Shown here: positions 1 to 64,000 of the stretch, one piece after another | Layout: the number at the start of each line of letters is the position of its first letter | Numbering within the stretch: position 1 is the stretch's first letter | Assembly: GCA_029834535.1 (NCBI GenBank) | Contig: JAQMWT010000066.1 | Coordinates: 59,749-123,748 of the forward strand | DNA: 64,000 nucleotides | Source: Chrysophaeum taylorii | Lineage: Eukaryota > Sar > Pelagophyceae > Pelagomonadales > Pelagomonadaceae | Direction: 5' to 3' | Notes under the pieces: model-generated | The model's input: only the letters and a program-made list of their open reading frames with translations | Database searches by the model: none | What the model was told of the DNA's origin: nothing | Position numbers and translations under genes: made by a program

Positions 1-136
1 GGGGTACAGCACAGGCAGAATGCGGCGGGCTCACAACGACGCGCAAGTGGTAAGTAAGTAGTAAGGCAGCAGCAGAATGCAGGTCCCCGGCAGCGCAAGG
101 GGTAAATAAATGCATGGGGCCCGCCTCGACGACCAA

Positions 137-167
<31 letters not shown>

Positions 168-717
168 CCAACGTGTGCTGCTGATAGTGGTCTATGATTA
201 GACGACTCTCGAGACAAAGGCCATGCCTGCGAGCGCGCGAGGAGGTGGGGGGCGGTGGGAGAGTGACGAGGAGGGGCGCCTCACTCACTCACTCACTCAC
301 TCACTCATGAAGAGCACAGCGCGCAGGAGCTGCTGCGCCCAAGACAACGACTACATCGGCGGCCGCCGCCGGGCGACCAAAGAGAGAGAGGGAGAGAGAG
401 ACGTCCTTCAGGTGCGATTAGGAATCGTCGAAGATTAACACCCTCCGCGGGGGAGAGGTGCGAACCGAAGGGAAATTGCGCTTGGTGAGGCAGAGGATGA
501 CGACGGGAACGGCGCGACACTGTCGTCGTCCACGGTCGTCGTAGTTTTGGCAATGATCAGGACAGCGCTTGGAGACGTCGCAAACAAAAACGAAACGGCT
601 CTCTTTCATTTCGGACGGTGACCTCGCCCTCTCGGTCGGTCGGTCGGTCGGTCGGTCGATCTCTCTCGCCCACACACACACACACTCACACTCACACACA
701 CACTCTCTCTCTCTCTC
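1..717. other. Gene-free flank with simple repeats
   Basis: This is the 3' flank of the beta-adaptin gene and I see no supportable gene. It contains several microsatellites: a GAAA tract near 134-167, a TCAC tract near 281-305, a GGTC tract near 630-658, and mixed CA/CT tracts from about 669 to 720 that end at the adaptin stop codon. The short open frames here are low-complexity or shadows. Confidence 0.7.
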
Positions 718-3700
718 TCAGGGCGAGCGGAGGATGTTTTCGATGGCGGCCTTGGCGAGGTGGGCGAAGGGCTGGGCGGTGGTCTTGACGCAGATCTTGC
801 AGGCGTTGAAGCCGGCTTTGAACGTGAGTTCGACGAGGAAGTGGTAGTGGTCCGGGCCGATGGTCTTGATAGAGAAGTAGACGACCTCCTGGCCCTCGGC
901 GTTTGGGACCGAGCGGCGGGCAACGTGGAAGGCATGTTTGGCGACGAGTTTGTGCTGCGCCGCCTCGATCGAGGGGCCCGTCGGGAGATCGTTGACGGTG
1001 CCAAAGGTCTCGAGCGCGTCGTCGATCGACTTCCACGTTTCGATGAATGTCGAGCGTTCGACGGCGCCGTCGGGCGACCAGAGGACGTCGAAGGGGAGCG
1101 GTACCGCGTAGTAGAAGACGGCGCCCGTGTCGTTGTTCTTCATCGCGATCTGGATTTGGAGCTGGGGGGCGTTGGGGTCGAACGCCTGGTGGTTGACCAT
1201 TTGGGGAGCGCAGACGACGGGAACGGTGTAGCTCGCGACGGAGGCCGGCGAGATTGGCTGGGAAAAGGTGAGCTGGGCGCTCGCGGGGGCGACCCCAAAG
1301 GGGCTCTTGTTGAACTGGATGGCAAGGCTTCGGACGGGTCTCGCCGACCGGTTAGACACGTCCAGCTCGAGCGCCGGTCGCCCGTCGACCAGGTCGAAGC
1401 ACGCCGCGATGCCGAGGCCGCCCGACTGTTGCGAGGGCTGGCACACAACAGCTTTGGCCCGTCGTGGCGGCGGGGGGGGCATCGAAGAAGGCGACGACGA
1501 TAGGGGGGGGGTTCCGCCCGGGGCGAGGTCGAGGAGGCCGGACGGCGGGGCGAGCGCTCGCGGTGCCGGCACCGCCGGCACCGCCGGGCCGCCGCCGTCG
1601 AGGCCGTCGAACCCGTCCATGTCGAGGAGGTCGACCTCCCCGTTGCCCTGCTTGGCGGCGGGCGGGGCCACCGCGGCGGGTACGGAAGCGGCGGCGGAAG
1701 AGGCGCCGCCAAACGGATCGACCGGCGCACCGCCGTTGGGCGGCTTGGCGACGTCGAGCGGCGGCGCTCGTTGGTGTTGTTGTTGTTGGTCGTCGACGTC
1801 TGGCGAGGCCACGCCGTCGGGTGCGACCTCCAAATCGAAGTCGTCGTAGGCCTCGACGTCGTCGGCCTGCGCGCCGCCGAGGCCGGCGCGAGCGTCGCGC
1901 GCCACGAAAGCCTCGGGCGGCTTGTGGAAAACGGACGCGAGGGTCGCGATGCGGCCGAGGAGGTCGTCGAGGAGATCGGCGTCGAGCGCGTGCGTATCGT
2001 CGGCGATCGTTGGTTTGTCGGCGAGGACGACCGCCTTGGCGGCATCGGGATTCGAGCTCAGGAGGCGCCAGTAGACCAAACCGCGGTCGCGGAGGTCGGG
2101 GTTTACGAAGTTGGCGTCGTCGGTCGCGAGGCTGAGGGCGCGCTGGACCATGTCGTGCGAGGAGGTGAGGGACGGCTGTTTGAGGAAGAGCTTGACCGCC
2201 GCCGTGAGGAGCTGGAGCTGGACGGGGGACGTCTCGTCGGCAAACGACTCCAAAAACGTCTCGAGGAGATCGTCGGCGTTTTCGATCTGTTCGGCGTACT
2301 CGCCGATGATCCAGATCATGGAGGCCTTGGCTTCGGGCTCGTCGAGAGACTCGAGGTTCTCGCACAGCGTCGCGATGATCGACTCGTATTTTTGCGGATA
2401 TCGGCGGAAGATGTCCTTGGTAACGATGACAGCCTCCTGCACCACGTAGTTGACCTTCGTTTGGATCAATTCCAACAGGACGTTGATGCAGCGCTGGGCC
2501 GCCTTTTCGAGTTTGATCGCGCATCGGCCGATCGCGCGCACGGCACGTCGCACAAAGTCGACGTCGACCTCCTGAGCGTACTCCTTGAATTCGAGGAGCA
2601 CCTGGTCGACGTTGCGCTCGCTGACGAGGCGGATCATGATCTCGAGCTTCTCGAGTTTTACGTAGATCGGGTCGTTGTACTTGCAAAAGAACACCTTGAT
2701 TTCGCCCTCGAGGATGCGCGGGTCGGATTGCACGATGAGGTTGATATTCCGGAGCGCGACGTACGTGATCTCCTCGAGCTCGCTGTTCAGCAGCGTGACG
2801 AGCGGCGGCGCGAGCTTCTTCCGCAATCCGCTCGCTTGCTCCGACTCGGCGTCGACGCACTTCATGTACCTCAAGATGACCTTGACGGCCGACATGACGA
2901 CAGCGCTGTTGGCGTGCTGGAGTCGCGGTCCGACGCGCTCGATGATTGACGTCGCGTCCTTGGCGTCCGACGGCGCGTACTTCGCGAGCGCGTCGAGGAT
3001 CGACACCTGACCCCACTCGGTGCACTCGTTTAGCGCCGCGAGCAGCTTTTGGAGAGCCGACGTCGAGAGCTCGAGGACCGAGTCGTCCCCCGACGTCTCG
3101 GCGATCTCGTTCAACGCCGCGACGGCGTTCGCGACGACCGTCGGGTTCGGGTCGCTCACGAGATCCCGCAGCGAGTCGACGAATCCCCGGTCCACGACCA
3201 GCTCGGCCGAGATGTCGTACAGCTTTGCGACGCACATCGCCGCCGTCTTGCGGACGTACGGATCGTCGTCCTTCAGACATCGCGCGAGCGGCTCGCACAG
3301 GTACTCGGTGATGCGCTCGACCCGAATGCACCCCATCGTCCGGATCGCCAGCGCTCGAACCAGCGGGTTGGGGTCGTTCGCGTCTTTCACGAACGTATTC
3401 ACCGCCAGCAACGCCGTATCGGGCTGCGTCTTGGCGTAGTTTATGAGGTACAAGTACACGAGTTTCTTGAGCTCGATGTTCTCCGTCTGGATGCAGTTCA
3501 CCACGTCCGTGAACAACGCGCTCACCTGAAGACAACAACAACAACAACATCAAAACGAGCTCGTTACTCCGGGTCGTAACAACAACAAAAATAATCATCA
3601 TCATCATCATCATCATCGAGAGGCGCAACAAACTCCTCTCTCACACTCTCTAAACACTCACGTCTTTGCCGACGGTCATGTTGGCGATGACCTTCTTCAC

Positions 3701-3891
3701 GGCGTCGACCTTCTTCTCGCGCTGCCCCGACTGCAGTTCGGCGCGCAGCTCCTGCGTCTCGCCTGCACACAAACAAGGCATCGTCGCGAGCGTTTGATGA
3801 CAACACCACGCGCGCCTTTTTTCGTCGTCGAGAAGAACCGACCATCGCCGCCGCCCGCTGAGCCCTTGTCCTTGGAGCTCTTCGACGACAT
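718..3891 (-). CDS. Beta-adaptin, AP-1/AP-2 clathrin adaptor large subunit
   Basis: Large beta subunit of a clathrin adaptor complex, which binds cargo and clathrin on trans-Golgi or plasma membranes. Three exons are inferred: 3891-3810, 3762-3662 and 3525-718, giving about 996 aa against roughly 940 in animals. Exon 1 carries the family N-terminus (FFSTTKKG), exon 2 the EKKxDAVKKVIANMTVGKD block, and exon 3 the VSALFTDVVNCIQT start of the HEAT-like trunk (to about residue 600). A low-complexity hinge follows with clathrin-box-like LLDMD, then a two-part appendage (from about residue 750). The first intron can be read as GT-AG (47 nt, adding two residues) or as GC-AG starting GCGCGC, which fits the family better. 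The second (136 nt) is GT-AG. AP-1 and AP-2 beta cannot be told apart here; many protists have a single shared beta. Divergent from CHMP2. Confidence 0.95.
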
Positions 3892-4112
3892 GCCACCCAC
3901 TACCGCATCTCGCTCCGCGTGCCGCGATGTATGATGGTGCCGGCGATGCGACCGGAACCCTATCGAACGACCGGGGGGAAGGAACGAAAAGGAATCTCTA
4001 ACGGAAAGTGGTGCGGGGTAAGGGGAAGGTTCAGGCAACACTCCTATTTTTTCAAGGAGATTGTTGCTTTGCTCCGGGGAGTAGTGTTCTTCAGCTTGGC
4101 GCGACGGCGAAC
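3892..4112. promoter_or_regulatory. Divergent promoter, beta-adaptin / CHMP2
   Basis: A 221-bp gap separates two oppositely oriented start codons (3891 minus, 4113 plus), so it must hold both promoters and 5' UTRs. No canonical TATA box was identified. The assignment is positional only. Confidence 0.4.
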
Positions 4113-4817
4113 ATGGGCCAGGTGTGGGGGCGGCAAGTGCCTCTGAAGGAGGTGCTGCGCAAGAACAAACGCGAGATCCAGAAAGCGATCCGCGAGCTCG
4201 ACCGGGAGCGCGCCAACCTCGAGAAACAGGAACAGAAGCTAATCGCGGACATCCGAAAGTTCGCCAAGGATGGACAGATGGGACCCGTCAAAATCATGGC
4301 CAAAGACCTCGTACGGACACGCACCTACATCACCAAATTCATCGAACTCCGCTCGCACCTCAACGCCGTCGGCCTCAAGCTCCAGACGGTCAAGTCGCAG
4401 GAGGCGATGGCCGACGCGATGAAGTCGGTAACTAAGGCCATGATTCGCATGAACAAGGTCGTCAACATCCCCTCAATTCAGAAGATCATGACGGAGTTCG
4501 CGCGCGAAAACGAGCGCGCCGAACTCACGCAGGAGGTCATGGGCGACATGCTCGACGATGCCATGGAGCAAGACGGCGACGAGGAGGAACAAGAAAAAAT
4601 CGTCGGCCAGGTTCTCGACGAGATTGGTATCAATTTTGGGGATACCGTACCAGAAGCACCGACGATGGCCGCCCACGCACAAGCCGACGCCGAGCCCTCC
4701 GCGCAGCCGGCTGCCGTAGCTCAAGGCGAGGGTGGCGCTACTGGCGGCGGCGGCGGCGGCACTTCGGACGCCACCGTCTCCGACCTCGAGGCGAGGCTCA
4801 ACAACCTCAGGAAATGA
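4113..4817 (+). CDS. ESCRT-III subunit CHMP2/Vps2
   Basis: ESCRT-III membrane-remodelling subunit acting in multivesicular body sorting and membrane scission; 234 aa, single exon (animal CHMP2A is about 222 aa). The N-terminal amphipathic and basic start (MGQVWGRQVPLKEVLR) leads into helices alpha1-alpha2 with the hallmark blocks LDRERANLEKQEQK, GQMGPVKIMAKDLVRTR and SVTKAMIRMNK. An acidic region follows (MEQDGDEEEQEK), then a Gly/Ala-rich linker and a C-terminal MIM1-type motif (DLEARLNNLRK) that would bind the MIT domain of Vps4. An in-frame upstream start at 4008 was rejected because family similarity begins at 4113. Divergent from the adaptin gene, another membrane-traffic gene. Confidence 0.95.
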   Translation: MGQVWGRQVPLKEVLRKNKREIQKAIRELDRERANLEKQEQKLIADIRKFAKDGQMGPVKIMAKDLVRTRTYITKFIELRSHLNAVGLKLQTVKSQEAMADAMKSVTKAMIRMNKVVNIPSIQKIMTEFARENERAELTQEVMGDMLDDAMEQDGDEEEQEKIVGQVLDEIGINFGDTVPEAPTMAAHAQADAEPSAQPAAVAQGEGGATGGGGGGTSDATVSDLEARLNNLRK

Positions 4818-5516
4818 CGAGTGACCTACCCCTCTGTTTTGGTCGTCTTCGCGGCGTCCCGATGTGAACACCCTCGTCGACGACCTTACGCGCCCCATCC
4901 ATCAACACGGCACAGGCCACTCCCACAGATAAGGACAATAATAGGTTCCCCCCTTCGAGAGAACGATGATGATAGCTTTGAGACGCGAAGAACCTAGGTG
5001 CGTGGATGAGGAATCGCGCTCGAAAGAGCACGCTCCGCCAGTTTGTTTGCGACGCGCACCGAGGTTCCACCACCGCACTCTCTTGTGTCGTACCACGTAA
5101 AAGAACCCGGCGGCTTTCAAAAACAAGGAGGACGATGGAATATCTAGATGGAGGGTCTGAACGAGAGTAGATACGCCCTAGAATCATCAGGCACTAAAAG
5201 AGAGGCTTGCCCTACCCCTCAACGAAGCCGCGCGCGACCTTCAATTCGTAATACTATCACGGTAAGCAACTCCCTGGCTCAAAGCGCCAGTGGCCGCAGA
5301 CTTTGAAGTCATCATCACGCCGCCTGCCGCCTGCTACGCGCAGCCAGGGCTCACGCATATGTCGCGCAATGTTCTTGCTCAAGAAATTTTCTCGCTGGTC
5401 TCTAGTCAACTAATTAATGAACCTATCTCGGAGGCCAACGCACGAGCGCAGAGTCATATGGGGCACCAGCCCCGATTGACAAACAGACGGACAGTCAGAA
5501 CGACATTAGAGTAGAT
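4818..5516. other. Intergenic, nothing recognised
   Basis: About 700 bp between CHMP2 and the convergent prefoldin gene. Short open frames on both strands show no family motif. No RNA gene or repeat structure was seen. Confidence 0.6.
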
Positions 5517-5951
5517 CTACGCGAGGACGCCACTCGTCGCCGCCGAATCGTTCTTACTACTCGCAGATTCTTCTGCAGCGCGAGAGCGTTGATCCACTTC
5601 GTGCTCCTGTTGCGTCAAGATGCCATATTTTTTCTTCCACTCGCCAGCCTTGGCATTCTTGTCGGCGAGCGCCGCGCGAAGCTGTTCGATCGTAGCCGCA
5701 ATGTTTTGGCGATTCTCTATCACTTTCGGGAGAACGTCGCCGACAGTCTGCCGGATCAAGACTGTGCCGACCAAGCGAAACGCCGCGCGATCGGGTGCGA
5801 GCTTTTCAATGTTTGATTTGACGAGGTCGTGCTCTCCGAGCTCGTGCTCCAGCTCGGTGATCTTACCGATCATCAATTGCGCCTCCCGCTTCATTTTATG
5901 AAACACACGAATCGCTTCGCTCTCGCTCACTTCTTTCTCTTCGCTCGCCAT
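5517..5951 (-). CDS. PFDN2: Prefoldin subunit 2 (beta-type)
   Basis: Beta-class subunit of the hexameric prefoldin co-chaperone that hands nascent actin and tubulin to the CCT chaperonin in the cytosol. 144 aa in a single exon, normal length. Two coiled-coil helices flank the beta-hairpin: the N-terminal helix contains FHKMKREAQLMIGKITELEHELGEH, the hairpin region has the diagnostic RAAFRLVGTVLIRQTVGDVLP, and the C-terminal helix runs IENRQNIAATIEQLRAALADKNAKAGEWKKKYGI. A short Ser/Ala-rich tail ends the protein. The start at 5951 is the only Met before the conserved region. Confidence 0.93.
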   Translation of the reverse strand: MASEEKEVSESEAIRVFHKMKREAQLMIGKITELEHELGEHDLVKSNIEKLAPDRAAFRLVGTVLIRQTVGDVLPKVIENRQNIAATIEQLRAALADKNAKAGEWKKKYGILTQQEHEVDQRSRAAEESASSKNDSAATSGVLA

Positions 5952-7503
5952 TCGAACACTTCAGTCGACTAGCATACCAACATCGTAGTTTGCGGTCCAC
6001 TTACCCTTTCGTTCGAGAGTCTCTGGCCGGGGATTAGCGATGCCTCTCGGGTTCGCCTACAGCGCGTCGTCCGCGCTCATACTCGGCGCAGCTACTCTAG
6101 CTTCCATGACACCTTCCCGCATACGTTCCAACGAAATGTCGGCTGCCGTAATCTTCGCCGGCACGGGCGATGCTCTGGCCTCATCCTTCTTACCAGACCA
6201 GCGGCTGTGCGCTCCTTAGGTTGGTGAGGCGTTGTTGCTTTGAAACATGCCCAGCACTTTGACCCCCGGCGTAGTTTCTCTAGGGCGCATATGAATAAAC
6301 CTTATGGGCGAGAGAGCGGCGACTGGGGAACGCCCACCATCGCACGCGCCTCGCTAGCTGGTGCCTGAGCGCTCGGCTCTAAGCCTGCTCAAGTCGTCTG
6401 CGGCCAACGCCTTTTTACTTGATCCCACCGAAACGTCTAGAGTTCACCGCTTCAAAAAACTCCTGCACTGTTTTACAATCGCGCATCCTTAGACGGCCTC
6501 GCAAGGCCACTCAAAGCTTCACGAATGAACATATAGAATTGCCACCTTCCGAGCTTCACCTGGGAATGAAGTCGCAGATCACCATAGGTGTCATGAACTT
6601 GGCCCTTGTAGACCACCGTCGAGCGCTCTTTTTCGAGGCAACGCGCCCGTCATCTTTCCCGTTGCGCTCATCGACCTGTCTGCGAATATCAGAGATCTTC
6701 TGGCTGTGTGGGACAAGACCATGCCCGCGATCTATGACCCGCCGCGTGGCAGCACGCCCCGAAGCACCTGCTTCAGGGAGAGACACACAACTTCTCATGA
6801 CTCAGGCCCCTGTCGTGCCGTGATGCTGTCGATGAGCCAGCACACGATGAGTTCAAAAAGGGGGCCCGGTCACTGGTACGTCTCGCGTGTGCCCCCCGAC
6901 CCTTCGGCCTTACGGCACCGGTCAAGGTTTTTTGTTGCTGCCAGACGCGGCGTGCTGCCGCTTGCCCAAGAGACGAATCAGCTGTGTGCCGTGACGTTCC
7001 GGGCTTGCGAAACAATATTAAGCTAATCACTCTCGCGGACGTAGGCTGCGAGAGATGCCATATTTTACCAACCCCGCGATCCAGAGGAGCTCCGAGTTAG
7101 TAAGTTAGTTAGTAAGTTAGTTAGTTAGTTAGTTAGTTAGCTAGGTGGCTTAGATGCGGCTCCGGTTTCGAGGTATTGTAATCGAGCTCATCTCGCGCAA
7201 TCTAGTGCGCCCGCCCGCCGCAGCGGTCTCGTCGATGGCTCCCAGGCGCAGTTCGTATGTGGCCCAACAAAACACAGATCCGAATTATCAACTTTATTTA
7301 TACGTTATGGCTTGACGACGGTGTTGGGCCCCGGGACTTCGCGGGGCTTCGCGCAGAGAACTAAATCTCTAGCCGAAAAGAGACGCCACGCCTTCACCCC
7401 AAGCGAGAGGGCGATTCGCCATTCCGGCGCACGTGTTGACCAACGCAAAGAAGTCGCGGTGTGAGCCGCACCCCGCGTTGCTGGGGTCTCGATGCGCCAG
7501 TGA
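5952..7503. other. Gene-poor interval with a GTTA microsatellite
   Basis: About 1.55 kb with no recognisable gene. Short frames (for example 6419-6823 plus and 6556-6798 minus) lack family motifs. A GTTA/AGTT tandem tract lies at about 7096-7140. The interval may hold UTRs or decayed sequence. Confidence 0.5.
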
Positions 7504-7908
7504 TCAAGCAATCTTTATTTGCACGGCGGCAAGGATGACCATTGTCGCGACGGCCCAGAAAATGACAACGGTGACGAGGCGGCAACAGTCAACCTTCCAG
7601 TCGCGCGCGGCCGCGGGTGGCGGAGACGGCGTGGTTTCGGCGGCGACCTGGCTGCCTTCGAGGTCGATCGTGGTCGCCGCTTCCGTGTGGTGGATGTTTC
7701 TTCTGCAAAACGCGCAATCCGGCCGTTGCCTGTCGATGTGCCAACAGCGGTAGCACGTAACACAAAGTTTGTTGCCGCAACACGGGAGGTCGCGCATCTC
7801 CTTGCTCGATTTGCATAGGTAGCAGACCCCGCACTCGGGGGGCTCTAAGGACGTCCCCCCGATCTTGTCGCGCTGGGTCACCTCTATGATCACGTTCTTT
7901 ACTTCCAT
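7504..7908 (-). CDS. Small RING-type zinc finger protein with C-terminal membrane anchor
   Basis: 134 aa, single exon. Residues about 26-72 form a RING-like zinc finger: CxxC (CYLC), then CCGxxxCxxCxxCWH, then CxxC (CAFCRRNI), the cysteine/histidine spacing expected of a cross-brace zinc site. A Pro/Ser/Ala spacer follows, then a hydrophobic stretch near residues 110-132 (LVTVVIFWAVATMVILAAV) consistent with a tail anchor. RING proteins commonly act as E3 ubiquitin ligases, so a membrane-tethered E3 is the likeliest role, but substrate and membrane are unknown. The neighbours give no functional hint. Confidence 0.6.
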   Translation of the reverse strand: MEVKNVIIEVTQRDKIGGTSLEPPECGVCYLCKSSKEMRDLPCCGNKLCVTCYRCWHIDRQRPDCAFCRRNIHHTEAATTIDLEGSQVAAETTPSPPPAAARDWKVDCCRLVTVVIFWAVATMVILAAVQIKIA

Positions 7909-8708
7909 CCCGGCTTCACAGTCTCAATCTGGGCACGTCTCGGCGATCGGCGCACGAAAAGTTGCCAGTCATCCTCCGCGGCCGCCTTCGCATCAACCTG
8001 TGATCCTTCGCACTTCGTACAAAGTTGTAGTAGGAGACGTTTTGGGGCTGACTCAGATATACTGCGCGAGCACTGCTTATGCGTATTTGCTCTTTGTTGT
8101 TTTCGTCCCCCACTTTTTCTGTACGCGCCGAACCAACTGCCTAGACCCCGCCGCAACCGAGCAGCAGTAGTGTCACCGCCATTCCCAATTCACCATCCCC
8201 GTCGCTCAAAGAAGGATACGATAATACCCCTCAAAACCAAGAACCCGGCTCCGAAAGTGGACACCGAGACCAAAAACCCGCCGGCATCGCGGCGGGGCGC
8301 AGAGTTAGGGGATCGGCGAAAGGAGGAGGGGGGGGCTTCTTGCGGGCAGAGTCGCGTCAGTCATCGTTCCACCGAACCCTTCTCGGAGGAGCCGAGCCAT
8401 GAAGGATTCTACGAGCCGCCGGCGCCGCGCGTTAGAACCTCCACAACTAAAACTTCAGTTGATAGAAGATGACGCTCGAGGAAGGCCGTCGTGGGCCGCC
8501 ATGAAATTCCAGCAAGTGGCGCGAGGGCTGCTGCTGCTGCTTCTCCTTAATATTGCAAAAAAAGAAAATCAAACCATGGGTCTGTCCGTCCGTCCGTCCG
8601 TCCGTCCGTCCACCCGTTGCATCGCAGCACACGGAGATACGCGTCGAAGAAAACATCGCAGGGATGGCGGTGGTAATAAAGGGCGCGGTGGTGGTGGTGG
8701 TGGTGGTG
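7909..8708. other. Intergenic with GTCC and GGT microsatellites
   Basis: 800 bp between two minus-strand genes. It contains a GTCC tandem tract at about 8583-8611 and a GGT tract near 8690-8710 next to the EF-hand gene stop. An open frame from 8399 is Arg/Gly-rich and unsupported. Confidence 0.5.
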
Positions 8709-10388
8709 TCACTCTTGCATGTTGGCGCGTCTGCGTGCATCGAGATCGGCAATGGTTTTGGTCGCTAGGTCGAGAAAGTTCGGAGTGTCGATCGCGGGGG
8801 CGTCTCGGCGGCCTGCTTCTTGGGCGAGGTCGAAGAGGTCGTCGCCGAGCTCGACGTGGGCATCGAGGTTAGGGAGTGGGGGGTCGCGGAAGAGGAGGTC
8901 GATGATGGGCGACTTTATTGTTGTTGTTTTGTTCTCCGCCAGTGCGGCGGCGACGTAGGCGCGGAGAAGCTGGTGTCGCGCGAGGGCGTCGACGGCGTCG
9001 GGGAAGATTGGCTGCGGCGTCGAGGAGGCAAACTGGTTGGTGGCGGGAGACCTGGGTGCGCGATTCCTCGGGTGTGGTTGCGGCGACGATGCGGCCACGT
9101 AGATGTAGGTCAAGATGAGAAACATGACGGTGAAATAGGCGGTCCACTGGGCGACCGAGTTGTAGACGACCTTCTTCTGATAGCGTCGCGCGGTGCGTTG
9201 CTGGTTCTCGATGACGTAGCGTCGATGCGCAGCGTCGCGCGCGAGCTCGGGGAGATCGCGCTGGAGTCCCCGGATCACAAGCTGCTGGACGACAAGGGAG
9301 CGGGCCATCGTAAAGGCGCCGGCGTCGACGAGGTGGCTGATGGCGCCGGTGACTTCGGCCGGGACGTCGCGCTGCACGAAAGCGGCAAAGTCGCGGAAGA
9401 CGATGTCGCCCGTGAGGTCTGGAAGGCGGACGAGGACGGCGTCGGCCGTGGCGGACAACTCGTCGGCCGTCAAGAGGGTCGCGTTGGGGTCGGGGAATCT
9501 GCAGGTAATGTCGGCGACGGCGGGCGCGGCGTCGAGGAGGTGGTCGAGCGCGGCGTTGACGAGGCACGGAGTGTTCACGACTTCGACAAAGTCGAGGGTC
9601 GTGCAGGCGCACTCGAGGTTTTTGAGGACGGACCACATGCGGCGGATGTCGGCGCGGGGCGTCAGGTACTTGAAGCTACCAAAGGCGTCGACGAATCGGC
9701 CGAAAAGGCCGTCCGATCGGTAGTCGGCTTCGTGGCGTAGAATCTCGTGGGTTTCGATGTCGCCGTCCTTGTCGAGGTCGAACTCGTCGAACACCTCGCT
9801 CCCCCAGTCCCGCAGCTCGCTCGGCGAGAGCCGGCCGTCGGCGTTGGCATCGCCGCGGAGTTCGCGCGACCCCCGCGCGGCGTGGAGCTCCGACAGCGAG
9901 ACGCGGCCGTCGGCGTTGGCGTCCAGCAGCATCACCCGCTTCGCCGCCTCGTCCCCGTACTTGGCCGCGATCTCGGCCTCCGAGACCGCGCCGTCGGCGT
10001 CGAGGTCGGCCGGGAGCACGCCGATGAGCCGGAACACGTCTTCGAATTCGGTGAGGCGCGTCGCGAGCGCTTCGTGAACTTCGCGTGGTTCGACCAGCCC
10101 GTCGCCGCTCGTGTCGAGCTCCATCACGCGCTTCGCCGACGACTCGCCGTAATGTGCGGTCAGCTCGGCCTCGGACAAAGCGCCGTCCTTGTTCGTGTCG
10201 GCGGGCAGCTCGCCGATGATCTCGAAAACGTGCCTGAACTCTGGGAGCAGCGCCCACCCGTCGGCGAAGTCGAGGGTGCGCGGCGTCCTGGCACGCCCAT
10301 CACCGCGGTACGGCCCGAGGGCGCCCCCCGTCGCGCCGACGCCCAACACTAGGCTCGCGATGAGCGATGATGCCCTCTTCTTCCACAT
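8709..10388 (-). CDS. Multi-EF-hand calcium-binding membrane protein
   Basis: 559 aa. The start at 10388 (MWKKRASSLIASLVLGVGA) begins a signal-peptide-like hydrophobic segment; the longer frame upstream is low-complexity and was rejected. Six EF-hand loops of the DxDxDG type are visible near residues 64, 92, 128, 156, 180 and 204 (for example DTNKDGALSEAE, DANADGRVSLSE, DLDKDGDIETHE), each with acidic position 12. A Cys-containing middle region of unknown fold follows. A single hydrophobic span near residues 412-430 (WTAYFTVMFLILTYIYVAA) suggests a membrane anchor with the EF-hands on the lumenal or extracellular side. The C-terminal 120 residues match nothing I know. Possible role: calcium sensing or buffering in the secretory system. 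Confidence 0.75.
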   Translation of the reverse strand: MWKKRASSLIASLVLGVGATGGALGPYRGDGRARTPRTLDFADGWALLPEFRHVFEIIGELPADTNKDGALSEAELTAHYGESSAKRVMELDTSGDGLVEPREVHEALATRLTEFEDVFRLIGVLPADLDADGAVSEAEIAAKYGDEAAKRVMLLDANADGRVSLSELHAARGSRELRGDANADGRLSPSELRDWGSEVFDEFDLDKDGDIETHEILRHEADYRSDGLFGRFVDAFGSFKYLTPRADIRRMWSVLKNLECACTTLDFVEVVNTPCLVNAALDHLLDAAPAVADITCRFPDPNATLLTADELSATADAVLVRLPDLTGDIVFRDFAAFVQRDVPAEVTGAISHLVDAGAFTMARSLVVQQLVIRGLQRDLPELARDAAHRRYVIENQQRTARRYQKKVVYNSVAQWTAYFTVMFLILTYIYVAASSPQPHPRNRAPRSPATNQFASSTPQPIFPDAVDALARHQLLRAYVAAALAENKTTTIKSPIIDLLFRDPPLPNLDAHVELGDDLFDLAQEAGRRDAPAIDTPNFLDLATKTIADLDARRRANMQE

Positions 10389-10464
10389 CGTCGTCGCTTT
10401 GTTTTTTTTCTCAACAACCTCAAGGCAACAACGGCTCTGCTGCTGTTTCTGCTGCTCGGGGGGG

Positions 10465-12066
10465 TCAGATCGATCCCGATTCGTCGTCGTCGTCGTCGTC
10501 GGGAACGCACAAGTAGCAGCGCGCGAGGGCGTCGAGGCGCGCGCGGAGACACGCCAGGTCTCGGAGCTCGAGACGGAGGTCGAGGTTGTGATATCGAAGC
10601 ATGACGACCAAGGGCTCCTCCGACCGGTCTTGGAAGAGGGGCGACGGGGAACAGGCTTCGTGGGAATTGGAGCTCCACCACGCGTTGCGCGTGACTGCCA
10701 CTCGCCGCGGCTCTCGGCGCCGGACCGCCTCGTAGAAGACGGCGACGCAATACGGGTCCTGAAAAAGGACCGCATCGTCTCCGAGCTGCGCCCAGGCGCC
10801 CGGCGCTACGGCGAGCCGCGGGTCGAGGTCGAGCGGGTAGAGGTCGCGTTCGAGGCCGAGGTCGGCGACGCGGCGCGCGCGATTCAGTTCGGACACCAAC
10901 GCCGCGAGCCGCCGTCTGGCATAACGATGTGCGGGCCACTCCTCGTCGAGCGCCACGGGACGAATCGACGACAAGTACGCGAATCGCGTCGACAGCGAGC
11001 GGTACGCCGGGACTACGACGTCGCGCGCGAGCGCCTCGAGACGCGCGCGTTCCTCGGTCGCGACCCGCGCGATATCCCGTCGCAAGGCCTCGGCAGCACC
11101 GTCGGAGTACGACGACGACGACGACGACAGAATTTTCTCGTATTCTGCCGCCAGGCATCGCTCGAGGTCCGCGAGGAGCGGGGGCGCCGAGAGGTCCGAG
11201 CCGCGCACCTTCTTCATCGCCCCTCTCTCGCGCTCGTCGGCCGCTCGCACCGCCTCGAGCCGAGGCGTCGCCGGCCTCAGCCAGTCATCCAGGAGCCGTT
11301 GCTTTGATTTTGTCTTCGCCTTCGCGAGGCACCGGCGCAACCGGAGAAATTCGGCGTGGAGCTCGTCGACGACGCGAGCGTCGGCCCCGCTGCCCCCCGA
11401 GAGGAGCTGACGATAAGCGGCCTCACTCTTTGCCGCTCTTGACTCCTCGCGAAGTGCCAGGGCCTCCAATCTCTCGGAAATGGCCGTCGCGTGCCGCAAG
11501 CGGTGCTCGAGTTGTGACGCCGTCGCGGCCGGTAGAGCGCGCGACGCGCGAACGGTTATCCTCCGGCCTCGCGCGTCCTCCGCGACAAGTTCGACATCGC
11601 CGAGGTCGGAGAAGTCTGCGTAGCCGCCGCGTAGAGGTCGACGGATCGTACCGTCACGAAAATGCGCTTCGACCGTGGTGCCCTCTCGGTCGAGGATAAC
11701 GTTGCCGCACGCGTCGACGAGCGAGGCGACGCCTCCCACGCTCCGCAACGCGACGGCCGGGCCTGCGACGACGCAAAAGGGCGCGGACTCGACCACCATC
11801 GAGTCGTGATGGACGAGCATCGCCCGAAGCCGGTAGGTCCCGGGTGCGCGCACGACGAGCCCCTCGAAGACGGCGCGGCCACCGCGGACGACGGTCGACG
11901 TCTGGACGACCGCGATGCAGTCCTCGAGGTCGTAGACCGCCACGGAGATGGTCGAGCCATCGGGAGCTCCATCCAGGGCGAAACCATCGAGGGCCCTGCC
12001 CGCAACTTGCGGCGGCGGCGGGTCTTGGGCGTGAATGCGCATTTTTGTTGACCGTAACGGTTTCAA
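10465..12066 (-). CDS. Unknown protein, Ig-like N-half and coiled-coil C-half
   Basis: 533 aa, single exon, not recognised. An alternative start Met lies at 12042. Residues about 30-190 are beta-rich with repeated short strands (for example STISVAVYDLEDCIAVVQTS, GTYRLRAMLVHHDSMVVESA), like Ig-fold modules. Residues about 195-390 are Ala/Arg/Leu/Glu-rich and likely coiled coil. The last 130 residues contain several hydrophobic strands and end in an Asp run. Amino-acid composition matches the neighbouring genes. It is divergently paired with the Tudor-SN gene over 96 bp. No catalytic motif was found, so no function is assigned. Confidence 0.6.
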   Translation of the reverse strand: MKPLRSTKMRIHAQDPPPPQVAGRALDGFALDGAPDGSTISVAVYDLEDCIAVVQTSTVVRGGRAVFEGLVVRAPGTYRLRAMLVHHDSMVVESAPFCVVAGPAVALRSVGGVASLVDACGNVILDREGTTVEAHFRDGTIRRPLRGGYADFSDLGDVELVAEDARGRRITVRASRALPAATASQLEHRLRHATAISERLEALALREESRAAKSEAAYRQLLSGGSGADARVVDELHAEFLRLRRCLAKAKTKSKQRLLDDWLRPATPRLEAVRAADERERGAMKKVRGSDLSAPPLLADLERCLAAEYEKILSSSSSSYSDGAAEALRRDIARVATEERARLEALARDVVVPAYRSLSTRFAYLSSIRPVALDEEWPAHRYARRRLAALVSELNRARRVADLGLERDLYPLDLDPRLAVAPGAWAQLGDDAVLFQDPYCVAVFYEAVRRREPRRVAVTRNAWWSSNSHEACSPSPLFQDRSEEPLVVMLRYHNLDLRLELRDLACLRARLDALARCYLCVPDDDDDDESGSI

Positions 12067-12162
12067 CGGATTTCTCTGTTAGGACGTGCACAGGGGTAAG
12101 TGTAGATACAGCTGTTCGCGCGCGATCGGCGATCTCCGCAAGAAGAAGAAGAAGGTGACAGC
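12067..12162. promoter_or_regulatory. Compact bidirectional promoter, unknown gene / Tudor-SN
   Basis: Only 96 bp separate the two divergent start codons. Promoters and 5' UTRs of both genes must fit here or overlap the coding regions. No consensus element was recognised. Confidence 0.4.
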
Positions 12163-15100
12163 ATGGCGACGGCGACTGTGACTCAGCAACAGCAACAGCA
12201 AGGTCAGCAGCAGGCGGCCGGGTACGCGACGGTGAAGAGCGTTCCAACGGGCGACACGGTGGTTCTGATGGGCCGCGCCGCCAAAGGGCCGCCGCCCGAG
12301 CTGCAGCTGAGTCTGTCGGGCGTGATCGCGCCGAGGCTGGCGCGCGGGCCGAGCATGGTCGACGAGCCGTTCGCCTGGGAGGCGCGCGAGTACCTGCGGA
12401 AGCTCGTGCTCGGGAAGCCCGTGCAGTTCCGGCAGGAGGCGACAGCCAAGGGAGGGCGCGCGTACGGATCGGTCTGGATCGCCTCGCCCGCGGGCGGAGC
12501 GCCCGAGAGCGCGGCCCTCAACGTCGTGCGCGCGGGGTGGTGCGTCACGTCGAGTCGACAGGGAGGGAACGCCGCGAGCAGCGGCGGTGCGACGGAGGCG
12601 GCGTTGGATCCGGTCGCGACCGAGTTGGCGGCTGCCGAGAGCGAGGCGCGCGACGCGCGGCGCGGCGTCCACTCGACCGACGGCGCAGCGCGCCAGGCCG
12701 CCGTGCGGCAGGTCAAGTGGTCGGTCGACGCTTCGACGGTCGCCGAAAAATATGGCGGGCGACCGGCGCGCGCCATCGTCGAGTACGTCAAAGACGGGTC
12801 CAATCTGCGATGCATGATCGTGCCCGACATGTGCGTCGCGAACGTGTCGCTCGCGGGCGTGCGGTGCGGTCGCGTCAACCGGCCTTCGGCCGCGCAGCAG
12901 GCAGCGTCCGAGGCGGCAACCGAGGGCGACGCCCCACCGTCGACCCCGCAGCCCGAACCCTTTGCTGAGGAGGCCAAGTTCTTTGTGGAGTCGCGCCTGT
13001 TGAACCGCGAGGTCGAGATCGGGTTTGCCTCGATCGACAAGTTTGGGAACGCGCTGTGCACGGTCACGCACACGGCGGGCGTCATTGCCGTCGAGCTCCT
13101 CAAGCACGGCCTCGGGAAGGTGAGCGAGCCGGGACTCGCGGGCGTTGACGTCGCCGAGGCGGCCAGGCTCCGCGAGGCGGAGAAGCAGGCCAAGGCGGCC
13201 AAGCTCCGGCTCTGGCGCGGCTACGAGGCGCCGCAGGTCACGGGAGTCAAGGAGCACGAGTTCGACGCGCTTGTCGTCGAGGCCATCTCGGGGGATCAGG
13301 TTTCCGTGCAGCGGTGGGGCGACGAGGCGGGCGCCGAGATGCGGCTCGCGCTCTCGAGCGTTCGAGCGCCTCGGATGCCCAACCCCCGGGCGGCGCGATC
13401 TGGCGAGCCGTGGGGCGTCGAGGCGCGCGAGGCGCTCCGCAAGCTGACCGTCGGCAAGCGGTGCCGCGTCAAAATCGAGTACGCGCGCGACATCCCGACC
13501 CCGGGCGCGATTACGAGTACCAGCAGCGCGCCCGACGATGCGGCCGCCAAGGGGAGCGCGTCCCAGACTCGCGTGTTCGCGAGCCTGACGCTCGCGGGAA
13601 GCGGGCCCAAGCCAACGAACGGCCAATCATCTCAGGCGGCGACGCGCGACGTCGCCGAGATCCTCGTGGGCGAGGGTCTCCTCGCCGTGGTCTTGCCGCG
13701 GTCGAGCGAGGAGCGCGCCGAGCGGTTCGACAACCTCGCCGCGGCTGAGAAGCAAGCCAAGGCGAGGAAGGTCGGGACGCACTCGGGCAAGCAGCCCGCA
13801 CCGCCGGCTAAGATCGCCGACCTCGCCGGCGACGCGAAACGCGCGCGCGCCTTCCTCCCGTACCTCAAGCGCCAGAAAAGTCACAAGGCCTTCGTGGAGA
13901 CGGTGTTCACGGGATCCCGCGTCAAGCTCCGGTTCTCGGGCGAGAACTGCGCCGTCGTCTTCTCGCTGTCGGCGTGTCGATCGCCAGCGCCTGCGTCGGC
14001 ATCGCGGCCCGAGGCCGAAGCCGGCGGCGACGCCGCGCGAAGCTTTGCACGCCGCACTTTGCTCCAGCGCACGGTCGAGGCGGCAGTCGACGACATGGAT
14101 CGCAACGGGGTCGCCCTCGGCTCGCTTACGCTCCTCGACGTTCCGAGGTCGGCGCAGCCGCCGCCGGAGTCGGCGGCGTCGTACGAGTCCCGCCTCCTCT
14201 CGAGGGGCCTCGCCAAACTAGACCGACGACGCATGGAGCAGCAGCTCCCCGGCTCTGAGCTCGGCCAGAAGTACCGAGCGTGGGCCGACCTCGAGGAGGC
14301 TGCCCGCGCGCGCCGCGACGGCCTCTGGGCGGACGAGGCGAACGTGACCGAATTCGAGACGGCAGACGACGCGGCCAAGCGCTCCGCCTCCGGCCAGGCG
14401 CTTCACGAGACGCGGTGGCCGGCCAAGCTCGCCGACATCGTGGACGGCTCGACCTTTTACGTCCACGAGCTCGGGGCGGGACCCGACGACGTGTCGCGCT
14501 TCGACGCCGTTGCCGCCCGCATGCGCGCCTTCCGCCCACCCGCACCCGTCGACGACGACCGAGCCAAAAAGCTGTTCCGGCGCGGTGCGACGGTGGCGGC
14601 TCTCTTTGACGGCGAGTGGTGCCGAGCCAAAATCCTAGAGGGCGCCGGGACCTCCTTCAAGCTCCGCTACGTCGACTACGGCAACGTCGAGCTCGGCGTC
14701 GAGCCAGACCGCCTTCGGCCTCTCGACCCTGCGCTCGCCTCGATGACGGCGGCCGCTCTCGAGTGTGAGCTCGCGTACGTCGCCGTCGCCCCCGTCGACG
14801 ACGAGCCGGGAGATCAGGCCGCGCGCGCGCTCCACGAACTCGCCTGGGACCGTCCGCTCGTCGTGTGCCAGCATGCCGCCTTCAACGAACCTGACAAGAA
14901 CCACAAACGACGCGTCGTCTTGCGGCTGCAGAGAGATGCCGGGGCCGACGGCGGCGATGACAACGACGTAGAGCCCGCGTCTATCAACGAGCGCCTCGTC
15001 GATATGGGCCTTGCCCGCGTCCCCCGGGCCGCCAAGCAGGCTGCGCAAGCCACCAACGCTGGCCCTTCCATCCTCGCCAGTCTGCTTGACCTCGAACAGC

Positions 15101-15168
15101 AAGCTCGCTCGAGGCGCACCGGTCTCTGGCGCTGGGGGGACATCGACTACTCCGACGATGAAAACTAA
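12163..15168 (+). CDS. SND1: Tudor-SN / SND1, staphylococcal-nuclease-like and Tudor domains
   Basis: 1001 aa in one exon (animal SND1 is about 910 aa). It is a multifunctional RNA-binding nuclease/scaffold of eukaryotes (RNA decay, splicing, stress granules). Nuclease-like repeats begin near residues 24 (KSVPTGDTVVL), 198 (ARAIVEYVKDGSNLRCMI), 367 (FDALVVEAISGDQVSV) and 573 (KAFVETVFTGSRVKLRF). A Tudor domain near 800-860 carries the methyl-arginine cage pattern (GATVAALFDGEWCRAKI, RYVDYGN) inside a fifth, split nuclease fold; the tail has RRTGLWRWGDIDYSDDE. Extra Ala-rich linkers account for the greater length. It starts after a Gln-rich leader. Confidence 0.95.
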   Translation: MATATVTQQQQQQGQQQAAGYATVKSVPTGDTVVLMGRAAKGPPPELQLSLSGVIAPRLARGPSMVDEPFAWEAREYLRKLVLGKPVQFRQEATAKGGRAYGSVWIASPAGGAPESAALNVVRAGWCVTSSRQGGNAASSGGATEAALDPVATELAAAESEARDARRGVHSTDGAARQAAVRQVKWSVDASTVAEKYGGRPARAIVEYVKDGSNLRCMIVPDMCVANVSLAGVRCGRVNRPSAAQQAASEAATEGDAPPSTPQPEPFAEEAKFFVESRLLNREVEIGFASIDKFGNALCTVTHTAGVIAVELLKHGLGKVSEPGLAGVDVAEAARLREAEKQAKAAKLRLWRGYEAPQVTGVKEHEFDALVVEAISGDQVSVQRWGDEAGAEMRLALSSVRAPRMPNPRAARSGEPWGVEAREALRKLTVGKRCRVKIEYARDIPTPGAITSTSSAPDDAAAKGSASQTRVFASLTLAGSGPKPTNGQSSQAATRDVAEILVGEGLLAVVLPRSSEERAERFDNLAAAEKQAKARKVGTHSGKQPAPPAKIADLAGDAKRARAFLPYLKRQKSHKAFVETVFTGSRVKLRFSGENCAVVFSLSACRSPAPASASRPEAEAGGDAARSFARRTLLQRTVEAAVDDMDRNGVALGSLTLLDVPRSAQPPPESAASYESRLLSRGLAKLDRRRMEQQLPGSELGQKYRAWADLEEAARARRDGLWADEANVTEFETADDAAKRSASGQALHETRWPAKLADIVDGSTFYVHELGAGPDDVSRFDAVAARMRAFRPPAPVDDDRAKKLFRRGATVAALFDGEWCRAKILEGAGTSFKLRYVDYGNVELGVEPDRLRPLDPALASMTAAALECELAYVAVAPVDDEPGDQAARALHELAWDRPLVVCQHAAFNEPDKNHKRRVVLRLQRDAGADGGDDNDVEPASINERLVDMGLARVPRAAKQAAQATNAGPSILASLLDLEQQARSRRTGLWRWGDIDYSDDEN

Positions 15169-15629
15169 GTACTCGACCAGATGAAGATGGTGGTGGTCAT
15201 GAAGGCAACCTTCTCTCGTGCTCGGCTTTTCCTCGCCACAACGAAGACGCACCCCGCCTTGTTCGCCTTTATGCCGTGTGCCTCCTGGCACATTATGCCT
15301 GCGGTCTCTCACTCGACGTCCGTCAAATGCGTGCCTCTTGAGTCACGCTATATTTCTCTCCGCGTCGTCTGATTCTTCTAGACGATTCTGCCTTACTTCA
15401 TTTCGGTCTGCTTCTTAGAAATGCAGCTTTATTCCAATGTGCCGGGCACTCCCGTGCTTGTGACCACTTTGCAGGGCACTCCCTATCTTGTGGCCACTTG
15501 TGACCATTGGTGAGCTCAGCGCCATCTGGAGATGTTGTTGGGGAACCCGTTCTACCGCCCTAGTCGACTATTCCAGCCAGGAGTCCACGTTGGGAAGTTT
15601 TCACACATGAAAAAGCGCGACGCGGCCCG
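15169..15629. other. Intergenic between Tudor-SN and MenA
   Basis: 460 bp with no recognisable gene. A near-duplicate phrase (GGGCACTCCC followed by TTGTGRCCACTT) occurs twice around 15444-15505, a small imperfect direct repeat. Confidence 0.5.
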
Positions 15630-16759
15630 TTGGCTCTGGTGAGCCTTGACCTTCTCCGAAGAAAGCCGTTCAACGTTTTTTTCTCTAATAAGGATAAGAT
15701 GGGGTCAAATGAGCGGCCGCCATTGTGGAAGGTGATCGTGCTCGCGACGCGCCCGAACACGTTGACGCTGTCGTTCACGCCGGTCGCTGTCGGCGCTGCA
15801 CTCGCGGCCAAGGCAACAGGCGAAGTCTCGCTTGGGACTGCGTTGGCTTTCTGGGCCTTCGCTTGCCTCATTCAGGTCGGGACGAATCTTCACAACGACT
15901 ACGCCGACTTCGTCAAGGGCGCCGACACCAAGGACCGCGTGGGCCAAGCGCGCGCGACGCAGAAGGGCTGGCTGACGGCGCGGCAGACGGCAGGCGGAGC
16001 GACGGTCGCTCTCGTGCTGGCCGCGCTCGTCGGTTCGGCGCTCGCGTCGCGGCCGGGCTGCGGCGGCGTCATGGCCGTGGTGACCGCGACGAGCGTCTTC
16101 AACGCCGTCGCCTACACCGGCGGGCCTTATCCGCTCGGGTATGTTGGTCTTGGCTGGCTCAGCCTCGGCTACAGCGGCTTGGCCGACGGCTTCGTGCTCG
16201 CCTACTTTGGTTACGTCGCGACGCTCGCGCCCTCCTTTCTCCAGAGGCCCTGGCACCTCCTGCAAGTCGCGCCCCCCCGGGAGCCCACCCTCGCCGCCAC
16301 GTCGCTCGGCTTCCTCGCGACCGCTGTCCTCGTCGTCAACAATCTTCGCGATCGTCGCACCGACGTCCTCGTCGGAAAGCGGACTTTGGCCGTCCGCTTC
16401 GGCCAAGCCTTCGGAAGGGCGCAGTACCTCGCGCTCCTCCTCGGTGCCTACGCGGTCGTCGCCGCCGCGGTCGCCCTCCGCCTCGTCCCGACCCTCTGGC
16501 TCCTCGCCTTCGCGAGCGCACCCCTCGCCGTGAGTACGCCCGTGCCTGTGTTTTCGTGTGACACGCCGTGTTCCCAGCGCTTAAAACTCCGAGCCGTCTT
16601 GAGCTTAGACGGCGCCGCGCTCAATCCGCACGTTGGCGGCACGGCCAAGTGAGCACCCTGGTTCTTATTGCTTCGAATCAGCGGCGCGCCAGGTTGCAGC
16701 TCGCCTTTGGCATGCTTCTGCTCCTCGCCATCGTCCTTGCTCCCCCCCCGTCGCAATAA
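15630..16759 (+). CDS. MenA-type 1,4-dihydroxy-2-naphthoate prenyltransferase (UbiA family)
   Basis: Membrane prenyltransferase that attaches a polyprenyl/phytyl chain to dihydroxynaphthoate in phylloquinone/menaquinone synthesis, plastid-located in algae. Three exons are inferred: 15630-16529, 16578-16648 and 16693-16759 (introns 48 and 44 nt, both GT-AG), about 345 aa. The first Asp-rich motif reads NDYADFVKGADTKDR and the second NNLRDRRTDVLVGKRTLAVRFG, both Mg-prenyl diphosphate binding sites in this family. Multiple hydrophobic helices lie between them, and the C-terminal ALNPHVGGTAKLQLAFG block is restored only after splicing. A second Met at 15699 could be the start; a plastid leader might lie further upstream. 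Confidence 0.88.
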
Positions 16760-16844
16760 TAGGGTAAGCGTAATACCAGGTTATCGCTGTCGTCTCGCTC
16801 ATATTATTACGTGAGGAACTCGGGCTGCTCCTGCTGTTGCTACA

Positions 16845-17423
16845 ATGGGCATCGATCTCGTCGCCGGCGGGCGCCGCGTCGGGCACAAGTCGCGGACCGA
16901 CACCAAGTCGGACAACGTGTACCTGAAGCTGCTGATAAAACTTTACCGTTTCCTGGATCGGCGCACGGACTCGAAGTTTGTGTCTGTGGTCCTGAAACGC
17001 CTGTTCATGTCGAGGAACAACCGGCCGCCGCTGTCGATGTCGCGGTTGGCGCGCTTTATGCGGGGGAAGGACGAGAAGATCGCGGTCCTTGTGGGCACGG
17101 TCACCGACGACCCTCGTCTCCTTACGGTTCCCAAGATGACGGTGTGCGCGCTGCGCTTTACCGAGACGGCTCGCGCCCGGATCATCAAGGCCGGCGGCGA
17201 GTGCCTTACCTTCGACCAACTTGCGCTCCGCGCCCCCAAGGGCTCGAACACGGTCCTGCTTCGCGGCCCCAAGAAAGCGCGCGAGGTTTACTCGCACTTT
17301 GGCCACCGATCCACCGCCACCTCCGTCAAAACCCACTGTAAAGTCAAGCCCTATGTCCGCTCCAAGGGCCGCAAGTTCGAGAAGGCTCGCGGCCGTCGCC
17401 GCACCAACGGCTTCAAGGTCTAA
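16845..17423 (+). CDS. RPL18: 60S ribosomal protein eL18
   Basis: Cytosolic large-subunit ribosomal protein, 192 aa, single exon and full length. Hallmarks in order: [92 protein letters not shown], and the basic C-terminus ([24 protein letters not shown]). The start MGIDL is the family N-terminus. It lies 85 bp downstream of the MenA gene on the same strand. Confidence 0.97.
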
Positions 17424-17748
17424 CGACGACGATGCCACCGCATTATCTACGGCCTCCTCTGGCACCGAAGTCATACCTCCGTACCTTCTCGTGGCCGCAG
17501 GTGTTGTCCTCCTCCAAGTCCTTCGCGTCTTATCCCGTGTCGATGGACCTTTCTTTCCGCGGTCGGTCTACTTTAAATAAAGAGAGCGCCTCTTCATCGC
17601 CTTCTTTCCCGTGTGTGGGTGAGTGCGTTCGTGCGGAAGATTATAATCAAGCGCCTCTTCATAATCGCTTTCTTCCCTTTGGCGAGCGAGAGGTCGAGCG
17701 GAAGGGCCATCCATCCCGGGACGAAGAACGTGCGCGCCTTGGGACGGA
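17424..17748. other. Convergent 3' interval with a short direct repeat
   Basis: 325 bp between convergent RPL18 and ThiD genes. It holds an imperfect direct repeat (AGCGCCTCTTCAT followed by CGCCTTCTTTCCC or CGCTTTCTTCCC) at about 17584 and 17649. A TTTAAATAAA near 17572 could serve as a polyadenylation signal for RPL18. Confidence 0.4.
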
Positions 17749-18715
17749 TTATGTTCCTGCAGAGGTCTCGACCCGTTCACGTGCCGACCAGAAAGCTGGG
17801 GCGTGGACGAAGGGCCCGTAGCCGCCGTCGCCGAGGTGAACGCAGGCCGAGGCGCGGAGTGCGGCATCGAGGTAGGTTTTGGCAGCCTTAACAGCGTCAA
17901 GGAGCGGGTCTCCGGCAGCGAGGCGCGCGGCGATAGCCGAGGCGAGGGTACAGCCAGTGCCGTGGGTGTTTCGCGTGTCGAGTTTGGAGGAGACGAACTC
18001 GGCGAAGACCGTGCCGTCGTAGAACACGTCGACGACGAGCGGAGGTCCTCGGTCCAAGCGCACGGCGTTCGTTAGTGCTGTGGCGTCGGCGAGGTCACCT
18101 CCCTTGACAAGGACGCTGTGCGGGCGAAATCGTCCGTGGACGTCCGCCGCCGCGGCTCGCAGTTCGGCGAGCGTTCGCGGCGGATCGGCCGCGCCGAGGA
18201 GCACTGCTGCTTCTCGCCGGTTCGGCGTCGCGATCGTCGCGAGCGGCAGTAGCTCGTGCCGCACGGCATCGATGGCATCGGCGTCGATCAATACATCCCC
18301 TGCCACAAACTCCGAGAACGTGAGGACAAGGCCGCACCGCCGGCGGCAACCATGACCGGATCGACGACGACCGCGGCCGATGCCGAGCGCGCGCGCGTCG
18401 CGACCGCGCGGATGACGGCAGTCGTCGCCTGCGCAGGGGTCTCACGGCGAGCGAGCGACGCACCAGCATGCCGGTCTTGATGGCGTCGGCACCGATGTCG
18501 CCAAGGACAGCGTCCATCTGCGCGACAACGAACTCGGCGTCGATCCCAACGATCCCGTGTACGCCGCGCGTGTTCTGCGCCGTCACCGCCGTCACGGCAT
18601 TGCACGCGAATGCCCCGTTCGCTTCGCACGTCTTGATGTCGGCCTGGAGCCCGGCTCCGCCGCCCGAGTCGCTCCCAGCGACGATGAGCACCCGTGGTGG
18701 GATCATTGGACTCAA
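17749..18715 (-). CDS. Hydroxymethylpyrimidine (phosphate) kinase, ThiD-type
   Basis: Ribokinase-fold enzyme that phosphorylates HMP and HMP-phosphate in thiamine (vitamin B1) synthesis. The apparent frame breaks are resolved by two miniature GT-AG introns, 18463-18429 (35 nt) and 18337-18300 (38 nt). The spliced product of about 297 aa aligns with the family throughout: VLIVAGSDSGGGAGLQADIKT at the N-terminus, GADAIKTGML, VVVDPVMVAAGGDVLIDADA across the second junction, LLPLATIATPNRREAAVLLG, VLVKGGD, and the catalytic anion hole NTHGTGCTLASAIAA. In many plants and algae ThiD is fused to thiamine-phosphate synthase; here it stands alone, as in many bacteria. Divergent from EndoU. Confidence 0.9.
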
Positions 18716-18889
18716 TATGAAAGAAACCCTCTTGCATTGAAGTTGAACCCTCGTAGGTAGGTAATAAGGGGTGCGGAAGACCCCCCCCTCTTAGCAGTCG
18801 TCGACCTTTGAAAACACAAAAGAGCTGCGAAAGTTGAGTTTCTGAAAGGGGTATAAGGTGATCATTGGCGGCGGCAAGGCGAAGAAGAC
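18716..18889. promoter_or_regulatory. Divergent promoter, ThiD / EndoU
   Basis: A 174-bp gap between two divergent start codons. It contains a C-run near 18780-18788. I recognised no thiamine-pyrophosphate riboswitch elements, but folding was not computed. Confidence 0.35.
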
Positions 18890-19924
18890 ATGGCTTCATG
18901 GGCTCAAGTTGCGAGCGGTGGGTCGAACGGCGGGTCGTGGGCGGCGGTTGCGGCGAAGCACGAGGAAAATGATGAGTCGTCCTTAGAGGCGAGTGTCGTC
19001 GAAGACGAGACGGTTGTGGAGCCGACGCGCGAGGAACTTGGGGATCTGCGTCTTGGTCTCGGGCGCGTCTGGGAGCTGGGGGAGAAGCTGCGGCCCGGCG
19101 TGGATTACCAACTGGATCTGCAGGGGTATGCGACGCGGCGCGGGAAGGACTACGCGAGGCGGCCGCTGTTCTCGTTCGTGCGCGAGGACGTTCTCTCGCG
19201 ACCGACGTTCGCGGCATTTCTGCGACTCCTGGATAACTACGAACGAGAAGTGGGGAAGAAGGAGCGCGTGACCAAGTCCGAGAAGGCGGAAGAGTCGGCA
19301 TTTCTGGACGCCGTGCTCAAAACGGCGCCGATGCGCTACTGCCACGAGTACTGCGTCGCGAAGCGCGTCGCTCCGGCGTCGCGATCCGGGTTCAAGCGAC
19401 TTCTCGGGTCGTTGTGGTTCCGCATCTACGCCTCGCGGAGGGGCGGGCCGCCCGACTCGAGTGGGTTCGAGCATTGGGCCGTCGGAGAGGAGCGCGGCGA
19501 CAAGCACGAAGTGGTGGGCCTCCACAACTGGCTCCAGCTTTTCGTCGAGGAGCGCAAGGGCGCGCTTAACTACCACGGATACGTATCGCACGACAAGAGG
19601 CGCCCCGACGAGGACCAGCCGGTGCTGTCGCTCCAGTTTACGTGGACCGACGTCGACGACGGCAGCGTCGACCTCAAGCCGACGTCCACCTCGATCATTG
19701 GCTCGAGTCCCGAGCTCGAACTCGCGCTCTTCACGCTCGCGGCGCTCGCCGCGGGTAAGGACGACCCAAAGACGACGCGTGTCGACGACGGCCGCGAGAT
19801 CACGCCGGTCACGCTCCGTTCCGATGACGGTGCGGATCTCATGACCTTCGAGATCAACTGCGTCAAATGGACCGTCGACGGGCACCCCGCCATTCGTACC
19901 TGCTACCCTTCGGCGATCTCATAG
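18890..19924 (+). CDS. EndoU (XendoU/PP11)-family endoribonuclease
   Basis: 344 aa, single exon. The C-terminal 270 residues form an EndoU domain, a metal-dependent uridylate-specific endoribonuclease fold. Catalytic candidates are seen in order: His in SGFEHWAVGEERGDKHE (about residue 193), His in VGLHNWLQLFVEERKG (about 211) followed by Lys of that segment, then LNYHGYV, and the domain end (FEINCVKWTVDGHPAIRTCYPSAIS) carries the usual TCYP finish. The N-terminal 40 residues are low-complexity (WAQVASGGSNGGSWAAVAAK) with no signal peptide, so a cytosolic or nuclear enzyme is likely. The stop lies 10 bp from the stop of the convergent myosin gene. Confidence 0.9.
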   Translation: MASWAQVASGGSNGGSWAAVAAKHEENDESSLEASVVEDETVVEPTREELGDLRLGLGRVWELGEKLRPGVDYQLDLQGYATRRGKDYARRPLFSFVREDVLSRPTFAAFLRLLDNYEREVGKKERVTKSEKAEESAFLDAVLKTAPMRYCHEYCVAKRVAPASRSGFKRLLGSLWFRIYASRRGGPPDSSGFEHWAVGEERGDKHEVVGLHNWLQLFVEERKGALNYHGYVSHDKRRPDEDQPVLSLQFTWTDVDDGSVDLKPTSTSIIGSSPELELALFTLAALAAGKDDPKTTRVDDGREITPVTLRSDDGADLMTFEINCVKWTVDGHPAIRTCYPSAIS

Positions 19925-19934
19925 GATATTATTA

Positions 19935-22900
19935 TTATCGCCAGACCTGGGGTCGCGAGTGGCGCGCGGTAAAGGTTTGGTATTCGGAGAGCATCGACGT
20001 CAGGGTGTCGTCGAGGCGGCGGGCCCGGTCGTCGAGGCGGGCGCGGAGGCTCGCGCTCGCGCGCGTGCTTTGGTCGCATCGTCGCCGGAACGCTTCGACC
20101 GACCCAAGTTCGTCGGTCGTCATTCCCGGGTACTCGTGTTTGAGGTCGTCGACCCGGGACTCGAGGGAGGAGCGTTTTCCTCCTCCTCCTCCATTCCTCG
20201 GTTGTTTCGTAGAATTCTCGCGCTCGCGTCGTCTTCTTCGGGCGATCGCGTCTCGAACGATGCGGCGCGCGGCCGTCGTTTCGTCGAGGAGACAAAGCCG
20301 CCGCCGCGCGGCCGCCGCCGAATTGTCGCGCCAGGTCGCGTGGGCACGGACCCAGCCGTAGACGCGGAGCGCCTCGTCGCGCTCCCGTCGCCGCGGCAAG
20401 AGCGCTCGCAGGAGATCTTCGTCGCGATTACTTCTTTTTCGGCGGCCGTAGGAGGAGGAATCATATTCTTCTTCGAAGCGTGCTGCGCTGCAGGCGGAAA
20501 AGACGCGCGGCGGGAGCACCGCGTCAGCCGGAACGCTCTCGCACGTACCGGCGAGAAAGTCCTCCTCGTCCAGGGTTTCGCGGCCGGAAACGTCGTCGAC
20601 GAGGACGGTCGGGAGGAGGTCGTAGAGGAGGGCTTTGGCCACTCGCAGCTCGCGGCCCAGGACGGCGGCGCCGTAGACTATGGCAAAGGGGGCGCGCCGG
20701 TCGAGGGCCGCGCGCAGTGCCCGGGGAGAGGCGAGCTCGACGGCGCGACGAAGGGCCCGCCGCGCGGCGAGCAGCGGGCCGAGTCGGTCGAGGGCTTTGC
20801 GGGCCGCGTCGACGAGGCGAGCGCAGTCCGCGTCGGCGTGGCGGAAGTCGTCCACCGCGAGCGCGGCGTCGAGGGCGGCCATCAAAGCGTCGGCACGCGC
20901 GGTAGGGTCGCGGCGTCCTTCGAGCTCGTCGATCGCCCTCGCGAGCGCGGACTTGGCGGCACTCTGGCGAGTCGCGAGGTCGGCGGCGCGCGAAACTGCC
21001 TCGACCTCGGCGTGCGGCACGAGGTCCAGCAAAAGCGATCCGTCGTCGATGCGTCGCGCGAGGCGCTCGAGCGCCTCTAGGCGTCGTCGCTTCGCGTCGT
21101 CGATCGATCCGGGATCTTTTTCGAAGACCAACGCCGCGCGGAGGTCTCGCCGGAGGTCGCGGGCCGCGAGGCAGGCGGCGAGGCGAGCGTCGACGGCGAC
21201 CAGCGCGACGCGGACGGCGGCGTCCTTGCGCACGCGCGGGCGGGCGGTCGACGTTTCGGCGTCGCAGCGAGCCTTGACCTTTTCGAGGTCGACGGGGTCT
21301 TCGGCGCCGGACGCCGCCGCGCGGAGCGCGTCGAGGAGCGCGAGCCGCCGCGCGCGCGCCTTGGCCACCAAGGCGCGCGCGACGCGGGAGATCGATATCG
21401 CGGCCCCCGCTCGCCGTTCGATCTCCCGCGTCGCCGCCGCCGCGGCCTCGAACGCCGCGAAGGCGTCCGACCGCAGGACCCTCGCGAGCTCGTCCTCGAA
21501 ACCCATCGCGCCGACTTCGGCTAAGACTTGGCGGACCTCGCGCTCGGCCGCATCCCGAGCGATCCGAGCGCGCTCTCGCTCTCGGGCTTGGCGCGCAAAG
21601 CGCTCGCGGTCCCGGGCCTCGCGCCGCGACCCGAAAAGCGCGATCACCGCGAGCCGGCCTCGCCACCACCGCTGGAGTCTCCGAGCGAACGGGCGCGCCG
21701 CGCTCACCCGGAGCTCCTCGAGACGCGCGAGCGCGCGCCGCCGCACGAGGACGCGCGTTTTGCCGACGAAGACGTCGTCCGCAGACACCACCACCTCCTC
21801 CTCCAGGAGATCGTCGCGCACGGCTTTCGCCACCACCCTCTCGTCGCCCTCGTTTGGAAACAAGCTGGTGGCGCACAATCCGCCAAACCGTCGCGCGAAG
21901 TCGCCAAAGTGGAAGCGAGCGCGGTACCCCCCGACGGGGGCGCGCTGCACGCGCAGCGCTCCGAAGACGCCCGCTGCCACGAGTTGCGCCAGCACGACCG
22001 GGTTGTCGAGGCCTTCTTTGAGGCCCGGCCTGATGCACCGGATGAAACGAGATCGCGTCCCGCGCACGGCCGCGTCGAGCCGCTCGAGGTCGGCGCTCGC
22101 GCGCCTCAGCCGCGCCGTCTGCGTCTTCTGCTCCTCGCGCGAAAAGAACCTCCGCACGATACCCGAGGCGCTCTTGGCGGCGAGCGACCGACCCTCGATG
22201 CTGAGGCCCTCGTTGGCGTTCTGCTCGCGCCACCCCGCCGAGTCGTAGCACACCTTTGTCCCGCCGCCGACGACAAAGTGGTCGACGGAAAATAATAAAT
22301 CGGAAACGCGCTCGCACCGGTCGGTCTCGCGCGCCGCCGCCGCAAAAATAGCCACAAAGTCGGCGTCGGACGCCGCGCGCCCGAGCGCGGGGACCAGCGT
22401 CGCCTCGAACAACCGGACCAGGCTCGCAGCGTCGTCGGTTCGAATGTTCGGCGGCGATACGGCGATTCCCTCGGCCGCGTAGATGGCGAGCTCGCCGTCC
22501 AAAACGACCGTCGCGAAATGGTGCTGCAGCTTCTCGTTGGCAAAGTTCGCGCACAAAGCATCGAGGTCCGGTTCCTCCGTCTTAAATCCCGGCGAGTCGA
22601 CCACGGCGATCGTCGTCGCGGCGGAACCTTCTCCTCCGACGACGGAAAGGCCGACGTCGTCGTCGTCGTCGTCGCGTCGGTTGATGCGGCCGACGAGGCC
22701 CTCCGCGAAGACCGCCTCGTATAGCGCGCAGGCGAGCGCGTCCCGGGCAGCGGAAGCTCTTTCCGGCGGCCAGTTCCCGTTTCCCGTGAGCGCGCGGGCG
22801 AGAGCCTCCGCGTCTCCCAGGCCCGACAACAGCGTCGACCATTCGAGCGACTTGCGCGAGGCCTCGGACACGCCGCATCCGTCGCCCTCGTCGACGAATT

Positions 22901-24842
22901 CGACGTCGCCCGCGTGGACGACCGCCGCCACGATCCGGAAGATCTCCGCGATATCGTCTCGAGCGTACCCGAGGCTCTCGAGGTCGCGCTCGACGTCCGC
23001 CAGCAGCAGCGCCGCCGAATCGTCGTTCGGCCTGCTGCTGCCGACGGGATCGAGGAGGTACGCGTGGTTCTCGCCGAGCCGCAGGGCCGTCCTGGCGTCG
23101 CGGCGCCGACCCGCCGCGTAAAAAGCGCGAAACGACTGGCCGCCGCGCCTCGCGCGGCGCGCTTCGAACAGCACGTATTCGAAGCGATACGACGTCGCCC
23201 GCCTTCTGGCGATCGTGATCGTGGTGATCATGCCGAACATCGACGCGACTTGGTTCCGCGGCGTCTTCGCGCTCCCAAACGCGTCGAGCACGCGCGCGGC
23301 CGCGGGGAGCGCGTCGAGATCTCCCGGCGCCGCGAAGGCCATCCACTCCAAAATTCGAGCGCGCGTTGTCGTCTTCCCGGAGCCACTCTCCCCCGCGATC
23401 ACGAGAGACTGAGGGCTCCTCGTCGCGCGGGACCACGCGGCCGCGGCCGTCGCGTACGGGTGCGGCTCGGGCTGAGCGCCCCAGTCCGAATCGATCAAGA
23501 TCAAGGCGCGCCGCTTGAGATCGTTCGAATACAACAAAGATTCCTCCTTTGGCCGCAACGCGAGCAGCACTTGCCCGGCCTGAGTGTAGATACGACCCTC
23601 GTCGTACCGCGCGCCCAGCTGATAAAGCACCGCGCCTTCCGAGACAGACGCCAAATCGGCGAGGTCATCCATCGTCTGCGTCGAGACGTCGCTCGCCTCG
23701 ACGGGCTCGAGCGAATGCAGCCGATGAACCACGATCTGCCGCCCGGATGGCGTCGCGAGCGTCGCGCCGCCGTCGGCGCGGCGCTGCACGAGCCGGCACG
23801 CCACCCACGACAGTCCGGCGTCGGCAACCCAGAAGTAGTCTTCGCCCTCGTCGCGCACTCCGCCTTCGGGCACCATACGGCTCTCGCGCAGCACGACCGG
23901 CTCGGACTTGGGGGACGCTGGTGGCCGGCCCGCCGGAACCTTGGGTGGTGGTGGTGGTGGTGGTGGTTCTGGCGTACCGGGAAGGCTCGTCGGAGGCGCG
24001 CTCGGAGGCCGGCCCCGCGGCGGCGGACCGCGAGGTGGACCCGGTAAATGCGTCCTCGGAGGTGGGCCACCAGGTGGTGGACTCGGTAAACCGCCAGGTG
24101 GTGGACCCGGCAGCTGCGTCCTCGGAGGTGGACCGCGAGGTGGTGGACCCGGCAGCTGCGTTCTCGGAGGTGGACCGCGAGGTGGTGGACCCGGCAGCTG
24201 CGTTCTCGGAGGTGGGCTGCGAGGTGGTGGACCCGGCAGCTGCGTCCTCGGGGGTGGACCTGGCAGCTGCGTCGTCGGAGGTGGGCCATGAGGTGGACCC
24301 GGCAGCCGCGTCGTCGGGGGTGGACCCAGCAGCCGCGTTCTCGGGGGTGGACCAGGCAGCTGCGTCGTTGGTGGTGGGTTGCGAGGTGGACCTGGAGGAG
24401 GACCTCGCGGTGGCGGTCCTGGTAGCGCCGGTCGAAGTGGCGGCGACCCTCGAGGCGGTCCCGTTATTGGGGGCGGCCCTCGAGATAGTCCTTTCAAAGG
24501 CGCGCCGTGTGGCGGCCCTCGAGGCGGTCCTTGATCTCGAGGTGGCGGCTGCCCGCGAGGTAGACCCTGCGGCGGCAACCCGCGAGGCGGTCCTGGAAAC
24601 GGCGCGCCGCTAGGAGGCGGACCTCGCGGTGGCGGCGGCGGAGGTCCCTTAGGAGGTGGTCCAGGAGGCGGCGGTGGACTGAGTGGCGGTCCGCGAGGCG
24701 GCGGGCACGAGGGCGGGCCGGGCGTCGCAGGCCGTGCTGGAGGGCGCCCCGGCATCGGCTTGCGACTGCTCGGTGGTGGTCCGAGCACCTTTGGAGGCTT
24801 TGGGGGTGGCTGCTGCGCCGGCGGTGCGGACGAAAGCGCCAT
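19935..24842 (-). CDS. Divergent myosin with proline-rich N-terminal extension
   Basis: About 1635 aa, single exon; start at 24842 (MALSSAPPAQQPPPKPP) chosen over an unsupported longer frame. Residues 1-370 are a Pro/Gly/Arg repeat region. An SH3-like myosin N-terminal segment follows, then a motor with P-loop GESGSGKTTT near 482, switch II region DSPGFKTEE near 745, actin-binding-side FIRCIRPG near 934 and an IQ-like helix (RRLQRWWRGRLA) near 1057. The remaining about 550 residues are Ala/Arg/Asp-rich, probably helical, with no known tail domain. Odd features: switch I reads NQVASMFG, lacking the usual Arg, and switch II has Lys where GFE has Glu. Motor activity is therefore uncertain. Convergent with EndoU, divergent (33 bp) from the next gene. 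Confidence 0.85.
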   Translation of the reverse strand: MALSSAPPAQQPPPKPPKVLGPPPSSRKPMPGRPPARPATPGPPSCPPPRGPPLSPPPPPGPPPKGPPPPPPRGPPPSGAPFPGPPRGLPPQGLPRGQPPPRDQGPPRGPPHGAPLKGLSRGPPPITGPPRGSPPLRPALPGPPPRGPPPGPPRNPPPTTQLPGPPPRTRLLGPPPTTRLPGPPHGPPPTTQLPGPPPRTQLPGPPPRSPPPRTQLPGPPPRGPPPRTQLPGPPPRGPPPRTQLPGPPPGGLPSPPPGGPPPRTHLPGPPRGPPPRGRPPSAPPTSLPGTPEPPPPPPPPKVPAGRPPASPKSEPVVLRESRMVPEGGVRDEGEDYFWVADAGLSWVACRLVQRRADGGATLATPSGRQIVVHRLHSLEPVEASDVSTQTMDDLADLASVSEGAVLYQLGARYDEGRIYTQAGQVLLALRPKEESLLYSNDLKRRALILIDSDWGAQPEPHPYATAAAAWSRATRSPQSLVIAGESGSGKTTTRARILEWMAFAAPGDLDALPAAARVLDAFGSAKTPRNQVASMFGMITTITIARRRATSYRFEYVLFEARRARRGGQSFRAFYAAGRRRDARTALRLGENHAYLLDPVGSSRPNDDSAALLLADVERDLESLGYARDDIAEIFRIVAAVVHAGDVEFVDEGDGCGVSEASRKSLEWSTLLSGLGDAEALARALTGNGNWPPERASAARDALACALYEAVFAEGLVGRINRRDDDDDDVGLSVVGGEGSAATTIAVVDSPGFKTEEPDLDALCANFANEKLQHHFATVVLDGELAIYAAEGIAVSPPNIRTDDAASLVRLFEATLVPALGRAASDADFVAIFAAAARETDRCERVSDLLFSVDHFVVGGGTKVCYDSAGWREQNANEGLSIEGRSLAAKSASGIVRRFFSREEQKTQTARLRRASADLERLDAAVRGTRSRFIRCIRPGLKEGLDNPVVLAQLVAAGVFGALRVQRAPVGGYRARFHFGDFARRFGGLCATSLFPNEGDERVVAKAVRDDLLEEEVVVSADDVFVGKTRVLVRRRALARLEELRVSAARPFARRLQRWWRGRLAVIALFGSRREARDRERFARQARERERARIARDAAEREVRQVLAEVGAMGFEDELARVLRSDAFAAFEAAAAATREIERRAGAAISISRVARALVAKARARRLALLDALRAAASGAEDPVDLEKVKARCDAETSTARPRVRKDAAVRVALVAVDARLAACLAARDLRRDLRAALVFEKDPGSIDDAKRRRLEALERLARRIDDGSLLLDLVPHAEVEAVSRAADLATRQSAAKSALARAIDELEGRRDPTARADALMAALDAALAVDDFRHADADCARLVDAARKALDRLGPLLAARRALRRAVELASPRALRAALDRRAPFAIVYGAAVLGRELRVAKALLYDLLPTVLVDDVSGRETLDEEDFLAGTCESVPADAVLPPRVFSACSAARFEEEYDSSSYGRRKRSNRDEDLLRALLPRRRERDEALRVYGWVRAHATWRDNSAAAARRRLCLLDETTAARRIVRDAIARRRRRERENSTKQPRNGGGGGKRSSLESRVDDLKHEYPGMTTDELGSVEAFRRRCDQSTRASASLRARLDDRARRLDDTLTSMLSEYQTFTARHSRPQVWR
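24055..24370 (-). repeat. In-frame GC-rich minisatellite encoding Gly-Pro-Pro repeats
   Basis: Tandem imperfect units of about 45-60 bp within the myosin N-terminal region encode repeats of the type PGPPPRTQLPGPPPRGPP. At least six near-identical copies are visible, so repeat number is probably variable between strains. Confidence 0.8.
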
Positions 24843-24875
24843 AGCCCCCAGGGTAAGGAAGAAATCGTCACGACG
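24843..24875. promoter_or_regulatory. Minimal divergent interval, myosin / plastid-type protein
   Basis: The two inferred start codons are only 33 bp apart on opposite strands. Either the promoters overlap coding sequence or one start is further downstream. Confidence 0.3.
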
Positions 24876-25687
24876 ATGCTCCTTTTTGCGTCGTGGGTGA
24901 TCCCCGCCGCGGGGTTTGTTGTTGTCCCTCGGCAGTGGTCGCCGCAAGGCCTCGCCCGCTCGACGGCTGCCCCGGTTGAGAACACGCCGTTCGAGTCGGT
25001 CGTCGAAGGTATCGATATTGTCCTGGAGTCGCGTCTCGAGAGGCAAGTTGACGGCCGCGGCGACGCGTTCCTCTTCAAGGCGCGGTGCGAAGCGCCTGGC
25101 GCCGCTGTGTTGACGTGCTTCGAGGAAATCCGAGAGAAGGCCAAGACGAATCTGGCCGAGCCAGGGTACGTACGTAGCATGGCTCGGAGTGTCGACGTGA
25201 CTGACCTCTCTCGTAGGTACAGGCCGGGTGATGTACCGCCGTGGATCAAGCGCCAGTTGGTCGAGTTTTCCTTGACCTCAGTCATGGAGGACGTGGTCAA
25301 GTTAACGATCGAGGCCCACGGCCTCGAGGTCTTGGAGGGCGATAAGGGGGAGGAGACGATCAAAGTGCGTAGTCTTGGTGGTGCGCGCGATCGATTGATT
25401 GACGACGACCGCAGTGGACCGAGAATCCGGCCGACGAGGCGAGGACGTTCGTCCTGGGGTCGCCATTCACATTCCACGCCGCCTTTAACGCGACGTTGCC
25501 GGTGGCGGCCGTCGAGTCCGGCGGCGCAGTGACGATCGACTCCTTGTACAAGCTGAAGCCGCAGTCTCACGAGCGAGCGGCGCGAGTCCTGGCTGCCGGC
25601 GGGAAGCTGCCGAATCTGTTAAAGCGAGGAGGAGGGGCCGGGGGGAAGAAAAGCAAAAAGAAGCCGGCGAAGAAGCGCAAGCGATAA
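24876..25687 (+). CDS. Unknown protein with plastid-leader-like N-terminus and basic tail
   Basis: Three exons are inferred: 24876-25165, 25217-25364 and 25415-25687, with GT-AG introns of 51 and 50 nt; the product is 236 aa and continues without frame conflict. The N-terminus MLLFASWVIPAAGFVVVP is hydrophobic and ends in an A-x-x-F pattern, resembling the ASAF-type cleavage region of secondary-plastid leaders. The body (FESVVEGIDIVLESRLERQVDGRGDAFLF, GYRPGDVPPWIKRQLVEFSL, RTFVLGSPFTFHAAFNATLPV) matches no family I know. The last 16 residues are almost all Lys, Arg, Gly and Ala (KKSKKKPAKKRKR), which is unusual for a plastid stromal protein and could bind nucleic acid. Function not assigned. 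Confidence 0.65.
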
Positions 25688-25819
25688 CACACATTCCGTT
25701 AGCGTTTCTTCAAGTTGTAGCCAAGCGGGCAACCACGCGATCCGCTGCAAACCGAGTAGTGAATTACCGTGTAGAGATTCCGTGTTCGTTCGGGATGTAT
25801 GTGTCAGGTCTCAACTCCT

Positions 25820-25846
25820 GGGAGAGAGAGAGAGAGAGAGAGAGAT
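25820..25846. repeat. GA dinucleotide microsatellite
   Basis: About 13 uninterrupted GA units upstream of the poly(A) polymerase gene start at 25925, in its likely promoter or 5' UTR. Confidence 0.9.
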
Positions 25847-25924
25847 CTCACGATGGGCGAGACACACACATGAGACGAAAGTGAGGCTGCGCACCTAGGG
25901 AGGATTTGACTAGGAGTCGCGGAG

Positions 25925-28900
25925 ATGAACGGGTCTCCGGGCGCTTACTCTGAGAGCGCTCGGCCAAAGGGCTCGGGGACTTATGATGCGCGACCCGAGC
26001 GACGACCGGAGGACGACGCGGAGCGGAAAGAGAAGAAGGCGAAGAAAATAAAGAAAAAGTCAAAGGAGGTGCGCGTCTATGCCCTGGTGCATTTATTTAT
26101 CACCCCTTTCCCGCAGACTCGCACCAAGGCAGAGCTGCGACAGTGGATGAAGACGACAGTTGTCCACGGCGTCGCGGACCTCGCGGTCGCGTCGGCTCAA
26201 CGAGAGGCGCGCGCATTGATTGATATTCATGGAAGATGACCCTCTGCCTCCTCCAGGCGGCCAAGCGGAAGAAGCCCGTCAAGATGAGCACGGTTAGTGT
26301 CATTTTTTGTCGTATGTTTTGAATCGGGGTCGACGTTAGGTTGCGGTCGAAGAGGCGCGGCGAAAGCGCGAGGACGAGGCAAATCGTCGCAAGAAAGAGG
26401 AGTCGGACAAGAAGGCCGAGGAGGAGCGCCGGCGCGCCGAAGAGGCGGCCGAGCGCCGGCGCGAGGAAGATCTCGCCGCTGCGCAGGCTGCGATTGCTCG
26501 GGCCAAAGCGGCCGAGGCGACGCAGCCCGCGCGGACCCCCCCGAAGGTCGTTCAGGAAGCCGCGCCCGCGTCGGCGCACGCGTGCGTCGACCGGCCTGGG
26601 TGGGGCGACGACGATGACGACGACGACGACGGTCACCACGAGGCCTGGGGAGGGTCGGCGAGAAAGACGCTGGATGGGCCAACGGCCACGAAGGCATTGC
26701 GGCGGACGCCGGACGAGAAGACGACGAACTACGTGCAACGCGCCTCGACTATCAACAAGGTCGGATCGGCCAAAGGCTTCAGCTCGTCGACCTCGCCGCG
26801 CGTTCGCCCGCCCGAGACCACGGGCCGGTCTCTCGACTTTGGCGCGAGCCTCGGCCTGGCGCGCTCGGCCGCGGCCGGCATGACGGTGCTGCGCCGCGGC
26901 GACAAAGAAGCTCGGTCCAAGCGAGACGCCACCAACGGCTCGAGCGACGCCTCGACCGCCTCTGTCTCTTCGGCTGCCCCGCGCGTGGCAAGCACCTCGT
27001 CATCCTCGGAGACGCTCCAGTGGCCACGCGGCGGACATCCCAAGGGAGGCAACGCCGGGGTGGCGGCACCGCCGGCGGCGGCACCGCCGCCAGCGGCGGT
27101 GCCGCCGCCGCCGCCCGGAACGTCGTCTAGCGGGCCAACTCTCGCGACGGCGGGAAAGGCGTCGTCGCTCAAGACAATCTCCGCCGCGAGCCAGTCGCCG
27201 TCGCATGCGCATTTCAGCAAGGCCAAGTCCTGGGCGAGCGCTGTTGCCGGCGAGTCGTATGCGCCGACCCTGCCTCCCGCCGACGCCGACAACAAGAAGG
27301 ACGCGTCGCCGGCGACTTCAACCCTCGAGCACTCCGCGGAGCCCGGTGGCTCCGTTGCCGAGGCAGCAAAACCGGAGTCGTGGGCAGCGGCGGCTCGTGG
27401 CAAGCAGCCGGTTGTGGAAAATGCGTGGCGCACCAAGCCTAAAGGCGCTCTGGCGCGCGGTTTCGCAGCTCTGCAGGCTCGAGCGGCCCGAGACGTCGTC
27501 GTCGACTCGGGAGTCGCGTCGCGCGACCCTCGAGGGTCAGCGGCTGCCAAGAGCGCGCCGCAAGGTGACCCCTCGTCCTCGACGACCGCTGCCATCGTGA
27601 ATAAGACCGCCGACGCCGCCGTCGCGAAGAAGCCCGAATCGACGCACGATACTACCCCCGAGACGACCGAAGACCAACAATCTGAGGCAACCGCCGCCGC
27701 CGAAATCGAGGCGTCGGGAGATGCGAACGATAACGGCAACGATAACAATACAAACAACGACAACGACAACGACAACGCCAGCAAGAAGCCTGCGACCAGA
27801 CGGGTCTGGGGAGGCGAACTGCCGCCCGCTCTCCGAGCACCGCCCTCGAAAGGGAATAAGCCGCCTCGCGGCGCGGGAGATGCGCCCAAGACTGATGCGA
27901 GCGATTCGTCGAGTCCGGGCGACGACAACACGAAAGGGGGAATTGATCCCCACGATAAGGACCAGCAGCAACAGCAGCAAGGTGGTGTTATCAAGGCATC
28001 GGACGTCATGCCGGCTGGTGGGGGAAAGCCCGCGCACTCGCGGCCCTCGCGTCCGCATCACCATCACAACAAGGGTATCGCTGCGGAAGACGGGGATACG
28101 ACCACCAACAAGGGGCGCAAGGGGGAGTTGGATGACTATGCCAACAAGGCTGTTTACCACAACCACCACTACCAGGCGCAGCGGAACTCGTCGTTCTCTC
28201 CAAGCGCCGCCTCCTACGATCGGCAGCGGGCCTATGCCGGGCAGGTCAAGCAGCCGCACGATCAACACCGGCGGTCGCGCGAGGAGGCGGAGGGCGCCGC
28301 GTATCAGGCTCGGCGCGCGTCGGTTGGCCGGCAGACAGAGGAGGAGCGGAGGCGGCGCATCGACGAGACGTCGAACCTCGATAGCGAGGCGGCCGCGGAT
28401 CGGATGGCGGCGCGCGCGTGGGCCGCGGCGCAGCTCGAAGAGTCGCACGAACGACGGGAGTTTGAACGCCGACGAAGCGCGGGCGTCATGCGCAAGCGGC
28501 TTGCTCGCGACGTCGACGATTTTGTTCGTCGACTCGACGCGGCCATGGCGCCGCAGCGGCTCGCCCGCGCGGCCGTCCTCGCAAACGTGACGGACGTCGT
28601 GAATTCTATCTGGGCACACGCCGAGTGTTCGCTTTACGGCTCGTGCCTGACGGGCCTCGACCTGCCGTCGTCCGACGTGGACGTCGTCGTCCGAGGCCTC
28701 GGCGGAGACCCGACACCTAACCCGCCACAAACGCTGCGAGCTCCCGGGCAGCTCTCGCCCTCGGGCGCCACGGTTCCTCCGCTCGCGAACGCGGCGCCGC
28801 GCATGCCGTACGTCGAGGCCGAAGGTGCCGCTTATCATCTCACCAGTCCAACCGCGATGAAACAGCGACAGCCGCATCCTTCGATAGTCCACGCGCAGGC

Positions 28901-30903
28901 CGCCGCGCGCGGGCAGCAACACCCTCCGCCGCGTGGGGCGAATAATGGAGTCGTCTACCACGCGCCGCAACAACAGAGCGTCGTCGGTACGCCCGTGCAG
29001 CAGCATCAGCAGCACCAGCAGCAGCACCAGCAGCAGCAGCAGCTTCAGGCATCGGCCGAGTTATTCGTCGTGCCACAGCAGCACGCGTTTTCGTCCGAGA
29101 CGCAGCATCCGGCACCGCGCGCGCGACGACGAAAGAACGAGACCTCCGAGCCGTCGGACTACTCCAGACAAGTAGCCGCGTCGTCGCACGACTCGAACGA
29201 CTCGGACTACGTCGCGTACGACGACGAAGACGACGGTTACGAAGACTCGGCCGCAGCGTCGTCGAACAACGACGACGCCACCTCGGCATTCGGCGACGGC
29301 TCGTCGACCTTGAACGGCAAACAGCCAGCGACCAACCACAAGTCGTCGCCGTCGTATCCCGCGCCGTCGGCGCCGCCGCCGTCGTCGTCCGACGGCGGTT
29401 TTTACGGCGAAGAGGACGAGCCTTCGCAGGACAAACACCAGCTGCGGCTGTCGAACGCGACGATCACGGATCCGTTCGACGACACGACGAGCGAGCAGGC
29501 CGTCACGAACGACGAGACGGCGTCGGTCGCCTCGAGCGAACGTCTCCAAAGGAGAAGAGGAAGACCGCAGGATATTCGACCAAACGCGATTTTGCCAGGC
29601 CGACGCGAGGGTACCGACGACGAAGACGAGGAGCAGCAACACGCCGCGTTCACGGCTCAACAGCAGCAGCATCAACAACAACAAAACCACCATATGTTGC
29701 GGGCGAATCACTACGCGGCGACGACGGCGGCGGCCGCGATGCCCGCCGCGCTCCCGCCTCAGGACTCGGCTCCGCCGTTTTCGCGGCACGTCCAAAGCCA
29801 CCTCGCCTACACGGCGCGCGTGCCGCACCGGGCGGCGACGCCAACGCGCGTCGACGCCGTCAACGGCATTCCTCGACAACCCTATCTCAGAAGTCCCACG
29901 CCGCCCGCGACGGCGCCGGCGGGCGTCGTCGTCTGCCTCAAGACGCTCGCGGCCGCGTTGTCCTCGAGGCCGTGGGTTCGCGAACTCAAAGCCATCGAGA
30001 CGGCCTCGATCCCTGTGATCAAGTTGCTCGCAGATCCAGCGCGCCTCGAGCCGCCGGCGCCGCTCCCGTCGTTCCGCCGCGTCCGAAGAAAACCGGAGGG
30101 CGGCGACGCGGGCGACCTCAACGACGACGTCGACGACGATGACGGTTTCGGCGCCCCCGTGTGGTGCGGCGCCGTCGGCCGCTGCGACGCGGGACTTCTC
30201 GCCGTCGACATTAGCTTCGAGGCACCGAACCACGGCGGTCTTGCTTCTTCGCGCTACGCGCTCGAGACGATGAGCCGCTGGCCCGAAGCCACGCCCCTCA
30301 TGCTCGTGCTCAAAGAACTCTTAGTCCAACGCGGTCTCAACGAACCCTTTACTGGCGGCCTCTCGAGTTACTCGCTCCTTCTCCTCGTTATCACTGCGCT
30401 GATGCAGGCTGGCGTGGTAAGTAGTGCTCTCTCTTTCGTCGTCGCCCGTGATGATTCTCCTTCTCCCTCAGGAGCCTCTCGAGACGCCCGCCCAGTTTTC
30501 CCGGGTCGAAAGACCGCCGCCCGGCCAGTCCCTCGCGAGTAGAATACGCGACTGCCGTGCGCTCGGCGTCGACGAAGACGACGACGACGACGCGCTCGGC
30601 TACCTGCTCACCTTCTTTCTCGAGTTCTTCGGTCGACAGTTCGACCCGACGATCCAGGCGGTCTCGGTTTTGCGAGGGGACAGGGGGATCATCCAACTCC
30701 AAGCCCCGTCCTATGAAGACGGGCAGTGGGTGACTCCGCTCATCGAAGATCCGCTTGAAATTTCTAGGAACGTCGCTCGCTCTTGTTTTGGCATCGCGCA
30801 AATTCAGTACGTCTTTTCCCACTGCTTGCAGCTTTTGGAGATCAAGGGCACGGCCAACGCCCTCAAAGATGAGGAAGTCCTTTCTCTCATGCTGGCTTAT
30901 TGA
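25925..30903 (+). CDS. TRF4/PAPD5-type non-canonical poly(A) polymerase with large insertions
   Basis: Five exons are inferred: 25925-26068, 26117-26206, 26257-26292, 26340-30416 and 30472-30903; total about 1592 aa. The second intron starts GCGCGC (GC-AG), the others are GT-AG. The N-terminal about 700 residues are charged or low-complexity with a Lys/Arg/Glu helix near 90-150. The nucleotidyltransferase core begins near residue 840 with VVNSIWAHAECSLYGSCLTG and the metal-binding SSDVDVVV. About 400 Gln/His/Asp/Ser-rich residues interrupt the core before GVVVCLKTLAAAL, ETASIPVIKLLADP and the third catalytic Asp in LLAVDISFE (about 1376). The PAP-associated region (LGYLLTFFLEFFGRQFD, DPLEISRNVARSCFG) lies in the last exon. 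The family adds short A tails for nuclear RNA surveillance. Confidence 0.88.
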
Positions 30904-30967
30904 CTGACGCCCCCGACCACCGCATTCCGTTCCCCGCCTTTCTTCGACCAATCATTGCCCCCGACAG

Positions 30968-30999
<32 letters not shown>

Positions 31000-33900
31000 C
31001 CAGCCTCTGGCAGATGCGACCTTTTTTTCGGAGCGCCCCACCCTCCGTGAATAATAGTGACCTCGCCCCCCCTCCCCATTCGCACGCCACGCGCGGGCCT
31101 GGCCATGCAACAGACATCAAGACCACACCTCGCTGCGAGCACCAATACCTTGCTCTACTTGTCGTCTTATCGTGAGAGAGCACCTCCCCTACCTCTTTTC
31201 ACCCTCTCTCTCTGTGCTGCTCCGGCTGTGTGTGCGGCCGTCCTAGGGCTTCCGTGGACTGAGTCGTCCTTGAGCCCCGGCCCTCCGAACCTTCTTGCGT
31301 GCCCGGAGCTCCGACCCATTATGATGAACAGTTACTACGTCTCCTTGGAAGGAAGGACCCCAGGAAAATAGCGCCCACGCGCGCGCGTAAAAATACCAAC
31401 ACTACTATCAGCGCTAGGTTATAATATAATTGTGCCGTTTTTTTGCGATCACTGAGAAAACACCCAAGAGGTCGACCCCGGGCGCCGCAGAGCCGGCGAC
31501 ACAGCCTCGACATCTGCACCCACACACGCGGGAACAAGCCCGAGAAAAAACCCGTAGGAGTCGCTGCCGCTACAAGGTGTTGCGCCAAAGTCGGGTCTTT
31601 CCGAGGCGAGTTTTAATTTTGAGCCACTTTGCACGAAAGTGGCCTTATTCGGGACGAGGCGGCCAAGCAGACGATGGAGACGGGTTGGGCGATATTCGAG
31701 GAAAGTTAGGGCCACGAGAAGACCCACCATCGAGCCCGGATGGCCTTTGGGGCGTGTCTAGGGTGGTCACTAGGAGCTGGCGTGGGTCGGGGTAAACGGG
31801 AGGAGCCCGCAGCGCGCGGGCAGGAATCAATTATAGACTTCGGAGTCAGCGCCAAGATCGCCAAGAAACGCCAAGATCGCCGAAGAAACCGGCAATCTCG
31901 CTCTCGGCCAGGCTCTCTTCGTCGTCGGCGAGGGCGGACTCGGCAGGGCTCATCTTTGGGGACAGCAGCATGTTTGGCCGCGGGGTTGTCTTGAGCTGGC
32001 GCTGGCGTCGGAGGCAGAAGCAGGGGCTTGTCGACGGGGGACTGGATTTCTTCGAAGGAGACATTCTCGTTGTTATTCTTGGCGTTGGCGCCCTTGCCAG
32101 TGCGGCAGCCATAGGTGAAGGACTTGAGCTGACCTGGACGGAGCTTCGAATGCATCCCGAAAGCGGCTAAGGGCGCGGATCTCGGAGTGGCGGTCCCCCC
32201 CAAGGGTCGGCCTGCTTCTGCTCCTTCGCCGTGACCGCGGCCTTGCTCTTCTCGTGGGGGGCAGCCTCCTCGAGCAAGAAAATTTCTCGTACTCGACGTT
32301 TGGTAATGCGCGCTCCAAATTTGTTCCTGGACATGCGACAGCGCACAGCGCTTGACTGAGAGCGAGGGCCGCTGGACCACCGGAGCCGTCGCCGTCAGCA
32401 GCGCCCTCTCCCGCCGCCTTGACTTCTTCCTCCATCTTTCGGGCGGCCTTGTCTCGGGTGGTGTTGTAGGAGCCGCGGACCTTGACCTTGAACGTCTCGA
32501 CCCGGTGAGCTCCAGCAGAACATGCGACGGTGCGTCCGTTGCCACGCGCTGCTGCTACGCCTTGTCGTTCGGTCCCACCGAGGCGTCGCCGGTCGCCGGC
32601 TGGTGTGCCGTCGTAACCGACGCGTTGTCAGCGTTCAAGTCAATGGTCGCCAGGACGGCTCAAGCCGCGCGCTGCGAGCACCCGCCTCTCGAGTGAGCGT
32701 CACTCTTCGCTTTAGTGGCTTGGCCGCACTTGTCGCCCTCCCGCGTAATGCCCACGGGTTAATTTGACGCTCTTGTTGCGCCGGCACGTCATCGACTTCC
32801 ACTTGCCGCGACTTGTGATGCATCCTCCGCGCTCCGAGCGAACCGTGGACTCGCGATTTACCCACGAGACAATTCGCATCCTAGACCATGACGGCCGCGC
32901 GCGCGGAGGGAGAGCATAGGTCGCGTACAGGCACGTCGCCACCCTCAACCGCTGCTCGATAGTGCTCGTAACACGAGAACTTCGGAGGGGCAACACAGTC
33001 GAGCGCGAAAAAATAAGAACGTGAGCGCCGCAACGGAACGTTTTTGCAAAACTTTCAGAAAAATGAAATCGCATCCATTGAGTGGACAGCAGTGACGACA
33101 GAAAAATTAGACATGAAATCAGACCATGACCCGGCGATAGGCGGGCAGCTCATCCAAGGAAATCATTTTCAGTATCTGGCCCAACCTTTTGCGCATTGAT
33201 CAACAGGCGGCGGGCAGCTCAACGCACCTCCCGACCGCGCACAGTTTCCGATAAGACAGGATGCACGTTCGTTCGAGCAAGCTGCGTTGGGATGACATCG
33301 TGGAGAGGATGAGAAACCGAGGAATTGTCCGCAAGGCAAAGCTGGCAGCACACATTGTCGTCATCATCATGGTGGGCGCTATACGGCAGCGAATGTGATT
33401 CAGCTGAAGCGGAATGAACCTTCATTTTTCGCATCTATGAACGAGGTGTTGCTCGATGTCTCGATAGGTAAATGTGTTGCTACGTAGAAAGATGTGAATA
33501 AAACTCTGGAAAGGAGCCACGGAATATAGGGAGCTTGACATCGAGAAACGAGGGGCGCGGAGTCTATATTTGTTGCGTCAGAGTGCGCATTCGCTCTTGA
33601 TGTCGCGCCAAAAAAAGACAAGCTCAAGGCCAGCGCGAAGAAGACAAGGAAAGGCTTTGAATAGGATAAGCTCCGCGTGTCTCGAGCACGCTGGTGGAAA
33701 CGATATGTAGGCAATGTAGGTGTAGTGGAAGCCGCGCCTCGATCAAATGGACTTTCATCGATCGGCGAGGGCGAAGACACGAGCTGGAATACCATACCTT
33801 TAATCAACGGCAAGACAGGATACGCGAACGCTAAGCAGGCGAGGGGCGCCGTGAGTTGGCTGCAGGAATATTAGAAAACTCGAAGCAAGCCCTGGTAGCG

Positions 33901-34489
33901 TCGGAAGGCCCAACCAGTACAACATAGTTTTCCCGTCGACTCGGTCGCGTCTAGCCGAAGTCGGCGAGTCGCGACATCGGCGGCGACGAATCTCGCGAGA
34001 GCTACATACGCTGAGCCGAGGACGATGCAGTGCCGTGGATCGGGCCTCACTCTAGCTGCGACTGTGAGTGTGGTGCGTAGGCCACAGTGCGAATGTGATG
34101 TTCGGAGCGCGACATTCGGCGGCATTTGCCTGACGCCGGAGGCGCGGCAAATGGAATCTTACTACACACAGCGAGAGGGCTGTACGGACAATCTGACAAC
34201 TCGCAGTATAAACCGCGTCATGCTGCGCGAGTTGTTGTCGGACGTCCTCGTGCCATGCCGCAGCCCTCTTCGGCGTCGACGAGCGGCTGTATGGACGTAA
34301 ACACGCGACGAAATGCATTACGACCAAGACGAAAGAGCCCGAGAAGCTAGTGAGTTCGGCTGCGGTCTTTCCTTGCAAGCACGAAACGAAGGAGTCGAAG
34401 GTGCATTTTTTCGGGATCAACGGACCGGCAGAATACTTACAATTTCCAACGGATCCTAAATGCGCCTTAATAATGAACAAGTACAGGCG
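30904..34489. other. Gene-poor interval
   Basis: 3.6 kb without a well supported gene. It begins with a GACA microsatellite (about 30962-30998). A possible broken minus-strand frame lies at 31820-32510 (listed separately). 32.7-34.5 kb has lower GC than the gene block and only short, motif-free frames. Confidence 0.5.
31820..32510 (-). pseudogene. Possible degraded or multi-exon coding remnant
   Basis: On the minus strand, coding-like peptide segments occur in shifting frames. One (about 32503-32330) reads ETFKVKVRGSYNTTRDKAAR and continues KMEEEVKAAG. Another (about 32165-31990) contains HSKLRPGQLKSFTYGCRTGKG, and a third (about 31985-31850) has SPKMSPAESALADDEESLAE. Each has balanced composition, unlike random GC-rich frames. 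They could be exons of one gene or a frameshifted pseudogene. No family was recognised and no clean splice solution was worked out. Confidence 0.3.
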
Positions 34490-35729
34490 AGTAAGTTCAC
34501 CTAGTCCCAATCTCTAACCCCAGTAAGTTCACCTGGTCAGTAAGTTCACAAAGTCCCAATCTCTAACCCAAGTAAGTTCACCTGGTCCCAGTAAGTTCAC
34601 CTGGTCAGTAAGTTCACCTAGTCCAAATCTCTAACCCCAGTAGGTTCGGCGTAAACCCACTCGTGCTCACACCACTCCTTCGAGCTCGTCGCTCTCGCCT
34701 CCGCCAATCTAAGCTGCTTTGATCCGCACACGCCGCTAATCTTTGAGTTTACTCTAAAACCCCCAGTAAGCTCACCTGGTCCCAGTAAGTTCACCTGGTC
34801 ACTATATTCACCCAGTCCCAATCTCAAACCCCAGTAAGTTCACCTGGTCCCAGTAAGTTCACCTACAGTGCGCGTGTAGACGCCGGGAGGGGGCTTATCG
34901 GTATTGCGGAGCACGTGTGGGGTAGGGTGGAGTCTTCGACTCAAGAAGAGCATATTCTCGTGTCGTCGACTCAGAAGAGCATATTCTCGTGGTTGCCGAT
35001 CGACAGAGAGCCACGTAGAGCTGGACGTGACAGAAGACGGGCTTGTGGGCAAGAGGACGCGGACCTCGCGGGGCGTCTGGCCCTGGCTCTTGTTGATCGT
35101 TTGGCGTAGGCGGGCCTTAAGGGATACAGGTTGGAGGAGCCTCGGTGACAACGACGCGATCAATCATGTATCTCGTACCGTTGCAGTGGCCGTGCGACGG
35201 GTCGAGGTTGCGAAGACTTTAAGCTCGCGATCAAAGTCAGCATGCCGTTGGTTGTCAGGGAGTTGAAAACTCGACTGTAAAGAGCGAGGCGTCGTCTTCC
35301 GACCCAACCTAGTCGGCCGAAAAGAACTCCGACGCCTCGTCTCCGGGAAAAAAAGGCCGCGGTCATGCGCGCGTTGTCAGCATCGACAACATCGTTTCGA
35401 CGGGGCGTGAGAATGGCGCGCTGAAAGAGCCGCCGCGGGTCGTGGAAATAGTCTGCGAGGTCGCCGTAGACGGCTTGGAGGATCAATGTGTGGCTCGCGG
35501 GCCTACATGATCCTTACCCTAAATCGGGGGACAAACCCACCCGACTAGGTCCCACGTACTTATCTCCGCCCGTCAGGCACATCCCTCATACCCCACAAAC
35601 CCACCCACATCCTTCATGCTCCCCACACACACCCCCCTCTTACTAGAGTCTTAGCAGTCGACATTTAAACTTTACTATAATAATTAAAGACAAACAAAAC
35701 AAACAAACAAACTGTCGATTAGTAGTTAG
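34490..35729 (-). mobile_element. Left inverted arm with Helitron-type helicase remnant
   Basis: About 1.2 kb that reappears in reverse orientation at 46.3-48.7 kb. From the outside inward it has: a cluster of a short spacer repeat (core AGTAAGTTCACCTGGTC) at 34.49-34.87 kb; a decayed minus-strand PIF1/Helitron helicase C-terminus (35486-34880), recognisable from VYGDLADYFHDPRRLFQRAILTPRR, then ARLRQTINKSQGQTPREV; a GT-rich block around 35520-35660; and the inner edge CTGTCGATTAGTAGTTAG at about 35712-35729. The helicase frame is split by frameshifts and truncated at its N-terminus, so the copy is dead. Confidence 0.7.
34880..35486 (-). pseudogene. Truncated PIF1-like (Helitron) helicase C-terminal fragment
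   Basis: Two overlapping minus-strand frames encode parts of a superfamily-1 helicase tail. The upstream piece (35486-35160) has the RAILTPRRNDVV motif typical of Helitron/PIF1 proteins; the downstream piece (35163-34840) has the diagnostic TINKSQGQTP motif and a diverged SSTWLSVDRQ segment where intact proteins read LYVALSR. No Rep nuclease or ATPase Walker motifs remain. A near copy lies inverted at 47776-48340. Confidence 0.7.
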
Positions 35730-36400
35730 GATGAAGCAGGGGCGCTAACAGGTAGAGACAACGAAAGAAGAGCAGAAATCTAGAGGGTGTAAAGGAGCAG
35801 AAGGACGCAGGAGAGAGTTTGAGACTTGGTTCAGATGCAGGGTAGCCACGACCGCCGTCGCCGCCACAACCACCCATTGAGCATGAGGAAATTCAAGCCC
35901 GCCGTAGTACCAGGGCGGGAGATTGACCCCGCGCAACGCGTTTTGTGTAAACCGGAAGAAAAAAAAAACAAGAAAACGGAAGGGAGAGGTACGCAACTTC
36001 CAGGCTCAAAAATCCAGAATGGATGAGTGCAGAGGATGAGATTAAAAGAAAAAAGACATCAGAGGAGGGCGAAGGAGAAGCAAAAAAGCGCAAAGGGGGG
36101 CGGCAGAAGCAGGGAGCCAAGGGGAAGATATAATTATTATGGTTACCGACTCTCAGGCTCGAAAAGCACAAATTGATGAGCGCAGAATAAACAGAGAGTA
36201 AAAGATCAGAGGACAACGAAGAAGAAGCAAGAAAGCGCGAAAGGGACAGCAGGAGCAGAGAGCCAAGGGAGAGAAAGGAGAGGAACAGATAGAATAAGGG
36301 GTGAGGACATATAAGAAGAAAGCAGGAAGAGAGCAAATGGGAAGAAAAGGATGGCGGAATGCAGAATGAGAGGCAATACAGCGCCCAGGTATTTGTCTCA
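35730..36400. repeat. Purine-rich sequence with dispersed direct repeats
   Basis: Purine-rich plus strand with repeated phrases: a unit beginning CCAGGCTCAAAAATCCAGAATGG near 35999 recurs, diverged, near 36154 (TCAGGCTCGAAAAGCACAAA) and again near 37636 (CCAGGCTCGAAAAATCAGAA), each followed by GAGxGCAGA. No gene was seen. It looks like remnants of a repeated non-coding element. Confidence 0.5.
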
Positions 36401-36965
36401 ACTGCAGCGACTCTGAGGACGTTGACTCTCGTCTATCTACAGAAGGCGGCAGCGGCTTTCGGTGCGCTCCGTCACTACGTTATTGCCTCGAAATACGTCT
36501 CTGCCCGAGCCAAACGAACGGTCTACGTCGGTCTTATCCTTGCCATCCTCCTTCACTGTGCGGAATCATGGTGCCTAACCGAGGTTGTCTACAATCGTCT
36601 ACGATGCTTTCACGCACAATGCACACGTGCGATGTGCCGCGTTACACGTCGCCAGACCTGGCAACATCACATCAAAACTCCAACCCACTCCTGCGCCTCG
36701 GCCTGGAGACTATCGACATCTACATTTCGCGCCGACAACTTCGCTGGGCAGGCCACGTTGCCCGCATGCCCTGGCATCGCCTCCTTCGGAAAATGCTCAC
36801 CTCGTGGTGCGCCTCCAAACGTCCCCGGGGGTCCCCACAGTTTACGTACGGCCGTGGTCTCAACAAGGCACTCCGCAAATTCAACATGCTCACAACGACC
36901 TGGTACTCCCTCGCTCAAAGCCGTGACAACTGGCGACAACAAATCAACTCGTCCTCAATTCCCCT
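36400..36965 (+). pseudogene. Non-LTR retrotransposon ORF2 C-terminal fragment
   Basis: Two frames joined by a frameshift near 36680 encode the tail typical of LINE-type reverse transcriptase ORFs. The first contains QKAAAAFGALRHYVIASKYV, RTVYVGLILAILLHCAESWC and LRCFHAQCTRAMCRV; the second contains LETIDIYISRRQLRWAGHVARMPWHRLLRK. The RRQLRWAGHVxRM pattern is a hallmark of these tails. The RT catalytic core is absent, so this is a dead 5'-truncated insertion. Confidence 0.75.
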
Positions 36966-38740
36966 TTCTAGAACCCCGTCTCATCGCCCAGTGACCCTAA
37001 TCCCATGCGCCATGGCGATGGGATTAACCTACGCCCCATGCATTGGGCTGGCATCTAGTCAGATAGTTTGTTAGTTAACAAAGAGGCAGTATAAGGCTGA
37101 AGAATATGTGCCAGCAGAAGGGCGACTCACGAAGACCACATCAAAGGAGCAGATGGACGAAGGAGCACGATAGAAGAGAGCCGTCAAATAACAGGAGTTT
37201 GTACAGACAGCGGAATGCGATGCTATGAAGAAAGAGAAAGAACGACGACGCTGGGAGAGTTTGTAGCACGATGTCATACTTCCCAAACGGGCCGCCATAA
37301 CCTTTTCCGGGCGAGGCGGCCAAATACAGCGAGAACACAGAAAACCCCTTATTATTGTTGCTATGGCAAGCATCTCCCAAGCTCGTAACCCATATTAATT
37401 ATTATTATGGCAAATAACTACTTATAGTTTCGAAGAGCCCGGGTGGAGGAAACGTGGAATAGAATACAAGGAGCGAGAGTGGCACAGAGGTTGGCAAACT
37501 AAAACAGGAGAGAAGACTACTGAGTTCAAAGTGGGGTGCACATGTAAGACTGATAGCAAACCCCGTAATCTCCCCCAGGCCGAAGATGTTGATGGTCTAC
37601 AAAGATATCAATGTTATTGTATCATGACACGCACTCCCAGGCTCGAAAAATCAGAATGGAGGATTGCAGAGGAATAAAAATAAATAAGATAAAGAATATT
37701 CACCCGGCTCGAGGAGCCAGCCTTAGTTACGATTAATATGGTTTGCTACTCCCGGTTGGTTTGTTAGCTAGTTAGCATGTTAGGCGTTTTTGACGTCGAT
37801 CTCGGCGCCAAGGCCGAGCGGGATAACCGCTAGCTGGACACAAGCGCGAGACAAGGCAGTGCTGACTAGAGCATTTGCTTCATATTTCTGCCTTTCTTGC
37901 GATCCCTCATTCTGGATCATTGAGCTTAGAGGTTTTATGTCATTATAACTACAGCAACTAGAACCCAAGTCGAATCTCCGTTTCCACCTCTCGGCATGGC
38001 CGCAAATTGAACGAACATTGAGGTGCCCAGTATGGAACGATACTGAAACCAGTTGGAACCAACGCTGCTTATTTATAGCAAATAGGCAAGCATCATCCAC
38101 ATGATCAAGCACCTGTTGTACATTTTCCCTGAAGTTAACGTAATAATAATAACAACACGTAGGTGTGCAAGGTTTTTGCCACACCTTGGGTCGGTTATCG
38201 CCGCAACGACTTTAAATCCGTTTTTTTCGAGTCCCCCCTGCACGTTTCCACCGTGCATAAACCGAGGCTGCTTATCACTCACTGCCTCGATCCAACCTCA
38301 CATGCCTTGAGGGCCTGGGCACACAATTTTCGGTGTTCGCAACTGCGCGCTGCTGTTCACGCTGCCCCAAGAGACACGTGTTTTTTATTCTTACATGTGC
38401 AGTTCTTAATAACTTAGTTGCTTCTGAGTACTTAGTTATTAGTCTCTTCTGAGTCTACACAATGGCTTTCTTTCATAGTGCTTAGCGAAGTGAGTTCCTA
38501 ATAAATTCATACTTTAACATGGGGTGGGCTAAATGGGCTAAGTGTTGCTCTACGTGCGTGGCGTACACGCTGCCACATCGGCGAGTCGTGGGCTCCTTGA
38601 GAAAGTGAAGGGGCCCCTCCCGTGCACTGGACAAGCAATGATCTGCGCGACCCACGATTGACTATGCCTATCGCAGCCAAACCCGCTGCGACGAGAACGT
38701 GATCCGCGCCAACTGAGAGGACGAGAAGGGTCCATCATCA
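36966..38740. other. Non-coding repeat-rich interval
   Basis: About 1.8 kb of moderate GC without a recognisable gene. It includes another copy of the CCAGGCTCGAAAAA unit (37.63 kb) and several TTAGTT-type tracts. A 134-aa minus frame (37780-38184) has no known motif. Confidence 0.45.
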
Positions 38741-39063
38741 AAAGATGGCTCGTGTCTCAGTAAAGAACGCAATAAACTCAAAAACCGCAGGACTGATCGT
38801 GTTTTTACTTTGGCAGTCAACTGCTACACTAAGGTGGAAGAAGCGGAGTGGGGGAGGGGAGTGCCGGGGGAGATCCATGGCGGTGGGACCGCGATTATTA
38901 TGGGTTGAACGACGGTTTGGCTTGTAATGATAGCAATTCCTGTGTACAAAAGACGAACGAGCTTTCGACCCACACGCCACAAAAAACGCGTGCGCCTCAG
39001 TCAAATCCAATACTGAGAGTGTTGCGCGCGGATGAAGTTGGGGGCCGCCATCATCGACGACCC

Positions 39064-39065
39064 CG

Positions 39066-39101
<36 letters not shown>
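39064..39101. repeat. CTG/CAG trinucleotide microsatellite
   Basis: About 12 tandem CTG units on the plus strand, just downstream of the minus-strand sulfotransferase stop. In its transcript this would appear as CAG repeats in the 3' UTR. Confidence 0.9.
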
Positions 39102-39215
39102 GCAGAGTATCGGATTGTAACGAGCGAAGAAGAAAGAAAAGTGCGGAGGAGAAACGAGCGACGAAAACGTACGTTTGTGCTTTCCAACAACAACAACGAG
39201 CGTGAAGTAAGTTTC

Positions 39216-40712
39216 TCAGAGTTCTTGATGGCTTTCGAACAAATCGCCGTCATCAAAATCATCAACATCATTGAGTTGATGAGACCTGAAGTCCTCGTCC
39301 CGCGGTTGATCCGGGCGCGGGTCAATAAAGTCCCGGCAGAAGTCGTCGAGGTCGTAGTCAAAGGGGAGAATATGGCGATTAAACTTGTCGACAAGGAACT
39401 TGTGCTCGCGGGCCTTCCGAGGATTCGTCATGATTTGGCCGCAATACTTTTTCTGGTGGTGGAGGTTTGGCGTCGGTCGAATTGCTTTGGCGGGTTCGAT
39501 CGCGTCGTTCCGAGTAGCGTTGAGTCCTAAAAAGTGCCAGAGGTCGAGAAGCACGGTGCTGTCAAAGTCTTCGAGCTTGACTCGGTAGACGTGCGCAAGG
39601 TAGAGCGAGTTACTTTGAGCGTACGTCTCGATCGCGACCCAGTGGGCGACGAGCTGCGACGTCGGGTGCTTGGCGCCAAAGCCGTAACAACTCAACGCGA
39701 CGGCGAGAGGATGTCGCGTGACGAAGACGAACTTGGCTCTCGAGCTGGGCGGCTTGACAACAGGTGGCGCAAAATCGGAATCATCCGTCGACTCTCGCAA
39801 CGAATAGCGCGGGGTCGCATCTTCCAAGTCGACGAGCGCTTGCAGGTAGCGGGCCAAGACGACGTTGGGCGGGCTCTTCTCGAGGAGGACTTTCGCACCC
39901 TTTAAGCCGGGAGGCTTGCGGTCCCACAGGTAGCCGAAGGCATTCAACACGCGTGATTGCGCGTCCGAGGTGACGTGGTCTTCGGTCCACAACACCTGGT
40001 CGACCGGTCCGAGCGCGTACTTGCCGACGCCGCCCGAGGCGCCCGAGGTGCCCATAATGCCGGAAAACGTCAATTCCCCCCCCACGCCGAATCTCGGGTA
40101 CACGTCCTGTGCGAAGATTCCCTCCGAAAAATCGAGCCCCGACTCGTGCTGTTCGCCGAACCACGCTACGTCAGGGTGCGCCGCGATCGACCGCCAAACG
40201 ACCGTCGTGCCCGCGCGATGGTGCCCGCCGACGAAGCAAGCCGACCGCTCGCTCAGCAGCTGTTGCCACTCGACCGAGCTAAGATGGAGCCGCTTAGACT
40301 GCGCCGACGCGAAGAACAAGGGCCCGTATTTGTAGTAGCAGTACGTGTACGCGCCGAGGGCCGCGCACACGCTCAGCCCGCAAATCCCCAGCGCCTTGAG
40401 AGCCTCCGTGCGCTCGTCCTTTTTCGGTGCCTCCTTCTTTGCCAGCGCCTCCTTCTTCGCCTCGCGCTGCTCGGCCTTCCGCTCGGCCTTTTTCGCCAAC
40501 GCCTTTGCGTTCGTCCCTTTCTTCGACGTCTTTTTCGATGACGACTCCTCCTCCTCACCCTTGCTCAAACTTTCCTCTTTCTCGACGACCACCTCCGCGG
40601 CTTTGCTGTCGTCGCTAGCGACGTACCACGCGTACGCGAAACGCACACCTCGCTTTATTGCGTAGAAGACAAGCCCAAACGCCATCGGTGTCAGTGCCTT
40701 CTCCCATCCCAT
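39216..40712 (-). CDS. Membrane-anchored sulfotransferase-family protein
   Basis: 498 aa; start at 40712 (MGWEKALTPMAFG) at the first hydrophobic segment, the longer frame being unsupported. A first membrane span lies near residues 9-32, then a Lys/Glu-rich, probably coiled-coil linker (35-104), and a second span near 105-128. The catalytic domain begins with the PAPS 5'-phosphosulfate loop CFVGGHHRAGTTVVWRSIAAHP (about 159-180). The 3'-phosphate segment FVFVTRHPLAVALSCYG follows near 325. Together these identify the PAPS-dependent sulfotransferase fold. Acceptor substrate unknown (sugar, lipid or protein). The tail is Asp-rich. It lies inside the inverted-arm segment, but its composition matches the host genes. 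Confidence 0.8.
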   Translation of the reverse strand: MGWEKALTPMAFGLVFYAIKRGVRFAYAWYVASDDSKAAEVVVEKEESLSKGEEEESSSKKTSKKGTNAKALAKKAERKAEQREAKKEALAKKEAPKKDERTEALKALGICGLSVCAALGAYTYCYYKYGPLFFASAQSKRLHLSSVEWQQLLSERSACFVGGHHRAGTTVVWRSIAAHPDVAWFGEQHESGLDFSEGIFAQDVYPRFGVGGELTFSGIMGTSGASGGVGKYALGPVDQVLWTEDHVTSDAQSRVLNAFGYLWDRKPPGLKGAKVLLEKSPPNVVLARYLQALVDLEDATPRYSLRESTDDSDFAPPVVKPPSSRAKFVFVTRHPLAVALSCYGFGAKHPTSQLVAHWVAIETYAQSNSLYLAHVYRVKLEDFDSTVLLDLWHFLGLNATRNDAIEPAKAIRPTPNLHHQKKYCGQIMTNPRKAREHKFLVDKFNRHILPFDYDLDDFCRDFIDPRPDQPRDEDFRSHQLNDVDDFDDGDLFESHQEL

Positions 40713-41082
40713 CGCTCGAGAGAGTAGTAGGAAATGAATGAAGATATATCGCACTACCAACCGCCCAAAGCGGGGGGGGAGGGGGGATAAAAGGCAACGG
40801 GACGTCGTGGAGACCCGAACCTTTAAAAACGAACGACAGCAAAATAGATAGAAAGAGGCCCTGACGCGCGCGGTCATACATACAAGCGCTACCTCCCCGC
40901 GCCTGTACACTGCCGTAGCTTTAAGAAGGGCACACTCCCTGGTCCTTCCTTTCTTTTTTTATCGCCGCGGAGCCTTCGCGTGTCCAGACAGACGTAGCTG
41001 CGATACTATACATTCGAGAGGGTGCCGGAACTGCAGCAAAAAGCCAGAAAGCCGGAGGGTCCAGAGAGAGAGATGACAGCAC

Positions 41083-42166
41083 CTAGGCGGCTGGGGTAGG
41101 TTTTTTGGTGGTCGAGGAGCTGCGAAAAAAGCTCGGGCGCCGGGAGGGCTTGCTGGGCCGCTCGGAGGCGGCTTCTGACGTCGTATCTCCGAGATGATTC
41201 CGGATGGCGGCGGCTTTCTGAGCGGCGGCCTCTTCGGGCGTTAACAGGCCCTGCCCGAGGAGCCAGTTGATTTCGCGCAGGGCTTTGGAAGTGGCCTCGC
41301 GTTGCTCGTCTCCCTGGTTAAAATCCGTTGGTTGCTGGCCTCTTCTGCTGCTTAAGGTCGGCGCCGTTGAGAATCTGGTTGACTGCGATCGGGAGGACCT
41401 AGCATTGGTGTTCAAGTCGCCGGCGTTCGATGCGGTCTCGGCCGTGCCGGGGGTAGCTGTCGTGCCCTCGAATTTGCCAGTCTCTGGGTCGTAGCCGTCG
41501 ACAAAAAACGCCTTGGGCCGGCGTGAGTGGTCCTTGGGAAACCGAAAACGGGGCCTCGTGACGTTGGTCATGTAGTACGTCATGGCCACGATGAACACCA
41601 AGAACACGGTCGTCATCGAAGCAGCGATGTAGGCGTCAAACTTGAGCCACCCCAGCGCGATCGACGAGAGCATGATAAAAAGGATGCCAAACCAAAAAAA
41701 TCGCAGCGCCCACTTGCGTTCCTGGTACATGCCCGCAACGGCCCGGCTCATCGACCCGTCTGGACCGCGGATCGCGAGGCCCGGGCCGAAGATCATGCAC
41801 CAGCTCGAGATGGCCATCGTCAGGATGTTGAAGCCGATCGAGATCGAAGCGAGCGTGTAAAACACCAGCAAATACGCCTTGCTGGGATCTTCGTCGCTTC
41901 GCTGCCACGATGGGACCATCGTCAGGCCGGAAAACCTGAGGGAGTCGTCGAGCAACTCCAGCGAACGAGACGGCACCCGAGCCCGCACAAAAACGCCGCC
42001 TGCGTACCTGCGCGACGCCTCGGGATTTGTGCAAACAAAACGGACTCAGAACGGCGAAGTTGTCCGTGAACACGGTGACCTGCGCTGCAAATACAGGGAC
42101 AAATCGATTCTCGCTCGCCTCCTTCTCGCGAATTTGCAGCGTCAGCTGCTTGAGCCGCGATTCGAG
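41083..42166 (-). CDS. Orai-like (store-operated calcium channel type) membrane protein, 5' partial
   Basis: Two exons are supported: 42166-42080 (29 codons, helical) and 41955-41083, separated by a 124-nt GT-AG intron; the first exon is not located. Three strong membrane spans follow: LLVFYTLASISIGFNILTMA, FFWFGILFIMLSSIALGWLKF and AASMTTVFLVFIVAMTYYM. Between the first two sits FGPGLAIRGPDGSMSRAVAG, and the order and spacing correspond to Orai TM2-TM4. The expected TM1 region (FSGLTMVPSWQ after the junction) is weak. The C-terminal 120 residues are Ser/Thr/Arg-rich and cytosolic-looking. In animals Orai forms the plasma-membrane CRAC channel. The call rests on pattern similarity only. Confidence 0.55.
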
Positions 42167-42459
42167 CTGTGGGAAGACACATGATCAAGGATTCGCGACG
42201 TCGTCTGACCTCGGCGCGATCTGCAACGAACCTCAAACCAAACACGATGTTTGATGGGTGCCAACCTACCAGCGGCAATCATTTTGCGGCAGATCCCACG
42301 ACGGAGACGCTCACTCGCTTACCCTCGAATTTTACTGATTCCAGCTCTCGTTTACGCCAGGAATTTTAGAGCGTCAACGCCTCTGGCGAGTTGTGGCGGA
42401 AGGTTGGAGACCCCCTTCGTTTCCCACCGAAAAATATCAGCTCTACGCTGACGACGTTG

Positions 42460-43257
42460 ATGGCCCAAGAAGAGCATCGCGTGGAATCCACCACGTTGAA
42501 GACGGAGAAAACGCCGCTGTGCGTCGTGCAACGCAACGCGACGCAGCGGCGCCGGCGAGAAGCAGCGTGGCTGCTAGCGCTGACTGGCTTTGGGGTCGCG
42601 TGGGCCCTCTCTCTTGTAGTCATCGGCGTATGGCATGCCACGCGACATGTCGACGTGGAGGCGCAAGGCAAAATACCAGCTCCTGACTTGCCAGCACGGT
42701 GCAAATCGGGCAACGGAACGTCGCGCATCCTAATTATTCGGCACTGCGAAAAAGACGCGTCGTCGCGACGAAATTGCAACCCGAAGGGTTATCGCAGAGC
42801 GGCATGGCTCCCAAACTTGTTTGTTGGGCCCGACCAACGATGGCAGGCCCCTTCCGTTTTGATCGCCCGCGCGCCAGAACCGAAGCACTACGTAAGGCGA
42901 TCTGTTGAAACACTCCATCCGCTCTCCGATCGCATCGGGGTGCCTATAAACCAGAACTACTCGGCTCTGACTGTTGATGCGTTGATCAGCCACCTCCAGG
43001 AGATGGTTTCCTTCGGCAGTTTGTGCGGCGGTCTGGCGCTTGTGTGCTGGAAACACGAACAAATCCCGCACATTGTTGGCGCGCTTGGCTATCAACCGTT
43101 CGACGAAGACGACCATACCAAATCGGGCGGGTGGTGGAAGAGCAAGGACTTCGACACCATCGTCACCCTTAGCTACAACTTCGACGTCGAGACCGGCGAG
43201 TTCGAAGTTTCGGGTCACCTCGAGAAGGAGGGATTCAAGGACAAGCACGGAGCATGA
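42460..43257 (+). CDS. Type II membrane protein of histidine phosphatase superfamily
   Basis: 265 aa, start at 42460 (MAQEEHRVE). One membrane span near residues 32-56 (WLLALTGFGVAWALSLVVIGVW) leaves the catalytic domain outside the cytosol. The phosphoglycerate-mutase-like signature is ILIIRHCEKD near residue 93, where the usual RHG reads RHC. Downstream, VRRSVETLHPL lies at the position of the usual arginine, and LVCWKHEQIPHIVGALG provides the second catalytic His. The domain is short and lacks obvious insertions, so the substrate is not predictable. Divergent from the Orai-like gene. Confidence 0.7.
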   Translation: MAQEEHRVESTTLKTEKTPLCVVQRNATQRRRREAAWLLALTGFGVAWALSLVVIGVWHATRHVDVEAQGKIPAPDLPARCKSGNGTSRILIIRHCEKDASSRRNCNPKGYRRAAWLPNLFVGPDQRWQAPSVLIARAPEPKHYVRRSVETLHPLSDRIGVPINQNYSALTVDALISHLQEMVSFGSLCGGLALVCWKHEQIPHIVGALGYQPFDEDDHTKSGGWWKSKDFDTIVTLSYNFDVETGEFEVSGHLEKEGFKDKHGA

Positions 43258-44499
43258 TCGCCTGTCTTGGCCGCTCCTGGACATCGTGTCCTATTTTTCT
43301 GCGCGGGCCTCCTGCACCTAGGATCTAGGCTGCGCCTATTTTTATCGCTACTAATGAATCCTAAGACACGCGCTGATGTGGGCCCTGAGATGCACGCTAA
43401 AAACCGCGTTACGACAGCGCTAATAACGTCTCGTTATCAACGCCCGTCGGTCGGACGCATGAAAAAGGTGAGGGTTCACGCAAGCGCCGAAGGTACTATA
43501 CCTCGCGCCAGTTTCATTTGAAATTGCTGCGCAGATTCACAAGGTCGGTCTCATCATATATTAACTATTCTCGCCGTGAGGTCGACAGCATCGTCGTCCC
43601 GTAGCCGCCGCCGCCGTTTGTCAACGCGACCCTGCGTTACGTGTTGGTTCGCGGCCAGTATGCGCGTCCGTATTTCCGACTAGAGTATCACACCTCTCGG
43701 GCCTGCGTCGACGCTGTTCGTCGCATCCATGTGCGGCTCTCAAACCATCTCCTGATAGCTCGTCGGCCAGTTCTGTCTCACGGCCTTGCCCCCGTTGACC
43801 TCAAGCTCCTTACCGTTTTGACCGAGGGGTGGCGGTACACGCGCTTTCGGCCTAAGGCCTCGAGAGCGTCGAGCTCGATCCGACACAGCTCCTCCTCCAC
43901 GCCGAAGTAAGACGGCCACGAGATCACCAGATTGGTCCTGGAGCTCCGGTGGGAACTCCTCGGTGACAGTATCGACGACTTGCTTCTCCAGGGAGATTTG
44001 GTGGACGTCCTTAATCTCGACTTCTCTCCCGTCATTCGAGCGGAACGTGCCAACATCGTCAGCACGTCTTCGGGGAGGCGACTTTCCTGGTCCGCCTGGA
44101 ACAAGGTCTCGCGGCTTAATCCATAGCGCTGTGATAGCACCTCGATGCGCACGGCGAGGTGGTGCAAATCTATGGGCTAATTGGCCGCAATCTCGAACCG
44201 CGAAGGTCAGTCATCCTCCGATACCAAAAACGACTCGTTCCGGGCGAAATCTTCGACAATCGTCGACAGGTAAAGGCGTCTATGGCTGCAGAACGGATAA
44301 CGAGAGGGACTTTGTCGGGAAACCTGCACGCCTCGGGCACTCTGCGCGACGCACTGCTGCGTCGAAAGCCGGCGGGCTCCGACGCAACAACAATGAATTT
44401 GAGGGTTAATGGATTGCAACGGCGAAGGATTATTAGGGTTAGAGAGTTTGCAATAGCAACAGAAAAGCAACGAGAGGCACGGCCTCACAGGCACCTAAC
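43258..44499. other. Interval with an unrecognised minus-strand frame
   Basis: 1.24 kb between two plus-strand genes. A minus-strand frame at 44167-43778 (HLAVRIEVLSQRYGLSRETL, then ESRLPEDVLTMLARSA) looks protein-like at its start. It may be an exon, since coding-like peptide appears in another frame just downstream (VEIKDVHQISLEKQVVDTVT). No family was recognised; gene or remnant cannot be decided. Confidence 0.35.
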
Positions 44500-44991
44500 A
44501 TGGCAGCATTGGGGTTGTTTTCGCGGTCCGACGAACGCGAGCCTCTGACTCTCCGCGTTGGGAACGTCGACGTGGAATCGTCGCTTCGCCCGCGCCGATA
44601 CGAAATGTGTCCGTCGTCGGTGCCGCCCGTCGCCATCTCCAACGCCGACAAACCTCGGAAGCTGCCGGTCAAAGTTGATCCCAAGGTTTTTTTCGCCAAC
44701 GAACGGACGTTTTTGGCCTGGATTCATATGGCCCTGATTCTCGGTGGAATAGGCGTCGGTATTATCAGCTTCGCTGATCGCGCTGGCTGGTCAGCTATAT
44801 ACGGTTTTGTCCTGCTACCGGTCGCCGTTGCATTCATCGTCTACGCGCTCCGGCAATTCTATGTGCGAGCGCACGCCATTCGTGCTCGGGAGCCCGGGCC
44901 GTACGAGGACCGAATGGGCCCCTACGCGCTTGGCATCACTCTCATCATGGCCACGGTCACCAACGTCATCATTCATGCTGTAATCACCTGA
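44500..44991 (+). CDS. VTC1-like DUF202 membrane protein
   Basis: 163 aa, single exon. The C-terminal about 110 residues match the DUF202/VTC1 domain: KVDPKVFFANERTFLAWIHMALILGG followed by three membrane spans (about 86-104, 110-126, 143-160), with RAGWSAIYGFVLLPVAVAF and MGPYALGITLIMATVTNVII. In yeast and algae VTC1 is the small subunit of the vacuolar transporter chaperone, a polyphosphate polymerase in acidocalcisome or vacuole membranes. The catalytic VTC4-type tunnel and SPX domains are absent here, as expected for VTC1. The N-terminal 50 residues are variable. Confidence 0.88.
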   Translation: MAALGLFSRSDEREPLTLRVGNVDVESSLRPRRYEMCPSSVPPVAISNADKPRKLPVKVDPKVFFANERTFLAWIHMALILGGIGVGIISFADRAGWSAIYGFVLLPVAVAFIVYALRQFYVRAHAIRAREPGPYEDRMGPYALGITLIMATVTNVIIHAVIT

Positions 44992-45219
44992 GAGCTCTCC
45001 TTTACATTGGGTCCTTCGCCTCCTGATTATCGCAGCCGGACTGTCCCTCGTTGCCAAGTGTCACCAATATGCGACGTCGCCAGAGATACATTATCATAGG
45101 AAAGCTCGAAACTACTCCTAGCGCCATGTCGAACTAACATCCGTATCGCGGGTTTTATAGAGAGTGATACGCCGGATGCACATGCGCGTTGGCATGAAGT
45201 TTCTACATCGTCGGCGTTT

Positions 45220-46080
45220 TTATGATCGTCGAATGGCTAGGCTGCACCGGGAGCTTCTGTCATAGTGGTGTCCTTGGGACGTGCTGTCTTCGTTGTAGTC
45301 GTCGATATCGACGGCAAGCCGCGCCGCCTCAGAGTCTGGAACATACACGCGCTCTCGGGCAACGAGGAGATCGTCGATAGCGTCTTTATTCTTTCGGGAT
45401 TTGACGAGCGCAACAAGCCTCCCCTGGTCCTGGACGAATTCGCTAATGTCGCGAATCGAGAGGATGTCTTCGCCATTGGCGTAGGACGCGATTCCTTTTA
45501 ACCCGAGCTGAAGGGCTCGACGGTACGGGTGCTTAGTACCCAACGGGAAATGATCTGGATCCCACTGCAGCCTGACAGCACCGTCAAGGCGTCCACCATT
45601 CCGGCGCGCGAGCTCGAGGTAGCGATCAAAAGAGTGGCGTTTGAGGCTGATCGCCAGCACATTCGTCTGGTTCGGCTTGCTGCCCCATCCACTTCGAAAC
45701 ATCATCCAAAGGAAATTGGGTTTAATCCACGTCATGCGCGACTCGTTAAATGCAGGGCATCCGGCGAACTTTTGGTGCTCGACGGCGTATGTGGCGATCG
45801 TCGCGTTGTACGCCTGGTACACAACGACGCTTGCGTCGTTGTACTGGGCAAGAATATGCTGGCCGCGCCCAGGCCAAATGGTACGCGCTTGCAACTGGTA
45901 TGACTCAAACACCCACGGCCTCATCGTGTCCTCTTCAGCTTCGTCATAGTTTTCGGCCATTTTGCGGGCGAAAGTTCTTCGAACTAGCGGTAGAAGGGTA
46001 AGCGCCTTCGGCCAGGAGCAAAACGGAATGAGCGAAATGGCACGCAAGATGGCGCCAGAGTGCAAGGGCGAGTCTGCCAT
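45220..46080 (-). CDS. DUF4291 family protein
   Basis: 286 aa from the first Met, or 246 aa from the Met at 45960 where conserved sequence approaches. The extra 40 residues are rich in hydrophobic and Arg residues with few acids, possibly a targeting peptide. The DUF4291 signature is clear: VVVYQAYNATIATYAVEHQKF, then ESRMTWIKPNFLWMMFRSGWG and KPNQTNVLAISLKRHSFD, and VRLQWDPDH further on. The biochemical function of this family is unknown. It is, as far as I recall, commoner in bacteria and fungi. This is the last gene before the right inverted arm. Confidence 0.85.
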   Translation of the reverse strand: MADSPLHSGAILRAISLIPFCSWPKALTLLPLVRRTFARKMAENYDEAEEDTMRPWVFESYQLQARTIWPGRGQHILAQYNDASVVVYQAYNATIATYAVEHQKFAGCPAFNESRMTWIKPNFLWMMFRSGWGSKPNQTNVLAISLKRHSFDRYLELARRNGGRLDGAVRLQWDPDHFPLGTKHPYRRALQLGLKGIASYANGEDILSIRDISEFVQDQGRLVALVKSRKNKDAIDDLLVARERVYVPDSEAARLAVDIDDYNEDSTSQGHHYDRSSRCSLAIRRS

Positions 46081-46375
46081 CTAACGAGGCAGCTTCGGCG
46101 CCAGTGGCCCTTCGATCCTTGAAATTCAACCGAGGACACCACAACTAGATCGCCACGCCGTCCGCGATATGATGATAGCGATAACTTGGCGAAAGCCCGC
46201 GACTCGATCCGCACAACGCCACGCTCGTTCTACCTGTATTCGAACAAAATGCGGAAGGAAGTGAGAAACAAGGGAAGGACCCCCACAACTAGACTAACGA
46301 CAATTTACAATGACGGGGAAGTCTTCTTAACTACTAATCGACAGATGTTTGTCTGTCTGTCTGTTTGTCTGTCTT

Positions 46376-46850
46376 GAAATGTCGACTGCTAAGAGGGGGG
46401 GGTGTGTGTGGGGAGCATGAAGGATGTGGGTGGGTTTGTGGGGTATGAGGGATGTGCCTGACTGTCTGTTTGTCTGTCTTTAAATGTCGACTGCTAAGAG
46501 GGGGGTGTGTGCGGGGAGCATGAAGGATGTGGGTGGGTTTGTGGGGTATGAGGGATGTGCCTGACGGGCGGAGGTAAGTACGCGGGACCTAGTCGGGGTC
46601 TTGTTTGTCTGTCTTTAAATGTCGACTGCTAAGAGGGGGGTGTGTGTGGGGAGCATGAAGGATGTGGTTGGGTTTGTGGGGTATGAGGGATGTGCCTGAC
46701 GGGCGGAGATAAGTACGCGGGATCTTGTTTGTCTGTCTTTAAATGTCGACTGCTAAGAGGGGGGTGTGTGTGGGAAGCATGAAAGATGTGGGTTGTGGGG
46801 TATGATGGATGTGCCTGACGGGCAGAGATAAGTACGCGGGACCTAGTCGG
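46376..46850 (+). repeat. Tandem array of about 125-bp GT-rich units
   Basis: Four consecutive units, each starting at or near AAATGTCGACTGCTAAGAGG and continuing through GGGGAGCATGAARGATGTGG, TTTGTGGGGTATGA and GTGCCTGACGGGC; two more lie at about 47545 and 47608. Lengths vary with internal deletions. The same unit occurs once, inverted, at 35520-35665. Confidence 0.85.
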
Positions 46851-47400
46851 GGTCATCGCCGAGGCGTGGGGCAGGCGAAGAGAGGACGGGCCCCGCCCGT
46901 AGGTCGTACGCATGCTGCCGCCGGACGTATGTGCGACGAAGGGTGACGTCCTGCTGGGATCGGGCGGCCTGGGTGGGGTTCCCCGCGGCGGCGACATGGG
47001 TGAGGGCGGTGAGGGCACAGCGGGCCCGGCCTAATGCGTTGGCGATCCCCCAACTCACGGTAGATGCGGCGAGTTTGGGCCGCCTTTGCCTCTGTGAAGT
47101 TGGCGCAGCCGCTTGTCACCCAGGTTCGCGCAGCGATGCGCTCTGCGCATGTTTGGGCGAGAGCGTGGCACGCCGCGCTGGCCTCACCGAAGGCACCAAA
47201 GACGAAGCCGGCGACGGTGCCGTAGCTACGTAGCCGCTGTTCGACAGGGCCCAAGAAGCCAGGCGGTGGTGCTGTACCCGGCTGGGGGATGATGGCGTCG
47301 ATGCCGCGGGCGTGAGCGAGGTATTCGGAGTGGACTTGCGCTGCGCGCCGATCGACAGGCGACGGGTGGGAGGGATGGAGGGCGTGGGCGGTGTACAAGG
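46850..47400 (-). pseudogene. Retroelement-like ORF tail, frameshifted
   Basis: Two minus-strand frames (47398-46853 and 47058-46843) encode peptides resembling the region after the reverse transcriptase in some algal retroelements: GFVFGAFGEASAACHALAQT and FTEAKAAQTRRIYRELG, then in the other frame GIANALGRARCALTALTHV. A frameshift near 47050 separates them. It interrupts the GT-rich unit array, so it looks like an insertion or captured fragment. The assignment is from pattern memory only. Confidence 0.4.
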
Positions 47401-47775
47401 AACCCCAAGCGAGGGTTTTGATGTCGTAGAGCTGCTCCTTGTTGTCGAGCGTGGTGAGGATGTCTGGGACGACTTGACGTCGGGCGAGATTGCCTCGGTA
47501 CCGGCCGTAGAGGCGCGTGCGAATGGTAGGGGCGACGACGTCTGTCTTTAAATGTCGACTGCTAAGAGGGGGGGGTGTGTGTGGGGAGCATGAAGGATGT
47601 CGACGTCTGTCTTTAAATGTCGACTGCTAAGAGGGGGGGGTGCGTGTGGGGAGCATGAAGGATGTGGGTGGGTTTGTGGGGTATGAGGGAACAATGTCGA
47701 CGACTGTCCCTCGATTTAGGGTAAGGATCAGGTAGGCGCGAGAGTAAGGATCAGGTAGGCGCGAGAGCCAGACAG

Positions 47776-48340
47776 TGATCCTCCAAGCCGTCTACGGCGA
47801 CCTCGCAGACTATTTCCACGACCCGCGGCGTCTCTTTCAGCGCGCCATTCTCACGCCCCGTCGAAACGATGTTGTCGATGCTGACAACGCGCGCATGACC
47901 GCGGCCTTTTTTTCCCGGAGACGAGGCGTCGGAGTTCTTTTCGGCTGACTAGGCTGGGTCGGAAGACGACGCCTCGCTCTTTACAGTAGAGTTTTCAACT
48001 CCCTGACAATCAACGGCATGCTGACTTTGATCGCGAGCTTAATGTCTTCGCAACCTCGACCCGTCGCACGGCCACTGCAACGGTACCAGATACATGATCG
48101 ATCGTGTCGTTGTCACCGAGGCTCCTCCAACCTGTATCGCTTAAGGCCCGCCTACGCCAAACGATCAACAAGAGCCAGGGCCAGACGCCCCGCGAGATCG
48201 GCGTCCTCTTTCCCAAGCCCGTCTTCTGCCACGTCCAGCTCTACGTGGCTCTCTGTCGATCGGCATCCCCGAGGATATACTCATCTGGGTCGACGACTCC
48301 ACCCTACCCCACACCGTGGCACACGTGCTGCGCAATACCG
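47776..48340 (+). pseudogene. Truncated PIF1-like (Helitron) helicase fragment, inverted copy
   Basis: Reads ILQAVYGDLADYFHDP and RAILTPRRNDVVDADNARM from 47779. After frameshifts it continues with a segment equivalent to NGTRYMIDRVVV (about 48080) and then ARLRQTINKSQGQTPREIGV with CHVQLYVALCRSASP (48104-48376 frame). These are the final helicase motifs of Helitron Rep-Hel proteins. The ATPase N-terminal part is absent. Confidence 0.75.
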
Positions 48341-48371
48341 ATAAGCCCCCTCACGGCGTCTACACGCGCAC

Positions 48372-48690
48372 TGTAGGTGAACTTACTGGGGCCAGGTGAA
48401 CTTACTGGGGTTGGAGATTGGGACTAGGTGAGCTGAGTGACCAGGTGAAACTGGGACCAGGTGAACATACTGGGGTTTTTAGAGTAAAGGGTTTTTAGAG
48501 TAAACTCAAAGGTTGGCGGCGCGTGCGGATCAAAGCAGCTTAGATTGGCGGAGGCGAGAGCGACGAGCTCAAAGGAGTTGGTGTGAGCTAGGTGAACTTA
48601 CTGACCAGGTGAACTTATATGAAACTTACTGGGACCAGGTGAACTTACTGGGGTTAGAGATTGGGACTAGGTGAACTTACTGGCCTGCAC
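48372..48690 (+). repeat. Spacer repeat cluster (core CAGGTGAACTTACTGG)
   Basis: About eight imperfect copies of a 17-20 bp unit interspersed with GGGGTTAGAGATTGGGACTAGG, plus a single-copy stretch (about 48480-48590) that also occurs inverted in the left arm at 34650-34770. It marks the outer edge of the arm. Confidence 0.8.
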
Positions 48691-48783
48691 TTGTTTATGA
48701 CAAATTTTCAGTATGTTCTTTTTTTGCCTCAAAATTAAACCCGGACTACGTTTCGATACCGCTCGTGCCAGGCTTTGGTGGGG

Positions 48784-49314
48784 TGTGCGGAGACGCGAGG
48801 GGTGCCTGGAAGGCGGAAGTGGATATCCCGCTGAGGGGTTCTTTTAAAGTCGACTGCTTAGAATTGGAGTGCGTTCTGCGACCTGACGACAGGAACAGCG
48901 GCAGCCTGCGGCCATCACTACGAAACCTCGGGAACCTGCTCCCTCCCGGGCACATGCTGCCCACTCTCTCACTTGACGTCCCCGTTTGAGCAGTCGCGTC
49001 TTTAAAACTTCGGAAGTCTACTTCTGCTGTGCTTCCTGTCCCGCCTATGGCGGCACAGAAAAACCACTCCCGACCCCCTGGTGACAAAGGGGGCACTCAC
49101 CGACTCGTCCTAGACCTCACTGAACGGGAAAAAAAAAACGCGGACTCGGGGTCGGGTATGCTCGCCACACGCCTTGCTCACGCTCACCAAGCCTCTCAAC
49201 AAGATGGAGAGATGGTATATTGTAGCAAGAAAGGAAGGGAAAGGCGTCCCGTTGAAAGGGTATTAAGCCTCGAGAAACAAGGGTAAGCCTTAGCGGTCAG
49301 GAGTTGCCGCCACA
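48784..49314 (-). repeat. Probable 3' LTR of element 1
   Basis: The inner boundary is firm: GAGTTGCCGCCACA at 49314 matches the LTR end of element 2 and is followed by the same GGACTCCCCTGG polypurine-tract complement. The outer boundary TGTGCGG at 48784 is a guess from the TG...CA rule and the size (about 531 bp). Its partner LTR is outside the window. Confidence 0.45.
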
Positions 49315-49344
49315 GGACTCCCCTGGTGAGAATACGAGCTGCCC

Positions 49345-50088
49345 TCAGCGAGTCCGGCGAGAAGCACGAGCCTTGGCTGAATGAGCTTCTCGGGAACGAA
49401 TCTTGTTGTAGGCACGTTCAACGACAGGATCAGGAACGCGTCCACCACGTAAAGTGAACTTAGGAATCAACACATCGATCTCATGCGAGGCGAAGTCGGT
49501 GACACAAGGAGTGGTACTGGTGTTGACCTTGGTCTTGTCGGTGAAACTGTGACCGTCCACGTCCTTGTATTCCGGATTAAGCTTGCGAGTAGAGAGATGT
49601 GAGGTAGGCTTGTAATAAGAAACCTTGTCATGGGGACCAAGATCAGCATAGAAATGCAGAGCGACTCGATCATTCACAAAATCATAGGGTTCATAAACTT
49701 CAGCGACATAAATCTCCTTTCGCCAATCGGACCGTTTGTTATCCGGAATCCGAAAGATAACACACTTACCATGCTTGTAATCATCCCGAAAGGTCTCCTT
49801 GGGCTTGGGCACAGCTCGATCGACCACTGGAGAAACCATCACAGGGGGGATCTGGCTAACATGAACACAACGGCGTTCAGGAGGAGAATCAAGAGACTCG
49901 ATCCTGTAAGTGACCGGAGACAAGCGTTCCAAAATAACGAATGGACCGCGCCATTCCGGTCGAAGCTTGTTCTGAAGAAAAGGTATGTAGAGCAGAACAT
50001 GTGAACCTTCTTCATACTCCACATCGACATGGTCCGCATTGTAGGCGAGACGTTGTTTACGAAGAGCCTTCTCACGAGCGTCGTTCAC
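49345..50088 (-). pseudogene. Element 1: integrase C-terminus and C-terminal extension
   Basis: 247 codons. The GPY/F-like module (GSHVLLYIPFLQNKLRPEWRG, RLSPVTYRIESLD) is followed by a 100-residue segment (GKCVIFRIPDNKRSDW, IYVAEVYEPYD, RVALHFYADLGP) similar in layout to Tudor/BAH-like chromatin readers. It is cut off from the integrase core by an in-frame TAA at 50098-50100. Confidence 0.8.
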
Positions 50089-50097
50089 CGTAGCGGT

Positions 50098-51843
50098 TTA
50101 GAACTTCAGCCTCTCGCGAGTCTCTGCCACAACATCGGAGCGAGTTTTCGGCAGGCGGCGGACATCAAGATCCATAATCGTGTAATCGGCTGGCAATAAA
50201 GGCTGCCGGTTAAGACGAAGCATGAAAGGTGAGATCTGAGTTCCCGGAATAAACTTACGATTGTAGCAAAAGGCAATGTACTCCGCGAATTCGGGCCATT
50301 CCGTGATCTTGCGGTTTTGAAGGCACGCACGGAGGAAAGCCTTGACAAAGCGGTTGACCCTTTCCGCAGGATTAGCCTGAGCATGATGCGGAATCGTGGT
50401 ACTATACCGAACATTGAAGAGATGACAAAACTCTTCCATCAACTTGTTGACGACCTCTTTCCCATTGTCGGTACGAATCCTCTGAGGTATATAACCTTTG
50501 AGTAATATATTCGCGACAAAAGACTCGAGGATTGACTCAGCAGTCTTATGGTGTAGTACGTCAAGAATCAAGAAATGAGAAAATGGATCAAAAAAAACAA
50601 TGAGATATGTCTCGGGACCAGCACTGGGCAAAGGTCCAAACAAATCCATACAAAGGACGACACAATCACCATCATACACCGGTTGCTGAAGCAGACCTGC
50701 TCTCTTTGGTTCAGGCGTACGAGCTTTCTTGCACACTATGCAACCAGCAATGTAAGCACCCACCTCATTAGACATATGAGGCCACCAAAAACGTTCAAGT
50801 ATCGACTGCACTGTACTTTGACGACCCATATGACCACCATTGAGAGGTGTGTCATGGTACAATCGGATGATGCGCGTCCGTAAAGTTCGGGGTGCGACTA
50901 TCATCGGGTGCAAGTCGGGTGCGGCACGGTAGAGAACTCCTTTCACCACTTGATAGCGATAATTGGCTCCGTACCGACGAAGAGAATGGCCCTGAGCCAT
51001 GCGATAGCGAATGTCCTCGCAAGTAGCATCAGTGATCTGCTCTTTGGCTATCTCTTCCAAAGTCAAATTATCTGGAATCTGGTCGATGTACTCTTGGTAA
51101 TCATCGGCATCACGGAAAATACTAGGCTGGGTCTGAAGTCGTTGCTTCTAACGTTGTTTCGTAGCATGAGACGTGACCAATTGCATCGGATCATCGAGGT
51201 CTTCCTCCTCTTCCTCCACAGGCAACTCAGTCGTAGCAAACGACAGAATGACATGGCACCCAGGTAAAGGTACTCCTTTATCATCAACAGAACGTGGGAG
51301 TTCTTGGCACACTAGATACGCGTGGTTCAAGGGTTCACCAAACTCGTCCGTCTCGGTGACATGATCTATAGGATTGCGAGAGAGACAGTCAGGGATACTC
51401 ATTCCCGGCGACTTCCCTGGTTTGTAACCCAATTCAGGATCAAAGTTGGCGAGCCGCATCGCCCATCGAGCCAACTGCCCAGACGAGTGCTTCGCCTTTC
51501 GTAAAAACGTCAAGTTGCGATGATCCGTTTCAAGGATCGTCTTGTGACCTTCGATATAAGAGCGGAAATGCTCAAGAGAAAGAATAACTGCCAGTAGCTC
51601 TAGCCGGCGAGGCTCATAGTTCCGCATCTCTTTCGGCACAGCTCGGCTCCAATACTCAATTACTCGTTCCTCTCGTGTCACCTTGCCGGTTTCGTTCTTG
51701 ACTTCCACGAGCTGAAAAAGATACGCGCCCTGACCATTCTTGGAAGCATCCGAGCGGATCTGAAAAGGAAGATCGTAGTCAGGATTATAAACTCCGCGAG
51801 AGTCCACCAAAGCTTCGATGATCTTGTCCATGCCTTTTGGCAC
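50098..51843 (-). pseudogene. Element 1: RNase H and integrase core
   Basis: One frame interrupted by a TAG stop near 51148. The RNase H part shows IRSDASKNGQGAYLFQL, RRLELLAVILSLEHF and LETDHRNLTFL (D-E-D). The integrase has the HHCC zinc site (YHDTPLNGGHMGR ... CIVCKKAR) and the DDE triad: Asp in MDLFGPLPSAGPETY, Asp in IRTDNGKEV and Glu in NPAERVNRF. This order (RT, RNase H, integrase) is Ty3/gypsy-like. Confidence 0.88.
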
Positions 51844-52745
51844 TCAGGCGTCCACTCAAACTTATCGCCTTCAAGACACAATCGCCTAAGCGGCTCCACA
51901 ATCTTCGAATAATCCTTCACATATCGGCGGCAATAGTTGCTCATGCCAATGAAAGATCGAATCTGGGTCTTCGGGGACGTATTAGGCAACGTACCAGGAA
52001 TCGGCATCTGCTGCAACGCTTCTAACGTCGTGGGATTCGGCTCCAAGGCTTCCGGAGTCGAAATATGTCCCAAAAACTCGATTTCATCCTTGAGGAAGTG
52101 GAACTTCGAAGTTCGTCCACTATATCCTCGCTGCGCTAAATGGCACAACACTTCAATCAAAACTTGTAAATGTCGGTGGAGTTCATCCGATCCCATCATA
52201 ATATCGTCGACAAACGCGACCAAGTCCTTATACATCCTTGTGGACAAATCGCTAGCCATCTGCTTACAAAAGAGAGCTCCTGCTGTTTTTACCCCGAGAG
52301 GCGAGCGCAAGAAACTATGGGCTCCAAGTGGACTAACCATCGTAACGGCGTCCTGAGCAGCGGCGTCCAAACGTAGGTTATGATAACCCCATCGAATATC
52401 AATGCACGTCCGCCAACGGCGCATGGCAAGAAAAGCCAAAGCATCATCTTGACGAATATTCGGCCAACTGTCATTGACCAGGTGATCATTGAGCTGACGC
52501 AAGTCAATTGCAGCACGAAAAGCATTCGACGTCCCGGCCTCTGCTCCCTTCTTAGGCAGCATAAGTACAGGGAATCCCCACGGAGAGTTCGCCGGTCGGA
52601 TGACTCCATCGCGACACCACTCAGTGATCTGCTTTCTGAGACACTCGGGCTTTGCTGGCGTCAACCTATAAGGCGTCATCTTGATCGGTCGTGGGTTTGC
52701 GTCTTTAAATCGTAGAGAAACCGGTGGCGAGTCCACGTGTCTCAT
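51678..52745 (-). pseudogene. Element 1: reverse transcriptase
   Basis: 355 codons with the gypsy RT blocks: TPYRLTPAKPECLRKQI, GVIRPANSPWGFPVLMLPKK, FRAAIDLRQLND, WRTCIDIRWGYHNLRL, and the catalytic box AFVDDIMMGS, where the usual Tyr is Phe. It continues IEFLGHIS and RSFIGMSNYCRRYV. A frameshift near 51840 separates it from RNase H. Confidence 0.9.
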
Positions 52746-53187
52746 AATCGGACCACGCGTATTGCACGCAATGGCTCAACATCATCTTCGCATCATCATC
52801 CAGATGCGGGTTGTCGGGAATTCCCACTTCTCGAACAACCTTTTCGACTTCTTCCTTCGTCGGAATTACGACTTTCATCGCACCATTGTCCTTGACGTGC
52901 TCGGGAGTCTGCGGTAACGGTACACCGTCCGCATCGCGCGGCGCATCCTTCCATGGGACATCGAACTTTTCTTCGTATTTGAACCTCACCTCAGGGTGGC
53001 TCTTATTGATCTTTTCACCTTTGACGCGCACATTCGGCTCGCTCCTTACTTTCGGCTCCTGTTCAGGTTCAGGATCCGGCGGAACGTCCACTTTTGATTG
53101 TCGGGGGGGGGGGCAGCAGAAAAAGCATGAGCCGTCCCCGGCGCATCTGTTGGAAGCGGAAGCATAGGGACTTCTGGCGGTTCCCAT
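52705..53187 (-). pseudogene. Element 1: acidic linker between methyltransferase and RT
   Basis: 160 codons, Lys/Glu/Pro-rich (VRVKGEKINKSHPEVRFKYE, PWKDAPRDADGVPLPQTPEH). It aligns closely with the equivalent stretch of element 2. It is separated from the methyltransferase frame by a long G homopolymer at 53101-53112, the probable frameshift site. Confidence 0.8.
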
Positions 53188-53998
53188 TTAGTGGGATCCT
53201 GGAGATCATCTTTTGACACCCACTTACGACACGAGTACGCGTATTTAACAGCGGAATCTGTACGTGACGAAAGGCGGGGTCGGAGATTCGCAAATACTGC
53301 TCAAAGGATCGATCTGTCGGGCTCAACGCGGTCGGCAGGACTTCGCCACTTTGGCGGAAACCTCTGGTCACGGAGTTGTGCAGATCGACTGCTAAAATCG
53401 CAAGAGTGTCCGGAGGGACGACAGACGCTAAATGTTTGAACGAATCTGCCTTAGGCAAGCTAGCCCAATCATTGTCCACCGGCATCGTGAGCAACTCGGC
53501 CGTCATCTCGAGAGTCAAAGGCTGAGTGTCCGAGCGATGCGGTCCCAAACGAAGAGGAACTCGCGTAACGGTGTAAGCCGTATCTGTTGCTTCTCGGGAC
53601 GAGCCGAGATTATTCAGCTGGAGCAGGTGGCGTTCATGAGCATAACCTAAAGCTGCAGCAAATTTTTGTTGCATGTTCACAAATGTCTTCGGAGCCTCTT
53701 GCAAGTGCAGTGGGTGACTGGAAACCAACAATCGCACGCGAGAGCTCATCAGAGTGGGCGTGATATCATGAAAATTGACGACGTACACGTAAGGGTGTAA
53801 ACGCGCTATATAAGAAATAATGGACGCCTCCTGTTCAATCAGCCACATCATGAAACCAGCGATTTTGCACAGCTTCATCGTCCAGTTAGTGGCCGTAACA
53901 CCCCTGCCAACATCTCTGGATGTCAAGTTGCAGAGTGCTGAATGAACGCGGGGTGGAGACGCTATACACATCGACGAAGACCATTCCGCTTCAGGCAT
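53069..53998 (-). pseudogene. Element 1: C5-methyltransferase-like domain, motifs IV-X
   Basis: 309 codons. In C5-MTase order: motif IV region CIASPPRVHSALCNLTSRD, with Arg where the catalytic Cys of PPC is expected; motif VI-like WLIEQEASII; motif VIII-like MSSRVRLLVSS; a target-recognition-sized variable stretch; motif IX-like LTLEMTAELLTMP; motif X-like LASVVPPDTLAILAVDL. A 1-nt frameshift at 53991-53998 parts it from motif I. No longer able to act as encoded. Confidence 0.75.
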
Positions 53999-55295
53999 TT
54001 GCCTTGATCAATCGGAGGGTCGAGTCATATAGTCCGCAGAGCGTGTGCTGAACCACAGGTATCTTCGGAAAATTCTTCTGATGAACCTTGTTGGCAGCTA
54101 TTGAAGAGTCAAGAGCAAGGACGACTCGAAACGACGTCCCGCACAACTCGTTCGCTCGTTGCAGTCCTAAAGTACTTCCTCCGGCGCCGCTAAAGAGTAA
54201 CACAACCTTGCGATACGTGATCGGCACCCAGTGGACCTTTTCAAACCCTCGGCGAATCTCACCTTCTGTAACTTCTCGGCATTTCTTTTCCTCCTCGTCA
54301 GTTCGTCGGTCGAAATCGTCGTTACCGAACGATTCTTGACGAGAATTCTTCTTCTTATCGGCAGAAGGAGACGCCTTCTGCACCGAGCTCAAAAGCATCG
54401 GTTCGGGAGCCGCATCGCCTTGAGTCAGATGGCCTGCGACCGAAACAGTGCATGATAGGTTAGCCTTGTTAGATTCGGCTTCACCATCCTTCGTTAAATC
54501 GTCGACCGTCTCAGCATTCAGCTCGTCATCAAAACGAACAATATCGCTCAAAGCAAGGACTTCACCTTGAGTAATCACGGTCGGCACATCCTGGGTAGAG
54601 GATATCGCCACTCGAGCTGCGAACTTATCATGATCCTCAGGAGAAGAACACATTCCATCGACTACCACGAGTTTCTCGTACCCAGAGGACGTAGCAACGA
54701 AAACTTGCCCGGTTTCCATGGGCTCTGAAAGAGCGACTGGCACGCAGTAGGTGCGCCCAGGCTCGACCTTCATCGTGCGCGCAGCATAGGCTATCACTTC
54801 ATAGGCATCGCTGTTCGAACTTTGAGAAGGCGTAACTGGAGGGACCCCCCAAGTCGTCGAAGCCCCCGCTCGTTTCGGCGGTGGACGCTGGAGGTCTTCA
54901 ATCTTGCACAAGCGAGCGTAGACTCGGTTCTCAACTGTGCTCAGGCTCTTTTGCATCGCATGGTGCTGTTGCCCATAAACCTGAACTACCTCGGGGTTGC
55001 GCTCGTCATAAAAACGCTCAGCTAATCGTTCATTTTCGCGACGTCTCCGCTCGAGGTCTTCACGAAGTCGACTTCGGGCTGCAGATCCGCGCTCAATCGT
55101 AACACGCTCGCCACGGTCCGGGGTCGTTGGACTCAACGGCGAAAAAATGGCAGTATCCGGAGGCACGTCAGGGGGGAAGTCAGCAACGTCGACTGCCTCG
55201 GCCTCTTTTAATTCACCTTCCTCGCGGCCTATCTCAGGGGCGGCGGGAAGAACTGGAGGAGATTCTTCCTCACGCACGTCTGCGTCTGTATCCAT
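53991..55295 (-). pseudogene. Element 1: gag/protease-side segment and methyltransferase motif I
   Basis: 434 codons. The N-part is acidic and Arg-rich; the middle (EVIAYAARTMKVEPGRTYCV, GQVFVATSSGYEKL, VPTVITQGEVLALSDIVRF) is a conserved domain shared with element 2, possibly dUTPase-like or structural in fold. The C-part starts the methyltransferase domain: VLLFSGAGGSTLGLQRANEL (motif I, SAM-binding FSGAGG) and VVLALDSS (motif II). It ends at a frameshift. Confidence 0.75.
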
Positions 55296-55630
55296 ACTGT
55301 ATCAAAATGTCGATGATGAATCTCGAAACACGTCCGGATCCGATCACTCGAAGTAGTCCACATTGATTCCAACAACGCTGTCTGTCGCTGTAAAAACAGC
55401 ACTCGCGGAATTCCTATCCGCTGGCAATTCAAAAATGCCCGTGGGTAGCGATCCCACTCGCTAAACAGCTTCCGCCGTTCAGCTATACCAAAATCAATTC
55501 CCGGGAAACTGCGCTGCGATGTCAAACTCGCACGCGTGTTCGTCGTCACTCGGATCGCACGAACACAAACAACGTTCGCGTATATTCTCAACGCAAACCG
55601 GTCCACTGGAACTCCGTGTGCTTGATCAGG

Positions 55631-55966
55631 TGTGGCGTAAGGAGAATTTTCGGGGCTACCTGGCGTGCCTTCGAATCCTGGCTCGCCGATCGCGTCCGTG
55701 CCCTTGGTGGGATCACTGGACGAGGATGGCCGTTCTCCCGCCACGCGACCACAAACAACTCCTGCGCCTGGTCCTCTCAACTTGAGGATCGGCTGTTGCT
55801 TTATGATCAAGGATAATCGAAATCAGAAATCAGGGTGACATATGTCACGGAAAAGGAAGATGATGTCATAGAAAACTCTGACATCATCGGAACGGAGTAG
55901 GGTGCCCCTGAAAAGGGGGGGCCCTAGAAGAGGGGTAAGCCTTTGGAGGCGGGAGTTGCCGCCACA
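55631..55966 (-). repeat. 3' LTR of element 2 (336 bp)
   Basis: Bounded by TGTGGCG and CGCCACA, a perfect 7-bp terminal inverted repeat. On the minus strand it contains an open frame from 55810 (MIIKQQPILKLRGPG) that leaves the LTR in the frame corresponding to gag (SPENSPYAT). Confidence 0.93.
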
Positions 55967-56006
55967 GGACTCCCCTGGTAAGAATTCGAGCTGCCCCAGC
56001 GAGGTG

Positions 56007-57641
56007 CTAGCGCGAGGAGCGCGGCTTCGCCTTACGAGCATCTCGTGAACGAATCTTCTGGTAAACGCGGGTGATGATCGGTTCAGGAACTCGACCACTG
56101 CGTAAAGTAAACTTGGGGACCAACACGTCAATCTCGTGCGGAGCGAAATCCGTGACACAAGGAGTTGTGTTGGAGGAAATTCGGGACTTGTCGGTGAAAC
56201 TTCGACCTTCAACGTCCTTGAATTCGGGCTTGAGCCTGCGGTGCGAAAGGTGAGAGGTCGGCTTGAAATAAGCGACATCATCATTCGGACCCAAATCGGA
56301 ATAGAAATGTAGAGCGACACGATCATTTTGGTAATCGTAAGGCTCGTAAACTTCGGCAACATAAATCTTCTTGCGCCAATCAGAGCGCTTCCGGTCAGGA
56401 ATCCGGAAAACAACAAACTTACCGTGCTGATAATCATCACGGAAGGTTTCTTCGGGTTTGCGGATGGTTTGATCAACGATCGGAGGTACCATCACCGGCG
56501 TGATCTGACTTACATGAACACGTCGTTCTTCGGGCGGAGAGTCGAGAGACTCAATCCTATAGGTGACCGGGGAGAGGCGTTCCTTGATGATAAACGGCCC
56601 TCGCCATTCCGGTCGAAGTTTGTTCTGAAGGAAAGGGATGTAGAGCAAAACGTGCGATCCTTCCTTGTATTCAACATCAACATGATCAGCATTGTAAGCC
56701 AATCGCTGTTTCTTCAAAGCTTTATCACGAGCCTCGCGGACGATCTTTGTATAATATTTTAATCGTTCGCGAGTCTCGGCGACTGCATCAGAGCGAGTCT
56801 TCGGCAATAATTGTGTATCAAAATCCATGAGCGTGTAGTCAGTCGGTAGCATCGGCTGACGGTTCAGGCGTAGCATAAAGGGAGAAATCTGCGTGCCTGG
56901 AATAAACTTGCGGTTGTAGCAAAACGCAATATAATGAGCAAAGTCAGGCCAATCCGTGATGTTCCGGCCTTGAAGGCAAGCACGGAGGAAGGCCTTGATA
57001 AATCGGTTGACGCGCTCAGCCGGGTTCGACTGGGCATGATAAGGAATCGTAGTTTGGTATCGTGTGTTGAAGAGATGGCAAAACTCGCGCATCAACTTGT
57101 TCACGAACTCTTTACCGTTGTCGGTACGAATCATCTGGGGCAAGTAGCCCTTGAGGAGAATGTTAATGACAAAAGACTCGAGGACAGACTCCGCGGTCTT
57201 ATCGTTCAAAACATCCAGAATCAAGAAATGCGAGAACGGATCAAAAAATACTAGAAGATACGTCTCGGGACCAGCGCTGGGCAAGGGTCCAAATAAATCC
57301 ATGCAAAGAACAGCACCATCACCATCGTAGACGGGCTGCTGCAAGAGTCCAGCTCGTTTCGGCTCAGGCGTACGAGCTTTCTGACAAACTAAGCATTCAG
57401 CAATGAAGACTCCAACTTCGTTCGACATGTGGGGCCACCAAAATCGTTCTTGGATAGCCTGGACAGTACTGTGACGTCCCATATGACCACCGTTAACCGG
57501 AGTGTCATGATAAAGTCGAATAATGCGTTTGCGCAACGTAGCAGGTGCAACAATCATCGGGTGCAAATCAGCAGAAATGCGTCTGACCTTGGGCCATTCG
57601 GTAGCGAATATCCTCGCAAGTAGCATCAGATTCTTGCTCAC
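56007..57641 (-). pseudogene. Element 2: integrase and C-terminal extension
   Basis: 544 codons. HHCC zinc site (YHDTPVNGGHMGR ... CLVCQKAR), DDE core (MDLFGPLPSAGPETY, IRTDNGKEFVNK, NPAERVNRFIK), GPY/F-like module (GSHVLLYIPFLQ) and the extension GKFVVFRIPDRKRSDW with RVALHFYSDLGP. The upstream 25 or so residues present in element 1 are deleted with a frame change near 57.6 kb. The integrase itself is open. Confidence 0.88.
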
Positions 57642-60530
57642 GTGCGATCTCAGCGAGCGTCATATTATCGGGTATCTTATCGATATAATCTTTGTAAGCG
57701 GCTGCGTCCTTGAAGATCTGTGGCTCATCACGCGCACGGTTCTTCCGCCGTTGTCTCGTCGCGTGAGACGTAGCCAATTTCATCGGATCCTTTTCAGGGT
57801 CTTCGTCTCCGTCTTCCGGCAGTTCGGTCGTGATAAACGACATTATGAAGTGGCAGCCAGAGACGGGAACTCCTCGGTCATCAACAGGTCGGGGAAGCTC
57901 TTGGAACACTAAATACGCGTGGTTCAAAGGTTCTCCAAACTCGTCAGTCTCGATGACATGATCTATCGGGTTGCGGGAGATACAGTCAGGGATACTCATT
58001 CCCGGTGACTTTCCCGGCTTGTAACCAAGTTCAGGGTCAAAATTGGCGAGGCGCATCGCCCAACGAGCAAGCTGCCCAGACGAGTGCGTCGCCTTACGTA
58101 AAAACGTCAAATTTCGGTGATCGGTCTCCAAAACAGTCCGGTGCCCTTCAATGTAGGCTCGAAAGTGCTCTAGAGATAGTATAGCTGCCAGCAGCTCTAG
58201 CCGACGGGGCTCATAATTTCGCATCTCCTTCGGCACAGCTCGGCTCCAGTATTCAATTACTCGTTCTTCTCGAGTCACTCTTCCGGCATCGTCCTTGACT
58301 TCGACAATTTGGAAGAGATATGGTCCAAGTCCATCCTTGGAAGCATCGGATCGGATCTGAAAAGGCAGATCATAATCGGCGTGGTAGACTCCACGGGAAT
58401 CAACCAAAGCTTCAATAATCGTATCCCAAGCTTTCTGACACTCGGGCGTCCACTCGAACTTTACACCTTCAAGGCATAATCGTCTTAACGGTTCCACAAT
58501 CTTCGAGTAGCCCTTCACATATCGCCGGCAGTAATTACTCATGCCGATGAAAGAGCGTATCTGGGTCTTCGGGGAAGTATTCGGTAAAGTACCTGGAATC
58601 GGCATCTTCTGCAGTGCTTCCAGCGTCTTTGGATTCGGCTTCAAGCCTTCTGGGGTAGAAATGTGTCCCAGAAATTCTATATCATCCTTGAGAAGGTGGA
58701 ACTTCGAGGTTCGACCGCTGTACCCTCTCTGTGCCAAATGACACATCACTTCGATCAAAACTTGTAAATGTCGATGAAGATCGTCGGATCCCATCATAAT
58801 ATCGTCAACAAACGCAACCAAGTCTTGATACATCCATTTCGAAAGGTCGCTCGCCATTTGCTTGCAGAAAAGAGCTCCGGCTGTCTTCACCCCTAGAGGT
58901 AATCGCAAGAAACTGTGAGCGCCAAGTGGGCTAACCATCGTGACAGCGTCCTGCGCTGCCGTATCCAGACGAAGGTTGTGGTATCCCCACCTAATATCAA
59001 TGCATGTCCGCCATCGTCTCATCGCGAGAAAGGCTAAAGCATCATCTTGTCGAATGTTTGGCCAACTGTCATTGACCAATTGATCGTTGAGCTGACGTAA
59101 GTCAACTGCAGCACGGAACGCGTTGGACGTTCCAATCTCAGCTCCTTTCTTCGGAAGCATCAACACAGGAAAGCCCCAAGGTGAGTTGGCCGGACGAATG
59201 ACTCCATCCCGGCACCACTCGCTGATCTGCTTGCGGAGACAATCGAGCTTCGCAGGCGTCAATCGGTAGGGCGTCATCTTAATCGGTCGCGGATTCGCGT
59301 CTTTGAATCGTAGAGACACAGGAGGCGAGTCCACAGGTCTCATAATCGGGTCGAAAAAGGCCCAAGAATATTGCACACAGTGACGGAGCATCAGTTTCGC
59401 CTCATCGTCTAAGTGCGGGTTGTCAGGAATTCCCAGCTCCTGCACAACCTTGTCAACTTCTTCCTTCGTAGGAATTTTAACTTTCATTGCTTCGTTGTCC
59501 TTGACATGCTCAGGAGTCTGCGGCAGTGGTGCACCCTCGACATCGCGCGGCGCATCTTTCCATGGCACATCGAACTTTTTCTCGTATTTTAGCTTCACTT
59601 CCGGGTGGCTTTTGTTGATCCTCTCGCCTTTGACACGAACACTCGGCTCGCTCTTAATCTTCGGTTCCCGATCTCGCTCAGGATCTGGCGGAACGTCTAA
59701 ATTTGGTTGTCGGGGGGGCCCAGCAGAAGAAGCATGAGACGTCCCCGGCTCATCTGTTGCAGGCGGAATCAACGGTACCTCTGGAGGTTTCCATTTGGTG
59801 TGATCTTGAAGATCATCAGTCGACACCCATTGTATGACACGTGTGCGCGTGTTTAACAGCGGAACTTGTACGTGACGAAGGGTGGTTTCATCAATTTGTA
59901 AATAATAATCAAACGGTCGGTCTGCAGGACTCAACGCTGACGGCAAAGCTTCGCCGCTCAGGTGAAATTCCTTGGTCACAGAGTTGTGCAGATCGAGCAT
60001 TAATAAGGCCATCGTGTCAGGTGGCACGACGGACGCCAAGTGTTTCAACGAGGTCGTCCTGGAGAAGCCGGCCCAATCAAAATCAGGGGGCATTGTCAGC
60101 AACTCCGAAGTCATTTCCAGATTCAGAGATCTGTAATCGGAACGGTGCGGTCCTACGCGAAGCGGGACACGCGTAACAGTATAAGCTGCGTCTGTCGCGG
60201 CTCGTGATGATCCTAAATTGTTCATCTGAAGTAAATGTCGTTCGTCGGCGTAACCAAGTGCTGCGGCGAACTTCTGTTGCATATTCTTGCAAGTCTTTGG
60301 AACTGCACGCAAATGGAGCGGATGGCTGGAAACCAACAATCGCACGCGACAGCTCATCAAACTGGGAGTTATGTCGTAAAAATTGACGACGTATACGTAC
60401 GGGTGCAAACGTGTAACGTAAGAAATAATCGAAGCCTCCTGCTCTATCAACCACATGAAGAAACCAGCCATCTTGCATAATTTCATCGTCCAGTGGGTAG
60501 CGGTAACTCCTTCCCAACATCTCTGGAAGT
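57568..60530 (-). pseudogene. Element 2: methyltransferase C-half, linker, RT and RNase H
   Basis: One long open frame (in-frame real homology from about 60530). It starts within the methyltransferase (WLIEQEASIISYVTRLHP, SCRVRLLVSSHPLHL, LNLEMTSELLTMP, LASVVPPDTMALLMLDL). A linker follows, then RT with RAAVDLRQLND, WRTCIDIRWGYHNL and LVAFVDDIMMGS, and RNase H with IRSDASKDGLGPYLFQ and LETDHRNLTFL. This part is intact and in better condition than in element 1. Confidence 0.88.
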
Positions 60531-60910
60531 CAAGTTGCACAGAGCGGAGTGTACGCAGGGTGGCGACGCGACACACATCGACGACGACCATTCCGCGTAG
60601 GGTAAATAAGATTCGATCAACCGTAAGGTTGTAACATAGCGACCACACAATGTGTGCTGCACCACAGGAATATTCGGAAAGTTCTTGTGGTGGATCTGGT
60701 TGGCGGTGTCCGACGCATCGAGTGCTAGCACGACTCGAAACGACGTCCCACACGTTTCGTTGGCTCGTTGGAGACCTAAAGTACTGCCTCCGGCTCCACT
60801 GAACAGCATCCCCACCTTGCGATAAGTGATTGGAAGCCATTGAACCTTTTCATATCGGCGGCGGATCTCCGCTTCGGTGATCTCGCGGCATTTCTTTTCA
60901 TCTTTTCTGA
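60483..60910 (-). pseudogene. Element 2: methyltransferase N-half, motifs I-IV
   Basis: Carries motif I MLFSGAGGSTLGLQRANE, motif II VVLALDAS and motif IV CVASPPCVHSALCNLTSRD with the Pro-Pro-Cys catalytic triplet intact; the usual following Gln is Val. The frame is left of the gag frame by a shift near 60.91 kb and right of the C-half by a one-base deletion near 60.53 kb. Repairing two single-base events would restore continuity, which indicates recent loss. Confidence 0.75.
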
Positions 60911-63640
60911 CCTTCGAGCGAAATCGTCGCTGCCTTCAGGTCGTTTGAGGGTGGACTTGTCCGTCATAGCGGTCATAGCGTCCTTCTGCACCGTGCTCAG
61001 CAGCATCGGCGGGGGAGATTCGTCGCATCGCGTCAAATGACTAGCGACAGAAACGGTGAAAGAAAGGTTCCCCTTGTCGTATCCTTCTTCACATTCTTTC
61101 GTAAGTTCGTTGATCGTAGAGACGTTCAACTCATCTTCGTACCTAACGATATCACCAATCGCAAGGGCTTCGCCTTGAGTGACGATCGTCGGCACTTCTT
61201 CCGTGGCAGTAATTGCCACCCGAGCAGCGGACCGGTCGCGCTCTTCGCCAGAAGAACACATTCCTTCGACAACTCCCAACTGCTCGTTCTCAGCAAACGT
61301 AGCGACGAAAACCTGTCCTTTTTCCATAGGCTTCGACAAAATAACCGGTAGATTGTACGTTCGACCGGGCTCGATTTGAATCGTGCGCGCGGCATAAGCG
61401 ATTACTTCGCGCGCGTCTTCTCCCGGAGCTGGGGAGAATTTGGTCGTAGCATGTCCCCGCGTAGCCATGGCTACCGTACGTTCCGGCGGCGGGCTTCGGA
61501 GATCTTTAATCGTGCTCAAACGAGCATAAACTCGAGTCTTGACCAGGTCGAGACTCTGCCGAAAGGCATCGTGTTGATGATTGTAAATCGGTACGGTTAT
61601 CGGATTCCGATCGTAATTAGACCGGAAGGTCACGATTGGTGCATCGACTCGTTCATCCTTAACTTTAATCTTCTTGCGCCCGTAGACGACTTGGGTTCGA
61701 CAAAAACAGATCCGATCATGGGGAAAATCCACAATGGCTCCTAAAACTCGTATATCGCGCCCTCCCAACAGGAACAGATAATTCGTATCTGCTACAATAG
61801 CAACAATGGGAGCGGCAAAGTCATCGGCGAAAGCGACCCGAAGGGCGATCCAACGATGGATCGTCGTCGTATTCAATCCTGATCCGTACAGCTTGCGCTT
61901 AATCGGAAGTTCGCCTTCATCGAAAATCAACTGATCTCTGGTCAACTTTTTGACCATTTCTCGGCAAATATAAGAAACATCTGCCATTCCATCGACACCA
62001 ATGGTTGTCGAGAATTTCGGTCCGTCACGATTCCTGTAGATGTGACAGGCTATAAACGTTAAAGTACCCGTATCTAAGCAACTGAGGGTAATCAAATCAT
62101 CTTCGATCGTCTTGCCATCTCGCGGCGTCAACGAAGTGTGAGCACATCGGGCTCTGAATCGCTCGTCTCCGGGGTTGGGCATCGATACCGCGGCTTGAGC
62201 TTTCGTATTATCTGTTGTTGGCGTCTTCGCCATAATGCTCGCGGAAGCCTCTTTATCTGGCGGCTTTCGCTCTTCCTCCAAGACAATCTCCGAGGGAATC
62301 TGTGCTGGTAGGGGATCCTGGTCTTCGTAGTTCACGGAAGCAAAGGACCCCTCCCATAAATCATTCATTTCGTCTTTCCAGACTGCATCTGTAAATTCAT
62401 TCGTCGCCTGCTGATCCTCATCAGCATCGGCGATCGGTTCCATGTCAGCTGCGGCTTTGAGTCTGCAGCTGCGCGGTTGTTCTGGTGGCTTCTTCAGCAA
62501 GAAATTCCGAGCTTTCGTCCACCAATCCTGCAGGTTCCACATCTGCTCGTCTTCGTCACACTTGAGAACGCTGCTTATCTTCTTCATAAATCTATCCTTT
62601 TCTTCCGGCGGCGTATCCGTGTCTCGATCCGTAGTAATCGAAACCGTTTCGGGGGGGTCCGCAGGAAAAGATGGCGTCGTCCCCGACGTCAACTCTATCG
62701 TAAAATCGTCGTCTGCCATACTCGCGCTTGTCATAGTCTCATCCGACGAATGCGCGCCCGAGCTATCACTGCAGAAATTCATGTCTGGCTCACAGCCAGT
62801 TCGGTCGCCAACGGTCGTCTCTGGAGGGTCCAAAGATAAGCCGATGGCATCGAGGGCTTCCTCATCAAAAATAAACGGTGGGTCGTCCATGGACGACTCG
62901 TCCAATAACGTTAACGTAGACACTGGTTCACAGAGTGTAGCTTCTTCATCTTCCGAATCTGAATCGCCTTCCCAGTATCGTGTAGCTTCAAGTTCCTCGC
63001 TCGAATCTTCGAGCTCATCGCTCGACATCTGCTCATAAATCTGTGCCAAAGACCGACGATTGGTCAGCACGTCGTTGGGTGGCTCGTCCATCGGTGGGCG
63101 AGCAAGATCTTCGAATGCGGCCGCGGCAAGGGCGTCGGCTGCGTCGTCGGTGCGGGTGTCCGTGTTCGGGTACACCGTCACTCCTAATGGTAACTGTTGA
63201 CCGCAAGGGGTCGTAAATGTGAACGTTGCAGACGACTGTCCCGAGTCTTCTCGGTAACGACCATCGTCTGAATCTCGATCGCGAGATCTTCGTCGCCGGC
63301 GGCGGCGTGAATGTCGGCTGGAGCTCCTGCTATCTTTCCGTCGGCGCTGGCACGAGCTACTACGGCTCTTGTCGTGGCGTCGGGGGCTCCTGCTATCTCG
63401 ACGGCCTGTTCGTGTCGAAGACGATCGGCCGTGTCTATCTGTTAAGTGCTGCACGGTACTCATAACCGTGGTTAGCTGCGTGCTCATATCATTGAGTCTG
63501 CTCTGAATATCGTGAGCAGCGCTCGAACCGAAGGTGGCATTAGAACTACCGTCGTCACGCGAATGATTATCTTTCCTTTGTCGGCTCTCCCATCGTCCTC
63601 GCGAGATGGGCTTTCTGCCGTCTTTGATGTATTTGCACAT
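60776..63640 (-). pseudogene. Element 2: gag-like RS-rich and protease-like polyprotein part
   Basis: 954 codons. An Arg/Ser-rich, SR-protein-like segment lies near residues 70-130, followed by long acidic low-complexity sequence. No CCHC zinc knuckle was seen. Near residues 590-700 a retropepsin-like region reads GVDGMADVSYICREMV, in place of the usual D-S/T-G-A, then VAIVADTNYLFLLGGRDIRV. A conserved domain with element 1 (EVIAYAARTIQIEPGRTY) follows. The frame ends shortly after shifting out of the methyltransferase frame. The real start may lie in the LTR. Confidence 0.7.
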
Positions 63641-63676
63641 CGCTACATAATAGTCGTCGGGCTCGCCTCCACCACC

Positions 63677-64000
63677 TGTGGCGTAAGGAGAATTTTAGGG
63701 GCTACCTGGCGTGCCTTCGAACCCTGGCTCGCCGATCGCGTCCGTGCCCTTGGTGGGATCACTGGACGAGGATGGCCGTTCTCCCGCCACGCGACCACAA
63801 ACAACTCCTGCGCCTGGTCCTCTCAACTTGAGGATCGGCTGTTGCTTTATGATCAAGGATAATCGAAATCAGAAATCAGGGTGACACATGTCACGGAAAA
63901 AGAAGATGATGTCATAGAAACTCTGACATCATCGGAACGGAGTAGGGTGCCCTGAAAAGGGGGGGCCCTAGAAGAGGGGTAAGCCTTTGAGGCGGAGTTG
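63677..64000 (-). repeat. 5' LTR of element 2, cut by window end
   Basis: Begins TGTGGCGTAAGG at 63677 and matches 55631 onward for the remaining 324 bp. One of the four substitutions creates TAA where the other LTR has GAA in the gag-entry frame. The next internal bases on the minus strand (GGTGGTGGAGGCGAGC) occupy the primer-binding-site position; the tRNA was not identified. Confidence 0.92.

Follow-up and report, generated by a model that had tools for sequence, protein, structure and literature searches.

A high-copy Ty3/gypsy family in the pelagophyte Chrysophaeum taylorii with a predicted cytosine-C5 methyltransferase domain in its Gag-Pol polyprotein

Why would an LTR retrotransposon encode what reads as a cytosine-C5 methyltransferase (MTase)? 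The question is raised by a 64,000-nucleotide stretch of the 70.8-Mb Chrysophaeum taylorii (Pelagophyceae) assembly, hereafter the window (G000:C66:59749-123748), which carries two Ty3/gypsy elements on its minus strand. Copy 1 occupies about 49.3-55.3 kb; copy 2 runs from 55631 to beyond 64000 and is cut at window base 64000, the end of contig C66. Each has a candidate MTase domain directly before the reverse transcriptase (RT), at 53.3-54.3 kb in copy 1 and 59.9-60.9 kb in copy 2 (Table 1). Elsewhere in the window, all seven long frames scanned gave Pfam matches, including adaptin, Tudor-SN, myosin and UbiA, which identify the surroundings as eukaryotic genes. Two C5-MTases of the host itself were found among the 123 of 474 candidates scored, so that others may exist: a DNMT2 gene (L001, 360 aa, contig C634, 100 % identical to CTAYLR_008533) and a DNMT5 gene (L002; E 2.6e-143 against 7r76). 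DNMT5 is described elsewhere as a maintenance enzyme (PMC10538959). The C. taylorii genome was published from Nanopore and PacBio reads (PMC10366177), and that paper's main text contains no word starting with "transpos".

Table 1. Parts of the two window elements, in window coordinates
Feature	Position	Strand	Remarks
Copy 1, stretch before MTase	54312..54914	-	55 % identity with same stretch of undamaged C5 copy
Copy 1, MTase first half, motifs I and II	54000..54293	-	frame -2; PF00145 E 0.0042
Copy 1, MTase motif IV (PPR) to motif X	53294..53998	-	frame -3
Copy 1, reverse transcriptase	51894..52643	-	92 % identity with undamaged C5 copy
Copy 1, RNase H, two frames	51385..51893	-	segment comparison with undamaged C5 copy
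Copy 1, integrase, one internal stop	50065..50904	-	83 % identity with undamaged C5 copy
Copy 1, internal end/3' LTR junction (remnant or diverged LTR)	49281..49352	-	88.9 % identity with copy 2 junction over 72 bp
Copy 2, 5' LTR, cut by contig end	63677..64000	-	97.6 % identical to 55631-55958 over 328 bp
Copy 2, frame with Gag-like part, retropepsin-like DTG (~62066-62074) and stretch before MTase	60779..63694	-	stop-to-stop, 972 aa; no Pfam match
Copy 2, MTase first half, motifs I FSGAGG, II VVLALD, IV SPPC	60510..60902	-	frame -3; PF00145 E 2.3e-4
Copy 2, MTase second half, motifs VI (LIEQE), VIII RVR, IX LNLEMTSELL, X LASVVPPD	59902..60513	-	frame -2
Copy 2, reverse transcriptase	58492..59241	-	RVT_1 E 1.7e-12; segment map
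Copy 2, RNase H	57982..58491	-	RT_RNaseH E 5e-24
Copy 2, integrase (H2C2 zinc and rve core)	56718..57557	-	Integrase_H2C2 E 1.1e-18, rve E 1.9e-12
Copy 2, 3' LTR, 336 bp, TG..CA	55631..55966	-	97.9 % identical to 336-bp LTR of C5 element

An earlier note on this DNA had proposed that both elements encode C5-MTase motifs in the right order upstream of RT, and these motifs are indeed present, in order and on the minus strand, in both copies. Two details hold for one copy only. Motif IV ends in cysteine in copy 2, as the note had it, and reads PPR in copy 1, so the catalytic Cys is gone there; likewise, the placement between protease and RT stands for copy 2 and for the undamaged copy described below, and not for copy 1, in which nothing matched the protease segment. 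The parts of each domain lie in neighboring frames, as described, with one frameshift splitting each domain and more shifts elsewhere in both copies. Downstream in copy 2, RT shares the -2 frame of the MTase second half; upstream, its segments 61523-62182 and 60920-61522 show 99 % identity with the undamaged copy.

That undamaged natural copy, at C5:520422-529622, encodes Gag, protease, MTase, RT, RNase H and integrase in a single 3067-aa frame. It bears out the ancestral polyprotein that the note had considered likely and answers its call for an intact genomic copy. The frameshifts in the window are thus later damage, or assembly error, and the window copies are damaged members of the family, probably inactive. 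The C5 element is bounded by a direct pair of 336-bp LTRs, 100 % identical, with ends TGTGGCG..CGCCACA, and the sequence after the 5' LTR starts GGTGGTGGAGG. In a 2956-aa part of the polyprotein (L029), a DTG motif stands at residue 917, with PF00145 at 1335-1390, RVT_1 at 1890-2054, RNase H at 2149-2261, H2C2 at 2445-2503 and rve at 2521-2614; over the whole polyprotein the PF00145 match is weak (18.9 bits, below the 22-bit cut-off). The order RT-RNase H-integrase with gypsy-type domains is present in copy 2 and in the C5 copy. We call the elements gypsy on the basis of these pol domains and the LTRs; target-site duplication plays no part in that call, as none was seen at the C5 element (flanks ATGCT and AGGAG), the one element looked at, and such a duplication can be lost. 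A Gag zinc knuckle was not seen in the part of the C5 copy read.

The gypsy MTase occurs at no fewer than 193 distinct places in the genome. Querying the genome with each MTase half and with RT returned at least 150 (first half), 132 (second half) and 131 (RT) match rows; merging 150 first-half and 131 second-half rows, with one short fragment excluded, gave the 193 places, a number that may be somewhat inflated by a few contig pairs resembling duplicates and is otherwise a lower bound. For 81 of the 131 RT copies listed, an MTase from the listing lies at most 2.5 kb upstream. We examined 2 kb upstream of RT in 10 of the 50 others, and 9 of these retain MTase sequence in register, six with most of the domain and three with part of it; the tenth (L053) is cut off before that point. 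At L053, only an opposite-strand MTase fragment lies nearby. The earlier note would have counted genomic copies lacking the region against its reading; the copies listed or examined mostly carry it. Judged from sequence, C. taylorii thus contains a high-copy Ty3/gypsy family with a predicted C5-MTase domain between protease and RT, in a single Gag-Pol polyprotein.

The assignment to the C5-MTases was examined with a larger set of domains. The window first halves match PF00145 weakly (21.1 and 17.0 bits, against a cut-off of 22). PF00145 matches 21/21 genomic copies (best E 9.2e-7) in a set that favors well-kept copies, namely the C5 copy and 20 places picked because both halves lie in open frames; in the one member displayed, the alignment spans motifs I-III only. 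The dcm model TIGR00675 matches 19 of the 21, far below its cut-off. A profile search against the C5-MTase family, which the note had suggested, recovers the domain in the better-preserved copies, and weakly in the window. PPC, the motif VI Glu and RVR are invariant in the 21 domains, and FSGAGG is nearly so. Canonical C5-MTases have an Asp in motif III, ENV in motif VI and GN in motif X; the gypsy family consensus departs from them in a motif III without Asp, IEQE in motif VI and AS in motif X. Changes outside the PPC, Glu and RVR residues are tolerated in the C5-MTase family. The AlphaFold model of the domain is poor (mean pLDDT 35.6; below 36 for both the gypsy domain and the copia domain described below), and it alternates strand and helix over motifs I-IV, the alternation expected there in a class I MTase. 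No relative of the gypsy domain was found at E <= 0.001 or 0.01 among 5.8 billion proteins (lengths outside ~607-1625 aa, shared 5-residue words needed), and none of the 42 and 11 pattern-matching stretches in viral contigs was related to the gypsy or the copia domain.

Substitution patterns indicate purifying selection on the gypsy MTase across the copies compared. The median Ka/Ks is 0.199 over 209 of 210 pairs, the pair left out having Ks <=0.02 or undefined; between two MTase subfamilies it is 0.073 (68 pairs, with Ks saturated near 1.9). A comparison of window copy 1 with the C5 copy gave 0.057 for MTase, 0.024 for RT, 0.045 for RNase H, 0.078 for the C-terminal tail, 0.119 for the linker and 0.209 for the pre-MTase stretch (integrase was not computable, Ks being saturated). 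In this pair, constraint on the MTase is weaker than on RT and stronger than on the stretches on either side.

To which C5-MTases is the gypsy domain closest? In profile-profile comparison it scored 75.3 (probability 96.8 %) against DNMT2, in an alignment that reaches motifs I to IV only, and 39.1 (52.5 %) against Dcm; 40 column shuffles for each target reached at most 25.2 (3.9 %) and 21.2, respectively. The DNMT2 profile was built from up to 100 of 120 proteins of 300-460 aa and the Dcm profile from 74 bacterial and archaeal proteins from 80 loci. Single sequences gave a median of 39.0 and a best score of 44.6 for DNMT2 (n=12), against 24.5 and 33.1 for Dcm (n=15), at most 20.8 for DNMT1 and DNMT3A (n=2) and 10.7 for host DNMT5 (n=1). 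A PDB search placed an unrelated protein in its top row, and its best MTase, a DNMT2, was not significant (E 0.24). A first tree of 40 rows, which included 12 DNMT2 sequences (15 picked), 15 Dcm sequences and the copia domains, grouped the gypsy domains with DNMT2 (support 98/92); joining them to Dcm was not clearly rejected (p 0.053). Because long branches meet in this tree, we removed the copia rows and rebuilt it, with DNMT1 and DNMT3A added and DNMT5 excluded. The gypsy domains then fell on the branch between DNMT2 and the other families (83/80 with DNMT2, 87/95 with the rest), a weaker DNMT2 placement than before, and a join to DNMT3A was not rejected (p 0.25). The gypsy branch is very long in the trees. 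The profiles put DNMT2 nearest; in the phylogeny envisaged in the note, the first tree does likewise, and the second, with DNMT1 and DNMT3A, places the domain beside DNMT2 while accepting DNMT3A as well.

DNMT2 (TRDMT1) is a free-standing tRNA enzyme, acting on tRNA C38 and known for tRNA, not DNA. The gypsy domain shares with it an SG.GG start and an AN....NF stretch after motif II, in addition to giving its best profile match with this family. It differs in lying inside a polyprotein and in lacking both ENV and CFT, motifs seen in host DNMT2 and in the collected DNMT2 sequences. Because these two motifs are absent from the gypsy domain sequences, we file the domain as nearest to DNMT2, not as DNMT2, and regard DNMT2 as its likeliest source on present alignments.

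The genome contains a second element-borne MTase. At least 57 PF00145 matches were found, 2 in the host genes DNMT2 and DNMT5 and 55 others; 52 of these 55 (52 checked) belong to one copia-type MTase, 47 by overlap with copia-domain matches, 2 by lying in loci that hold the domain (L026, L015) and 3 by matching individually. A search with the copia MTase domain returned 118 rows at 111 distinct places. In 20 ten-kb loci around matches, copia integrase is present in 19 and copia RT in 14, where a locus may end before RT. One example, L009:3597-9452, encodes 1952 aa with PF00145 at 349-475, rve at 1016-1110 (weak) and RVT_2 at 1686-1933, and the MTase of these elements lies between protease and integrase. 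PF00145 matches 18/18 of the copia domains (best 2.8e-12), these being the aligned copies, out of 20, without inner stops. Their motifs include LPC and ENV, and a late IRYATL..EIAKF..ANAV, which fits motifs IX-X, was found in 9 of the 12 copies aligned; of the remaining three, two are shorter. Median Ka/Ks is 0.177 over 153 pairs. The copia profile scored 50.9 (88 %) against Dcm and 39.0 (56.8 %) against DNMT2, with shuffles against Dcm (n=40) reaching 39.8 (54 %); a longer copia domain scored 50.0 against Dcm, with shuffles (n=30) reaching 19.8. By these profiles, the copia MTase is nearer to bacterial Dcm than to DNMT2. The copia case may or may not already be in print.

The explanation that we favor, with moderate confidence, is that the gypsy domain methylates the element's own nucleic acid and that the mark may then be copied by host DNMT5. 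The MTase would be carried in the virus-like particle alongside RT and integrase, and would methylate cytosines in the nucleic acid of the element while reverse transcription proceeds or immediately afterwards. The element could set the mark a single time and DNMT5 could maintain it from then on, so that a new insertion would arrive resembling resident DNA. The location of the MTase, following the protease, points to its release or packaging together with RT, and selection on the MTase points to a benefit for the element. A possible role is the one put forward in the earlier note, in which new copies methylate themselves and thereby shape host silencing. Against the favored explanation stand the altered motifs III, VI and X, a Pfam alignment confined to motifs I-III in the member displayed, the sub-threshold match in the whole polyprotein, the CpG data below, and a nearest profile family that is known for tRNA.

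We looked for CpG depletion as a footprint of self-methylation. Three gypsy copies have observed/expected CpG ratios of 1.13-1.33, and six 8-kb blocks taken from elsewhere in the window have ratios of 1.13-1.47; the four copia loci examined, at 1.02-1.08, lie below every host block. Among copies of <12 % divergence, transitions at CpG relative to other C/G are 0.47 for gypsy (16/20 copies) and 1.24 for copia (9/17 copies). These figures give no indication of heavy CpG methylation in gypsy copies and, for copia, a slight one at most. The depletion test is a weak one, because the host itself is not depleted.

The absence of a CpG footprint in gypsy copies fits a rival reading, in which the domain is a captured DNMT2 that acts on RNA in the particle, with the primer tRNA or the genomic RNA of the element as its substrate. 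The profile and single-sequence preference for DNMT2 over Dcm and the grouping in the first tree point the same way. We nevertheless consider this possible but unlikely, given the intermediate position in the second tree, the joins to Dcm and DNMT3A that the trees tolerate, the very long gypsy branch, the missing CFT and ENV, and a DNMT2 profile that aligns only as far as motif IV. A broader form of the idea holds that two LTR superfamilies independently captured unrelated C5-MTases, both inserted after the protease, a DNMT2-derived RNA methyltransferase in gypsy and a Dcm-like enzyme in copia, which would jointly provide de novo methylation for a maintenance-only host; we regard it as doubtful. 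A single capture shared by the gypsy and copia MTases was considered and set aside: profile similarity between them is nil (0.8 %, or 0.6 % with the longer copia domain), and the tree does not reject such a grouping (p 0.07).

Loss of catalysis is a further alternative, in which the domain is retained in Pol to bind nucleic acid or for a structural role, comparable to the non-catalytic partner DNMT3L. The altered motifs III, VI and X of the family consensus, and the missing Cys of window copy 1, are in keeping with it; the strict conservation of PPC, Glu and RVR across the 21 domains is hard to explain without catalysis, and makes it improbable. That the region is a long linker resembling a C5-MTase by chance, as weak Pfam scores in the window and the lack of relatives in the length-limited search of 5.8 billion proteins might suggest, is very improbable in view of PF00145 matches in every domain tested and weak TIGR00675 matches in nearly all, shuffles that stay far below the DNMT2 score, seven motifs in order, and the strand/helix alternation of the low-confidence model.

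MTase-bearing retrotransposons, which the earlier note mentioned from a few algae and dinoflagellates, are described in de Mendoza et al. 2018 (PMC5890265), which proposes self-methylation of cDNA and, for the LINE, RNA methylation. According to that source, KnitGypsy-Dnmt3, a Gypsy element of the charophyte Klebsormidium nitens, carries a DNMT inside its Pol ORF, with the MTase under purifying selection; an MTase within a pol polyprotein is therefore less unusual than the note had supposed. The C. taylorii family resembles KnitGypsy-Dnmt3 in being Ty3/gypsy, in having a C5-MTase in the Pol polyprotein and in the purifying selection on it. It differs in that the MTase of KnitGypsy-Dnmt3 is a DNMT3 and its repeats are DIRS-like, as reported there, whereas the C. 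taylorii domain is nearest to DNMT2 by profile, with low DNMT1 and DNMT3A scores and a second tree that nonetheless accepts a DNMT3A join; its LTRs are ordinary and direct, its host is a pelagophyte, and its places number at least 193. The same paper describes SymbioDIRS-Dnmt3 and SymbioLINE-Dnmt, DIRS and LINE retrotransposons of Symbiodinium with C5-MTases, and reports that two SymbioDIRS MTases methylate CG in yeast. High copy number, a C5-MTase and several classes of element per genome are common to Symbiodinium and C. taylorii; the Symbiodinium elements are DIRS and LINE with DNMT3 or orphan MTases (SymbioLINE forming the orphan group), whereas those of C. taylorii are LTR elements, gypsy and copia, with a DNMT2-like domain in gypsy. 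No published account of the C. taylorii case was found in titles and abstracts of the open-licence literature.

Capture of MTases by retrotransposons, described before in dinoflagellates and charophytes, now extends to stramenopiles, where a single genome shows it in two LTR superfamilies. These data also suggest that DNMT2 is another MTase family that can be captured. Existing Nanopore/PacBio raw data behind the published genome might yield methylation maps, if signal files were kept. In a host with DNMT5, what an element gains from a methyltransferase of its own is directly testable.

The sequence following the 5' LTR opens with GGTGGTGGAGG both in copy 2, the gypsy element that runs beyond the end of the window, and in the undamaged element of contig C5; the two diverge beyond it. 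Next to the end of copy 1, the other window element, is a 63-bp repeat present in two copies that are 90% alike and made up partly of AACTTACTGGG units. Several element copies lie at near-identical offsets in the contig pairs G000:C10/C297 and C25/C521, which suggests that these are haplotype or duplicate contigs; element copy counts may therefore be somewhat too high.

A second C5-MTase is carried by Ty1/copia elements of the C. taylorii genome, between protease and integrase. It bears the motifs LPC and ENV and has no detectable relationship to the gypsy domain.

Features in the window and elsewhere in the assembly (G000:Cn, contig n; L, locus)
Feature	Location	Strand	Remarks
63-bp repeat	48380-48442, 48623-48685		
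Stretch after 5' LTR, copy 2	63640-63676	-	
Copia C5-MTase example	L009:3597-9452		110 further places, same genome
Host DNMT5-type gene	L002, G000:C621		E 2.6e-143 vs solved chain 7r76
Host DNMT2	L001, G000:C634		

Copia elements account for 52 of the 57 scored matches to PF00145, the C5-MTase family. As the check covered 54 of the 57, the host may possess further DNMTs besides its DNMT5-type and DNMT2 genes.
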